Of a stretch of DNA of 64,000 nucleotides, positions 1 to 64,000 are shown piece after piece. The translations under genes and the position numbers were made by a program. The notes beneath the pieces were generated by a model. That model did not search any database. It was not told the origin of the DNA and worked only from the letters and a program-made list of their open reading frames with translations. The stretch comes from Hexactinellida sp. DTS-2022 (taxonomy: Eukaryota > Porifera > Hexactinellida), in the NCBI GenBank assembly GCA_028753945.1, contig JAPNXP010000008.1, forward strand, positions 3,162,001-3,226,000, given 5' to 3'. The first letter of the stretch is position 1. Every line of letters begins with the position of its first letter.

Positions 1-313
1 CATTATAATTGGAATTGACGTACTCTGTGCAAACCATTAACTTTAACCACCCTTGTATTAGCGAATAATATAATGTTACTAGGAAATGGAAATATCTGTT
101 AACACACAAGTTTTCTGTTTGACCTAAATATATTTTGAACAGCCAAATGTGACGTTAAAATACTAAATATGCCTTAATAAGTTTATATACTGAAATGGAC
201 CAATAAATGTGTTAGATGACCTTTTATACTTAGGAGAATCCTTAACTACGATCTAAAACTGAGCTGTTAACAGCCATGAGGCGGCTGTTAACAGCTATTC
301 TACTAATACTTAC

Positions 314-3300
314 CAGCTACACTTCCAGGGCCCCTTAGGCACGGATCTGAGAGGCGGCTTCAGGCAGTAGGTGTGGTACAGGATGTCGCACTGGTCGCAC
401 ATGAGGAGACATGCCTCGTCTGTCGCTAGGCTGCAGCCCTCGCAAGACGCGCACTTGGGACACCTCCAGCCGTGTCTGAGTCTCGAGGCGGGGACTTTGG
501 TCTTGAGGCAGTAGTCGTGGTAGCAGTTGGCACACTGGGCACACACCAGCAGACTGCTGTCCTTTCCCTGTCCGCCCGCCCCGCAGCACGCACACAGATC
601 CTATGGGGAAACTCGCTAGCATTCTATCCAGTGATATAGTGCATACATACTTGTGTATCCAATGTAGATAAGTACGCAGTATTTATTAATTAAGTATTAC
701 AAAATGCTATTATATAGAACTAACCTTCTGATAAAGCAGATATCTACTCATATAGGGGAACACGAGAGGTCGAAATGAAGGAATGTGATCAATTTCTAGT
801 GCAGACTTTCCGTTCAATTCCTATGAGATTATCAAATAGTTGTTATAAATTATAATAAAAATTAAACAACCCAATAATATTGAATGCGAACTTTTCCTCT
901 GTAGAACTTCCTCCTGCCTTCCTTGAAGTGGTTCCTGAACCTGTTGGTTAAAGCCCCCTTAGGCAGGCCCAGCTGACTGGTGAGCAGGTTACGCAATCTG
1001 TTCTTCTTTTTGTTCTTAACGGTGATGCGCTTAAGGTTGAGTCTCGAGGAGGGGAGCGGCCGTCTGTCCTTGCTGATGCTAACGCCGGGGGTGTAGGACT
1101 CCAGGATCTCCCTCTTCTATAAGAAAGCGTGGCTGAGTTATTAAAATAATTATAATTGGATTTGGTAGTTTTACCTTGAGTCTCTTTCCGACAGAGTCCT
1201 TATAGAAGAGAGACTGCCCGCTGTGTAGCTTGAGGTCAGCTTCGAACTCCTCCTGAGTCTGGAGCTCGATGCTCTTGTCCAACTTGTCCAGATTCTTGTC
1301 GTCCACTTCCTCTTCGTACACGTTGAGCTCCGACCCGACTCCCAGCAGACTGTCTCCTATTCCCCCGTCGGACGCCCCGGTCAGCAGCTCCAGCCCCTCC
1401 TGCAGCACGATGGTGTCTGGCACCAGCAGTATCTCGTCCAGCTCTGTCTTCCCGGCTGTGCAGTCGTCTGCCACAGCCACAGCCACAGCTTCGCTTGGCT
1501 CAGTGACCTCAAGCGGCAGGAGGGGACCTGCCACGCTCGCCTCTTCATGTGCGAGGAATATGTTCACTCCCTAAGTCGACAGATAAATCCCATTCGATTC
1601 AATGCCAATAATGAGAATACCAACCTTAGATTCCCTACACTCCGGACAGAAGTACCTACTCTTTGGTCTGCCCAACATATCGTAGGTATCTCTGCTAATC
1701 TTATCGCATTTAGCATGTATCCACCTACATGAGAATAAGGTATACTCAAACCAGTAACTTAAATTAACACATCTGTAAGTAATGTATCTGACCTTTGGCA
1801 GTAGTCACACTGGATCATAGGAATGTTTGTGACCTGTTTGTAAGCTCCCTGACATATGAAGCAGAAAGAACCTTTGAATCGCAGCTGGTTACACCTACTG
1901 CAGATAGTATAGCCGCCGTGCCAGCGACAAGACGGACCGTTCCCAGCAGACTTAGAGCCACAGTCAATACAGCAACGACATTCCTATTCGAATGCAAACA
2001 TTAAAGCAGTAATTATATACTGGACCTTTACAATAAAGTAGTCGGCACAGTGATTTAAATATTATTTTAAGTTAGTGTATTCCCCATGGTTTTGACCTAT
2101 AGGCTTTTAGCCCCAGGTAAACACTTCCGAGATATCTGAGAATAGTTAGTATAGTTTGGCTCGACCAACAAAAGGGTTCTGGCTCTTGTCATAAGAGCTA
2201 TTTCATATGCAAACAATGTTAAATGAAGCGTTACTGATATAAATGTACAAGTAGAATAGAATACAACAAATACTTGTATACAATAGTTAGTTTATCTTAT
2301 CATTTTAGCTACCATTAAATGTAGTGGAATAACTGCGCTACGTTTTATTCCTTGCTAGCATTTCATTATACATTACCTCGCAACGCCACTCTGAACTTGG
2401 CATGGCCACTAGTCCAGCACATCCCAGATGAATGGCTTTATCACAAGAAGAGCATACCAGCAGCTGGGATATGTCTTCTCTGTCGCTAGAAATGAGATAT
2501 CAATATTGCTAATATTATGCTAATTACATTGATACAACTAAAATAAGATGCAGTGAAACTTGCTCGATATCACTATAATATTTAATAAATAATATAGTGT
2601 ATATCGAGCAAGGATTCACCCAAATTTGAAAGGAAATGTTTATAGACGTACAAAAACGAGAGATGCTCCCATAGACATAATACAAAATGAATAATTTAGG
2701 CGCGTGTGAACGAAATACACACAATTTTTTTCCTGGATGAAAAAAGCATGATATCAAGGGCTTATATAATATTCGACAGTGCCTGAACTTACTTGCATTT
2801 CTGGCAGACTTTACAAGCTTCACAAGACCACCCAGCTCTGAGGTAGGTGGTGTCATTCAGTGAGAGACACTTAGGGTGCCAACTGCGGCCACATTTGTAG
2901 CAATAGAGTAAGCGACAGTCAGACCCACCTTTTTCATTGCACACCAAACAACAACCTAACCAAATAGTATTACGTGAATAGTATTGTGAAATGCGTATAA
3001 TACTGTATATTAGTAACATTGATGCATGAAAAGTCTGACTAGGTTCAAATTAGTCTATAACAACAAATACTAATGAGCAGAATATATGACAGTAGACAGG
3101 GACAGTTATTGTATTAATGTGGTATAGCGAATTATGTTATACCGGTAGGGCATTAGGATGGAACGATCAAAGATCGCGCGATCACGATCGCGATCCTTTT
3201 TTAACGATCGAAGCAGGATCGTCGATCGTATTTTACAGAACGCGATCATTTTTTTGCATAAATTTTGATCCTACATTCCGATCTTTTAGAAAAGGTTGCG

Positions 3301-6300
3301 CAATTAAATTCATCCACCAAACCACCTAATTTGTTTAACACTTATGTATTTAATTTGAATACGATTATTAATTCAATATATCCATAAAACAGGCCCGTAA
3401 CAATAAAACATTTTTCAGGTTGTTGAAAATCTAACTTCACTGTTTCTAAAAGTTGGTCAAGTTGAAACCTGAGCACTGAATAGTTACTACGGCAAATAAG
3501 AAATGATCGGGATCGGATCGGCAATCATTTGTAAAAATGCGATCGGGATCGAGATCGAGATCAATTTTTTGGCGATCGACTAAATTAGTGCCCTAGAACC
3601 TATACGTACATAAGAGAAATGTACTTTTTCAACTTTTATTAATAATTAAACTAAATAATCAGGGAAACTAGCTAACATGCCAGAGATAGCATTAATTGAA
3701 GAATGAAACACAACTAGTTATATAATTGCTAATAAGAATCTAAATTTGATTGTTAAAATATAGTAAGTAAATTATACGAACGAAAGTTGTGATGCTTTAT
3801 TATATTACGTAATAATATAATAAACGAGAAGGGCTCGTATAATAAAATAACACTAGTATTAAAGGGATAACTTTATATATAACAATAAGGAGATATAACA
3901 AAGTACAAGCAATATACTGTATAATAACTGACTTTGTGAAAATTCAGAATGTTTAGGACAGAAGAGTTGAAAACATTTGAAATCCTAGAAAAGAATAAAA
4001 GAGCATATAACGTTATGTGTAAATCGATTGACCAATCAATATTCTCCCTGGCTGAAATCAACATATTTTCACAAATGCAGAATTGTAGCCAGGTAATTAT
4101 CTCCTGAGATACCACAAGGTAGTAAGTGACCTATAGCTTGTGCATATTAGTTCAAGGATAAAGTTCCCAAAAAAGCCCGATCAAAGCTTTAGGCATCAGT
4201 CCATTTGCGTTATTTAATTATGCATATAGACTAAAAAATGTGTGTAGGCCTACACGCTTATGAAAACAAGAAGCTTTCTGATTTCTTGTAATCAATGAGT
4301 CCAAGGAATGGGTATTGAATAATGATGTGACTGATTAGGCTCAAATGTATGCAGAATTGCAAGTGAATTTCGTTGTATATAAATAATAATATACAATGTA
4401 CGTAAGTAAATCGAAAGTATTCATATCATGATTTACGTTGCAAAAAGATATTGTTATTATCAAATTATCTATCTCCTTTTCAGGTGAGACTTTGGTTTTT
4501 CCATTATAAATGTTATTATTGTAGATACCAATAAAATGTTAATTTTTGTGAAATAATTATAACTGTTTGTGAAATAATTATAAGTCCATATACATTGCCA
4601 AATATTCATTATGGGACATCATATACTAGTATATAGTATGTGTCACAATTCACTTAGTCCTTACGGATAAATTGGATTAGTAAGTATTAGTTTACCATTG
4701 AAGCTCCTTCCATCAGAGCACAAGGGAAGTGGTAGTAGGAAGCGCAGTCAGGTGCAGAGCATCGAATACCAGCTCCATTCTGATTACAGAAATCACAAAG
4801 CTAAAATTGAAAGAGTTACCATATCATAAAACAACTAAACATATCTGATTTTACCATAGTTGCATTATAGGTAACGTATAACGTATATATGGTACCATTA
4901 TACGATAGGTGAACGTATAATGCCATCATACGTAACGTATAATCATCATACGACGTATAACGTATAACGATTTTAACGTATATAAGATCTATTATACGCT
5001 CCCCGAACGTATAAGGTATAATCGTATAATGCATCTATGGATTTTACAATAATACAGTCAGAGTTGTGGATTTGCTTGACTATTATTTGATTTGATTTGG
5101 ATTTGATTTAATGTTTGAGTCAAATCCTTTAAAAAATTTAATTTACGTACTATACAATATGTAATACATATGATATTGATGATATTACACTAACAGTAGA
5201 CTCGTAAATCCGAATTTTGGGTAATTCGAACAGATTTAGTTAGTTGGCGTTCGTATTAAAGTGAATAAATATCTGTATAATACAGTAGTATATATTATAT
5301 TATATTATATCTAACTAAGTACGCATCTCAATCAATTATCTCTGTAGTATTTGGATTTGATTTAGATGGATTTGATTTGGATTTGATTTGGATGGATTTG
5401 ATTTGCATTTGATTTGGATGGATTTGATTTGGATTTGATTTGGATTTGAATGAAATATCAATCAAATCCACAACTCTGAATACAGTATATATATAAGGAT
5501 ACGTGTATTCGTACTATTCTACTAATCAGGACTTTTGGGTATACAAGTTTTGTAACACAGTAGTTCTAGAAATCGCTCCTTGGAGATCAAATTTCATCGA
5601 AGTGCCGAGTATTTCTGTGTCAATCAAGTTATCAGTCATCAACTATAGTATCGCAGTAAAAAATAAATTGCTTAAAAAAGTTTTGACTTTACTCAATTTT
5701 TTATATTGTCACTTATTTAGTTCATTAATATTTGGATTCTACATAAATGGGACGAGATCACCAGTTAATAATTATTGCTACATATGCATCACTCACATAC
5801 TAACTAATTATTACGGTAGATTCTCATCCCCATACACCACGGGGCCATGCTAATCTGTATTGTAAATCAGGATTCATTGATATAAGATAAGTTGAACATA
5901 CTTCGTTACTGTGTGAAATTGATCTAATTTTACGATCTGAATTAAATCGCACAATTTCAATGATATCACGGCTTACTAAAGTGCTAGTCCTAATTTACAG
6001 AAATAACTGTTCATCAAGCAGCAAAAACAGGTCAAATAAGGTGGAATCATTAATTAACTTCCTGACTAATATTTTAAATATTAGTATTTTTGCTGCACAT
6101 CATCTAAATTCGCATACATTTAATTAAAGACTAATTAATTAACAGATATGTTATTATTGGAAAAATCAATGCAGTATTGCTAACTGATGCAAATATTATT
6201 ATCAATAAAGTGAATGGTTAAAATTAGTATTAGTGTAAGGAAACTATAGAACCAAAAAAAGATTCCAATTAGCACAAAATGTAGGTACAACATATTTGTT

Positions 6301-9300
6301 ATGCACTAGAATACTTATTTCACTATCAGTAGCTTGGAGCAAAGAAGAGATTTCTATCAATATAGTTAGATAAATATGCATAGTATATGGTGCTCACAAT
6401 CAAAGTGGTTGGTAATGTAGAGAATTAGGCTTGTACTCAGTAAAGCTGAACGTATGTGCCATGGACATCACAAAATTAAGTGATTCCCATAGTCGAACTG
6501 CATACAACTGCTGTAACATAAGTAAGCCACGTAACTTTAGAAAAGTACTAATTTTACTATAGGAATAAGAAAATATCTGATATTATGCCCATTGCAGGTC
6601 TGCAAGTCAATGTATGCATTCTACTATCAAATCGATACTGTGGCTAAGTGTTATTGGTTGCTTTCTAGTTGTACTGTTAGTGCAGTGCCTAGTTAATTCA
6701 ACATATTAATTTAGTTTAATATGCATAGAAATAAATAGAGGAGAATTCAAGTTAATCTGAAATGATTCGATTATCTTTCGATGCAAACAATCACAACGCT
6801 CAGGCCCAGGTGTATTGGTGCATAACAAGAACAGTAGACCATACAAATAAGTGCCATTAGATTCAAGTTGAGCTTAAGCAAGGGGTTGAAGAACTTAATC
6901 AATTGATACGCATAATCAACATGTAAATAAATTTGCATTTTATTCAATAATAGACTAGTATATAATCTTTAATTGCTCTTTATCTAGATCTGGATCATGC
7001 TGGCAATCAGAATTAACCAAGATTCAACACTGGTGAGTTGTATAATATTATGTCCAGTTAAACTTGAATGATTTCATTAGTTAGGTAACTAAACACTTCT
7101 CCTGTAAAATATTTGTGGAATGTATGAAACCAAATGACATAAGTGTACCAATGAGAATAAGCAAGAAGTTTATCCAAACAAAATTTAATAATAACATTAC
7201 TTGTATATTACCTATACTATTTTATTAACTTATAATGACTGAATGTACACAATTGGACTGCTATTAAATTAAGTAATGATTTGAGTTGGAACGGTAAATC
7301 CGGAATGCGATAATATTGAATGTACTGGTCATTCGTGGGATCTCTTTATCAGTTAATAGAGACCAAATACAGTATTCTATCAACACATTTGTAATAAATG
7401 TATATATGTAAAAATTTGGTTAAGTTCTTGCAGGCAAATTGCTCATTAAACAATTATTTGGTTAATTAGATTGCAATAATAATTGCATTGTAAGTGGATC
7501 TCCAATAGATAGTCTTGGAATAGAAGAATCTTGTCAACAAGTGGAACTGGGATAATTATTGGTTATAAACAAATTAAGAAATATGAATATTCGTTATTTC
7601 GTATATATAATTTATTGAACAAAGGGTCAACAATTACAAATTTATACAGCTATTAACTCAAATCTATTTAGCTTCGGTGAATTAACTAATTTAAGATGTT
7701 GTTAACTAATTATCATATACTAGCTACGATAAGTTTAATATAGGTTATTTAGTCTTGATTTATGTGTAAATGGTGTATAATGAGGTACACCTGCATCCTA
7801 ACATAATTAGATATAAAGTGTCTGTGATTCGAACTTCCTTTGGAATTCTATATTAGTATAGTTAAGTTAGTTCCGATAAGTAGAGATCTTGACAAGTATG
7901 GTTTTTATGCATATTCAAAAATTTTCAGCTAATCTCTATTTTAATTATATATCTATACTACTTTAGAAAATGGACACCATGAAATTAATGGGACTTATAC
8001 GTATAGTGTTGTAGTATTTAATAACCCGTACGTAATGAATATAATCAAACAATTAGCGAGGGTTTTAATAAGAAGAGGTTTTAATTTTGAAAGGAAAGCT
8101 CTATTTTTAGAATAAGAGTACAAAACTGAAATTCGTAAATTTTCTATTGTAATAATCTCTAATTTCGAGTATTATGAAAGCTCTTGGTTGAATTCAAATG
8201 ATCCCAATGTGGAGAATGAAAGAATGAAAATATTAATACAAATTGTCGGTTACGACGAACACTATTTCAGTCCATTCCAAGCCTTTTCAAACAAATGAAA
8301 TTACTAGTTAATACGAGTTCCGGATAAGGCGAACACATTTTGATGGTCCCCTGGTGTTCGTATTAATGAGGTTCTACTAGCAACTGTATTTAGTAAGTAC
8401 AGTCGAAATCGGATTATTTTGTCATCGGATTATTTTGTTTTATCGGATTATTTTGTCCTAATATTCGAGGAAAATTATGATATACCGTATTTCCCCGAAT
8501 AAGCGCCCCGGCGCTTATTGTTTTCGTGGGCCAAAATTACCCTGAAATTTTTGTGAAAAATCCAGAATATAATATTTAGGTGGGTTCTAATGGTTTCCAC
8601 CAACAGTATACCTACTGAAGTTGCCAAAATCAATGGAATTACATTATAGTGATCTGCTAATGTGTTTAAATTTTATCATACCAATGTCATTTTTATTGAC
8701 CCGGCGCTTATTCGGGGAAATACGGTATATACACCATTTTGCATGGATATCCCACCGGGTTTATTTGTCTTATCGGATTGTTTTGTCGAATTATCCATGA
8801 AAAGAATTGGACAAAATAATCCGATTTCGACTGTATTCGAAACCGCTAAGAAAATATTGAAATCTCATAGACTATTATTGCACTATTTCGAGAGTATACC
8901 TAGCAAAAGTATGTGCCCATCAGTGGCGCCGCGATAGATCCGCCACTGATTAGAGGTAATGATATGATTGAGGTAGCACTGTTTGTTATACTGTATTTAA
9001 CCATATAGAGATCGTTTATCGAGTTACCATGAGAAAAGAATGGTATTTCAGAATACGAGAATAAATAATATCATCCTTTATAGTGAAAAGTATAAGTAAA
9101 TTTAAGCCCATCTTAGTGAGGTAGGAATAATTATCATGAATTAATTAAGCTTTAGATTACCATTGTAATCAAATAAATGTAGAACTCCTGACATTCAAAC
9201 GCCAGGATTTCTTTTGCAGCGTATATGGTTAATATGTAGTAGTATTAGCTGTATTAATTAACCAATATGTATCTAATGAAAGTTATGAAACCAATCAAAA

Positions 9301-12300
9301 TGTTAATAATTGGTTAGGTGGTTTGGAATGAGGCTTCTTTCCTTCTGAGTGTAGTACCACTTAAGATAGTACAGGGACGGTCGCCCGGGTAGGGGAGGAG
9401 CTTTTGTCCCGGATGCTGCCCCCTGGAAAATCCACTAAGCATGTAATGTATTATAGATATAGATTTGCTGTATACTGTTAATACTGTATTTGGCAAAGTT
9501 ATATACACTCAACTCCCGTTATAACGAAGTCGGATATAAGAAATACCCGCTTATAACGAAATGGATATTTTCCCCCAGAGCACTAAATGCATTAATTATT
9601 ATCCGCTTATAACGAATATCCGGATATAAGGAAGGAATTTACAGGTCCCAAGCACTTCGGTATAATGAGAGTTGACAGTATAGTTAATAATATTTAGACC
9701 TAGGTCTGGTTACTGTGAAGTGTGAACAGTAGTTCGTCTGCTTAATATGAAAAACTTTGTATTATGAAGAAGCCCTATGGTCCCAATTTAACAACTTACA
9801 AGTGGTATGTAATAAGTTCGCTTATTATGAAGTATCTGTATTATGACACAGTTTCTGGCCCCTTGAATGTTCATAATAAAAGAACCTGACTGTATTTTGC
9901 AAATTAACAATAATCCTAAGTGCAAATCAGTTGAGTTGAGTTTTACCAACATTCCAGGATATGCAAGACTTTATTAAAAATACAAATTATCACGAATTGG
10001 CCATGCCGACGACATCCAGGGCAACAGTCCCGGGCCCAGCCCAGCTTGTTAGTATAATTGTACGGGACGGGTCATGCCCCGCATTTATACTAAAAGCTCC
10101 TCCCCTGCCCGGGCTGGCCACATCATTCGACCGCACAGGATTGTATATTGAATGAAAACACACAACAACAACAACAACAACAACGTTTGATATAAAGTTG
10201 ATAAGTACAGGTTGCAAAATAACTTCTCTTCACTAAGAGGATATTAGTAACCCATTACAGCTATGGATAATTACACAGTGGACCATGGACACAATAAATT
10301 AACTGTTGTTGTTACTTTGAATATTACACTATAAGCGCTCAATAACAGACCCCACACAGCACTAAATAACACTAACAGACCTGGGAGGCGGCAGCTGAGA
10401 TGGCAGACAGAACAGGTGTCTGCCAGGCGGCGCCACCCTCCGGACACACCTGCGCCTCTCCGGAGCTCCAGGTGGCGCACTGGTAGTGGGCCTGCAGATG
10501 GTGTCTGGTGTTGTCCTCTATCGTTTCGTCCTCTCGTCTCATGTCGCCACGCTCTACGTTATCTGGGATTAGAGAGGGCTGAAGCTCGCACTCCCCTGAC
10601 ACCTTCAGTGGTTGTACTAGTGAGTAGCTACGCGTCTGGATGTGGAGGCTACAACACAGTATTGAAAAGGTAAATCCTGGTCAGCATGCAGAATAGTTGA
10701 TACTCCACTATTTACAAGTTTACAGTCCCAATCTTTCAAGCAGTCAAACTATAAGCGTCACAACTGATCAATGCAAATTACAGATTGAATTTACAAAGGT
10801 TAATACGCTCACCACCAATAGAATACATTCCAATTGATTAATTTAGTAACCATATTCCTAAGAGAAGCAAGACATAAGAAAAAACTTCGAGTAATTTCAA
10901 TTTGTCAAGATCGTGAATACAGTCTTTGCTACTAACTATAGATTACCGAATTCAATTAAGGTTCCTGCTATCAGATAGAATAGGATCCATGCTTACTAAA
11001 TGGCAACATGGCTAAACGAACGGGCTAGCCATATAATAAGACCACATGTAGCAACTAGTTCGTGGCACTAGCTTGTAGCTGCTCACAGGTGTGCATGAAT
11101 GCAATGTCTAGTGATAATAGGGAACTGTTGGTATTCACTGAGCTGTCAGTTAACCTGAGGGAAGCGATCATAACTATCAAAGCGAGTGACGTCATCGAGC
11201 GCCTGTTCCTGTACCACGACAAGGAGTCCCGCCTGCTCAGGCTGAGCTACGAGGCAGCGGGCGGCAGGGAGCGGGAGCTGGCTCTGGCGCGGGTGGAGGG
11301 GGCCCCCCTCCTGCAGCAGGGAGGCATAGAGACCGCAGAGGGGAGAGTGCGCGTGCGCGTGTCCCTCGAGAGATGCACCCTGTGTGCCCTGATGACGTCA
11401 GTTAGGCAGAGCAAAAGCGTGAGCGAGCTAAGCGTCTCCAGAGGGGGCGAGCGACTGAGAGTCTCCTGCGCGTTCTGCGGAGAGGTCCTGACTCGGCAGG
11501 GGGACGGGCGGGTGCGGCGGATCCGGCCCCTCCCCTCCGAGGGGTGGGAGTGCATGGCGGAGGAGTGGTTCTGCCACTCGGTGCGCGACGAGACGGGACA
11601 GGCCGTCGCTCCGATGGAGGGCGCGGAGCTGTCGCTGAGGCCGCGAAAGGGAGACCTGTTCTACTCTGAGATGTTCTACGTGATGCGCGGAGAGAGCGTC
11701 CCCAAGGGCAGTCGCAGGAAAATAGAGCTGGGAAACAAGAGGGAGGGCCTCACCGTGACCTGTGCAGGGTGCGACCAACTGCTAGGCAGCGAGTACAAGG
11801 AGTGGGTGGAGCTGTACCAGTGCCAGGTGCAGCTGAGACTAAGTCCGCTAGTGGGCACAGCCGTAGCAACACAAGTGGTGAACAGGCATGTGGAGAGAAT
11901 GGTGGGACAACTGTGCAGGAAGCTGAGACTGGAGGGACACATCAGCAGGGTGCTAGTGAAGCCTTTCGAAGCCGACCCTCTGTCCGTGAGCCTGCCGACT
12001 GGCCTGAGGGAGGCTTGGCCCACGCCCCGTGTGCTGGGGTTCCTCTGGCTGCTGGAGCCCGAGTGGCGCGTGTCCGTGTTCAGCTCGGGGCGGGCTGGGA
12101 GCCGCTACGAGAGCGGCCGGGTGGTGCAGCTGATGTACATCACGCGGGCGGAGGGCAGGGAGCGGATAGGGCGGTTCCCCTGGGAGCTCTGGCTGTCGGA
12201 TAAAGAGGCGTACCGACTGGAGATACCGTACTCCATGTGCCAGGGGCTGTTCCAGCAGCTGCTGCGGTCCAGCTGTCTGCTGCCGCCCCAGCACCGGGCA

Positions 12301-15300
12301 GTGGGCACCTGCATGAGCATGGGCTTCCTACGCACAGACTAGCTGTCTAGTCACAATCGTAACAACAGACAATTATAACTAGTGATATATTAATATGTGC
12401 TCAGTGCTCACTGAATAGACAGTATTGTTAGACTCGTGTAGTAGAATATGAGCACCAGGCATGTAGGAACTGTTGAAGCTTCATGAATCATTATCAGATT
12501 TATGAACTTTACATAACCGATGGTCCTATTTAACACTTTTTATGTTATAATCAGGCTTTCATCCAAGCAAAATTTTCTACGCGCCTAGACTAAGTTTGAG
12601 CTCGCTCACACGCGCCTAAAATAGTCAATTTGTACTTACGTCTATGGGAGCATCTCTATTCTCTAGATTATGGCGGGCCTTGAAAAGTTTTCTTTGATAT
12701 TTACGGCCTGGATAAGACCCTGGTTGTAATAACTTAAATATACTTTACCTTTCTATCATGTAATCGGGGTCTATCAATGAAAAGTAAATTGACTTTTCCT
12801 TATTTAAAACACCTCGGATGCCCTGGGGTCCAAGGTATAAATATAATTCACTTTCAATTGAAATTGAAATTCAATTAACTTCACTCTCACTTTCACATTC
12901 CTGGTCAACTAAGCGATAACTTATTAATTTAATTAATTAAATAACAGGTATTGGTAAAGCCGTAATTAAAAGCTTATTATATAAAGTGCCCTAATTAGCA
13001 CTCCAATAACGAGCATAATTATTAAATATACCCTCTCACAGATCTCTCCGAATCAGCTGATCAGCGCAGTCCAACAAGGTAAGGTATTTAGAATTTGAAA
13101 TTAGGCCATATAAAATAAATAACTTGTTTATCATCCCCATCGTCCCAAATTTTTACCCCCGTCCGGATATATTAATTATTATCTGATGAACATAATCGTA
13201 AAAATATTAGCTATAAACTTGTGCAAAGTACTCCTAATGTATCAATATTTAATTATTCTGGTATTTAGGGCATAACTTTAATTATTTAAGAATTGTCATG
13301 TGATTTCAAATTAGATTTAATATTAATGTTTATTGTTTGCATAGGATAATGTTATGTGCATATTAATGAATATAAAAAATAAAAATAAAATCCGGTCCGC
13401 CATCCGGAAATTTTGAAAAAATGCGGATGATAAAGAATATATTTATTTTACCTGGCCTTATACACAGAAAATAAAGTATGATTTTTATCTTGATATTAAA
13501 TTTCACTGGATTATGGTTACGGTCCAATAGAGTAAGACGCAATGAACAATAGTTTATACATACGTAGTTATAACTCAATGGACAGAGTTTAGCAAAGAAT
13601 AGTTACTTCTTTCTTCACTAATTTAATCATAGTCCAATTTGTATAAACATACGTAAATAAAATAAGGAGCAGTGAGGGCTTGGTCGCTTCGAGACGAATA
13701 ACTGCGGTCATCGACTATTATTCATCAAATTATACTAATGTTGATGTGTTGTATTTGACATACAGGCAGTATGTAACACATCTGTAAAGAGGTTGCCCAA
13801 ATTGGCACAAAGGAATGTCGGATAGGCAGACTAAATAATGTACTCACAACCATTAGATTGCAGTTTCAAATAGGCACTCTATAGTGCAAACTTAATATAA
13901 TCGATACGTTAATCAATTAATAAATATTAATTGAATATTAGACTAATCGATACAAGGACAATACTAGGATTTAATTGGTTTAAAGTTTTGTCATCCAATG
14001 GAAATATTTTGTAAGATTTGTAAGTTATTCCAGACACATTATAATATTCCTATATAATCAGTGCCGGCAGAACTAGTATGTACTTTTATAATTAAAAAAT
14101 TTACACATCGAATACCCCTACCCACCTACCTAGAAAACTATAAATCTGGGAATAAATTACAATTCACGGGAGGGTAGTTAGTCAATAGGCAAATGGTATG
14201 TATCTTATTTTCACAAATATTTGATAGTAGCTCAGCTCAAATAATGGCCCGAGGTGGCTAAATTAATAATCGCCTAGGCTACTACGTATATTCGATTAAA
14301 TACTACGTATATTACTTTCAAATTGATTTTATTAGTAAAGTCTACTGATTACTATTTTCGTGTAAACATTTTTGAAAATATTATTTATTAGTATTTACAA
14401 GTAAACAAATTAATGCAAATCAATGACAGTTACTATATGTCGAATAATTTGTGAAATAATCTAGAGTTATCAAATTAATAAATGAATATTAGAATTCTAT
14501 TAACAAAGGAATACTGCAGTAGAGGCGATTCTATTTACTAGACGTATACTGGATTGTTTACACTCACAATTAAATAAATTCTTCTGACCTTAGAGCCTCA
14601 TAAGTTGGTGGTTGTGTCTTATTAGTTTTGAATTACTTATATAACGACAACGCCTTTATAATGTAATTTTCAGGAACTGACAAGTTTTTTTTTACATCAA
14701 AGATTCACCTTTTCGAAACAGTTTTTTTTAAAGATGAAAGCCATATAAGCAAGCCCATTAGTTTTGAAGCTTATTATACAAACCTCATGAGGATACAGTA
14801 AATATCGGCTATAAGAACATCGTACGGGGTAGAGAAGTATGTTTTTATAAACAATTATTTTTCAATACTAATAATAAAGAGAACAGTTCCCAGAATATGG
14901 TTCTTATGACCGGTGTCCACTGTAGTGAGATATATTTTATATTTGTATTTTCTTAAGTGCAATGTAGTATATTTTATGAATTGTAAAATCTTGAATTAGA
15001 TCTTTTCTGTTGACAAAGGATTGTAAAAAATAGGGAGAATTATTACCAATAGTGCATTAGTAGATGAATCCATGGTGCTTCATTTTTAGGACACATTAAA
15101 ATACTATTTCCATTTCATTCTGGAAGTTTGGTTGACAGGATGACGTTCTATATATAATTGCCACATTCTCGAATAGCACGGTTATTATTTGTTAAAATTA
15201 AACGCACCTCTATTGACTGGTTGGACATGAATACATGTGCCATACGTACAAACATAAAATATATGGTATGAAACTATACAATAAAAGAAAAACTCATCAT

Positions 15301-16569
15301 GACTCAAATAACGCCACTGAAATGACAAATGCGGTGATTAAAAAACCGAGTTATAAATTGGCGCTACTCAGGAGAGCCTAGTTACTGATAGTAACATTAG
15401 TTATCTGATTTTCTGTTTTTCAAATTTCAACAAAAATAATACGCAATACCGATACACAACGATTTGATACATTACAGTAGAATCTCGTTAGGACGAAAAT
15501 ACGTTCGCCTTATCCGAAACTCATACCAACTAAGATCATTTATATTGAAAAGGTTTTGAAGGGGACTGAAATAGTGTTCGTATTAACCAGAATATCGTAT
15601 TAACCGTGTTCGTACTAACGAGGTTCTACTGTAGTTGGGGTTTATTCGTGAAAATGTTGTATTCGGTCTAATCCTGGCGCGACCTGTGCCCTGCTCTGAT
15701 TAAGTTTGAGAGTATTTCTCCTTAGGGGCACAGCGGCTACAATCATGCGCGGCGCCAGGTATTTCTACCTGGGGGGCAGATGGGGGCAAACAAATTTCAG
15801 GGGGCAGCTTTCCATCCGTCAGAATTTATCTGAAAACAATGGAGCTGCGATGAACTTGTCATACTTACAAACTTGAGGGAATTCATAGAATAGCCAGAGA
15901 TTTTTTTTCCAAATTAGATTTGCTTATATTCCCGTTAATAAATAAGCATTGTATGCAAAAATAATGTTATTCTAGAAGAAAATAATTATCTAAATAGTTC
16001 AAGAGGAACTAGAGAATGTCCATTTCCAGGTACTAATTAGTAATGAGAATCCAGGGAATCCCCGTTATCTTTAGGAAAATAATTTGGAATTCTTAAGAAG
16101 CTGAAAAAACTGGTTAGAAACGGTTCATACAAACGGTAAATATCTGAAAGTTTGCATGTAACGGTAAATGGTGTAAACGGTGATGATACGCGAGTGTATA
16201 GTGGGAAAATATTTCGAAAGTTTGCGAATTTACGGCCTCCCAACGGGGGGGCGGATCAAAAGCGCGGGGGGGCGGCCGCCGCCACTGGCTACAATATTTT
16301 ACCTGATATACCCAGGCACTGCCGTTAGCGTATAGAACAAGTAGAACGGTAGCTCACCGGTTTCTGTCGTTGTCCAGAGGCGAGTCCCAGGAGTGGATGA
16401 ACACGCGCGCGGGAGTCGGGAACAGCTGATGGGGGTCGGCCGCGGGAGGGGGGCTGTACTCGGAGGGGTGCGGGAGCGAGATGAGAGGGCCTTGTCCCAA
16501 ACTGTCCGAGTCCTGGCCACACAGTCGGCATTTCTCCGAAGCTGAAGCTGGACTCGATCCGTTCTTCAT
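314..16569 (-). CDS. KMT2C/D-like: KMT2C/D (MLL3/4)-type multi-PHD protein, N-terminal part; runs off left edge
   Basis: Chromatin protein resembling the N-terminus of the KMT2C/D (COMPASS-like) histone H3K4 methyltransferases; in that family the PHD clusters bind histones and other nuclear partners. Exons (minus, 5' to 3'): 16569-16358, 10648-10381, 4800-4696, 3984-3933, 2955-2793, 2485-2377, 1983-1793, 1724-1625, 1570-1175, 1116-892, 600-314. Every junction has AG/GT borders and phases agree, giving 702 codons with no stop. The domains in order are an extended PHD split over the first four exons (CRLCGQ, AHYQCATWSSGE, LCDFCNQNGAGIRC, LFCPKHSE), PHD2 (CCLVCNEKGG to CKVCQKC), PHD3 (LLVCSSCDKAIHLGC), a further PHD ending WIHAKCDKI, a 132-residue acidic linker, a basic exon, and a second cluster (YHDYCLK, DQCDILYHTYCLKPP). 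The ATG at 16569 follows an in-frame stop, so it may be the true start. The 3' border of the basic exon (892) uses a weak donor. The SET end, if present, lies outside; an Lpt-like protein without SET is possible. Confidence 0.85.
3146..3595. mobile_element. MITE rich in GATCG motifs
   Basis: Inverted ends TAGGGCATTA / TAGGGCACTA followed by dense GATCGCGATC-like repeats (3168-3245 and 3500-3585). hAT-like by its TAGGG end; the target duplication is not clear. Located in the intron between PHD-gene exons 2793-2955 and 3933-3984. Confidence 0.6.
4855..5039. mobile_element. hAT-type MITE made of ACGTATA repeats
   Basis: Inverted ends CATAGTTGCATTATA / CATAGATGCATTATA and a perfect 8-bp flanking duplication GATTTTAC (4847-4854, 5040-5047). 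The interior is almost wholly ACGTATA units in both orientations. It lies 54 bp upstream of the acceptor side of the 4696-4800 exon of the PHD gene, inside the intron. Confidence 0.85.
5059..5478. mobile_element. hAT-type MITE with GGATTTGATTT tandem repeats
   Basis: Inverted ends CAGAGTTGTGGATTTG on both sides and a perfect 8-bp duplication AATACAGT (5051-5058, 5479-5486). The inner flanks are tandem arrays of an 11-bp GGATTTGATTT unit. It sits only 12 bp from the previous MITE's target duplication. Confidence 0.85.
5487..8397. other. Intronic stretch without recognised features
   Basis: AT-rich intron of the PHD gene (part of 4801-10380). No coding potential or clear repeat boundary was seen. 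Confidence 0.5.
8400..8833. mobile_element. pogo/Tc1-like MITE with another MITE inside
   Basis: Inverted ends CAGTCGAAATCGGATTATTT on both sides, flanked by TA. A second element (8485-8725) with ends ACCGTATTTCCCCGAATAAG and its own TA borders is inserted in it. Confidence 0.7.
8485..8725. mobile_element. MITE with ACCGTATTTCCCCGAATAAG ends
   Basis: Perfect inverted ends of about 20 bp with TA on both sides. A diverged copy with the right end preserved lies at about 19018-19249. Confidence 0.7.
9506..9678. mobile_element. Tc1/pogo-like MITE
   Basis: Ends CACTCAACTCCCGTTATAAC and CTGTCAACTCTCATTATACC with TA on both sides; interior repeats TATAACGAA. Intronic. Confidence 0.6.
9720..9893. 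mobile_element. Diverged MITE of the CAGTCAGGT family
   Basis: The right end GAACCTGACTG is followed by TA and the interior matches the better copy at 17293-17486 (CCAATTTAACAA, GAATGTTCATAATAAAAG). The left end is worn. Confidence 0.55.
11095..12342 (+). CDS. UBE3D: UBE3D-like E3 ubiquitin ligase (HECT_2 family), nested in an intron of the PHD gene
   Basis: Single-exon gene of 415 residues. The UBE3D family (HECT-like E3, binds E2 enzymes and cyclin B in vertebrates) is recognised from its cysteine-rich signature: CTLCALM, then CAFCGEVL followed by PLPSEGWECMAEEWFCH, then CAGCDQLLG, and a C-terminal end resembling the family tail (RAVGTCMSMGFL). Human UBE3D, as I recall, is a little under 400 residues, so the length fits. 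The frame is open from 11062 but without ATG; ATG at 11095 or 11104 is the likely start, and a pyrimidine-poor CACAG at 11081-11085 means an upstream exon cannot be excluded. It lies entirely inside the 10649-16357 intron of the minus-strand PHD gene. The coding sequence is strikingly GC-rich, unlike its AT-rich flanks but like the host gene's exons. Absence of introns would fit an old retrocopy, which is inference. Confidence 0.85.
   Translation: MNAMSSDNRELLVFTELSVNLREAIITIKASDVIERLFLYHDKESRLLRLSYEAAGGRERELALARVEGAPLLQQGGIETAEGRVRVRVSLERCTLCALMTSVRQSKSVSELSVSRGGERLRVSCAFCGEVLTRQGDGRVRRIRPLPSEGWECMAEEWFCHSVRDETGQAVAPMEGAELSLRPRKGDLFYSEMFYVMRGESVPKGSRRKIELGNKREGLTVTCAGCDQLLGSEYKEWVELYQCQVQLRLSPLVGTAVATQVVNRHVERMVGQLCRKLRLEGHISRVLVKPFEADPLSVSLPTGLREAWPTPRVLGFLWLLEPEWRVSVFSSGRAGSRYESGRVVQLMYITRAEGRERIGRFPWELWLSDKEAYRLEIPYSMCQGLFQQLLRSSCLLPPQHRAVGTCMSMGFLRTD
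12530..13326 (+). mobile_element. TTAA-bounded 797-bp repeat, copy 1
   Basis: Begins TTAACACTTTTTATG and ends TTTAATATTAA. An equally long copy in opposite orientation is at 20916-21712; every segment compared was identical. TTAA at both borders suggests piggyBac- or Kolobok-type insertion, but no inverted ends are evident. A diverged fragment lies at about 2640-2770. In the intron that also contains UBE3D. Confidence 0.7.
13327..15474. other. Intronic stretch without recognised features
   Basis: AT-rich intron sequence between two repeats; nothing I can support as a gene or a bounded element. Confidence 0.5.
15475..15631. mobile_element. pogo-like MITE (CAGTAGAA family)
   Basis: Ends CAGTAGAATCTCGTTAGGAC and CAGTAGAACCTCGTTAGTAC with TA on both sides. 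A second clear copy is at 52715-52867; worn fragments lie near 5240, 8310-8390, 23365-23515, 28290-28370 and 50330. Confidence 0.7.
15744..16287. mobile_element. hAT-type element with GGCGCCAGG end
   Basis: Flanked by the 8-bp duplication GCTACAAT (15736-15743, 16288-16295). A related copy with its own duplication is at 27198-27762. G-rich subterminal tracts (GGGGGGCAG) face each other. Lies 70 bp from the 16358 exon border of the PHD gene. Confidence 0.75.
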
Positions 16570-17089
16570 GTGACGTCACGCAAGCTAAGAGCTAAATATA
16601 CATAACACAGACTTCATGTGGTACGGCCACTCCATGCTCTATCTATTGGAGCCTAAGTGATTTATAGTTATTCTGGTAACGAAGTGTATTTTGGAATGAG
16701 ACAAAGTTACTAACTAAACAATGACTGATGTTACCAGCTATTCAATGTAGTGCGCATTAGGAATGAGGAGAATACAAATATGATATCATTTCTGATATGG
16801 CCATTCTCATGTATTGAAGTTAGATTAGTTTCAATACAATTGAATTAGATAAGTAAGATAACTTATGTTATAGTATAAGTGTTCTCAGTCCATGGTGGAT
16901 TCTAAAAATTACTAATAATTCATAGTGAAAGGTGAAATGGCACAAATGATATTTCTAAGAGTGACCATATGTAATAAAATTTAATTAATTAACCATGTCA
17001 TACAACAGGATGTTACTGTTCTGGTTCCAATTATTACTTAGCGAATTCTCAACACAACTTGCAATATAATTTATCTTAGAGATATCTTA

Positions 17090-17248
17090 TATGTAGACCG
17101 TCTAGAAATAGACCAGGTTTTATTCCCTATACATTAGTATTACCCATAAAAAGCAGGGCAAGTGGTCTACAGAATTTATAGACGGTCTACAAATTTTTGG
17201 CTTATTTGTATGGGCTTTTATAGACCGTCTATCTAGACGGTCTACATA
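17090..17248. mobile_element. Palindromic MITE with TAGACGGTCTAC motifs
   Basis: Ends TATGTAGACCGTCTAG and its complement; two more GTAGACCGTC-type motifs inside. Probably TA-targeting. Confidence 0.55.
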
Positions 17249-17292
17249 TAAGGATGCTCTATATCTTAGTTATATAATCTATATAGTATATA

Positions 17293-17486
17293 CAGTCAGG
17301 TCTGCTTATTATGGACAAGATTTCGTCTGCTTAATATGAAGATTTTTTATTATGAACAAACCCTACGGTCCCAATTTAACAAGTTACATAGGGTTTGTAT
17401 TAAGTTGAGTTCGCTTATAATGAAGTCTCTCTATTATGAACACAATTTTTGGTCCCTTGAATGTTCATAATAAAAGAACCTGACTG
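17293..17486. mobile_element. MITE with CAGTCAGGT ends
   Basis: Ends CAGTCAGGTCTGCTTATTAT and CAGTCAGGTTCTTTTATTAT, TA on both sides (17291-17292, 17487-17488). A worn copy is at 9720-9893. Confidence 0.65.
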
Positions 17487-17488
17487 TA

Positions 17489-17501
17489 TATAAAGTTGTT
17501 T

Positions 17502-17539
<38 letters not shown>

Positions 17540-18199
17540 CCTCGCATCTCCTCTGAGAGTTCTCAACAGATTTGAACCAAATTTTGTATGTCACTTAGGG
17601 GCTACCCAACCACCCTGAATAAGGAATTTTTAAGAGATACCTACATTTCTCGCGGAGTTAACTCGAAATATGTGATTTTTTTGCCACCTTCCCATACATT
17701 TCAATGGGAATTGTCAAAAGTTCACAGTGTGCAAGAAAAACATTTCAAACGTGCAATCTAGGTTTTAGTGTATGAGGAATCCAAATATGATATTTTAAAG
17801 TCATGTAATGCATAATTTGCAATTTACCACATGCATATTTTTCACACTTACGAGGGTACCGACCTTGACCTATCAGAATGCAGAGTTTTCACATTATTCT
17901 GACTCGAGTTTTATTGGTCTATAATTCAAAGGGTCAATTGTGTATTAAAAGAAAACAACAATTGAATGTCCCTTGCTATAGCTGACATGATTTTACCAAT
18001 AAAATTTCAGCTTGCAATGAGTTGTCAATACTCAATAGTCTCATTCCTATGGTCCCCGTAATATTAATACAACTGTTACAATATTGTTAACTTCTGTCAT
18101 ATCCGTCATATTAGATATCCATCATATTTCAAATCATAAACTCATTATAAGACATCCCGTGTATTTGAATACCGCGGCGAAGCGCGGGCACCCGGCTAG
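17489..18199. mobile_element. Probable non-autonomous Helitron-like element
   Basis: The right end has a GC hairpin (CCGCG, loop, CGCGG at 18173-18187) followed by CTAG and then T, as Helitron 3' ends do. The left part starts with a GTTTGTGTG microsatellite (17492-17535). There is no coding capacity. The left terminus is approximate. Confidence 0.5.
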
Positions 18200-19740
18200 T
18201 TATCTTATATTATGTCTGTTGGAACTTAGTTTCTCGCTAACTAACATTATTATAATTAATTAGTTAATCGAGTTGTCGATATTGCTTATTCCCAACTTTT
18301 TTCAACCGTGGACTCCTTAGCAAATTCCAAACATTCTGGGGACCCTCCCAATCAGTGTATTATACAGTCATTTGTAAATACGCTCATAATCCTGGTCTGA
18401 TCCAATTTTCATACTCTAAATCACAAATTAATGTTACGGTATAGGAGAGGATTCTAAATTTTCGCGCTCCTAAATTCAAAATTTCCAAAAATCATGCTCC
18501 AAAAGGAGCGTCTCCCGCCCCTAGATAATTCCTTGCTCCAAATTCCCATAAAATACAAATTTAGAGATCTTGTCGACCCCAGGTTGGGTACCACTTGGTT
18601 AATGAATAGCCATTTCCTTTTATGGAATGTGTGAAATTCCTTTTTCGCCGGAAAAAGGAATCCTGGCACGCCCGGGACAAGGAAGGGGCTCTTATTATAA
18701 ATCCGGGGCATGTCCCGTGCAATATATTACAACTCGGTTTGGGACGGGCAGAATGTCTTAACGGATGCCCCCTGGGACCGCCACTGACCGTGCCGCTTAA
18801 TTTGGTAATTCTTGTCAAAAGTAGTTAGAAACGGGACAGAATCCCAACTCCCGAGGCGTCCCGATTAACTCCACTGAATATAGCTTATTTGCAAGTGTAT
18901 GGGTCAACAATTATAATACTAATATCTCATCCAATGTCATGTCATGCATTATAATTATTCCAATATCTAAATAAAGTAACTTAATTTTCCAAATGTCCTA
19001 TGATTATACGTACGTATAATACTGTTTGTTGTTTTCGTGGACAAAATTTAACCTCAATTTTTTTGAAAAATCCAGAAAATAATATTTAGGTGTATTCTAA
19101 TTGGTTCTCAATAACAGTACTGTAGATATACCGAAATTGCCTAAATTGATATAATTACACTTAATTAATTTTGCTATCAACTAATGGTAGGATTGGTAGC
19201 ATACAAATGCCATTATATTGACCCGGTGCTTATTGAGGAAATACGGTATATAAAGTAGTCAGTTATACAGATTACTGGGCAATCATTTCCTACAGTGACT
19301 CCAAATTTTACTTCTAACAAATACGGAGGACGATAGACAACGAAGTCAGAATGAGTAAATAGCAGTAATTAACTGTCAGTTCAACCCAACCCAGAGTAGT
19401 CTAGCAGTCTGGTAATATATTGCATATTAATGCTGCAATGAAGCAATATTATTATACATTAAATTAATTATAGTCAAACTAGATCTAGATTAACCAGTAG
19501 GTAGTTAGTAAGCTAGCGGATAGAGTAATCTGGTCTTTGTGGGGAGTTGTACTAATCCATAACTCAGATTGGTAGATTATATAAATAGCCTAAGTAACGC
19601 TAATTCCCTAATCTCTGGATCTACTCTTAGGTGTGCGACAGCAAACAAATTATAATCAAAGCGTAATTCAATTATGAAAATATAAATCAATTAGTAGCTA
19701 GTATAATGTATTTTGGTTTAATTCGAAGTTAATCCTATTT
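18200..19740. other. Repeat-rich spacer before the MYND gene
   Basis: Contains a GGGACGGG/GCATGTCCCGT-type dispersed repeat at about 18450-18850 (relatives near 9330-9440 and 10010-10150) and a worn ACCGTATTT-family MITE at 19018-19249. Otherwise AT-rich with no gene seen. Confidence 0.5.
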
Positions 19741-19751
19741 AACAATCTGTA

Positions 19752-20489
19752 TTATTTTAGCTGTTCTATAAGGCTGTGCCATATACTGTCGCCGCCAACA
19801 TCATCGAAGAAATGTCCGTCATCCGTTTCTTTACTTTGTCTAAGCTTATTATTTGCTGTTCTTTGCATTTCCTCCAAAACTAATGCTGCATCATGGTCCT
19901 CTCCTCCGTGAAGAAATCCATACACAAGACTCGAGGTGTATCTTAAAGATCTTCCACCATACAGTCCTGTGAACAAGTTTTCACCTCCATACTTTTCCCG
20001 AGCATCACATTTCTCAAACGCATATTTGAGCATGTCCCTAGCAACGGTAACTAACTCTCCCCAGCTCCAGGCGGGGTAGCTAGGAACTACGTCACGTTTA
20101 ACCGCTAGTTTACAGAAGACCAAGAAGTCTATGACGATTGTACGGGTATTGCTAGACTCCTCTGCATAGAGGCCGTGCAGACTGTTGCTGTATAAATAGT
20201 CGTCATCCAAACGCAGTCTATAGCAGTCCACAAACCACTCGTATCGATGTTTCCCAAACAGACCTACTGCCCAAGCGTCTGGAGGCAGTTTCATCTTCAC
20301 CGCTTTTCCTCCAGTTGGTTTTGACTCAGTCTTAGCTGTAGTCTTCTTGCCTGGACACGTTTTCTTGTGGACCCCCCAGTGTTCCTTCTGGTGCTCTCTG
20401 CCGCAGTAGAACGTGCTGGTGCAGAGCGCGCAGTGTTTCTTCGTCTCAGATTGACACACCTCGCAGGCGCCTGATACAGCAGCGGCCAT
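19752..20489 (-). CDS. MYND-type zinc-finger protein
   Basis: Single-exon gene of 245 residues starting at ATG 20489. The N-terminus carries a complete MYND zinc finger: C9, C12, C20, C23, C29, H33 (or H37), H41 and C45, in the order CEVC, CALC, YCGREHQKEHW, VHKKTC. MYND fingers mediate protein-protein contacts, often in transcription repressors. A lysine-rich linker (about 46-66) is followed by roughly 180 residues with no domain I recognise (conserved-looking stretch WAVGLFGKHRYEWFVDCYR). Similar MYND proteins with a short uncharacterised C-terminal part are common in fungi and some invertebrates. The gene stands alone between repeats; the 5' flank (20490-20590) is AT-rich. Confidence 0.8.
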   Translation of the reverse strand: MAAAVSGACEVCQSETKKHCALCTSTFYCGREHQKEHWGVHKKTCPGKKTTAKTESKPTGGKAVKMKLPPDAWAVGLFGKHRYEWFVDCYRLRLDDDYLYSNSLHGLYAEESSNTRTIVIDFLVFCKLAVKRDVVPSYPAWSWGELVTVARDMLKYAFEKCDAREKYGGENLFTGLYGGRSLRYTSSLVYGFLHGGEDHDAALVLEEMQRTANNKLRQSKETDDGHFFDDVGGDSIWHSLIEQLK

Positions 20490-20596
20490 TGGAATGTGCT
20501 GCGTACGCTATTGTACTGTCTTGCAGACTTTTGAGTCCAGAATAATATAATCTCTATAAAGTATAGTAATTATTTAATAGTCATATATGGGCAGGC

Positions 20597-20908
20597 CTGT
20601 CACGGAAATTTTGGTCCCCTTGGAAAATTGGCCCGGGGGGACCAAATTTTTTATAGAAATTTGGTCCTTGTGTGGAAAATTGGTCCCTCTGAGAATTGTG
20701 TTAATTTAGTTACAGTATTTACTAAAAATTAGCCTAGGCGATTTTTCGGAATATTGGGACCAAATAATTTTCTGAATAAGCCTGTACTGGAAAATTGGCC
20801 CCCGAAATATTGGTCCCATGGTGGGTCCAAAAATTTCAGCTAGGTCCATTTTTCCATGGAATATTGGTCCCCCAAACCAATTTTTTCGGGACCAATTTTC
20901 TAGTGACA
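20597..20908. mobile_element. MITE with CTGTCACGGAAATTTTGG end
   Basis: Long inverted ends with internal repeats of ATTGGTCCC. The better copy is at 50391-50703. It directly precedes the TTAA-bounded repeat. Confidence 0.6.
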
Positions 20909-20915
20909 TACCTAA

Positions 20916-21712
20916 TTAATATTAAATCTAATTTGAAATCACATGACAATTCTTAAATAATTAAAGTTATGCCCTAAATACCAGAATAATTAAATATTGA
21001 TACATTAGGAGTACTTTGCACAAGTTTATAGCTAATATTTTTACGATTATGTTCATCAGATAATAATTAATATATCCGGACGGGGGTAAAAATTTGGGAC
21101 GATGGGGATGATAAACAAGTTATTTATTTTATATGGCCTAATTTCAAATTCTAAATACCTTACCTTGTTGGACTGCGCTGATCAGCTGATTCGGAGAGAT
21201 CTGTGAGAGGGTATATTTAATAATTATGCTCGTTATTGGAGTGCTAATTAGGGCACTTTATATAATAAGCTTTTAATTACGGCTTTACCAATACCTGTTA
21301 TTTAATTAATTAAATTAATAAGTTATCGCTTAGTTGACCAGGAATGTGAAAGTGAGAGTGAAGTTAATTGAATTTCAATTTCAATTGAAAGTGAATTATA
21401 TTTATACCTTGGACCCCAGGGCATCCGAGGTGTTTTAAATAAGGAAAAGTCAATTTACTTTTCATTGATAGACCCCGATTACATGATAGAAAGGTAAAGT
21501 ATATTTAAGTTATTACAACCAGGGTCTTATCCAGGCCGTAAATATCAAAGAAAACTTTTCAAGGCCCGCCATAATCTAGAGAATAGAGATGCTCCCATAG
21601 ACGTAAGTACAAATTGACTATTTTAGGCGCGTGTGAGCGAGCTCAAACTTAGTCTAGGCGCGTAGAAAATTTTGCTTGGATGAAAGCCTGATTATAACAT
21701 AAAAAGTGTTAA
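20916..21712 (-). mobile_element. TTAA-bounded 797-bp repeat, copy 2
   Basis: Reverse complement of 12530-13326, same length and, where compared, same bases. It abuts the MITE that ends near 20908. Confidence 0.7.
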
Positions 21713-22204
21713 TTGGCGGACCGCGCGCCGCGGTGAGCCTCAATCAATCATATCTACTTTACGTATTACACATCTACAACCCAAGTATTCGCATCGAAAA
21801 CCTTACCAGACAGTAAAGTGAACTAGCATGTTTGAGTTTTGTTTAAAATTATTTCAACTTGTATGTACAGTATTTCATTTTATAGCTTTTGAAGCAGGGT
21901 AATTATGAAGACCAGTATCAAGTTGTGAACAAATGAAGAATAGTTTGAGGTTGTTATTTACCGTATAACAATCAAACTGTTCTTCATAAATGTGAAAAGA
22001 CATTTCCATAGCTGCCAACCGACAGGGATTTTAACCATTTTGGCTGTTCTGTACAGGCGTAGGAAGGATTTATTCCATTTGTACAGGGATTTTTAATTTA
22101 CTAATTAGGAGTCAAATAATTCCTAAAATGTATAGTGAATCAGTGAAGATAGTATATTCTACCATGCATGTGTTCTGCATGTACCACACAAAGAAACAAC
22201 TGGT

Positions 22205-23365
22205 TTATATATCTATATTATTAAATCTCGATTGTTGTTTGTTAGTGTGTTTGTTTGTCCGGATTGTATTAGAGTGATGGGGGAATATAACCGCATTTAT
22301 AATTGAGATAAAAACTAACTTCCAATAAAGAAATGTTATAATTGGTAAACAAGCATGCTGAACACGAATTTCGCATTTACAAATTTGTAATATGAATATT
22401 TGTTGTTGTTGTTGACACAAATAAGTAAACAAATTAATGAAAATTCAAAACCAACCTAGAAGTTTGCTTTCAACAGGTCTTATAGGTAAACAAGTATGCT
22501 GAACACGAATTTCGCACTTATAAATTTATAATATGAATATTTGTTGTTGTTGTTTACACAAAACAGGTAAACAAATTAATGAAAATTCAAAATCAACCTA
22601 GAAGTTAGCTTTCAACGGGTATTATAGATAAACAAGTAAGCTGAACACGAATTTCGCATTTAAAAATTTATAATATTAATATTTGTTGTTGTTGTTTACA
22701 CAAAATAGGTAAACAAATTAATGAAAATCAAAATCGACCTATAAGTTAGTTTCTGACGGGTATTAATGTTAAACAAGTTAAAACTGTAGAAAATGGTTGA
22801 AAGGGCAGGAAAGGGATGTATATAACGTCCCTTTCTACCATTTTCCATGGTAGAAAGGGTGAGGAGTAAGGCAGCACAGCGGCCGTTAACTTGAGGTGCG
22901 TAGCACCGATCCGTCGCAAAGCGACCGAGACCGAAGGGCTCGTATTATTAAATTTCGATTGTTGTGTGTTTGTTTGTGTGCTTGTCCGAATTATATTAAA
23001 GTGTGGGGGTAGAAACCGTATTTATATATGAGATATAAACTAACTTTCAAATGTTATAATTGGTAAACAAATGTTATAATAGGTAAACAAGTATGCTGAA
23101 CACGAATTTCGCATTTACAAATCTCTAATATGAATATTTATTGTTGTTGTTTACACAAAAAGGTAAACAAATTAATGAAATTCAAAATCAACGTAGAAGT
23201 TTCCTTTCAACGGGTATTATAGGTAAACAAGTATGCTGAACACGAATTTCGCGTTTATAAATTTATAATATGAATATTTGTTGTTGTTGTTTACACAAAA
23301 TAGGTAAACAAATTGATGAAATTCAAAATCAACCTAGAAGTTAGCTTTCAACGGGTATTATAGGT
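22205..23365. repeat. Tandem ~140-bp repeats and related debris
   Basis: Units begin GGTAAACAAGTATGCTGAAC and recur about every 140 bp (22345, 22485, 22625; then 23081, 23220). They are preceded twice by CTCGATTGTTGTGTGTT-like sequence, with a GACCGAAGGGCTCGTATTA piece at 22928-22950. Relatives lie at 31475-31800, 37900-38340 and about 51900. Confidence 0.65.
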
Positions 23366-23630
23366 TAATACGGACACCAGTGGACCGTTAAAATCTGCCC
23401 GTATTATCCAGAATTCGTGTTAACCGGACACATCTACTTGCATTTGTATAGGCTAGGGGAATTTACATTCTTCTCATTAGTCATTATCCGTGTTCGTATT
23501 AACTAGAGCAGTGGTTCCCAACCTGGGGTCCACAAGATGTATTACGGTCAATGGGAGGGGGTCCACAGTTGAAAAAGGTTGGGAATCGCTGAACTAGAGT
23601 GTAACACTATAATAATTCCTGTGTTTATCC

Positions 23631-23900
23631 GCTCTTCTCCAGTGAGGTCCATACTGTACTGGGAGAACATTCCCGGAAGCATATGCTGTCTCCTGGTAGC
23701 GCTAATGACTCTGCTGACATTCAGTTTGTACCCGGGCCTACACGCCTCGCTCCTGCTAGCGATGGGCGGGTACTCAGTGTCTCTCCTCTTCATTCTGGGG
23801 CACCTGTTGTTCTGTGTGGCCGCTGGGAGGGAGCCGCATAACCCATTCAGGTGCTTAGTACTGCGGGTGTGTTACAGGCTATACCGCTTGATAGAGCCAC
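23631..23900 (+). CDS. Reticulon-homology-like exon, partial gene
   Basis: A GC-rich open stretch in AT-rich repeat DNA. The frame reads VRSILYWENIPGS, then two hydrophobic hairpin segments (about CLLVALMTLLTFSLY and ASLLLAMGGYSVSLLFI), then GREPHNPFR. This order (LYW start, paired long hydrophobic segments, HPFR-like end) resembles the first half of a reticulon homology domain, which shapes tubular ER membrane. A pyrimidine-rich AG acceptor lies just before (CTTCTCCAG, ending 23643) and a possible donor lies after NPF (CAG/GTGCTT near 23851). The second half of the domain was not found nearby. It could be an exon of a larger plus-strand gene, a pseudogene fragment, or a member of another hairpin ER protein family (RETREG, ARL6IP1). 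Confidence 0.4.
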
Positions 23901-23949
23901 CTCGGGACCAGGGTACTTTGACCCGGTTAAGCAGAAAAATATGTTAACC

Positions 23950-24463
23950 GAAAATATTCTAAGGCAAACTGTCATTCCGTCATATAAATCCTGTGAAATT
24001 TTAACCTGATTAATCATTTACTACATCATGCAAAGTAATCCAGTCAGACAGTTCACCCACACACCGTTTCCGGCCGGATTGATGACAACCCTGAATCCTG
24101 CAATGTAATAAGTCTGCAAGGCAAACCAATGCAGATTCCAAAATGCATGGTTGACCCTCAAGGGGCTTATATTAACGTTGTTGGATCCCGCGTTGGCGAC
24201 CCGAGGCAATCCTTTTCGTCACAAACCAGGAAGCATAAAAACTACCGCTGATGGCAGAAGCAGGGAGGAAGGGATATACAGAGAAGAGTGCCATACAGTT
24301 TGGTTAGAGAGCTCTGGAATGGGTCTATACGACTAATATTGTATATCGAAAGTATTTAACAGCTAAGCTGCAACCCGTAGATTGTAAGAGGCTATAATTG
24401 GGGGTCGAAACCCAACTGTTTATGCCGACTAATTCGTCGCAAGGCGACGGGTCACTTGGCTAG
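23950..24463. mobile_element. Probable Helitron-like 3' end
   Basis: A hairpin CGTCGC-AAG-GCGACG (24435-24449) is followed by CTAG and T (24460-24464), the same signature as at 18199. The left boundary is not visible. Confidence 0.4.
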
Positions 24464-25020
24464 TGAAATGAAGAGGGATTGCTCAATGTGAAACCGTAAA
24501 ATGGGTGTCTTTGTTCCTGAGAGGTGCTTTGTACTCAATACATTTTTATGACATGTATTCATAGAATCCGGTACACGTATAATATTTAATTCCGTTATTT
24601 GAGAATTGCATTCAAATATTTATTCAATGTGAATTGTGAATTAATTATCGGATTTTATTGTTGTCAAGTCCTAAATATGGGAGCCGCACATTTGCGTACA
24701 TCACATTTGCGTACAATGTTTGTCATTCACAGTTGCGTACATCACACTTGCGTACAATGTTTGTCATTCACAGTTGCGTACATCACACTTGCGTACAAAA
24801 GAAATATACAATATACGTATACTAACTAGTTCAGTAAGTTGTGAAGAGTATACAAGCAGCAATCAACTCTTTCATTCAATTTGGACATTAACCCTATAGT
24901 GAAAGGGTGCTTTTTTCATCTCTCACAGTCAGTTTTTAGTCTCTTGGGCTGCAGTCAGAATACCATACTGTCCGGACTTTGCATTAACCATGCGTAATAA
25001 TCATTGCGTATGCTACCTGC

Positions 25021-25178
25021 CAGTGGCGTCGTGCTTGAATACATTCTGGGGGGGCACAGAGTGTCGTAGTTAGTGACCAGATCAATGGTTTTCCGGACAA
25101 GCCATTAAAAAAGGGGGGGGCACAGGAAATTTTGGGGGGGCCCGGGTCCCCCCGGGCCCATAGAGCACGACGCCACTG
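25021..25178. mobile_element. hAT-type MITE
   Basis: Ends CAGTGGCGTCGTGCT on both sides and 8-bp duplication CTACCTGC (25013-25020, 25179-25186). Inserted into the MULE derivative. Confidence 0.85.
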
Positions 25179-25238
25179 CTACCTGCTCTAGCATTCGTAC
25201 CACCAGAGCTAGTCAGCTGGTCTTTCCAACAACTGGTC

Positions 25239-25655
25239 ATGATTTTCCCTGAAAATGCATCTCCTCTCTGCAGATATTTTGAGGAAAATTACATAGGCCT
25301 TCTAAGCTTGAATGGGGAAAGGAATGCTCCTCTCTTTCCTATATCCCTTTGGAACAATTTTCATCTTGTTCCACAAGGATTGCCGAGAAGTACAAACTTA
25401 TTAGAAGCATGGCATCGTGGATTTCTAAGCACATGTGGTTGTCACCACCCTACAGTTTTGAAATTTATACGTTGCCTTAAAACAGAACAGGGTTATGTCG
25501 AGTTAAAACAATTGAAATTTACCCATGGTGAAGACCCCAAAAAAACGAAAAAATCGATTGATAATGAAAAAGCAATTATAACCTTAGTAAATTCATTTTT
25601 TCACAGGCCTGTATTAGTGTTCTTAAGAGGGCTTGCTTTTAGAACCATATTTTAA
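25239..25655 (+). pseudogene. C-terminal remnant of MULE transposase
   Basis: About 138 codons without stop. The order CRYFEENYIG, FPISLWNNF, GLPRSTNLLEAWHRGF, HHPTVLKFIRCLKTEQ matches the tail common to invertebrate MULE transposases. The catalytic core (DGT and TDFE blocks) is absent, so this is a deletion derivative inside the element bounded at 24679-25825. Confidence 0.7.
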
Positions 25656-26711
25656 TACATTATTTCCTATAATTATTATGCTTGTTATTTTCTGTTATAC
25701 TCATTAAATTTTCATTCCTGTTTTTAAATTAATTAGATAAATCAATTTGAATAGTCTACAAATAATAATGTATTGTACGCAAGTGAGATGTACGCAAATG
25801 TGATGTACGCAAATGTGCTAGACCCCCTAAATATACAAATAATTACTGTTGGCATGTTTTGAGAAACTCAATTAGGAGAATTTATATCTTGTTTATTATT
25901 AGATAATCCATAATTGTAACTGTACAGTTCCAAATTACGTATGATTATGTTTGTTATTAATCTTGTCATGAAAACTATAAATATAAAGAATAGGCATTCG
26001 CATTCGAGTTCTTCTCTCCAACTTTTTGAAAACAACTAAAACTCTAATTTGCTACACTTAGAAAATATAACAGAAATGCTAATAATATCGAAACTTGGCA
26101 TCGAAGGAAACAAGAAAACGTAAGAAGAGTGCTGATTCGGAGAGCGTACCTTCTCTTGAAACTCCAGACTCGGTGTTTAACTCAAGATTCTCTTAGCCAG
26201 AAACCTAGGGAGTGGATGGGGATGGGCGCGGAACCCCAAACTTTGCAGCGTGAAATTATGGGACTATACAAGTGTTGAATTATGGGATAAGTGTGAAATT
26301 ATGGGACTATACAAGTGTTGAATTATGGGATAAGTGTGAAATTATGGAAGTACTACAGTGGAACTCGCTTAGTACGTACTCGGCTTAATGGGTAGACGAA
26401 TAATCGGGACAAACGGCTAAGAAACGGATTTTTCCATAGCTGTCCCGTAATAACCATAAATACCAGTGCTCGACAAATTAGGTGGTTTGGAGGCGTTAGC
26501 CACCAAGGATCTTTCTTAAGCCACAAAATTTTGCCTTTGGTGGCTTAAGCGGCTTCCACTAGTAGTATATATATTAATAATACATGTTATTGGGAATTAG
26601 ATGCATAATGAACGGGATGCTGTTCTTGGACTCATCAAACAGTTGGTAGGTGTTTATAATAGTGAAATTTGGTTAAGAAATTATCTAAATTGTTAAACAC
26701 AATTATTTTAG

Positions 26712-28248
26712 ACTCAGATGCTGACAGAGGAAAATTTTCGGTAAGTATATTGTTTGCAAGCAGAGACTTTGGTTTACTTACTGTCTGATATAGAAACCTA
26801 GAACGAAGAGGGTCAAGCCCATCCCGGCGGCGGCGGGTTAATGATGAATTCCGGTGAGTATATTGTTTGCAAGCAGGGACTTTGGTTTACTTAATGAATT
26901 ATTTAGTAACAATATACTCAGTCTCCTAGGGAGAAAAATGGAGAGGGAAAGCCCGTGAGTTATTGTTTTGCAAGCTGAGACTTTGGTTTACTTAATGTCT
27001 GATATATAAACTATATACGCACAGAGCTCCGAATGGGCAAAGGGGAGAAATTCCTATTTTTATTTTATATTCATCTACTAAAATTATTTACTCGCCTTAA
27101 TTTTTATATTTTGCTTTTATCATTTATCATACTTTCTTAAATTAAAAAAAATGTTTATACAAAGTAAAAATTAAGGCGGGTAAGTACGTATATTGATCAT
27201 TCGCGGCGCCAGGTTTTTCGAACTGGGTGGACAGAGGGGAGGCAACCAATTTTTCAGGGGGCAGCTTTTTAATATGTGAAATTTATCTGAAAACAAGGCA
27301 GATTCGATGAACTTGTCATACTTACAAATTATCCAGGAATATAGGGACTTCATCGAAAATCCAGGAATTTTTTTGAAATTATATTTGCTTATATTCTCAT
27401 TACTAAATAAGCATTGTATTACAAATAATGTTATTCTTGAAGATAATAATCATCACAAATAGTGTTAATAAATTTTTATTTGCTACTTTGGCGGTGCGGC
27501 GATGCTACTATTCGAGATATAGGGTAATAATGTGTGTTCTGAATGAAAAGCGAGCGAGCTAAATTTTTAGACATTCGAGCCTCTAGAAATGTGTTTAGGG
27601 GAATGAGTAAATTCCAGGGAATTGTTGGCATGAGTCCAGGGATTAGCCTGGGCGAAGTTATGACATAAGATTTTAACTTGAGAATACCCTAAATCCTGCC
27701 CCCCTACCCTACGGGGGGGGGGGGCGACTGCTCCCCCCTTCCACCCTCTGGCGCCGCGCCTGATATTGATAGCAAGCTGAGACTATGGTTCACTATATTC
27801 TCTGATATAGTTTCTCTAATTCAAAGATGAAAAAGATTGTACGTATATTGTTTGTCAGGTTACACATTGGTTATCTCTAATTATGCGGATTTCTCTGATA
27901 TAGCGTGTTGATGAAACAGCATCAACACTCCCAGGAGGGGATGGGGGGGGGGGAATTCTTGTAAGTATATTGTTTGTCAGGGTACACTTTGTTTACATAT
28001 CTTATCGTATTCTATTCTCTGATGTAGATGGAAAGAAGCCACACGCGGCGCCGAGTACGGCAAGTAAGTTTTTACTTTTAGACATTGTCCAATTTGTTCC
28101 ATTATATTTTTCTTTATTGACCATAAATCGCAAAATTGAGGTAATACTTTATTTCCATTTCTATTTTCATCTTAGAGACAGAAGAAAAAGAAAAATTAGT
28201 ACGAAGCCGGATATAACGAAATATGTACCCGTTTATAACGAAATGTGA
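26712..28248 (+). CDS. Putative plus-strand gene made of short exons separated by related mini-introns
   Basis: Several short introns share one sequence: they start GTAAGTATATTGTTTG (or GTGAGT variants), carry GCAAGC.GAGACTTTGGTTTAC in the middle and usually end TCTGATATAG. Copies begin at 26741, 26854, 26955, 27180, 27839 and 27961. Segments between them are 60 nt (26794-26853), 33 nt (26922-26954), 57 nt (27904-27960) and 36 nt (28028-28063), all multiples of three, plus 28 nt (27811-27838). Consecutive segments can be read open in one phase, and the last (from 28175) gives a basic stretch KDRRKRKIS before a stop at 28246-28248 inside repeat DNA. The predicted peptides are rich in K, R, S, G and E and match no family I know. 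The 27180 intron contains a hAT element (27198-27762). The gene is unproven; this may be a decayed exon cassette. Confidence 0.3.
27198..27762. mobile_element. hAT-type element, second copy of the GGCGCCAGG family
   Basis: 8-bp duplication ATATTGAT (27190-27197, 27763-27770). Removing the element and one duplicate restores a 58-nt mini-intron (27180-27810) like its neighbours. Confidence 0.75.
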
Positions 28249-29100
28249 AATTCTTAATTTAACGAGTGTAATTTGAATTGAAATCACTTTAAGAATCCAA
28301 TAATTGTATTCGTACTAACCAAAAATTCGTATTATTCGAGTTTAATGAGGTTCTGCTATACGCCATATAATATTCCTCTAGGTTATTAATAAACAAGGAG
28401 CTCTTTACATCAACGATAAAATATAATTCATAGTTAGTAGTTGCTATAAAATGTTGATAATTATCATAATAATTTCATTTGTTTCTTACTCAAAACGAAT
28501 GTAGTTTGGAATAAGTCTTTTAAAGCATTTCAATTGATAACCTGGGGGGTTATTCACTAAACTTCTTAAACTTAAACTTAAACTTAAACTAAGAAAAAAC
28601 TTAGTTTTTGCTACAAAACTAAGTTTAAACTAAGTTTAAGTTTTCGTCTTAAACTTAGCTTTTGCTTAAACTTAAACTTAAACTTAAACTAAGTTTTTGC
28701 TTAGTTTTACTGTAAAAACTTAGCAAAAGTTATGTCCAGTCCGAAGCAGACTTAACTTGATTATTCGCTCCTTTTTGATATGATGGCATCAATAAATATA
28801 ATTTTAGAGCTTTGTAACAATTCGTACTATCTCCCAACATAGTATACACTTAAAATAAGAATATAATGAAGTGACTTCCACATAATTATTTTAAAATCAT
28901 GGTTGGACTAGGATTATTGATAATACATGTATAATTGCGTGGATATTGCGATAGTATTGTTTTGCAATCAATCGCAATACTTCGTCAGGATGACAAGATT
29001 TGAATCCTGAAATGGCAAATCTATAAATAATTAATTTTCGATGCTAAAGAGTAAATAATTTTATCCCTTTTACAATAATTGTTGCATTCTGTCACTTCCG

Positions 29101-29869
29101 ATGTCTTTGAAAATTCGTGCCAAGAATTTTTCCGCCGAGGAGATAGCATTACTAATTGACTTAGTTCAAGAGAATAAGCCAAATCTATTCGGTGCTCTAA
29201 GTTCTTCTCTCACCAGTGAAGAGTTAACATCTGGGAAGATATCGCCCAAAAGCTTACACAGGCTAACTGGCTCATGGAACAGTTAGGACCAAAGATGATG
29301 TATCTAAGAAGTGGACTAACATCTTGGCAAAACACAAGCCGATTATAAGCGACAAGTTGTCCTCCATCCGTAAAACAGGAGGTGGGTCCCCTGAAGGAAA
29401 TTTATCTGAAATGGAGCTTAAGATCAAAAGTATTAAGGGGAAGGAACTTTTCGAAGGTGTGGCATCAGGCATTGATATTTCCCTTTTATCGCCAATCAGT
29501 CCATTGAGTGATTCTGAGATGTCCATCGGCAGTGCAACAGATAGAGACATCAAACCACGTCGAAAAAGAAAATTCTTCGACGATGATGTTGCTTTAACTC
29601 ACTCGGTAAAGAATGTTATTTTGCAAAGTGAACAGGAGAAGCTGGTTGTATTGAAAAGTATAGATAGCAAGTTGGATCGAGTGGTGGATCTCTTAGAAGC
29701 TGTAGTATCTAATCAAAATAGGATGCTCTCCAACAATTTTAGCCAAATACAGCCTACTTTACCACCTTTTCAAACTGCTCCTTCCACACTACCACCTCCC
29801 CCTAATCCTCACGGGTATTTTTACTCCTTCGTTCCTCCGCACCCTCATCATTTTCAAACTAATGATTAA
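29101..29869 (+). pseudogene. Harbinger Myb/SANT-like DNA-binding protein, frameshifted
   Basis: The N-terminal frame MSLKIRAKNFSAEEIALLIDL is followed after a shift near 29235 by WEDIAQKLTQA, and after a second shift near 29280 by VRTKDDVSKKWTNILAKHKP. Together these make up a Myb/SANT-like trihelix of the type that accompanies Harbinger transposases. The remaining 180 codons (to 29869) are open: a linker, a basic RRKRKFF motif, a short helical stretch and a proline-rich tail. Two frameshifts within the DNA-binding domain make it a pseudogene. Confidence 0.65.
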
Positions 29870-30042
29870 TTTATAATCTTAATGTTTCTACTATACAGAA
29901 TGTATATCAATAATTATTGTAGGTTTATACTATATAAAACTTAATAATTAATCAAAATAATCTGTAATGACTGACTGGCGAACAATACTTCCATTAGTTG
30001 TTGATGTATCACCCGGATAACTATCTTCTACAATAGTATCTT

Positions 30043-31002
30043 CTACAATAGGATCTTCTGCTCGTTTGTATCTATCTGCCATTGTAGCCTATGATCGATG
30101 CAAAAATTATGCAGCACCATTGTAGCTACTACTAATCGACAAACTCTCTCCGGGGTGTAACAGAGAGTCCCTCCAGTTTTGTCCATAGATCGCCATCTAC
30201 TCTTCCAAACCCCAAAAGCGCATTCAATAGTTTTTCGAGATTTCAGAAAAGCTCTATTATAGCACCTCTCCCCTGGCGTGATTGGAGAAATTATTGGTGT
30301 AAGGAGGTTAGGCTTTAGTGGATACCCACTATCGCCGAGGAACCATCCTTTGACAGTGGGTATATCTCCACTAGCAATCCTTCGATTGATACCAGACTGC
30401 CTCCAAATAAAGGCATCATGAGTGCACCCAGGCCATTTGGCGACAATATCAATAAATTTTAAATCGGTATCGCATATTGCTTGGACATTGATGGAGTGAA
30501 AGTTTTTCCTGTTGACAAATAGATCTTCGTTACAGGGAGGTGCTAAAATAGGTACATGTGTGCCGTCAATACATCCGAGTACAAGTGGAAAGCCATTTAA
30601 TTCCAAGAATTTTTGCTGTATTCGTAATTAATCTATTTGATTTGGGAAAACTATATAATCTCGGGCAAAAAACATAGTGCATCTGTCACTGTACGGATAC
30701 ATCGGGAAACAGAAGGCTGGGATATCCCATGTGAAGTTGCGACAACCGTTTGAAATGAACCGGTGGCGAGAAATTGTAATGTGACAGCTAATTTGTGTGG
30801 GAGCTGGAATGGAATGTGATCGAATAGTTGATCGATGAAGGAACGTTACAACTTTTTCTTGCAGCTGAACGAACATATATTTAGTAACTCTGTAACGCGC
30901 GATAAATTCTATATCATTATAAACATCAATTGGGTTGAGTCTATCACGAAATACTCTCTGTCGTGACAAACTTTGTGAAAGATCGAGATCAAGTAGAAAA
31001 GC
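30043..31002 (-). pseudogene. Harbinger (HARBI1-like) DDE transposase, broken
   Basis: The downstream frame (30606-30043) gives LGCIDGTHVPI, NRKNFHSINVQAICD, WPGCTHDAFIWRQS, FLGDSGYP and RKTIECAFGVWKSRW, that is, the DDE_4 endonuclease with Asp (CIDGTH), Asp (LGDSGY) and Glu (IECAFG) all visible. Upstream, a second frame (to about 31002) gives the N-terminal region FRDRLNPIDVYNDIEFIARYRV. Between them (30607-30700) the reading frame is lost. The C-terminal catalytic half is well preserved, so decay is moderate. Confidence 0.7.
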
Positions 31003-32624
31003 GAGTGCACTCGAGTGCCATAAAAGAAAGAATTGATAGTTGTTTATTGTTGTTGATAGACGTAGTTTATATATATATATACTAGTTTCCAAGTTTAAGT
31101 TAAGTTTAAGTTTAAGTTTAAGTTTGAGTTTAAGTTTAAGTTTAAGTTTAAGCTTAAGTTTGAGTTTAAGTTTAAGTTTAAGAAGTTTAGTGAATAAGGC
31201 CCCAGCTGGGCGTCTATACAGGTGTTGCTAATATTAGCTATGATTTACTGTTACAATTTTCAGCCCCTAAAATATATTTGTTACAGAAGCCACAGCCCTC
31301 ATGTACTTCGTCAGGGGAAAATGGACTTTGCTCACTGTTGGCCAGGGGGTAAATGGGGCAGAAAAGTTTAAGAACCCATGTTTAGATAAACTTGGCTTAA
31401 GCAATCTATTATTTAACCGAATATATTTTAAGCCAAACTGTCATTCCGTCCTATAAATCCTAGAAATTTTTAATCCCATTAACAAGTATGCTGAACACGA
31501 ATTTCGCGTTTAGAAATTTAAAATATTAATATTTGTTGTTGTTGCTTACAAAAATAGGTAAACAAATTGATGAAATTCAAAATCAACCTAGAAGTTAGCT
31601 TTCACGGGGTATTATAGGTTAAAAGTATGCTGATCACGAATTTCGCATTTACAAATTTCTAATATGAATATTCATTGTTGTTGTTTACACAAAATAGGTA
31701 AACAAATTAATTAAAATTCAAAATGAACCTAGAAGTTTGCTTTAAACGGGGGTATAAGTAAACAAGTATGCTGTACACGATTTCGCATTTATAAATTTAG
31801 AATATGAAAAACAAGTTAAAAAAATCCAAAATTGCAGCTGTGCCGACGCATGTTCCTTTGGTGGCATTATATTTTGGTGGTGGTCTATTGATAGTGCCTC
31901 CAATGGAACATGCTATCGACACAGCCGGCAATTTTGGATTTTTTTTGCCATGTCATGAACGTCACATGGTGGTTACACCCATTTATCAATTTGTTACGGG
32001 ACAAAGGAACGTTTGATAAATTTCATGCTTCTTTCTATCTTAAACCATCTTGAGTTTAAGTTTATATTTCCATTTTAAATGCGTTTTAGACCCCCTATCA
32101 CTCTAATACAATTCGGGCACCAAACAAGCACACAAACGAATAACATAAACTAGAAATTCCATCTCAATAATCCATTGTTTATATATCAGTTATCGTTTTG
32201 AAATTGAAATCAGCATACTTTGTTTACTTAGAATGACATATGGGATTAAGTTTATATTTCCATTATAAATGCGTTATAAACCCCCCTTACACTCTAATAC
32301 ATTTCGGGCACCAAGCACACACATAGACAAATATTTATACAAATAGATATTCCATCTCATTAATCCATTATTTGAATATCAGAAATCGTTCTGAAATTGA
32401 ATAACTGTTGAGTGAAATTGAATTTTCATATAGGAGAAAACTTTAATACAACTATGTATTAGAAATCGATTTATATAGTAACATCTATTGAATCAAATAA
32501 TTAATTGAATTATTCATATACTTAAATAGAATACTTTATTGTAACTATGATATCAGAAATCGATTTGTATAGTAATAGTTATTGGATGTAAATTAATTAT
32601 TCATATATACTAGAATTTTTTTTC

Positions 32625-33235
32625 TGTGCCGACTATACTATAGAATAGTGGCCCAGTTCTAATCTTACTGCCTTGGATGTTTTTTACTGTGCCGACTATA
32701 CTAGTATAGTATAGTGGCCCAGTTCTAATCTTACTGCCTTGGATGTTTTTTTTTTTTTTTACTGTGCCGACTATACTAGTATAGTATAGTGGCCCAGTTC
32801 TAATCTTACTGCCTTGGATGTTTTTTTTTTTTTTTACTGTGCCGACTATACTATAGTATAGTGGCCCAGTTCTAATCTTACTGCCTTGGATGTTTTTTTT
32901 ACTGTGCCGACTATACTATAGTATAGTGGCCCAGTTCTGATCTTACTGCCTTGGATGTTTTTTTAACTGTGCCGACTATACTATAGTATAGTGGCCCAGT
33001 ATTGGTCTTAGTGCCTTGGATTTTTACTGTGCCGACTATACTATAGTATAGTGGCCCAGTATTGGTCTTAGTGCTTTGGTTTGTTTGTTTTTACTGTGCC
33101 GACTATACTATAGTATAGTGGCCCAGTATTGGTCTTAGTGCTTTGGTTTGTTTTTACTGTGCCGACTATACTATAGTAATAATAGTATAGTGGCCCAGTA
33201 TTGGTCTTAGTGCCTTGGATTTTTATTTTTTTATT
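32625..33235. repeat. Minisatellite, 9 copies of a 60-75-bp unit
   Basis: Each unit has ACTGTGCCGACTATACTAT, a perfect inverted partner AGTATAGTGGCCCAGT, a TCTTA.TGCCTTGGAT tail and a T-run of variable length. A single inverted unit is at 35199-35258 and a degenerate one at 52109-52150. Confidence 0.85.
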
Positions 33236-34362
33236 TCTCCGTGTCGCCTCCCCAGGCTAAACCATAAGTGCTAGAGCTCTAAGATTTTCAGGATAGATGT
33301 CTGGTTGTTGATTAATGTGCATCTCGTGGCCCGAATTTTTAATTTCGACTTGGGAAATTTTTTAACGGGACTATCAGGTTTTTTTGTCCCATAAGAAAAT
33401 AAAAGCAATAACAAGAAAAAATTTCAAATCATTCGCTACAGAAAATTATTATGCAACTGATAGCTCTTCACGATTTTTTTAATCCGTCCTCATTTTCCTG
33501 AGAATTAGGCTAAAAGTTGCCACAATTCACCCTTAACTTTCTAAAATCGTAAAATCATTAATATTCAATTATGCAATCATTTCGTGGTTTTGATGAAAAT
33601 CTACTATTTATGAATAATTCAATTAGATTCAGTGTTATTTCGATTCAAGTTATTGTTGATATTATAATTACAATAAAGAATTCTAGTATATATGAATAAC
33701 TAATTTACATTCAATATTTTACTATACAAATCAATTTTTGATATCATAGTTACAATAAAGTATTATATTGTAAATGAACAATTCAATTTGATTCAATAGC
33801 TGCTACTATATAAATCGATTTCTAATACATAGTTGTATTAAAGTTTTCTCCTATATGAAAATTCAATTTCACTCAACAGTTATTCAATTTCAGAACGATT
33901 TCTGATATTCAAACAATGGATTAATGAGATGGAATATCTATTTGTATAAATATTTGTCTATGTGTGTGCTTGGTGCCCGAAATGTATTAGAGTATAAGGG
34001 GGGGGGGGGTTTATAACGCATTAATAATGGAAATATAAACTTAATCCCATATGTAATTCAAAGTAAGCGAGTATGCTGATTTCAATTTTAAAACGATGAC
34101 TGATATACAAACATAAAACGATGACTGATATACAAACAATGGATTAATGAATTGGAATATCTATTAAATGACTATTCGTCTGTGTGCGTGTTTGGTGCCC
34201 GAATTTTATTAGAGTGATAGGGGGGTCTAAAACGCATTTGTAATGAAAATATAAACTTAAACTCAAGATGGTTTAAAATCGAAAGAAGCATGAAATTTAT
34301 CAAACGTTCCTTTGTCCCGTAACAAATTGATACATGGGTGTAAACACCATGTGACCAGGGGC

Positions 34363-34612
34363 GGATCCAGGGGGCCTGGGCCCACCCTTCAAAAATGAAA
34401 TTGACTGAAATTTAGCTGAAATTGACAAAATAATTAAGAAACTTCAGCCTCAAGTTTGAATTATGGCTCATTATAAAGAAATTAGCGTTTAAAATGACTT
34501 CTGAGTGTATATAACCCAAAGAAAATCTGGGGGGTTACCCCATACCCCCTTATAAGTTGCTCACTACGTCGCATTATTTCTTGAGCCCCCCCTTTTCAAC
34601 ATGTCTGGATCT
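34363..34612. mobile_element. hAT-like insertion with GTGAC flanks
   Basis: Ends CAGGGGCGGATCCAG / CAGTGGCAGATCCAG, flanked by GTGAC. The empty site exists in inverted form at about 31960-31975 (GAACGTCACATGG), showing that the insertion happened after the arms were duplicated. Confidence 0.6.
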
Positions 34613-35921
34613 GCCACTGGTGACGTTCAAAACATGGCGAAAAAAATCAAAAATTGCAGCTGTGCGACAGCATGTTGCATTGGAGGCACTATTAATAGAC
34701 AACCACCAAAATATAGTGCCACCAAAGGAACATGCGTCGGCACAGGCTGCAATTTTGGATTTTTGTAATTATGATATCAACAATAACTTGAATAGAAATA
34801 ACACTGAATCTAATTGAATTATTCATAAATAGTAGATCTTCATCGAAACCACGAAATGATTGCATAATTGAATATTAATGATCTTACGATTTTCGAAAGT
34901 TAAGGGTGAATTGTGGCAACTTTGAGCCTAATTATCAGGAAAATGAAAACGAATTTTTAAAATCGTGAAGAGCTATCAGCTCCAAAATACTTTTCTGAAG
35001 CTAATGATTTATAAAATATTTTTGTTATTGCATTTATTTTCCTATGGGACAAAAAAGTCCCGTTAACAATTTTTCCAAATCGAAATTAATAAATCGTGAC
35101 CCCAGGTGCACATCTTTAACCCATGAGACACCTATCCTGAAAATTTGGGCTCTTAGTTGATAAAACTCTGTTCTGTGGAGAGGATACCGAAGGATAATAA
35201 CCAAGGCACTAAGACCAATACTGGGCCACTATACTATAGTATAGTCGGCACAGTAAAAATGGAAATCTTATATAGGGATCTATATAACATCCCTTTCTAC
35301 CATTTTCCGTGGCAGAAAGGGTGAGGAGTAAGGCGCATAGCGGCAGTTAACTTGAGGTGCGTAGCACCGATCTGTCGCAAAGCGACCGAGACCGAAGGGC
35401 TCGTATTTATTTAAGCGTACAGGGATTCTCTGTACAGTATATAATTCAATGCTTTCTCTTTTCCAAAGTGCTATTTTTGATATGTAAGTGTATAGTAAAT
35501 GAATTCCCTGCACGAGCGAGCGTAGCGAGCGAGAAAATTTTTGGGAGGTGACAGGAATATGAGTCAAATAGGTTGGCAGGTATGCATTTCATAAGTGGTA
35601 AACAATAATCAATTGAGATGGCATCAAAAGTAAACAATAGTTGTTTACTCTTAGATAAAATCGACCAATAATCCGTTCGTCCAAAATTCCTTTAACAAAT
35701 ATTCCGTTTACCGTCCAGTCCAAACATATGGAGAAATATATCTACCTGAAGTGCGCTATATTTCGCCGGGGCACAAGTAAGTTGCATAGAGAAACAAATA
35801 TATCACTCCCTTGAAATATCGCGATCACAGTGTTGAGCTTTACAAGACTCAAGTTTATCAACTTAAAACGAAAATCAAATCTGTGCCAAAAATTCCCAAA
35901 CAAATTTGATAATAGTGTTCG

Positions 35922-36425
35922 ATGATGTGTATAGGCGAGATCTTGGTGCGTGTCATATCTTGTTTCCGCAATGTAAGTCATCGATGTGTATGTGGAGCTA
36001 GAAGGATGATACAGCCTAAAATCCCAGAGCTGGAGATCAAACTGCAACAGTATTCTATTCTGAGCAAATTGAGGATGTTTTTAGCAGAAATTACCAACGT
36101 GCAATTTGATGGAACGTTTTTAACGGTCCCCAAACTGTTTTTCAACTATGGATTACGTATATTTCGTTCAGTTGGGCGCTTATGTAATCGAAAGGTCAAG
36201 ATTTATACAAAGCAGTTTGGGAAAAAATTGCGAATTAAGTCTCTCTGTTCCGGCCTCTTGCTTCGATGACTGACTAGGAACCAGCTGCAGGAACCAGAAA
36301 TGCATTTAAAGCTGTGTACCCGGAAATCAAGATGTATGGCTGCTGGTTCCATTATACCCAACGGATATGGGCCAAAGCACAGAAGCTTGGATTGAGCCAG
36401 GATTCCATGCGGCAAAACAATTGTA
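35922..36425 (+). pseudogene. MULE transposase fragment
   Basis: A short decayed relic: NVQFDGTFLTVPKLF, then after a frame change an EIKMYGCWFHYTQRIWAKA segment (around 36330-36385). The DGTF and GCWFH blocks are the hallmark of the MULE transposase domain. In-frame stops and shifts show it is dead. It sits among repeats of the gagccgaagggctcg family. Confidence 0.6.
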
Positions 36426-36459
36426 TTATAATTTATTTTTCAGCTTTCTGGGACTCGTA

Positions 36460-38340
36460 GTCTTTCCAATTAATTCTGGACAAACAAACACACAAACAAA
36501 CACACAAACAAACAGACAACAATTTCGCTTTTAATATATACGAGCCCTTCGGTCTCGGTCGCTTCGCGACGGATCACTCTCTCACAAAAGTCGCTTCGCG
36601 ACTTTTGTGAGAGTGTTAGGCACTACGCGATACAATTAACGGCCGCTTCGCGGCCTTTCCCTCCCCAAAAGCAATCACATTAATAATGAGTTTTAGTAGC
36701 TCAATAAATTTCAGTTGCACGATAAGAAAGCTCGAATCAAAATAATACTAAAAGAAAAACAGGCAATAGAATAGACAAATGATTGATTGGTTAAATTAAT
36801 TTATTTTCAATCAATCAGATTGCAGCCTCATAAAATATTTCTATTATGCACAATCTATTTATACTAATTGATGAAATCTTCTAATCCATACTCAAAAACC
36901 CTCGAATTTAATTGGCTAACATATTTTGTCACCTTCAAATGTGAATATTTCTCTTCAAAAACCAATAGATCGTTGTCGCAGTACAAAATTACCCCTGTAT
37001 ACAAATTTTCAGCTTTCTGGGACTCGTAGTCTTTCCAATTAATTCTGGACAAACAAACAAACAAACACACAAACACACAAACAAACACACAACAATTCCT
37101 CTTTTTATATACGAGCCCTTCGGTCTCGGTCGCTTCGCGACGGATCACTCTCTCACAAAAGTCGCTTCGCGACTTTTGTTCGTTCGTGTTAGGCACTACG
37201 CGATACAATTATCGGCCGCTTCGCGGCCTTTCCCTCCCCAAAAGCAATCACATTAATATGAGTTTTAATAGCTCAATAAATTTGAGTTGCACGATAAGAA
37301 AGCTCGAATCAAAATATTACTAAAAGAAAAACAGGCAATAGAATAGACAATTTATTGATTGGTTAAATGAATTAATTTTCAATCAATCAAATTGGAGCCT
37401 CAGAAAATATTTCCATTATGCGCAGGCTATTTATACTAATTGATGAAATCTGCTAATCCATACTAACAAACCCTCGAATTTAATTGGCTAACATATTTTG
37501 TCACCTTCAAATGTGAATATTTTTCTTCAAAAACCAATAGATCGTTGTCGCAGTATAAAATTACCCCTGTATACAAATTTTCAGCTTTCTGGGACTCGTA
37601 GTCTTTCCAATTAATTCTGGACAAACAAACACACACACAAACAGATAAATTCATTTAACCAATCAATCATTTGTCTATTCTATTGCCTATTTTTCTTTTA
37701 GTATTATTTTTTTGATTCGAGCTTTCTTATCGTGCAACTCAAATTTATTGAGCTATTAAAACTCATTATTAATGTGATTGCTTTTTGGGGAGGGAAAGGC
37801 CGCAAAGCGGCCGTTAATTGTATCGCGTAGTGCCTAACACGAACGAACAAAAGTCGCGAAGCGACTTTTGTGAGAGAGTGATCCGTCGCGAAGCGACCGA
37901 GACCGAAGGGCTCGTATTAATAAATCTCGATTGTTGTGTGTTAGTTTGTGTGTTTGTGTGTTTGTCCGATTTGTATAAAAGTGATGGGGGAATACAAACC
38001 GCATTTATAATTGAGATAGAGACTCAGCTCCAAATGTTACGTTATTATAGTTAAACACATTTTATAATAGGTAAACAAGAATGCTAATTTCGAATTTCCC
38101 ATTTACAAATTCTAATATGAATATTTATTGTTGTTGTTTACAAAAATAGGTAATCAAATTAATGAAAATTCAAAATTAACCTTGAAGTTTGGCTTTCAAT
38201 GGGTATAATAGGTATGTAAACAGTATGCTGAACACGAATTTCGTATTTACAAATTTATAATATGAATATTTGTTGTTGTTGTTGAAACAATTGCACAAAT
38301 AGGTAAACAAATTAATGAAATTGCTAATCAACCTTGAAGG
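36460..38340. repeat. Direct and inverted copies of an unknown element
   Basis: Direct copies at 36668-37060 and 37240-37632, plus an inverted part at 37640-37915. The ends carry CGAGCCCTTCGGTCTCGG and AAAGTCGCTTCGCGACTTTT hairpins and CAAACA microsatellites. Both direct copies preserve a minus-strand reading frame of about 55 codons (NWKDYESQKAENLYTG and following). Relatives of the hairpin ends occur at 22900, 35330, 38570, 51215 and 63895. Confidence 0.6.
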
Positions 38341-38814
38341 ACGGTTAATTTAAATTTCTAAAAAGTTCTATGACAAATATTACTAACTATGTAATCAACG
38401 GCCCAGTGGTGATTCTAGACTTTTAACTCAGGGCGGTGGGGTAATTTATATTTCGCTATAGTAAATTAACCCCCCCCCCTCATAAGAGAAGGGTCTGAAG
38501 TAAATCTCAGGGGTCCTTTTTCTCAAAAAATAATTTCAGGGGGAGTATAAATGAAACCCTGCAACGGCCGCTACGCGGCCGTTAACTTGAGGTGCCTAGC
38601 ACCGATCTGTCTCAAAGCGACCGAGACCGAAGGGCTCGTCGGTCTTATGTAGAAACTTATTGTTCAGCAAAAAATGTGTCAGTATATAAGAGGGGCCTCA
38701 AAGGCAATTAGCCTCAGACCCCAAGTGCAGTTAATCCGCCACTGTATACACACCCACTCAGCCTTATGCTTCAATAGTATATTCTAGATATATATAGTAT
38801 TATATTATATACAT

Positions 38815-39070
38815 GGGCGCCGAAACTCTCCAACGCTAGGGGGGTGTGACGTAATATTCAAATGTAAAAGTTCAAAAAACTATACGTATGGGGAATTGAA
38901 TCAATGTTGGACGGGTATAATGTATAGATATACACATAATCCACTGATATTTATACAAACTCACTATGGAAGCATTATTTTCCCCATTTTTCTTCCCTGA
39001 CTGCTCCTCGACCAGGAGGGGGGAGGGAGTTGACATCCTCCCTGACCCCCCCCCCCTTTCGGCGCCATGT
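38815..39070. mobile_element. Probable MITE with GGCGCCGAAA ends
   Basis: GGGCGCCGAAACT at the left faces TTTCGGCGCC at the right; the interior has G/C homopolymer tracts. The target duplication is unclear. Confidence 0.45.
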
Positions 39071-39517
39071 ACGTATATATGTTATGTCGATTTTGTCAAA
39101 TAGTCGATTTTACAAAATCAACATCCAAAAATGTCGATTTTGTAAAATCAACATACAAACTTAAGGACGTATTTAGTACTTAAGTACAAGTACGTACTTA
39201 ACTTCTTAGTGAATACGGGCCCTGCAGATAACAGTCTCAAGGGGATTTTTTTCTTTTTCTTATTGAGTCATTTTCTAAGAACTAATTACAAAGTTCAATC
39301 TATTTTTATTCAAAGTATTCCAGGTATATCTAATTATAAATTTCCTTCTCTAAATACATCATTCATTGCTACCATTGTCTATTATATATATTATACAATT
39401 CTAAAGTTTAGAATTACACAAAACTTTTTCACAATTGGAACACAATTCATATTTGAAATAAATCCAATGGCTCGTCGGTATGCCTCCAGTTCTTCAGATG
39501 ATGAACCTGTCATATCC

Positions 39518-39573
39518 GGAACTCGTATTTTGTTTGTTCCCTCGAAAGAGGGAACAAACAAAATAAGAGTTCC
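39518..39573. other. Long perfect hairpin with GAAA loop
   Basis: GGAACTCGTATTTTGTTTG and its near-complete complement close on a GAAA tetraloop flanked by CCCTC/GAGGG, one mismatch in 26 pairs. Located in the tail of the Mutator-type relic region. Confidence 0.5.
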
Positions 39574-40164
39574 GAAGCTCTACCCCCCCTTGACCCCATT
39601 AGGTGGTCCCGAATAAGCAAGACAGTTTCTTTTGACAAACCTACAAAAAATGTTGATGGGAGGTCTAAATTCCCTGGATCGGCTACTCACTATCCTCGCT
39701 CTCCATCTGACGCACTTTGTAAAACGACTGATATTCACTTGTTTCGCTATACTATTGATTATACAATGAATTAGAAACAAATAATATAATTAAATAGCAT
39801 ATATCTACCATTATCAATCGTCATTTTGGCATGTACATACTTCACAATCCCAGTCTTCGTCTGCTCCGATGTCGTCCTTTTCCATCCCCAAGCACTCCAT
39901 ATGATACCAGCTGGCACAGGATGTGCATTGAATCCACATGATATCGTTATTAGCTAGTTGCAGTCCAATCCCCATCCCAACGATGCAGTCTTCTTCAGTC
40001 CCCCCACACAATATACATGAACTATCGGTATTTTCAACGGGTAATGGTGAGGCAATTTTGCGTAAAGGAAATATTCCATACATTTCTTCATCAGATTCAG
40101 ATGACGAGCCTCAATACTGGGATTGAGCCGCAGAATAATTTCCTGGATCGCGCTTCAGGAAATT

Positions 40165-40211
40165 AAAACACGGTCAAAGTTACGCTTAAGCGTAACCTTG
40201 ACCGTGTTTTT
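40165..40211. other. Long hairpin, 47 nt
   Basis: AAAACACGGTCAA, GTTACGCTTAAGCGTAAC and TTGACCGTGTTTT form a near-perfect palindrome within the 3' part of the Mutator relic, between the transposase C-terminus and the PHD finger. Confidence 0.5.
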
Positions 40212-40963
40212 CGACTTGTTCGGTTGTTCTCTTCCCTCTGCGCTGCTTCTTCGCATATATTTTCTTCTGTTCGGAAATAATTCTACAACTTTCCATCACT
40301 CTTTTTCTGTCCATTCGGTGCAATACTTGAGATAATTGTGTTGAAATTGGGACTTGGATCAAATCAAACAAGTTCCTGATCCCTTGGTATCCATCATTCT
40401 ATCTGATGACAGCTAATGCAGCGCCCAATGCCATAATCTCGGTGCTCGCATACTCATTTTTATGCACCATGCTCCAAAGAATGCTATGTAATGGTTCATT
40501 GTGGTTTGACGTATGTCCTTGTTGCACTTTCTCGATGAACTTTGGGGTATTATAGCCAAAGTCTTTGAAGACTTTTTCAATTACTTTCGTCGCATCAGGA
40601 CTCAGGTGGTTTGGGTGCTGCGGGACTGGTATACCCTTTGACAACGCTGATTTGTATCGACACTAAGAGTTTTCACCTTTGGGACAGAGCCGATGGTGTT
40701 CATCTGCATTGGCATCATTCGCAGAGAGGTGCAATGGTATTGCATTTACTGCATCAATAATCGCTCGTACATTTCCTTGAGTTCTTTTCACTGCCAGTTT
40801 GTAATAGCTTGCTATTTGTGCTGCAGTAGCATCGCTAATTGTTAGAATAGCTTTTGATTGCTGCAGGCCCCAGACAGCAAGTTTGGTGGAATCTTTTCGT
40901 AGTTTTCCTTTGAATCAACCTAGTTCTTTCGTAATTTGGCGCTGGGAGATTGACTGTGCAGAC

Positions 40964-41161
40964 CAGAGATGGAACCGGTCGGGATTTTCATGACCCGACC
41001 CGACCGGTGCAGTTGGAAATTTGACCCGACCCGACCGGCCGGTCGACAGGTCAATCATAGCTAGCAATAATTTATAAATAATAGAAAACAAATTATGATA
41101 TTGAATAGATCATATAGAGATCTCGACCGGCCGGTCAAGGTTCCGACCGGTTCCGTCTGTG
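40964..41161. mobile_element. hAT-type MITE with ACCGGTCGG motifs
   Basis: Ends CAGAGATGGAACCGGTCGG / CACAGACGGAACCGGTCGG; 8-bp duplication GTGCAGAC (40956-40963, 41162-41169). Inserted in the Mutator relic. Confidence 0.85.
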
Positions 41162-41310
41162 GTGCAGACATTAGACGTTTCTGAATTTCTTTTTCGGTTC
41201 TATGCGATTTCAAAGTCTTTTCTTGTGCCTTGAAAAGATTAGTTTTGATGCGTTTTGCCACATGGGCCAAGCATTCGAACCTTTCGATATCACCGACGTC
41301 GTGATAGAGG

Positions 41311-41489
41311 CAGGGCCGGATTTACCATTAGGCTAAGTAGGCTATAGCCTTCGGGCCACTACAGGACCAATCTACAGGACACTACAGGACCAATGGGCCA
41401 CTACAGGACCACTACCGACCAATGTCGTTCATGTTCGGGCCACTTGTGTGGTTCAGCCTTCAGGCCACTCAAGGGTAAATCCTGCCCTG
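41311..41489. mobile_element. hAT-type MITE
   Basis: Ends CAGGGCCGGATTTACC / CAGGGCAGGATTTACC; 8-bp duplication GATAGAGG (41303-41310, 41490-41497). Inserted in the Mutator relic. Confidence 0.85.
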
Positions 41490-41787
41490 GATAGAGGTCA
41501 GCTTGTCGCAATACATCGTAGGTTTTGTGGTCTCCATCAGTGACCATCCCGGAAAATATAATCCCTCTAGAGAGGGCACTTCGAACGACTGATGGAGCTA
41601 GGGCAGATTCGAGCTGCACAGATGCGTAAGCTGAGTATTTAGCAGAACAATTTGGTTCGTGCAATTCCTTTTTTTCTTGCAATTCATCGTAAGAAATTGC
41701 TTCAATGTGGTATTGGTTGGCATAATCTGTGCAGATTCTGCAAGAATTACAAGCTACTCCGTATGATAACACTTTTCCTGTCTCAAC

Positions 41788-41954
41788 CAGGCCCGGCGGA
41801 AGCTCGTGAGAGGTGGGGCGGCCTTGTGAGATGTGGGGCAGCCTTGTATAATAGTATTACGAACCACGCCCGCGAAATTTCAAAGTACCATACAAATCAC
41901 AGAAAAAGTGGGGCGGCCCAGGCCGCCCCAACCGCCCCTCTTCCGCCGGCCCTG
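41788..41954. mobile_element. hAT-type MITE
   Basis: Ends CAGGCCCGGCGGAAG / CAGGGCCGGCGGAAG; 8-bp duplication GTCTCAAC (41780-41787, 41955-41962). It splits the AISVETGKVLSYG codons of the Mutator relic; a relative is at about 49951-50064. Confidence 0.85.
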
Positions 41955-42139
41955 GTCTCAACAGAGATTGCTGCACCAAAGCAGTAGCGACTGAAGCCTC
42001 CACCTCATTTGCCAGACCGTTGCTGGTATGCCCCATCATACGACACCATTGTTCGGAGGTATTCGGAATTGCTAAGGTGTTGCATTCTTTTCAATTCAAG
42101 TGTGGCTAGATCCATGGATTGCTGAGCTATGAAAGTCGT

Positions 42140-42480
42140 TGCTATTGTGACGAGTATCACCTAGAGCCTTCAGGAGTAGTGTCCTTGGGAAAGGCACTAG
42201 GTGGAAGTACGGGACACTACATGACTAGTCTGTAGATAGTCCGGCAGTACGACTGGTAACCATAGTCTAGGACTATGGATACATGGGAAGTACGGCACTC
42301 GCAGGAGCCACGGGCTGGAGCGAGAGGTGCGGCAGTACGCATGGTGGTCGAGGGTTACCCTCCTGATGAGTCCCTGGAATGGGACGAAACCACACACATA
42401 ATATCCCTATGGGATGGGGTCAGCTAGAGCGTCTAGTCTTCATACTAGTACGTGGCCTCATCTCATAACACTATAATCAA
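42140..42480 (+). repeat. Ribozyme-bearing dispersed repeat, copy A
   Basis: GC-richer than its surroundings. It holds two partly similar segments with CGGCAGTACG (42243 and 42330), the second leading into the hammerhead, and a tail CATAATATCCCTATG to CTCATCTCATAA (42398-42468) shared with copy B. It interrupts the Mutator-type transposase relic. No open frame, poly(A) or tRNA-like region was seen. It could be a retrozyme-like or Penelope-derived non-autonomous element; this is inference. Confidence 0.55.
42344..42393 (+). ncRNA. Hammerhead ribozyme, complete
   Basis: All conserved parts are present. Stem III pairs GTGGT (42344-42348) with ACCAC (42389-42393). The cleavage site is GTC, cutting after C42349. 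Stem I is a closed hairpin of GAGGG (42350-42354), loop TTA, CCCTC (42358-42362). Then CTGATGA (42363-42369), stem II GTCCC (42370-42374), loop TGGAAT, GGGAC (42381-42385), and GAAA (42386-42389). With both helices I and II closed it is a type III arrangement. It belongs to a repeat unit that continues to about 42480 and shares its tail (CATAATATCCCTATG) with the copy at 56170. It has inserted into the dead Mutator gene. Self-cleavage is inferred. Confidence 0.8.
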
Positions 42481-43183
42481 ATCAGCTTGTGCTTCGACAA
42501 AGCTAGAGGTTGAGAAGGGCAAGGGCAAATTCATAGCCGAATTGTAGAGCACAAGTTTTTTATGCCCAATCCCAATGAGGCGGCCTCCCAATATGGAACT
42601 ATAAACCAGCGCGTTTCTTTTTGCGATATGTTTGTCGCCGATTGGTATTTTTTCTTGGAATTTTCCACTGACAGTCCAGTAACTGTTTCGAACTTTGCAA
42701 TGGTTGCATGCCATATGACAATATAGAATGCGCACCCGCTTTGAAATCTTTCTCGACTATTTTTATATTTCCCCGTTGACAGACACTGCACATTGTCATA
42801 TCGTTGAAGATTTTCTGGAAGACTGCAATGTTTATGATGAAATTTTCATTTCCTAATTGAGATTCTCGAAGTTCATGGAGCCCGACATATTTTTCATATA
42901 TTAAAAATGTCAATCCGCATGCGGACTAAGAGAATCCGCATGCGGACTAAGAGAATCCGCATGCGGACTAAGTAAATCCGCATGCGGACTAAGTAAATCC
43001 GCATGCGGAATTTAGTATAAATTTGCATCACAGGCGGACAAGTCATCACATGTGCAAAAGTCATTGCATGCGGAAGAGAATTCGTCGGCCGTAGGTGACA
43101 CCCAACTCTGATTCATATTTGAACATAAATATATGACTATGCTACTCATAATTCAGAACTTATATTTTTCTCTAAATTATAAC

Positions 43184-45066
43184 ATGCTCCGTATAAATAA
43201 ATCTAATGGTCGTGAAACTTTGATCAAGACGTGCGATAATTTTCATAAGCGAACAGGAGAAGTCGTGGGGATAGTGACAACATGGAAAGGAACCCTTACT
43301 GTTCTAGGACCCGAACAGTTTCGAAATCTTATTTCTGCTCAGAAAGATGAAATTTGGTGTAGCCTTTCTCCAAGGTCAGTAGGTTGTACTAATGAACCAT
43401 CATATACAATGCAGCAAACACAAGATTTATTGGGAAAAGATGTTAGTACTTACACAACTCAGATGCTACGAAGAATAGTGTCTTCAATTGTCAAAGAAGC
43501 AGTTGGTATGTTAGCTCGTTTGATATATAATTTCCAATTAGAGTATTTATTTTTAGTATACTTAATAGGCCGTCATAAGAGGTTTTGGGAAGTTGAAGAA
43601 CTAAAACCAGTTTGGTGGCCAAAATATATCCCCTTTGTATGCGTTTCGAAATCCACTAAATATAGAATAACTAAAAAGCAGCTTATTGAAATCGTGGTAT
43701 CATATAAACGAACAAATAATATGATTAAGACGAATGAAGCCGAATCCTCAACAGATACACATTTTTCTACGAGCACCCCGATCAAAAGGCAATCATTGCT
43801 AGAAAGCTCTACCTACTTGTCACCTCCTAAAAGATCCTTAGAAATTAGCATAGATGACGATTCGTATTTCAATGGACTGCTAGACCAGTCCTCTCATAGT
43901 CATTCAATTCAGCAAATTCTACCGCCACTGAACTATATACTACCTTCTTTAAACAAAGTATCACCTAGTATGAAGAAAGTATGTTTAACAGAACTTTCAA
44001 CCCAATGCCAATTGACAGATACTTCTATTTATGTGTTTTGTGTACGTAAGGATAACAAATTCATTAATTTCTAAATTTGTTATTAACAGCTAATTTTCTT
44101 TAGAATATCTTGAAGAATTGTTTTCCATTACTTAATGGGTTACAAGACACTCTCTTTTCCCAGGTAAATATTCAGTTTCTAAGTATCCTTCAAACTTTCA
44201 GTAACTTGTTTATTAGAATAGATACTTATTACATAACAGTTGACCTTCCCTAATCGGAACCTCGCTATTTCGTCTCCTCGATAATCGGAAAAGTAGTCGG
44301 TTGTCCATCTGCACCCTAGTAAATATATACTTTCGACTATACGTGTATTAAAATTAGAGAGTTCGATATATTATCATTATATGAGTTGGTCTAATAGCAA
44401 GGAGCTTCGAGTGTAACTTGACTTGTTAGTAGGTGAACCCTATCGTATTTTATTCTTCTATTTTAGAACCTTAGTTTTAAGAAGATGCCACGTGACGAGT
44501 TGAGCGTACAAATTCATCATAGCAAGAAAAATCATTGGGTGTGTTCCAGTTCCGATAGCGTTAACGGAGTACGTTTGTATGACTCGATGTTTCAAGGAAT
44601 TACAGCAACTGATATCGATACCCAGCTTGCACTATTGTATGCCGACAAATCTATGCAGCTTGAAGTTCAAGTTCCAAAGATACAACAACAACTAGGTTGG
44701 ACAGATTGCGGTCTCTTTGCTGCTGCAGTTGTTACTGCATTAGCAACTGGAAGTGATCCAGTGTACCTCACGTGGACCCAGGCTAATATGAGAGAACATA
44801 TGCGCAAATGCATCGAAAGAGAAGTAATCACTCCCTTTCCTAGTATTACTAGAGGAAAACGCACGGGCAAGGTCGCCATTCCTCAAAGGTATACAATTGA
44901 GTGTATTTGTGACTGCAATCTGCCTGAATTTGCTTACGCAGAAGATGGAAATGAGTACAGTATTCAGTGCGACACCTGCAACTTTTGGTTTCACAACCAT
45001 TGCTATAATCTCCCGAACACTTCAATTTCGGATTGTTTTCAGTGCAATAATTGTAGAAGAATATAG
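43184..45066 (+). CDS. Ulp1-like (C48) cysteine protease with C-terminal PHD finger, KDZ transposon gene
   Basis: Exons 43184-43505, 43569-44041, 44104-44163 and 44467-45066 join with consistent phases and GT/AG borders into 484 codons plus stop. The 63-nt first intron is a multiple of three, so it also reads through. The protein starts with MLRINKSNG (an upstream in-frame ATG at 43133 exists), has a mid-region WWPKYIPF motif typical of transposon-borne proteins of this kind, then a Ulp1-type protease core: His in KKNHWVCSSSD, Asp in RLYDSM and Cys in LGWTDCGLFAAA. It ends with a PHD-type finger (CICDCNLPEF to CFQCNNCRRI). Ulp1-like proteases accompany KDZ transposases in several eukaryotes; they are presumed to act on SUMO-like or other modifier conjugates. 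It converges on the transposase gene, with only 54 bp between stops. Confidence 0.8.
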
Positions 45067-45120
45067 TAATACTTCATTTTTGTAGACAGCTAGACATACA
45101 TGTATGTAGACATAATTTAC

Positions 45121-47939
45121 TCAATTATTAATACCTTTGTTCCAACATGCTAAGAAATAACGGGAGTTTAAAAACACATTTTCAATCCTCATATATGCCA
45201 CTTGAGTCGCAATACGTCTAAGTAATGAGAAAATTTGCTCACATGTTTGTGAATTAATTACTCTCATATCATCAGTGTTCCAGGTGTTCATAGAATATAT
45301 TGGATTGCATTGGTGATTCTTAGAATGAAATCTGTCTATTAAGAAAGTTGTGTTGCGGAAAAGAAATGGGTCCCTAAATTAGAGAATAGAGTTAATTTCT
45401 AGCTAATTAAACCACTCAAATATCTAACAATAATAATAATTAGAAAATACTGGATGAAGAACATACCTCATTATACATGTTGAATGCAAATTGCAAGCGT
45501 TGTCATATATAATTACTTCCGGCATCGTTTTGAACTTTTTTAACAACATATTGAAAATGAGGACGGTTGACTCCCTTAATTTCATAACTTCAAAGCCATA
45601 ACATTTTCTATGCTGACAAGCCATCATAAGCAATCCAGGGGAAAATCTCTGATGCTTAGGATAAAGTTTCTTGCAATTTTTCTGATTTTCAACGTGTTGA
45701 TCTTGGAGATACTGAGGAATTCTAGAATGAAGCAATCAATATACACTGTTAAATCGGAGGATATTACATAATTAAGTAATATAATTAAAATAGATTGATA
45801 AAACTTACTTGAAATTGTTGTTTAATGCTGGATAACAGTTGAAGTGGTCTTTAACATCACACACATTCACTTCACACACTTTTCGGGTTGGTTTTCGAAT
45901 TAAGACTTGTATTTGTTTAAGAATACTCATTAAAACTTCAGCAACATTTTCGTTTAATGTGATTTTATCATTCGGAATATCAATGTCTGGGGGTAACGAA
46001 TTTATAAGCAGTTCAAGAAATTTTGTTTTGGGATACATAGATTGTAAGTCAGATAACTTCCCAGTCTTATGTTGCGATAATTCGGCTAGTAGTTTGCGCT
46101 GTACCACTGAAATTGCAGAAATCCGAACAATAGCAAAGATTGATTCACATCGAGAGAACACTTGGATTACTTCTTGGACAAGTGGAAAACTTCGGTGAAC
46201 TTTTTTTATAACACCATGTTGTTCAGAACAATATACAATATATTTCGCGAATTCAGGTTTCACGGATTCTAGAGCATTTGCAAAATCTAAACTACTTAAC
46301 CCTGACTCAATAAATCTTAGTAATAATTTTCGAGTTTTCACATCAGCAACATATACTCGCTCTGCTATCGGAATAAGCGGATATTGTTGAGATTCATCAA
46401 TATTATCGTCTTTTGGAGGCAAGAGTTTTGTTGTCCCCATCGCTATGCCATCCAGAATGATTATTGAAGGAGATTCCTTGCATTTAATGCAACAAAAATT
46501 GTTTGCATAATCAATATCTACTAATCGTAGATAAGATTTCCAGGCGTGCTGCATGATGTGATATTTGTATTGGTGTGGATTACCCGTTCTAGTTAGTTTG
46601 TCATTCTTTGCCCTACAATAGAGATATTCGTATAAAATATGGAATATCCTGGGCCGTGTGATTATAGAATTGAACTTACTTCAGATAACTAAATAGGGGG
46701 TTCCTGGAATGAGTCATTAATTCACTATATTCATACAGCAAAGCATAATGGATGAAATATTTGTTATTTAAGTTCAGAAGTAAGAACTCTTTTCCTTGAT
46801 ATCCACATTTGCATTTACACGGTCCAATACAATATGAACTGTACACTAAACAAAGGAATATACAAAAAAATCAGAGATAATTGTTGTTGTTACAATAATG
46901 AGATAAGTACCTTTGCATTGAGCCAGCTCGCGCACATCATTTTCTAAATAAAGGACGATTCCAATATTTTCTAACTTAAGATTTAATATTGAATACTGAT
47001 ATCCATTCTCACATATAGTAACTTCTGGAATCAGGTTATGAGGTAAATTCATTCCATTTACCGCTTGCTCAGTATATATTTGTGATTGGATTGAATCAAA
47101 TGAAAAAGGAATTGGGCTTGAAGATATCGTGGATTCAAATGTGTTTTTAGGTACTGAAATACATTCCAAATCCTCTTGATGTAATGTTAGTATCTTTTCT
47201 AGTGTTTTTTTCAGATTGCATAGCTTAGTGCAAGTGTCACAAAACCATTTTCCTGCTAGAAATTTCATTATATGGAAACTTTCTTTGTTCTGCAATACAA
47301 TAGTACTTGTGTTCAGTATATAATACTTTGTTTCTGTAATTGTAGAAGATACCACAGTGCAAAACACGTTACAATGATTCCGAAAACATAACTCATAGGC
47401 TTGAAAGTGGGTACATGTTACTGAAGAACATTCCAAGCAAATTAATTTGTTACTATTGATGATTACCATGGAATTCTTCAGAGTAACTCTACCTAAAAAC
47501 AAACATAATTTATATGATGAATTTAATAAGGACAGTTTGAAGCAAATAAGTTATTTTGTCACTAACCTTCATTAATTTTATAGTCGGGCATTATGTAGAT
47601 ATTCGCTTCTTCTAAATACCATAACTGTGATTTTTTTAATAATTGATGGCAATATTGGTGAACAAAAGACATTCCAAGTTCGACCACTGCTTCTTCGTTG
47701 TAATTTAAATTAGAATCTGGAAATAAAATAGTTCCGCAAGGGTCCATCGTTTGATGAACTGAAGGAAATCCATGTTCGAACACTGCTTCTTCATTGTATT
47801 CTAAGTTAGAACCTGGTATTAGAGTAATTTCTAGTGTGTCTGTTGATTCGCATATTGATGTCACTTCACAATACAATTCATTCCATCTCCGTTTCTTGGA
47901 AGGAATTAACTGTAGCTCTCTGTTACTGTTTTCCGCCAT
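45121..47939 (-). CDS. KDZ (Kyakuja-Dileera-Zisupton) type transposase, apparently intact
   Basis: Six exons on the minus strand, 47939-47567, 47492-46911, 46845-46680, 46612-45809, 45721-45467 and 45373-45121, splice with matching phases into exactly 811 codons including the stop (810 residues). All borders are AG/GT. The features agree with KDZ transposases: a cysteine-rich segment (CIGPCKCKCGYQG), FCCIKCKESPSIIILDG, then SPGLLMMACQH with a following EST motif, VIIYDNACNLH, LIDRFHSKNHQC and NSQTCEQ. The DG, YDNAC and NSQ..EQ blocks probably contain the catalytic acidic residues. The start ATG at 47939 is followed by an acidic N-terminal region with two EYNEEAV/NYNEEAV repeats. No frameshift or stop was seen, so the copy may be active or very young. 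Confidence 0.8.
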
Positions 47940-48129
47940 AATATTTCTAAAAAATGTCAATAACAGGTATAAATTATTGTACTCCGCCAATGATGCATAC
48001 ATATACGAATAATTCCGCATGCGGATTTACTTATTCCGCATGCGGATTTACTTATACCGCATGCGGATTCACTTATTCCGCATGCGGATTCACTTATTCC
48101 GCATGCGGATTGACATTTTTAATAGCTCA

Positions 48130-49017
48130 TATTTTTTGCATCTTTACCACAACTCAATCTTTTAAATAATGCGAGTGTCATCTATTGCGATGCTACTTTC
48201 AAAGTTCGACAACCATTTTGTCAACTGTTCAGTTTACATTCTTTTCTGGCTGATGATAATGGTTACAAAGTCAAGCAGGTTCCTCTTGCCTTTATCATGA
48301 TGTCACGTCGCCGCAAACGAGACTATAAGGCCATCTTCCAGCATATTAAGGAAATAATACCAAGCATAAACCTATTCAGGCTCATCACTGATTTTGAAGC
48401 AGCCATCTGGAACGGAGCAAGAGAAGCTTTCTCAAACATTATCATTAGTGGGTGTAATTTCCATTGGGGACAAGCTCTATGGAGAAAAGTTCAGGAACTG
48501 GGACTTGCAGTTTCATATCGTACAGTAGGATCCGTTAATGAATATATTAAATTACTATTTGCCCTACCCTTTATTCCTGAAGAACATATTCTACCTTCCT
48601 TCATTGAAATCGCAGCATGTGCATTGTGCAACGCCTGACATTCAACCTCTGATTGAATACATGGATCGTACATGGATGACTGGTGCAATGTGGTCTCCTG
48701 CGGATTGGTGCGTTTTCAAAAGAGCTATCCGCACTAATAACGACGTTGAGGGATGGTACAATAGATTAAATACAAGGGCCCAGCAGTGCAATATTTCTTT
48801 TTATATACTTATATCTTTGCTTCATTCAGAAGTTGTTCTCATACCTATCCAGCAAAAACTGGTCCACGAAGACAAACTCATAAAATATCAGAAAAAGGAA
48901 ACACTAACATTCCAAGGGAAGTTATTACAACTGTGGCGCGATTATAGGAAAGTTAACATAACAACAAGTCAGCTATTGAAAAGCGTATCGCAAATAACAG
49001 CCCCAGCAACAAGTTAA
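48130..49017 (+). pseudogene. MULE transposase fragment
   Basis: Plus-strand remains of a Mutator-like (MULE domain) transposase. The first frame gives QPFCQLFSLHSFLADDNG and MMSRRRKRDYKAIFQHI, followed by LITDFEAAIWNGA and GCNFHWGQALWRKVQELGL, the usual MULE spacing of the second catalytic Asp (ITDFE) and the GC.FH.. block. Near 48600 the frame shifts, and the C-terminal part continues as DRTWMTGAMWSPADW and NDVEGWYNRLNTRA up to a stop at 49017. The N-terminal part is missing at the KDZ transposon boundary. No terminal repeats of its own were found. Confidence 0.65.
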
Positions 49018-50390
49018 TTATTTTCAGATAACAGTCCCAGAAAAACAACTTTACGTTTGATTCTATTATTTTATTTTATTATTATTAATTATACTTTTCA
49101 CTTAACCAATAAATTAAGGAATAAATATTTGTTTGAACTGAATTAATTAGCTCTAAAACCTAGTTCTGGGCCGTGTGCTCCCAGGTCGAGTTTTCCTATA
49201 AGCCGAGTTCTCCTGGGCCGAATTTCCTATAGCCCGAGTTCTCCTGGTACCGATTGAAAAAACTGTATGGTTTCCAAATGTAATTTTTGGCATATAGGGT
49301 TAACTTTTGGCCCGCCAACAAGTTGAGGTTTCTACTCAAAATATATCACACCTGAACAAGTTATGACATCATTGTCACAGTCAGGGGCGGCGCCAAGGGG
49401 GCTCCACATTTTCTATAATTTGTGACATTATTTAAAATTATGTCAGTGAATACATTGGTAGAGGTTAATGAATAAGTTTAATAAGTGAAATAATTTATAC
49501 GCGTACAGGAAAAAAGGAAAAAGGAAAAATTACTCGACAAGTGAATATTAAATTACAGCTGTACCGACAGCATCTTCTTCAGGAGGCACTATCAATTAAC
49601 CAACTACCAAAATATAGTGACTCCAAAGGGGCATGATGTCGGCACAGCTATAATTTTAGATTTGTTAATAATGATATGGGTAGTAAGTTACCCAATACAA
49701 TTAGTGAGTATACCTTGAAGAAAGCACCAACAAATATTATTCCCTGGAATATGAGAATCATGTTCCCACACAATATTCACACGTATACACTACAGGCAAG
49801 GGCGTAGCCAGGCCAAAATCTAGGGGGGGGGGCAAATGTACAACCAGCGAGCGTAGCGTGCGACTTAAAGGGGGTCTGGGAGTGAAAATGGCTGAGCTAG
49901 GGGGGGGGCAACTGCCCCCCCCCTGACCCCCCTCCCTACGCCCATGACTACAGGGGCGGCGGAAGCAGTCAGGCCATGGCCTGAACAGTGAACACTCTTA
50001 CGTCACTAGTTAGACCGGTCAATCCATGGCCTGACCACTTTTATAACTGCTTCCGCCGGCCCGCACTAAGCCACCAAAAGTATTTGAACAGGAATTTTAT
50101 TCCAGCCACAATATACTTCATATAATGTATTAACGGCTGCTTAAGCCATCACTGGTTTGTTAAACCGGCTGTTGTTTATTCTTTAGACACAAAAATAGAG
50201 GTAGTGGCTTAATTTGCCACCGTCAAAATTTCATTTTGTCGTGTTAGACACCCCTCCTCCCTATGTCACACTTTTTTACGAATTTGAAATACAATAAGGA
50301 TGGTCTTTCACACCCTTAACCAATAACATTGGTTTAAAAAGCTTTGAAGGGGACTGAAATTGTGTCCGTACTAACGAGATCTGTCACGGA
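49018..50390. other. Repeat-rich spacer
   Basis: Holds GGCCGAGTT.TCCTAT repeats near 49190-49250, a GCTGTACCGACAGCA hairpin at 49545-49663, two hAT-type MITEs (49797-49946 and about 49951-50064) and a worn pogo-like fragment near 50330. No gene seen. Confidence 0.5.
49797..49946. mobile_element. hAT-type MITE
   Basis: Ends CAAGGGCGTAGCCAGG / CATGGGCGTAGGGAGG; 8-bp duplication ACTACAGG (49789-49796, 49947-49954). Confidence 0.8.
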
Positions 50391-50703
50391 AATTTTGGTC
50401 CCCTTGGAAAATTGGTCCCTCTGAGGTTTGTGTTTATTTAGTTACCGTATTTACTAGAATAGTAGCCTAGGCGATTCTTCGCCATATTGGAACCAAAGAT
50501 TTTTATGAATAAGCCTGTACTGGAAAATTGGGCCCGAAATATTGGTCCTAGGAGCATTTTTCCATGAAACATTGGTCCCCCGGACCAATATTCCGGGGAA
50601 AATTGGTCCTTTGTTCGGACCAAAAATTTCAGGCTATGTCCATTTTCCATGGAATATTGGTCCCCCAGACCAATTTTTTCGGGGACCAATTTTCCAGTGA
50701 CAG
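50391..50703. mobile_element. MITE with CTGTCACGGAAATTTTGG end, better copy
   Basis: Ends CTGTCACGGAAATTTTGG and CTGTCACTGGAAAATTGG; the interior repeats ATTGGTCCC many times. Ends 24 bp before the BORCS8 start codon. Confidence 0.65.
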
Positions 50704-50727
50704 ATCTACTGATTATCTATTGCAGCG

Positions 50728-51099
50728 ATGAGTACAGCTAGACTAAGCACTGCTAGCTCCCAACGAGCAGTGCGTATAACTAACAGTCTATCTGAGATAT
50801 ACCAGTACAGTGCATTCCAGCCTAGCCTGGGACTGTACCACGTACAGGACCACATGCGTAGGAGCGTAGCAGAGCTAGTTAGCAAGGGAGAGGAGCTAGC
50901 TGAGAGAAACAGGGAGTTAAAGGGAGTTGTGTTCGACTGCCAGTACACAGTAGAGGAGCTAGATAGAATGCCAGTGGCTTCTAGCACGCTAAGCAAGGTT
51001 AATTTGCTGCTTATAAAAGCTATCGACACTAAGAGACAGCTTGATGAAGCTAGGATTCTTAGCAGAGCATCTCAATATGGGGCTACGGGCATAAACTGA
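50728..51099 (+). CDS. BORCS8: BORC complex subunit 8 (BORCS8/MEF2BNB)
   Basis: Single-exon gene of 123 residues from ATG 50728. The family is recognised from SLSEIYQYSAFQPSLGLYHVQDHMRRSVAEL (positions about 20-50), matching the conserved EPSVALYRLQEHVRRSLPEL core of vertebrate BORCS8, followed by a helical region (about 55-105) with VEELDRM and LLIKAID. Human BORCS8 is, as I recall, 119 residues, so the length is full. BORCS8 is a subunit of BORC, the lysosome-associated complex that recruits ARL8 and kinesin to move lysosomes. A MITE (50391-50703) ends 24 bp before the start codon, so the promoter or 5' UTR may lie in that repeat. Confidence 0.85.
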   Translation: MSTARLSTASSQRAVRITNSLSEIYQYSAFQPSLGLYHVQDHMRRSVAELVSKGEELAERNRELKGVVFDCQYTVEELDRMPVASSTLSKVNLLLIKAIDTKRQLDEARILSRASQYGATGIN

Positions 51100-52714
51100 C
51101 AAATGGGATATTTGTGATTGTGTACATTCAGTCAACTCCGATTAATGGGTCAAACTCTTAAGCGGAGAACACAATTAATGGAAATATGCTATTTGGGGGA
51201 ATAACTATATATTATACGAGCACTTCGGTCTCGGTCGCTTTGCGATTGATCGTTGCTACGCACCCAGGAATGGTAAAAAATGATTTTACAATTTAAAATG
51301 GTGAAACCTATTTAAATCGTAGTTATTTCGACGTAATGTTACAAAGTATATTCACTGCGAAATTCGCAATTGAATACCTGTTATACAATTTGAGTTACAT
51401 TCCAATTAATTATTTTTAAATTTCCCGAAAAAAGCTTGAAAATAGCCAATTCTTGATTTATATATTCATTGCATAGTTATACTCTTGGTTTGTCAAATAC
51501 TGTAATTATTTGTGCTTCCCAGGGATTCCCTGGACATCCATTTTCTTAAAAAGAATTTATAACAGCAACTAATGAATGGCCACATAAATATGTTTCTTAA
51601 AATATGCATGTCTCAATTAAGACTAAGCGAGCGAAATTTTAAGCGTTCAAGCCCTAGAAAAGAGTCCAAGAAAATGTTCATAATACAAGAACCTGACTAC
51701 TATTCATATGGAAATGAACTGATAACCAAGTGCACATTAAAGTTGGCATACAGTATTTTACCATGTAGTATGTTTTCTCAAGATAAATCCTTGCATAATT
51801 GCTAAGAATCCTTGAACATTGGCACATTTCCTTCCTTGGACACATTTCTAAATGGCTCGAAACAGAACCGGATTTATAATTGAGATAGATACCAAGTTCT
51901 AAATGTTATGATAGGTAAACAAGTATGCTGAACACGAATTTCGCATTTATACATTAATAATATGGATATTTATTGTTGTTGTTTACAAAAATCTAAAATT
52001 ACACCTGTGCTGACAGCATGTTCCTTGGAGACACTATCTTTTGGTGGTTGGTGGATTGATAGTTCCTCCAAAAGAACATGTCGGCACAGGTGTAAATCTA
52101 TGATTTTTATTGTGCCGACTATAATATAGTATAGTGCCCAGTTCTAATCTCCCTTCGTTTATTATTTTATATTTTTTAACTAATTACCTTCCTCATCCAT
52201 AGCTAAAGCACTAACAATTATCTTCATTATTTCTGTTGAATGACAGACCAGTAGAGTAGGATAAGACATTATCCGATATTTTTCACATCAGATCTCATTG
52301 GACCGAGTCTATCATGGGATATATCCTGCGCAGCAATCCAGTATGCCTTTCCAAACACTTATCCAGCCATAAAAATAGAATCTACTCAAACTTTGGTAAA
52401 CAATTATTGGTATATAATTGAGTTCATTGTGTTGGAAATTGTGTGACTCTCAACTTTTGTCGCTCTCAGCTGATTCTGCTTGACGATCTCTCCACTCTGC
52501 CACATCCAATTCGAGGTTTTCACATAGCACTGGAAATAATGTTTGAATCGGACAGTATTCCTTCGCCATTAACTGTTCTCCTGAATCCGTTCCAGCTCGC
52601 TCGCTAATCTCAGTTCACATTGGTAACCTAATAAATTATTTAAGTTTTTATTCATAGTAATTATATACTGTATGTCAGTGTATGAATATTAACTAATGTT
52701 AGGATATAAATATA
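51100..52714. other. Spacer with repeat fragments
   Basis: Contains a GAGCACTTCGGTCTCGG end (51219-51245), a piece of the ~140-bp tandem family (about 51885-51990), a GTGCTGACAGCATGTTCC hairpin (51994-52108) and a single degenerate minisatellite unit (52109-52150). The rest is unrecognised. Confidence 0.5.
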
Positions 52715-52867
52715 CAGTATAACCTCGTTAGTACGAACACCAGGGAACCGTCGAAATGCGTTCGCCTTATCCGGAATCCGTATTGACCAATGTCATTTGT
52801 ATTGAAAAGGCTTTAAAAGGGACTGAAATAGTGTTCGTATTATGTTCATACTAACGAGGTTCTACTG
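52715..52867. mobile_element. pogo-like MITE (CAGTAGAA family), second copy
   Basis: Ends CAGTATAACCTCGTTAGTAC and CAGTAGAACCTCGTTAGTAT, TA on both sides; interior TTCGCCTTATCCGGAA shared with the 15475 copy. Confidence 0.7.
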
Positions 52868-53033
52868 TAGATTGTTGACCATTTTTAACAAATCTATTTA
52901 AATGACTTGTTCCAATTCTTAGGGAACCAGGAATTCATTCCATTTATAGAATAGGGAACGGTAGGTGGAGCATGGACGCTCTTACTTAGTTGTTAATAAT
53001 CTAGGATTTGGGAAGGGTCGACAATATTCAATA

Positions 53034-53749
53034 TAGAGATGCACCGGATCCACTTTTTACATCCGGCCGCCCCGGATCCGCTTTAAACGTAAATACCGAA
53101 ATATAGAAAAGGTAACAATTAATACATGGTATATAGATACGCATTACAATATACGTTTGTCAGTACATATAAGGAATAATTTATTAAGGAACCCTCACAA
53201 TTATATTTTCTTTACTTGAAACTGACTCTCAATATTCCTTAATTTTGTTAAGGTTTATCAAAAATATATTTTCCCTCTTTAGTACCTTTAATGTTTAGAT
53301 ATGTATGTACAGTACGTAGCATCGTGACAGCTAGATGCGTAGCAAGTGGGAAATTGGGTAAGGGTGGGAAATAAATGATTCCATATTTATATTTCCCCGG
53401 AGAGGACGATAGCTAAATGCCATTGGTGGACAAGTTTATCCCGTGTTCAGTCCTAAAATTATTTGTACCATGCAGTTATTCAATTCGATGTGTTTCGAAT
53501 TTAGATTTTCTGAATTAGCCTGGAAACTTCCTTAATTTTTGAGAAATCTCGGCCTGGAGTTCCCTTTTCCCTATCCTTCTAAAAAATGTGTTGTATAAGT
53601 ATACGTTCACGGCCCGAAATACGGGTCATTAACATTATTTCTTTATTCAATGAAATAAATTGCTAATTGAGTATATTTATTTATTTAATGATTGGATAAA
53701 TCCGGATCCACCTAATCTAGAAAATCCGGCCGGATCCAGTGCACCCCTA
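53034..53749. mobile_element. hAT-type element, 716 bp
   Basis: Ends TAGAGATGCACCGGATCC / TAGGGGTGCACTGGATCC; 8-bp duplication ATTCAATA (53026-53033, 53750-53757). No coding capacity recognised. Confidence 0.8.
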
Positions 53750-53757
53750 ATTCAATA

Positions 53758-54573
53758 CTTAACTAATTGAGGTATTTAATTGGGAAAATACCTTGAGGAT
53801 AAGTGTGAGGCCCTTGAATACAATTTCTAATGAGCATTTAAAAAATATATATTAATAAATTGAACTAGCCCCAAATCAGAGGCGGCGCGAGGGTGGGGCC
53901 TGTGCCCCAGTTTATTCATATAAATGTGCCCCACTTCATTTATATAAGTGTGCCCTACTTCATTAATATAAGTGTGCCCCAGTTTATTAATAGTATCCTA
54001 TTCCCCACCTGTTACGCATTGTAACCCGATCCACCAGTGGCGGTTGGCTTGCGTAGCCACTACCCCAAATTTACATATCTGCGACTAACACTAATTTACG
54101 GAAAGTTATCTAATTCTCAGTGGCGGAGACATGGTTTGAAGCTGGCTACGCTCCTATTAAATTTTATTCCAGGAACATTAGTTCTGAATTTACTTACTAA
54201 AGCTGAGTCTAGGCGATTTTGGGGCCGTGCCCCTTTTCGATAATATTTCCCGGCCCGTCAATTTCTTGAATAGCTATAATTTTTGGCTTAGTGAATAATC
54301 CAATAAATTTTTATTTATTGGCAATCAAATCATTATAAATGATCTGTTCTGTAATTATTCTGTAAATATGGAATATTATTTTGTAGCATCATGTTGTGTG
54401 ACACTTCTGTCAAAGCACTCGTTGTAATATTACAATTTACTTGCTAGGTGATTTGGATAATCACTTTTATAATACAAATTATCATACTCCTCTATAAATC
54501 TTATGATTCTGCATTTTGTTATAAGGCGAATATATTATAATATTTTACATTGACTTGTTTATTAATTAAGAAA
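53758..54573. other. Spacer upstream of the LigB-type gene
   Basis: Worn repeat near 53878-54040 with TGTGCCCCA.TT.ATTAATATAAG units; the last 300 bp before the gene are AT-rich and presumably hold its promoter. Confidence 0.4.
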
Positions 54574-55593
54574 ATGTCTAGTGTGAACTACTTGATTCTC
54601 CCTCATGGGGCTATGGTGTTTGATGGAATGCCAAACAGTCATGTAAACGAAGCTACAACAAAGAGGAAAGAGAAAATGTCACAACAACTACATTCCGATT
54701 GTAGCATTTTATTTAGTGCGTGCATTAGAGCTGTTAAAATCATCGCTGATACGAAACCAGATTTAATATTTCTAAATACTCCACATGGCATATCTCTTTC
54801 TGATGCATTCGGAGTGTATCTCAATGATCATGCTAAAGGCAATGCAGAGTGGAACGGGACCTGGGGAGAATTCGGGGTGGATATTAAACTGGACCACGAC
54901 ATTGCTAAAATGCTGATAGAGCACCTGAAAAGAGACGGTATCCCGTCGGAGGGGATTTCAGCTTTCAGTCGTACAGAAATGCCGCTACGATGGGGCGAGG
55001 CTATTCCCTTATGGTTTCTGAAGGAAGCTACCAATGCTGGAGTTAAAGTTGTTATCTTCACTAACCCAACCAATCTAGTGAAGGGATTAGCTCCTGTATC
55101 AGAAAGGGTAAAAATAGGGCTGTCGATTGGTGAATTCATTAGGGGTCTGTCTCGAAGAGTGCTTTATGTCGTGAGTGGAGATCTAGCCCACACTCACCAG
55201 ACAGATTGTCAACTCCCACTCTATCTTCCTGATCCTAGGTGGGAAATTCCTATACCTAAAGACGAGCGGATTCCCCTATACTTCGATATTGCTGTAGAAA
55301 ACTGGATAAAAGCTATTCCTTACAATAAGAGTCCACAAACTGAACCTATCAAGAGTACAGAGTCTGTTAGCAATTGGAGCTTGCATGAGATGGAAGATGC
55401 TGAAAGTTGGCTTGTAAGGGCTACAGAATTGAAAGAATTGGCGCTATCCTGTGGAATTTATGGTTTCGGTATTCTCCATGGAATATTGCGATCTGAAATT
55501 GAATTAGGTTTTAAGTTTAATGTTGATTTTTTGTGTCGACTAGCACCTACATATTATGGGATGATGGTTGCAGCAATTGTTAACATCACTTGA
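54574..55593 (+). CDS. LigB-family (class III extradiol dioxygenase-like) protein
   Basis: Single-exon gene of 339 residues; the frame is open from 54550 but the first ATG is at 54574. Family membership rests on LPHGAMVFDG near the N-terminus, LIFLNTPHGISLSD (about 70-85), RWGEAIPLWFL (about 140) and VVSGDLAHTH (about 205-215). The two early His and the late SGDLAH.H residues correspond to the metal-binding and catalytic histidines of LigB-type extradiol dioxygenases and MEMO proteins. Substrate cannot be inferred; in animals such proteins are rare or non-catalytic. An AATAAA lies 23 bp after the stop (55616-55621). Coding sequence is AT-rich, like its neighbours to the right. Lateral origin is possible but not shown. 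Confidence 0.75.
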   Translation: MSSVNYLILPHGAMVFDGMPNSHVNEATTKRKEKMSQQLHSDCSILFSACIRAVKIIADTKPDLIFLNTPHGISLSDAFGVYLNDHAKGNAEWNGTWGEFGVDIKLDHDIAKMLIEHLKRDGIPSEGISAFSRTEMPLRWGEAIPLWFLKEATNAGVKVVIFTNPTNLVKGLAPVSERVKIGLSIGEFIRGLSRRVLYVVSGDLAHTHQTDCQLPLYLPDPRWEIPIPKDERIPLYFDIAVENWIKAIPYNKSPQTEPIKSTESVSNWSLHEMEDAESWLVRATELKELALSCGIYGFGILHGILRSEIELGFKFNVDFLCRLAPTYYGMMVAAIVNIT

Positions 55594-55799
55594 ATTTATA
55601 TTTTATTTACGTATAAATAAAACATACATTAGTTATTGTATTATAAATTGTATTGAGCTATTCAATACTAACTTCCCATATCTCGATCGATATTCTTGTC
55701 TCTCCTAAACAATCAATTACGTATAATATTTTCAATGAAAATAACAAAAATATTCGTTAATAATTTCACATTTAATTCTCCACACACTTATTTACAAAT

Positions 55800-56250
55800 A
55801 AAATGATGCTACTGGTAGGTCCCACAGCTCACAGCAGCTATGTAGTGCGAGTAGTTTCGTCTCATTACAGAGACTCATCAGGAGGGTAAGCCTAGACCTT
55901 AGCCCGTACGTTCTGTTACCAGCGTACTGCCGGGACCACAACCGTTATCCGGTCTGTCCCGCACTGACCGTATCCGTGCGCCGCCCAGATACTCCTGTGG
56001 ATCACATCACCTCGCTCTGTCTCCTCATGGACAGGTACGATGTGGATCCACCACTCCACTGGCCTAATTCTCTCTAGCCCGAGAGCCCCCGCCAGTGTGA
56101 ACCAGTCGGCCGACTTATCTGGGACTCAGGGCCCTATGCCCGTGAGTCCCGTCGTTCTGATCCAACACTACATAATATCCCTATGAATTGAGGTCGATAA
56201 TAGCGGCTAGTATCCATATAGGCCGTGACTTCATCTCATAATGCTATGAA
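55800..56250 (+). repeat. Ribozyme-bearing dispersed repeat, copy B
   Basis: The same family lies between the LigB-type and ankyrin genes. The tail (CATAATATCCCTATG at 56170, CTTCATCTCATAA to 56241) is on the plus strand while the recognisable hammerhead core is on the minus strand at its left end. The plus-strand stretch before the tail retains only TGAGTCCC from a ribozyme, suggesting two ribozyme copies in opposite orientation, one decayed. Confidence 0.5.
55850..55902 (-). ncRNA. Hammerhead ribozyme, second diverged copy
   Basis: On the minus strand the core CTGATGA (55881-55875) and GAAAC (55858-55854) flank stem II, GTCTC with loop TGTAAT and GAGAC. Relative to the 42344 copy both strands of stem II changed together (GTCCC/GGGAC to GTCTC/GAGAC), which keeps the pairing. 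Stem I is partly lost (TAGGC against CCCTC) and stem III is short and wobbling, so activity is doubtful. The surrounding repeat spans about 55800-56250. Confidence 0.65.
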
Positions 56251-56331
56251 TGACGCCTAGCAAGTTTACTCAAGTATAAGTTTATTGTTGTAATACTTAT
56301 CAATTTAGTGTACTGAGTATTGAGCAAATTA

Positions 56332-58512
56332 ATGACAAATGTACTTTCGGAAGATTATGTCAATAGACGTGTGACACTGAGACAACAGAGTCAAGCAATC
56401 TATCAAACCATTCTAAGTACAAATGGTGATACATTCGATTATTTGCTTACTGAGATGGCTACATACAGTCATCATGAACTGAGAATGGTATTGCAAGGAT
56501 ATTTTCTGAATTTTGAGCATTGTGAGAAATCACCATGGTTGTTATTATTCTCTTCTGAGGAATATTTATCAAAACTTTTAACTGTGATTAATTTATTTGG
56601 ACCTAATCTACCTATATGCACGACGGGTATGAATTCTCTATTTCAGTCCATAAGTCCTATCACCGTCTCAATACAAGCGGGCGTTTCAGTCTTGTCAGCT
56701 GTTCTCATTAAGGTTCCTAATGCAGCTGCTACTGTTAATGCTCAATCAGCAGAGCTGTTGAGAGCTGCGATTGAATTGACATCTAGTGAGGAAATTATTC
56801 CAACATTAGACATTCTCTATCAAAATAACGTTAATTTGAGCGCAAAGAGCTTTATACACAAAGGTGAGACTGCTCTCATATTCGCTACTCGAATTAATCA
56901 ACAGCAGACGGTCACATGGTTAATTGAGCATGGCGTAGATATGAACACCCAAGATGATTATGGATTTACAGCTCTGCATCACGCTACTGCTACTGATTTT
57001 TCCTGTCTAGATCTGCTTGAGGCTGGTGCTGATCCCAACATACAATCCCACACTGGAGTAACAGCATTGTTTCTTGTTAATAATGTGTTTAGTAGTCAAT
57101 TAAAATTCTATAATATTATACCGAAGGGGTTTTATATTAACAAAAAAAGCATGTATTCAGTTGATATCAACATATTGAAACTATTTTCCCGATTTGGATG
57201 TAAGATTCATCTTGCTCGGTCGCAAGATAACCCAAATTTACAGTGCTCTCCAATATGCCTAGGTATATTATCCACCCAACAAAAGATTTTTGCAGAGATT
57301 GATATCTTTGTTCCCGTTCTCTTCAATAATTATGATAATTTTGTTCACATCCCTTTTCGCGGAACTTTAATGACTAATTCCAGTCAAATTTATAAGAATC
57401 GTAGAAAACTCTTGTGCATAACTGTTAAACATGGTTACCCAGTAAGTTCATTGAGATTTCGAACAGCTGATACAGATTATAAAGATTTTTTTGAAGAAAT
57501 TCGGAGTACAATAGACCACCTTTTGAGATACTTTCAACAACCTTATCCTACTTTTCTAATCTATATAGTAGTTAATCAGGTTGAAGTACTAATGTCGAGC
57601 TTGCACAATAATAAGTCAATCTCTCCTAGCCAGTCCTGTTACGATTACATTATCAACAGCGGGTTAGAAATTGGTTATAATTCAAAATATTCAGACAAGT
57701 CTCTATCCCTCTATTTCAAAAGTATCTGTCTGATTTTGCAACTTCTATCCTCTTACCCATCTAAGTTAGATGTTGCTATGTTTAACAAAGTGTGTAGATA
57801 CGTGGAATTGACTGTAATACCTTACTGGTACAACCAAATGCTTGATATGAAGGGTTGTAATGATCCAAATAATTATTTGTGCATTTGTATTGGAGCATGG
57901 ATGAGCTTTTTCTTGTACATTTGGAAACAGTCGTTAGAATCTAATTACGAAGCTTCTTCCCAGATGCTTGAGAAATTTTATAAAAGAATAAGTAGTTTAT
58001 GCAACGAGTTCCAACCTCTCATTTGTATGATGCTATACTCCACATCATATTACTATACCTCTAATAACCGTACACAATCTAATGATTATCAAACTTATAA
58101 TCCTGAGCCATACTTAAAAACTATTTCAAGACATCACCCAAACTTTATTGAAGACACAATTCTATTACTAACTAGCCTCGGAGAAGATATAAATAATACC
58201 ACTTTTTATCGCAAACAGACAGCTCTCCTTATCGCAGTGGAGTCGAATGCAAGAGAGAATTTCATACATTTCTTACTCAAACAGGGTGCCTCGCCTTATG
58301 CAGTAGATACTTTGGGTTATTCAATTAAAGAGTACTGTGAAATAGGACTCGTTTCTACAAGTCTTATTCCATTGATTGATAAAATCTACGTACAATCCCT
58401 CCCTCTTCCCCTCCAGTTGATATGTGTTAAATGTCTGTCTTCGCATAGAGTAAATATTGGGAATCTCTTGGAACATAACGCGTTAAGAAGACTATTAATT
58501 GTATTTACGTAA
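56332..58512 (+). CDS. Ankyrin-repeat protein with C-terminal SOCS-box-like segment
   Basis: Single-exon gene of 726 residues; the first ATG in frame is 56332. Ankyrin repeats are clear at about 178-245 (GETALIFAT, VTWLIEHGVDMNTQD, GFTALHHA, LLEAGADPNIQS) and one more at about 628-665 (TALLIAVESN, FIHFLLKQGASPYAVD). The last 40 residues (LPLPLQLICVKCLSSHRV, then a LRRLLIVF end) resemble a SOCS box or FEM1-type tail, the region that recruits Elongin/Cullin ubiquitin ligases. A substrate-receptor role is therefore likely, but FEM1 identity is not established. The middle 350 residues have no domain I recognise. It converges with the PX-BAR gene, 211 bp apart. Confidence 0.75.
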   Translation: MTNVLSEDYVNRRVTLRQQSQAIYQTILSTNGDTFDYLLTEMATYSHHELRMVLQGYFLNFEHCEKSPWLLLFSSEEYLSKLLTVINLFGPNLPICTTGMNSLFQSISPITVSIQAGVSVLSAVLIKVPNAAATVNAQSAELLRAAIELTSSEEIIPTLDILYQNNVNLSAKSFIHKGETALIFATRINQQQTVTWLIEHGVDMNTQDDYGFTALHHATATDFSCLDLLEAGADPNIQSHTGVTALFLVNNVFSSQLKFYNIIPKGFYINKKSMYSVDINILKLFSRFGCKIHLARSQDNPNLQCSPICLGILSTQQKIFAEIDIFVPVLFNNYDNFVHIPFRGTLMTNSSQIYKNRRKLLCITVKHGYPVSSLRFRTADTDYKDFFEEIRSTIDHLLRYFQQPYPTFLIYIVVNQVEVLMSSLHNNKSISPSQSCYDYIINSGLEIGYNSKYSDKSLSLYFKSICLILQLLSSYPSKLDVAMFNKVCRYVELTVIPYWYNQMLDMKGCNDPNNYLCICIGAWMSFFLYIWKQSLESNYEASSQMLEKFYKRISSLCNEFQPLICMMLYSTSYYYTSNNRTQSNDYQTYNPEPYLKTISRHHPNFIEDTILLLTSLGEDINNTTFYRKQTALLIAVESNARENFIHFLLKQGASPYAVDTLGYSIKEYCEIGLVSTSLIPLIDKIYVQSLPLPLQLICVKCLSSHRVNIGNLLEHNALRRLLIVFT

Positions 58513-58723
58513 TACACATATTCTATTAGAGATGTATTAGAGTAATATAGAATGCTATGTTTGTATATACGTATACTATTTGCAGTATTTCTGACTTGAC
58601 AATTCATTTATATTACTTAGAATGACTAACTTATATAATAACACGTACATTCAATATGTAGTTAGTTATTAAGGATAGTATAGTAATTTAGTTCATCTCA
58701 ATTGAATGTGAAGGGGAACGGAT

Positions 58724-59917
58724 TTAGTTCTTTAGTAAAGTAGGTTGGAAACTTTGCCAGCACTTTACTATTTCCTCTTGATGTTCCATTAGGCATTGCA
58801 GGTAACGCCTAATAGTTGCTTTAAAATCAACTGACTTTTGCGATTCAAAGATTTCAATTTCTTCTACTATATTTTGTGAAACTTTATCATATAAATCCTC
58901 GTTTTCAATTGCCTGCTGGGATATGGAAGTTATCTCAGATTGTATTATAATTAGTTTGTCAGGTTTCCCCTGCACTTGATACTTGCCTTCCTTATCTCTC
59001 GATATGATCAGAGCTCCTTGTAACTTCTGCCATGATCTGAACACTCGAGCTCTTTCCATGAAACACCTTTTGATGGAACCAATCAGTCCAAGATAATCCT
59101 TAATTAACTCTCCGAGTAAAAGGAACTCCAGTTTCCACTGCTGCTGGTTGAATTCCCCCATCTTGTATTCCAGGTCGGACAGGACTTGAATTGAGACACA
59201 AATGTCTGACTTTGATTCTACCTGGCCTAGTACACCTAAGTCCTTTGAAAAGGTAAAACAAGCATCACACAATTTTTGCCTTTCGAACACGAGGAGATCA
59301 ATAGATTTTGCTAACTTCTTCATTTGCATTTCCAAGCTATCAAATTGAGTCTGTTTCATTTCAAACCACATATCTGTTTCTGAAGACCTTTTCCCAATCT
59401 TAGGAAAATGGTCTCCCACGTCTCGCACCATTCTTCGTAGGCCTTCTTTGCTAACCATTGCTGTTTCTCTGGTCCTGGGCAACTCCCCTTCTACTTCCAA
59501 AAAGTTTTTAAACCCACTATCCATACAGAGGACAGGGTGGGCTCCAATGCGATTTAAAAAACGCTCTAATGCTCCTCGCCTCTTTTCAAGAAATACTTCG
59601 CAGTTAACTTCTTCGAGATTCTTCCCTAACTTCACTTTTGTCAAAGTTTGAATGGATTTTTCTGGAGCTGTGGGTATTATATGCCCAAACCTTGCATATC
59701 TTGAGGACAAATCGAGGAAGAGTTTAAGAAAATCGCTATACCTTCTTCGGACACTACTTTGTGACCTCAAAAAAGATGGGAGGTTTGTCTCATAATTTAC
59801 GATATATACCAAGTACGCATTTATACCATTGCCAACCTTTTCTGGCTCATCAATAACAAATTTAAAACTGTATCTATGACTCTGCTTCATATACGTTTCA
59901 TTAGCTTTACTTCCCAT
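58724..59917 (-). CDS. PX-BAR sorting nexin (SNX1/2/Vps5-like)
   Basis: Single-exon gene of 397 residues from ATG 59917. The N-terminal PX domain (about 13-140) shows RRYSDFLKLFLDLS, the PTAPEKS proline loop and the RRGALERFLNRIGAHPVL helix, which together bind phosphatidylinositol 3-phosphate on endosomes. The second half (about 180-385) is helical and rich in charged heptads, fitting a BAR domain of the SNX1/2/4 type that curves membranes in retromer or recycling tubules. A leading unstructured extension as in SNX1 is missing, so the length suits a minimal PX-BAR protein. About 750 bp separate it head-to-head from M1AP. Confidence 0.8.
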   Translation of the reverse strand: MGSKANETYMKQSHRYSFKFVIDEPEKVGNGINAYLVYIVNYETNLPSFLRSQSSVRRRYSDFLKLFLDLSSRYARFGHIIPTAPEKSIQTLTKVKLGKNLEEVNCEVFLEKRRGALERFLNRIGAHPVLCMDSGFKNFLEVEGELPRTRETAMVSKEGLRRMVRDVGDHFPKIGKRSSETDMWFEMKQTQFDSLEMQMKKLAKSIDLLVFERQKLCDACFTFSKDLGVLGQVESKSDICVSIQVLSDLEYKMGEFNQQQWKLEFLLLGELIKDYLGLIGSIKRCFMERARVFRSWQKLQGALIISRDKEGKYQVQGKPDKLIIIQSEITSISQQAIENEDLYDKVSQNIVEEIEIFESQKSVDFKATIRRYLQCLMEHQEEIVKCWQSFQPTLLKN

Positions 59918-60666
59918 ACCACAAATCTATGCTTGCGTAGAACAGTATTCTTATCTTATTTATAATAGTGCGAGAAGCTATTGACAAACTCATAGCTCAG
60001 TGCATGATTAAAATGAGCACTTAGCTGGGCCATATCGTTGATGCGACATATGAATGGAAGTTATTTCTACTGTTCTATGAATACTGACAATCTGTAATAG
60101 TGTGATTCATTTATCATGGGTGTGAAATCCTATAACTTCTCATATTGTTGTCAAAGCGGGAATCAGTTTAATGTCCAATACTGCGAAGAACTTTCTCCAA
60201 TTAATCTCAGTTATAAATCACTAATATTATATTACTAATTATATTACTTCACTATGAGGATAATATTGCAATTTGTTAATCTGGATTCGCGAAAACAATC
60301 ACTTGTATTTTCCTAACTGGATTCCAAGACCATGTGCTAAATTTTGTTTTAAGTACTTTTACCTTGTCCACTTCCAAGTTTATATCTAGTGCATTTTATT
60401 ATAGCATCAATGTAATTAAATAATTATATTTACGTAATTTATAGTTTATTATATATCAAATGCTCTTCTGAGTCCTGACAATGCTTGATAAACAACAGTT
60501 CAGTTATTGAAATGTATAGAGCAAACCTAACCAGAATAGAAGCTTTGAAATGCAATTACTAATAGTTCTAAGTTAGTACAACACTAAACTAATGTATTTC
60601 TTTGACTACCGAGAAAATATAAGAGAGTAGGGCTTGGGAATACAAATAATAGTTTGTGTTGTGAGG
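59918..60666. promoter_or_regulatory. Bidirectional intergenic region between sorting nexin and M1AP
   Basis: About 750 bp of AT-rich DNA between two divergently transcribed genes. No repeat was recognised in it, unlike most other spacers in the window. It probably holds both promoters, but no specific site can be supported from the sequence. Confidence 0.35.
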
Positions 60667-62283
60667 ATGTCACAAAATAATAATAACTGCAGTCAAACCG
60701 ATCGGTTGCTCATCATTGACGAATCTTGTTTAGCTTCATTTGTTATCAGAGATCTCTACAAAGCACTGCTCCAGTTCATAATATTAGCAGACAATGTTGA
60801 TCCTTCGCTTAGAACGCCTAGACTTGGTATTTCTGTGTTACAGCCCAGAGGTTCGGAGTTAATTCCTTTTATACTCTTTCCTTTCCAACCAGTCAATAAA
60901 ACAAGTATTGTCAAACTGCGAAGTTCTATAAACCAAGTCATTACGAATGCTCCGAGCTCAGCTCTCTCCAAGGGCCACTCCTACCCTCAGGACAAGCTCC
61001 ACTTGAATGATATTATAACGGAGAGTGTCAACGCACAGTTACACTCAATTATCGCAGCCCACCAAGATGCCACTATTGGCTGTGAGTTCAGCTTAACATT
61101 AATGACGGGCAGAGATAGAGTGTGGATAGAGAACTCCCTCAAACCATTCAACTCCCTCGCTAAAATCAAGAATATCCTTGTTCGGAGGATAGAGGCCGTA
61201 TGCCTGTCTAGCTTAGAGGGCTGTCTACAAGAAACAGGATTAAATATGGATCAAATGCCCTTGTCTCTCTCACCTGATAATTGTAATACTATTACAGCCC
61301 ATAGCAAGATTGAGTCGGGGTTAGGTGCGGAAGGAGTTATTCAAACTTACAGCGTTATGACCGATGAAGTAAGTCTCCAGCAATACTTCAAGAGTTGGCT
61401 TGTATTGGAGAACAATGATTGCGTAGATGTCATTCTAAGAATTGGTCAGCTGACTCTCAAGTGTGATATCAGAGATTGTATATTGCGCACTGACTGGTTA
61501 CCTTTTCAAGCGCAATATACTCTTACAGGACTACAACAAACATCTGCGACTGGTAACAAGCAGTATAGCATTCAGCAAATACAAGCGAATGTAGCTATCG
61601 AGTTGGACAGTGTATGTGTTCTGGAGGAGAGAGGCGTTTGCGAAGCAGTTCTATTTGGTACGCCAAGGATACTGAAGCCAACTTCCTATTGGAAACTAGA
61701 CTGGGAGGACCTGGAGGAGAATCAGGAGCGTTTCCATGCAATGGCGCATTGTTTGTCTGAGCGAAAGCAGTACCTCCTTGTTAAGCAGAGCTGTAGCTCT
61801 GACTCTAAGGGACGCCGGATTCCCACCACTCACTTCATACTGCTCCCGTCAAATCAGTGCAACGAGAGCCTGCTTATCAAACCAATTGTTACAAGGGAAC
61901 TAGTGATGGAGAATGAAATCGAAGCTATGCTTTCAAGACCTGTGAGGAGTGGTGCGCTGAAAGAGTTGGATAATACATTGGCTTCACTGTCCCTCGTTAA
62001 AGAATACAATCCTTTGGATTATGAGAGCAAGCTATGCTCATGTTTGGAGCAGCTGTACGATACTGGAAGGAACAGTGGGAACATGTCCAGGTCTACAGTG
62101 AGTGTTAGAAACGAGAGAGGATTGGTTGGAAGCGTACCTAACAGAAAGATTGTTTCAAGGGGAAGAAAGAGGATGACATTCGTAGAGGATACTGAAAGAA
62201 ATGATTTCAGTAGAAATTCATTGGATCATAAGACCCAAGATAGGTATCCTAATGTGTTAAGTGGTGATAACAACCTTAAATGA
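60667..62283 (+). CDS. M1AP: Meiosis 1-associated protein (M1AP)
   Basis: Single-exon gene of 538 residues; the first ATG is at 60667 (the frame opens at 60634 without ATG). Recognised from the conserved C-terminal block: FGTPRILKPTSYWKLDWEDL followed by ENQERFHAMAHCL, then RRIPTTHFILLPS, IVTRELV, and LASLSLVKEYNPLDYES; vertebrate M1AP has the same order with closely similar residues. Human M1AP is, as I recall, 530 residues, so this is full length. M1AP is needed for meiotic recombination and spermatogenesis in mammals. Here the gene is intronless, whereas the vertebrate gene has many exons. The extreme C-terminus (RGRKRMTF) is basic. Confidence 0.85.
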   Translation: MSQNNNNCSQTDRLLIIDESCLASFVIRDLYKALLQFIILADNVDPSLRTPRLGISVLQPRGSELIPFILFPFQPVNKTSIVKLRSSINQVITNAPSSALSKGHSYPQDKLHLNDIITESVNAQLHSIIAAHQDATIGCEFSLTLMTGRDRVWIENSLKPFNSLAKIKNILVRRIEAVCLSSLEGCLQETGLNMDQMPLSLSPDNCNTITAHSKIESGLGAEGVIQTYSVMTDEVSLQQYFKSWLVLENNDCVDVILRIGQLTLKCDIRDCILRTDWLPFQAQYTLTGLQQTSATGNKQYSIQQIQANVAIELDSVCVLEERGVCEAVLFGTPRILKPTSYWKLDWEDLEENQERFHAMAHCLSERKQYLLVKQSCSSDSKGRRIPTTHFILLPSNQCNESLLIKPIVTRELVMENEIEAMLSRPVRSGALKELDNTLASLSLVKEYNPLDYESKLCSCLEQLYDTGRNSGNMSRSTVSVRNERGLVGSVPNRKIVSRGRKRMTFVEDTERNDFSRNSLDHKTQDRYPNVLSGDNNLK

Positions 62284-62514
62284 TTAGTGGCTCTTGTTAA
62301 CGATTGAAAGGTCATTCAACGTAATAATAATAATAAATATTTATTATTACATAGTTTTGTGATTATACTCTGGAGTATTTTTAGAGCTGTACCGGATATC
62401 CGGTTCCGGCCGGATATTTATACAGATAACAATTGTAGTTGGAAAGCAGATTTAATATTTGAAAGATGAAAATAGTTTATTATATTCACTAAGAACATGG
62501 TCATATAAGTAAAA

Positions 62515-63650
62515 GGGCTGTTTTGACAAAAAGTGTCCGGCTACAAAAACTGTCCGGCCGGACAGTTTTTGTCAAATTTAGCAAAAAATGTTGTTGTGAC
62601 AAAAAGTGTCCGGCTACAAAAACTGTCCGGCCGGACAGTTTTTGTCAAATTTAGCAAAAAATGTTGTTGTGACAAAAAGTGTCCGGCTACAAAAAATGTC
62701 CGGCCGGACAGTTTTTGTCAAATTTAGCAAAAAATGTTGTTTTGACAAAAACTGTCCGGCTACAAAAAATGTCCGGCCAGACAGTTTTTGTCACATTTAG
62801 CAAAAGAATTTGCCTACAAAAACTTAATATTTTTCTTATATTTTTCAGCATATTACGCAAGAAAGAGAATCTGTGATAATACAGTATATACGTATACTAG
62901 AAAATGACAAGTGAGAATCTAACTTTGTTTTAACTCCTCTAATAATCTAATACAGTATAACCTTGATCATCCGAACTCTTTGGGATTACTCAAAACAAGT
63001 TGGGATAATTAGGATAAACACATTGTAATTGTATTAAATTAACTAGGGCTGAAACGAATATTCGAAATGTAACGAACGAACCTTTTTCTAAACGAACGAA
63101 TATTCGAATATTCGTTCGTTTGGATGACTAAGCATTAAATCAATTTCTAGAGACAAAATACATTGGAAAATTGGTTTTTGATAATGTTACAATGGTATTA
63201 TAATAGTTATAAAGTGTATTATACACAAGTTAACTAATAATCAGCTAGTTTAAGTGGGAATTTATATTTACGATATCTCTAAGCTATACAAAAGTCTTGA
63301 AGGTCCAAAATTAGTCAACGAATATCCGTTTCAATCTAATATTCGTCCAAACGAATATTCGTTTCGTAACGAATATTCGTTTCGTAACGAATATTCGTTT
63401 GCAAACGAACGAATATTCGTTCAATCATTTCGAACGAATATTCGAATATTCGGTATATTCGTTTCAGCCCTAAAATTAACCAAGGGTTCCCGGATAATCG
63501 AAAAATCCGGATATTCAGGATTGTATTTAGTGTTTGACAAAAACTGTCCGACCGGACACTTTTTGTCAAAACAACGTTTTTTGCTAAATTTGACAAAAAC
63601 TGTCCGGCCGGACAGTTTTTGTAGCCGGACACTTTTTGTCAAAACAGGGC
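62515..63650. mobile_element. Element with CCGGCCGG-rich arrayed ends, carrying nested MITEs
   Basis: The left end has four 73-bp tandem units (62517-62815), each with TGACAAAAAGTGTCCGGCTA and the palindrome CTGTCCGGCCGGACAG. The right end (63532-63648) carries the same sequence inverted. Inside lies a pogo-like MITE (about 62953-63528), and inside that a hAT MITE. Confidence 0.65.
63044..63472. mobile_element. hAT-type MITE with CGAATATTCG motifs
   Basis: Ends TAGGGCTGAAACGAATATTC / TAGGGCTGAAACGAATATAC; 8-bp duplication AAATTAAC (63036-63043, 63473-63480). Many GAATATTCGTTCG palindromes inside. Confidence 0.85.
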
Positions 63651-63659
63651 ACTGATAAT

Positions 63660-64000
63660 TTAGTTAGGCGCTATCCTACATCACTAACTAATATTTGTAA
63701 TTAAATAATGAGAGGTTATTCTCAATAATTACAAATTAGATCGATTGAGTATGCGGGATCAGAGTCCTACTGGGTCTGGTCTCGAGGCCAATTTTTATAT
63801 AGCCCACAGCTGTGCCGGCCACAATACAAATTGGCAAAAAATTCCCTTAATGTACCATTAATTTTAGAGGTTTATGTAGTAGTATATACTAAACGAGCCC
63901 CTCGGTCTCGGTCACATTGCGACGGATTGGTGCTACGCACCTCAAGTTAACGTCCGCTATGCTGTCTTACTTCTCACCATTTCTACCATTTTCCATAATT
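63660..64000. repeat. Right-edge repeat fragment
   Basis: Starting near 63893 it matches the ACGAGCCC.TCGGTCTCGG family, followed by GGTGCTACGCACCTCAAGTT and a CCATTTTCCAT tail seen also at 22840 and 35300 in reverse. It runs to the window end. Confidence 0.5.

What the first reader, a model, noticed from the sequence alone, without database searches (positions are those of the whole stretch)
42899..48124. Intact KDZ-type transposon with two intron-containing convergent genes
Both genes splice in silico into full-length proteins without any stop or shift: an 810-residue transposase and a 484-residue Ulp1-like protease with a PHD finger. Intact KDZ elements outside fungi and a few animals are seldom described, and the added PHD finger suggests chromatin-directed integration or regulation.
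Basis: partly seen in the sequence, partly recalled or inferred. Interest (0 to 1): 0.75.

Follow-up and report, generated by a model that had tools for sequence, protein, structure and literature searches.

The report
Jumping gene carrying an NRF1-like protein
This is a recently active cut-and-paste jumping gene whose second protein contains a relative of the complete DNA-binding module of NRF1, an important animal gene regulator, and whose two ends are built from rows of NRF1-like binding sites, which links that regulator to a transposon.

Summary
The element is window 42895-48128 (5234 bp), flanked by an 8-bp target duplication, with 114-nt inverted repeats and two convergent genes that splice in silico to 810 and 484 residues. 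The first is a KDZ transposase above the Pfam cut-off. Near-identical copies, 8-bp duplications in 6 of 7 copies and a paralogous empty site show recent mobility.

The first ~158 residues of the 484-residue protein are an NRF1-type module, dimerisation plus DNA-binding domain (six-family profile against human NRF1 8k4l: E = 6.9e-14). Each inverted repeat is an array of five TCCGCATGCGGA palindromes, close to the NRF1 site GCGCATGCGC. Dozens of related loci in this genome carry the same gene pair. Where ends could be read, several families have their own palindrome arrays, some exactly GCGCATGCGC.

Best explanation: a two-protein KDZ transposon in which the NRF1-like dimer binds the terminal arrays, to assemble the ends, to drive the element's own promoters, or both. 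Binding is inferred, not shown. Whether animal NRF1 was domesticated from such an element, or elements captured NRF1, is open. My searches of an open-access library, read as capped listings, found no paper describing a transposon-encoded NRF1.

The parts
42887..42894 (.). target-site duplication, left copy (ATATTTTT)
   Evidence: single copy at the paralogous empty site L070
48129..48136 (.). target-site duplication, right copy (ATATTTTT)
42895..43012 (+). left terminal inverted repeat, starts CATATATTAAAAATGTCAATCC
48011..48128 (-). right terminal inverted repeat, ends GGATTGACATTTTTAATAGCTC
42914..43009 (.). array of five TCCGCATGCGGA palindromes, 21-nt period, left
   Evidence: (10 sites in the window against 0.03 expected)
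48014..48109 (.). array of five palindromes, 21-nt period, right (one copy with one mismatch)
43184..43505 (+). gene 2 exon 1: NRF1-type dimerisation domain and the helix with the Arg aligned to human R206 (residue 96)
43569..44041 (+). gene 2 exon 2: WWP part of the NRF1-type DNA-binding domain
44104..44163 (+). gene 2 exon 3
44467..45066 (+). gene 2 exon 4: Ulp1-like (C48) protease core and C-terminal PHD finger, stop
47567..47939 (-). transposase exon 1 (ATG at 47939)
46911..47492 (-). transposase exon 2
46680..46845 (-). transposase exon 3 (part of the CxC4-like match, below Pfam cut-off)
45809..46612 (-). transposase exon 4
45467..45721 (-). transposase exon 5 (start of KDZ catalytic match, YDNAC motif)
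45121..45373 (-). transposase exon 6 (end of KDZ match, CEQ motif), stop

Best explanation
An autonomous two-protein DNA transposon of the KDZ kind. SHOWN: structure, past mobility, gene content, homologies, and arrays of palindromes at both ends that differ between families. INFERRED: the transposase (gene 1) cuts and joins the ends. The gene-2 protein dimerises through its NRF1-type dimerisation domain and binds the terminal palindromes with its NRF1-type DNA-binding domain. This marks and pairs the ends for the transposase and, because each array lies just upstream of one gene, may also drive transcription of both genes. The attached SUMO-protease-like and PHD domains would act on SUMO-marked or methylated chromatin at those sites. 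Families differ in both the NRF1-like domain and the palindrome, so each protein would recognise its own ends.
For: NRF1 homology: PF10491 above its curated cut-off (26.3 against 23.5 bits); human NRF1 8k3d E 3.2e-6 from the single protein; profile of six families against 8k4l E 6.9e-14 along chain residues 62-220, both domains. The residue aligned to human R206, which contacts the central TG (PMC10810270, section 17), is Arg in 6 of 6 modules. Sites: TCCGCATGCGGA shares CGCATGCG with the NRF1 site. Arrays in other families: TTCGCATGCGAA, GGCGCTAGCGCC, TGTGCATGCACA, TGAGCATGCTCA. An upstream array was found at 14 of 22 TE-linked NRF1 loci, 12 of them with CATG or CTAG centres, against 0 of 2200 shuffles and 0 of 22 downstream flanks; several loci are copies of one family, so they are not independent. 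Arrays at both ends: F1, F3, F8, F12 in inverted order, F10 and F11 by position, and two more inverted pairs on C1. Genome census: GCATGC pairs 771 against 7 in the control. Gene pairing: of 40 transposase cores taken, 32 have an NRF1-like exon 1 within 8 kb in convergent orientation, about 1% expected each; 16 of 16 KDZ hits have the protease-PHD exon beside them, six of these being copies of the window's family.
Against: No binding, expression or transposition was measured. Two of the three base-contacting residues of human NRF1 differ in the window protein (N242 is Cys, R244 is Ser); N242 is kept in 1 of 6 modules and R244 in none, although the bases R244 reads are kept in the window's site. 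F1 and F10/F11 have nearly the same residues there but different palindromes, so no simple code was found. L043 and L047 share most of the DNA-binding exon, yet L043 has a different palindrome upstream; the upstream hit in L045 is not its family's array, which lies further out. No array was seen at 8 of 22 loci; for three of these exon 1 lies at the edge of the fetched DNA. Many of the GCTAGC pairs are an unrelated repeat, and their excess is modest (90 against 27). A TATA-like word just inside the array was found only in the window's left end and in L042, so a shared promoter layout is not established.
Confidence: 0.78

Rival explanations
1. The NRF1-like protein is only a transcriptional self-activator: it binds the arrays as promoter elements of the two convergent genes and takes no part in cutting or pairing the ends.
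For: Each array lies a short way upstream of one open reading frame (left array end 43009, ATG 43184; right array 48014, ATG 47939). NRF1 is a promoter-bound activator (PMC10810270, abstract and passages).
Against: Inverted pairs of arrays about 1.2 kb apart (C1:3940844/3942020 and C1:6911275/6912456) look like non-autonomous elements that kept both arrays; their insides were not read. The arrays fill the terminal repeats themselves.
Confidence: 0.17
2. The arrays are bait for the host's own NRF1, recruited so that the element is expressed; the element's NRF1-like protein is incidental.
For: The genome has one ordinary NRF1 gene (L031, E 3.0e-50), and some element arrays are exactly GCGCATGCGC.
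Against: Arrays differ between families (TTCGCATGCGAA, GGCGCTAGCGCC, TGTGCATGCACA), while one strong host NRF1 was found. The window's site changes the base pair read by N242; putting A or T there lowers human NRF1 binding (PMC10810270, passages). The window's own change at that pair was not among those I saw tested.
Confidence: 0.05
3. The transposase itself reads the palindromes (or they act as cruciforms), and the NRF1-like module binds other sites, for example in host promoters.
For: The transposase has a CxC4-like cysteine region (below cut-off) that could bind DNA. Nine of the ten window palindromes are perfect.
Against: It would leave unexplained why the palindrome resembles the NRF1 site in particular and why exact GCGCATGCGC arrays occur beside this module.
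Confidence: 0.1

Closest known systems
KDZ (Kyakuja-Dileera-Zisupton) DNA transposons
   Same: KDZ transposase domain, TIRs, 8-bp target duplication (8 bp for Zisupton and for fungal KDZ1; passages in PMC12730594 and PMC12810828).
   Different: Second gene with NRF1 module, C48-like protease and PHD; TIRs made of palindrome arrays. None of these was mentioned in the passages I read. Position relative to the K, D and Z clades not tested.
NRF1 / P3A2 / Erect wing transcription factors
   Same: Dimerisation plus DNA-binding region; Arg206; GCATGC-centred palindromic site (PMC10810270).
   Different: Fused to protease and PHD in a transposon; N242 and R244 replaced in the window protein; outer bases of the site differ; an intron inside the DNA-binding domain, at the same place in other element families read by eye.
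Two-protein transposons with a separate end-binding protein: Harbinger (Myb-like protein) and En/Spm TnpA (recalled, no call)
   Same: A transposase plus a second element-encoded DNA-binding protein for terminal or subterminal motifs.
   Different: Different superfamilies and different DNA-binding domains; this one is NRF1-type.

Membership tests
KDZ DNA transposons | KDZ transposase domain over curated cut-off | tested here: met
   PF18758 33.2 bits, cut-off 26.6, residues 671-789; YDNAC and CEQ motifs kept in the five relatives printed at those places, one of which is another copy of the window's family
KDZ DNA transposons | cysteine cluster (CxC) N-terminal to the catalytic domain | tested here: inconclusive
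   CxC4 22.4 bits, below the 26.9 cut-off
KDZ DNA transposons | 8-bp target-site duplication | tested here: met
   6 of 7 copies 8 bp, one 7 bp; empty site
KDZ DNA transposons | phylogenetic placement in the Kyakuja, Dileera or Zisupton clade | not tested
NRF1 family (domain level) | homologous dimerisation and DNA-binding domains | tested here: met
NRF1 family (domain level) | base-contacting residues R206, N242, R244 | tested here: not met
   R206 kept in 6 of 6 modules; N242 kept in 1 of 6; R244 in 0 of 6
NRF1 transcription factors | place with host and human NRF1 in a tree | tested here: not met
   7 element modules on one side, human and host NRF1 on the other, 100/100, unrooted
NRF1 family (domain level) | binds a GCGCATGCGC-type palindrome as a dimer | not testable with these tools
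   site arrays present; no binding assay
C48 (Ulp1-like) peptidase | His-Asp-Gln-Cys catalytic residues and C48 profile match | tested here: met
   H54, D70, Q106 and C112 invariant in A2 (their catalytic role assigned from recall of Ulp1); Peptidase_C48 in 9 of 10 members at E up to 1, best 1.1e-5, window member itself missed; 6dg4 2.4e-5
PHD finger | C4HC3 zinc ligands and profile match | tested here: met
   C179, C181, C199, C202, H207, C210, C224, C227 invariant in A2; PHD in 10 of 10 members, window match below the gathering score (20.9 against 24)

The most novel reading that the evidence does not exclude
The animal transcription factor family NRF1/Erect wing was domesticated from the end-binding protein of an ancient KDZ transposon, and its promoter site GCGCATGCGC descends from that transposon's terminal palindromes; living families in this genome still keep protein and site together, some with exactly GCGCATGCGC.
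Probability: 0.4. Interest if true: 0.92.

Novelty: new variant of a known kind. Interest (0 to 1): 0.76.

Why it matters
NRF1 is a vital animal regulator whose DNA-binding mode was called novel, with no apparent evolutionary relationship to its nearest structural neighbour SRF (PMC10810270, passages). Finding its module at dozens of transposon loci, several of them beside matching palindromes, gives the family relatives and a possible origin. It also supplies a natural series of NRF1-like domains paired with different candidate target sites, from which the recognition rules could be worked out.

Tried and rejected
Rejected: a chance open frame (homology, introns and copies agree). Rejected: the element as a single old relic (the five other near-full copies differ from the window's by 4-59 substitutions in about 5.2 kb). 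Rejected: recent capture of this host's own NRF1, since host and human NRF1 group together apart from the element modules (unrooted, long host branch). Tried without result: NRF1 module in viral contigs, no relative; a shared TATA box; a simple residue-to-base code. I did not identify the organism. Literature: searches; searches matched 31, 2515, 826 and 72 papers, of which only 15, 15, 12 and 12 were listed, so they can miss papers. One search held one paper with both terms (Drosophila Ova, PMC6335052; one passage read): it reports an NRF-1-like domain in a heterochromatin protein, not in a transposon. PMC10027918 on transposon-derived animal transcription factors was only searched for NRF1, nuclear respiratory, KDZ, Zisupton and EWG, none found. 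The original KDZ paper was not held. Absence from print is therefore not shown.
Full report
WHAT IS THERE. The window lies at C17:3162001-3226000 of a 112.4-Mb assembly in 18 contigs. The element runs from 42895 to 48128. Its inverted repeats match over 114 nt at 94%, and comparison of copies fixes the outer ends, where the last four bases differ between the two ends. It is flanked by ATATTTTT on both sides. Of seven copies with both ends readable, six have 8-bp and one a 7-bp duplication. A related flanking sequence on C3 has the site without the element and with one ATATTTTT. The right flank holds a MULE transposase fragment (48126-48635), so the element sits in or beside another transposon.

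COPIES. Besides the window's, there are five near-full-length copies (99-100% DNA identity), one interrupted and one partial copy. Against the window copy the five full ones differ by 4 to 59 substitutions plus indels, some of them long and in the end arrays. Two of the six (window and C13) are open in both genes; the other four have a frame shift in one gene.

GENES. Gene 1 on the minus strand splices to 810 residues with five introns. It matches Pfam KDZ above its cut-off at residues 671-789 and CxC4 below its cut-off. Gene 2 on the plus strand splices to 484 residues with three introns. The splice sites are predictions; of the combinations of sites tried, 18 keep gene 2 open, and I prefer the 484-residue one because other families, read by eye, break at the same points.

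THE MISSED MODULE. Pfam assigns residues 83-145 of gene 2 to the NRF1 DNA-binding family above the curated cut-off. The single protein finds human NRF1 structures 8k3d and 8k4l at 3.2e-6 and 8.7e-6. A profile of six families' N-terminal regions (the others 33-58% identical to the window's) finds 8k4l at 6.9e-14 along chain residues 62-220, that is through the dimerisation and the DNA-binding domain (domain limits from PMC10810270, passages). The exon-4 part is a C48-like protease followed by a C4HC3 PHD finger. C48 is not detected in the window protein alone but is in 9 of 10 family members, and 6dg4 is found by the profile at 2.4e-5. The best PHD relatives are PHF2 and PHF8; whether this one reads methylated histone H3 is untested.

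THE ENDS. Each inverted repeat carries five palindromes TCCGCATGCGGA at 21-nt period, one of the ten with a mismatch, against 0.03 expected in the window. NRF1 binds GCGCATGCGC as a dimer, each half-site being TGCGC, with R206 reading the central TG, R244 the next bases and N242 the outer G:C pair (PMC10810270, section 17 read). The window's half-site is TGCGG: same first four bases, changed fifth. In the window protein the residue aligned to R206 is Arg, N242 is Cys and R244 is Ser. The preserved centre goes with the preserved Arg, and the changed outer base with the changed N242. This is suggestive, not proof: R244 is also changed while its bases are kept.

A WHOLE LINEAGE. The genome has one strong ordinary NRF1 hit (L031, 3.0e-50, no stop) and 22 further NRF1-domain hits at E up to 0.01. 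A search with another family's module gave 163 matches, and with the transposase 130. Of 40 transposase cores taken from the latter, 32 have an NRF1-like exon 1 within 8 kb in convergent orientation, about 1% expected each. All 16 KDZ hits have the protease-PHD exon beside them, six of them copies of the window's family, and 18 of the 22 element NRF1 loci do. Arrays of at least two palindromes lie upstream of 14 of the 22, in none of the 22 downstream flanks and in none of 2200 shuffled sequences. Two of the 14 (L043, L045) are not CATG- or CTAG-centred and may be unrelated; three of the eight without an array have exon 1 at the edge of the fetched DNA. Several loci are copies of one family, so these counts are not independent. 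The palindromes differ by family: TTCGCATGCGAA (F4, F8), GGCGCTAGCGCC (F10, F11), TGTGCATGCACA (F12), TGAGCATGCTCA (L047) and, in the decayed relative F3, TTCCGCATGCGGAT. Arrays at both ends were found for F1, F3, F8 and F12 in inverted order and for F10 and F11 by position. Genome-wide, GCATGC pairs 20-23 nt apart occur 771 times against 7 for the reversed pattern, and GCTAGC pairs 90 against 27, many of the latter an unrelated repeat. In C1:1-7.03 Mb, where the array listing is complete, 5 of the 7 NRF1-like exon 1 hits that I took have an array 84-410 nt upstream, 0.14% expected each. Three of those five arrays are built on GCGCATGCGC, with a few deviating units (C1:1957149, C1:1927550, C1:4764887).

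HOW IT MOST LIKELY WORKS. The arrangement fits a two-protein transposon: a transposase and a second protein that binds repeated motifs at both ends. Harbinger and En/Spm work that way (recalled). Each array also lies just upstream of one of the two convergent genes, so the same protein may switch both genes on; a TATA-like word inside the array was seen only at the window's left end and in L042. The protease and PHD domains suggest an action on SUMO and histone marks at the bound ends; this is inference from domain names only.

ORIGIN. In a tree of seven element modules with host and human NRF1, the two NRF1 proteins form one side with full support. The tree is unrooted and the host branch is long, so it speaks against a recent capture of this host's NRF1 and does not show the direction. 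In favour of transposon to gene: the variety of modules and sites among the elements, against 0-3 NRF1-domain genes in each of nine species columns of a table in PMC8122590 (passages). Against: no outgroup, and no element module that sits with NRF1.

NOVELTY. I found no paper describing a transposon-encoded NRF1 in searches of an open-access library, most of them seen as capped listings; subscription papers are outside it. I file the element as a new variant of KDZ; the NRF1 link is what would surprise a specialist.

Noticed in passing
window 42342-42395 (+): Type III hammerhead ribozyme, 58.2 bits, outside the element's left end; what repeat it belongs to was not identified.
   Followed up: no
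window 48126-48635 (+): MULE transposase domain fragment directly beside the right end, so the element is in or next to another transposon.
   Followed up: partly
window 30046-30627 (-): DDE nuclease fragment (DDE_Tnp_4, 3e-33), probably Harbinger type.
   Followed up: no
L006 / L053 (C12:6026800-6033880): Copy with strongly expanded end arrays: 48 CCGCATGCGG cores against 10 in the window copy.
   Followed up: partly
G000 C1:1951006-1957220 and C1:1927550-1933962: Related elements whose end arrays are built on GCGCATGCGC; their NRF1-like exons were located but could not be read.
   Followed up: partly
G000 C1:3940844-3942091 and C1:6911275-6912483: Inverted array pairs only about 1.2 kb apart, possibly non-autonomous elements of the same system.
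   Followed up: no
L031 (C1:12370499-12371152): Host NRF1 gene with an unbroken frame through the DNA-binding domain; residues aligned to R206 and N242 kept, R244 is Lys.
   Followed up: partly
PMC6335052 (passage): The Drosophila heterochromatin protein Ova is said to carry an NRF-1-like domain, another non-NRF1 use of the module that could be compared with the element proteins.
   Followed up: no
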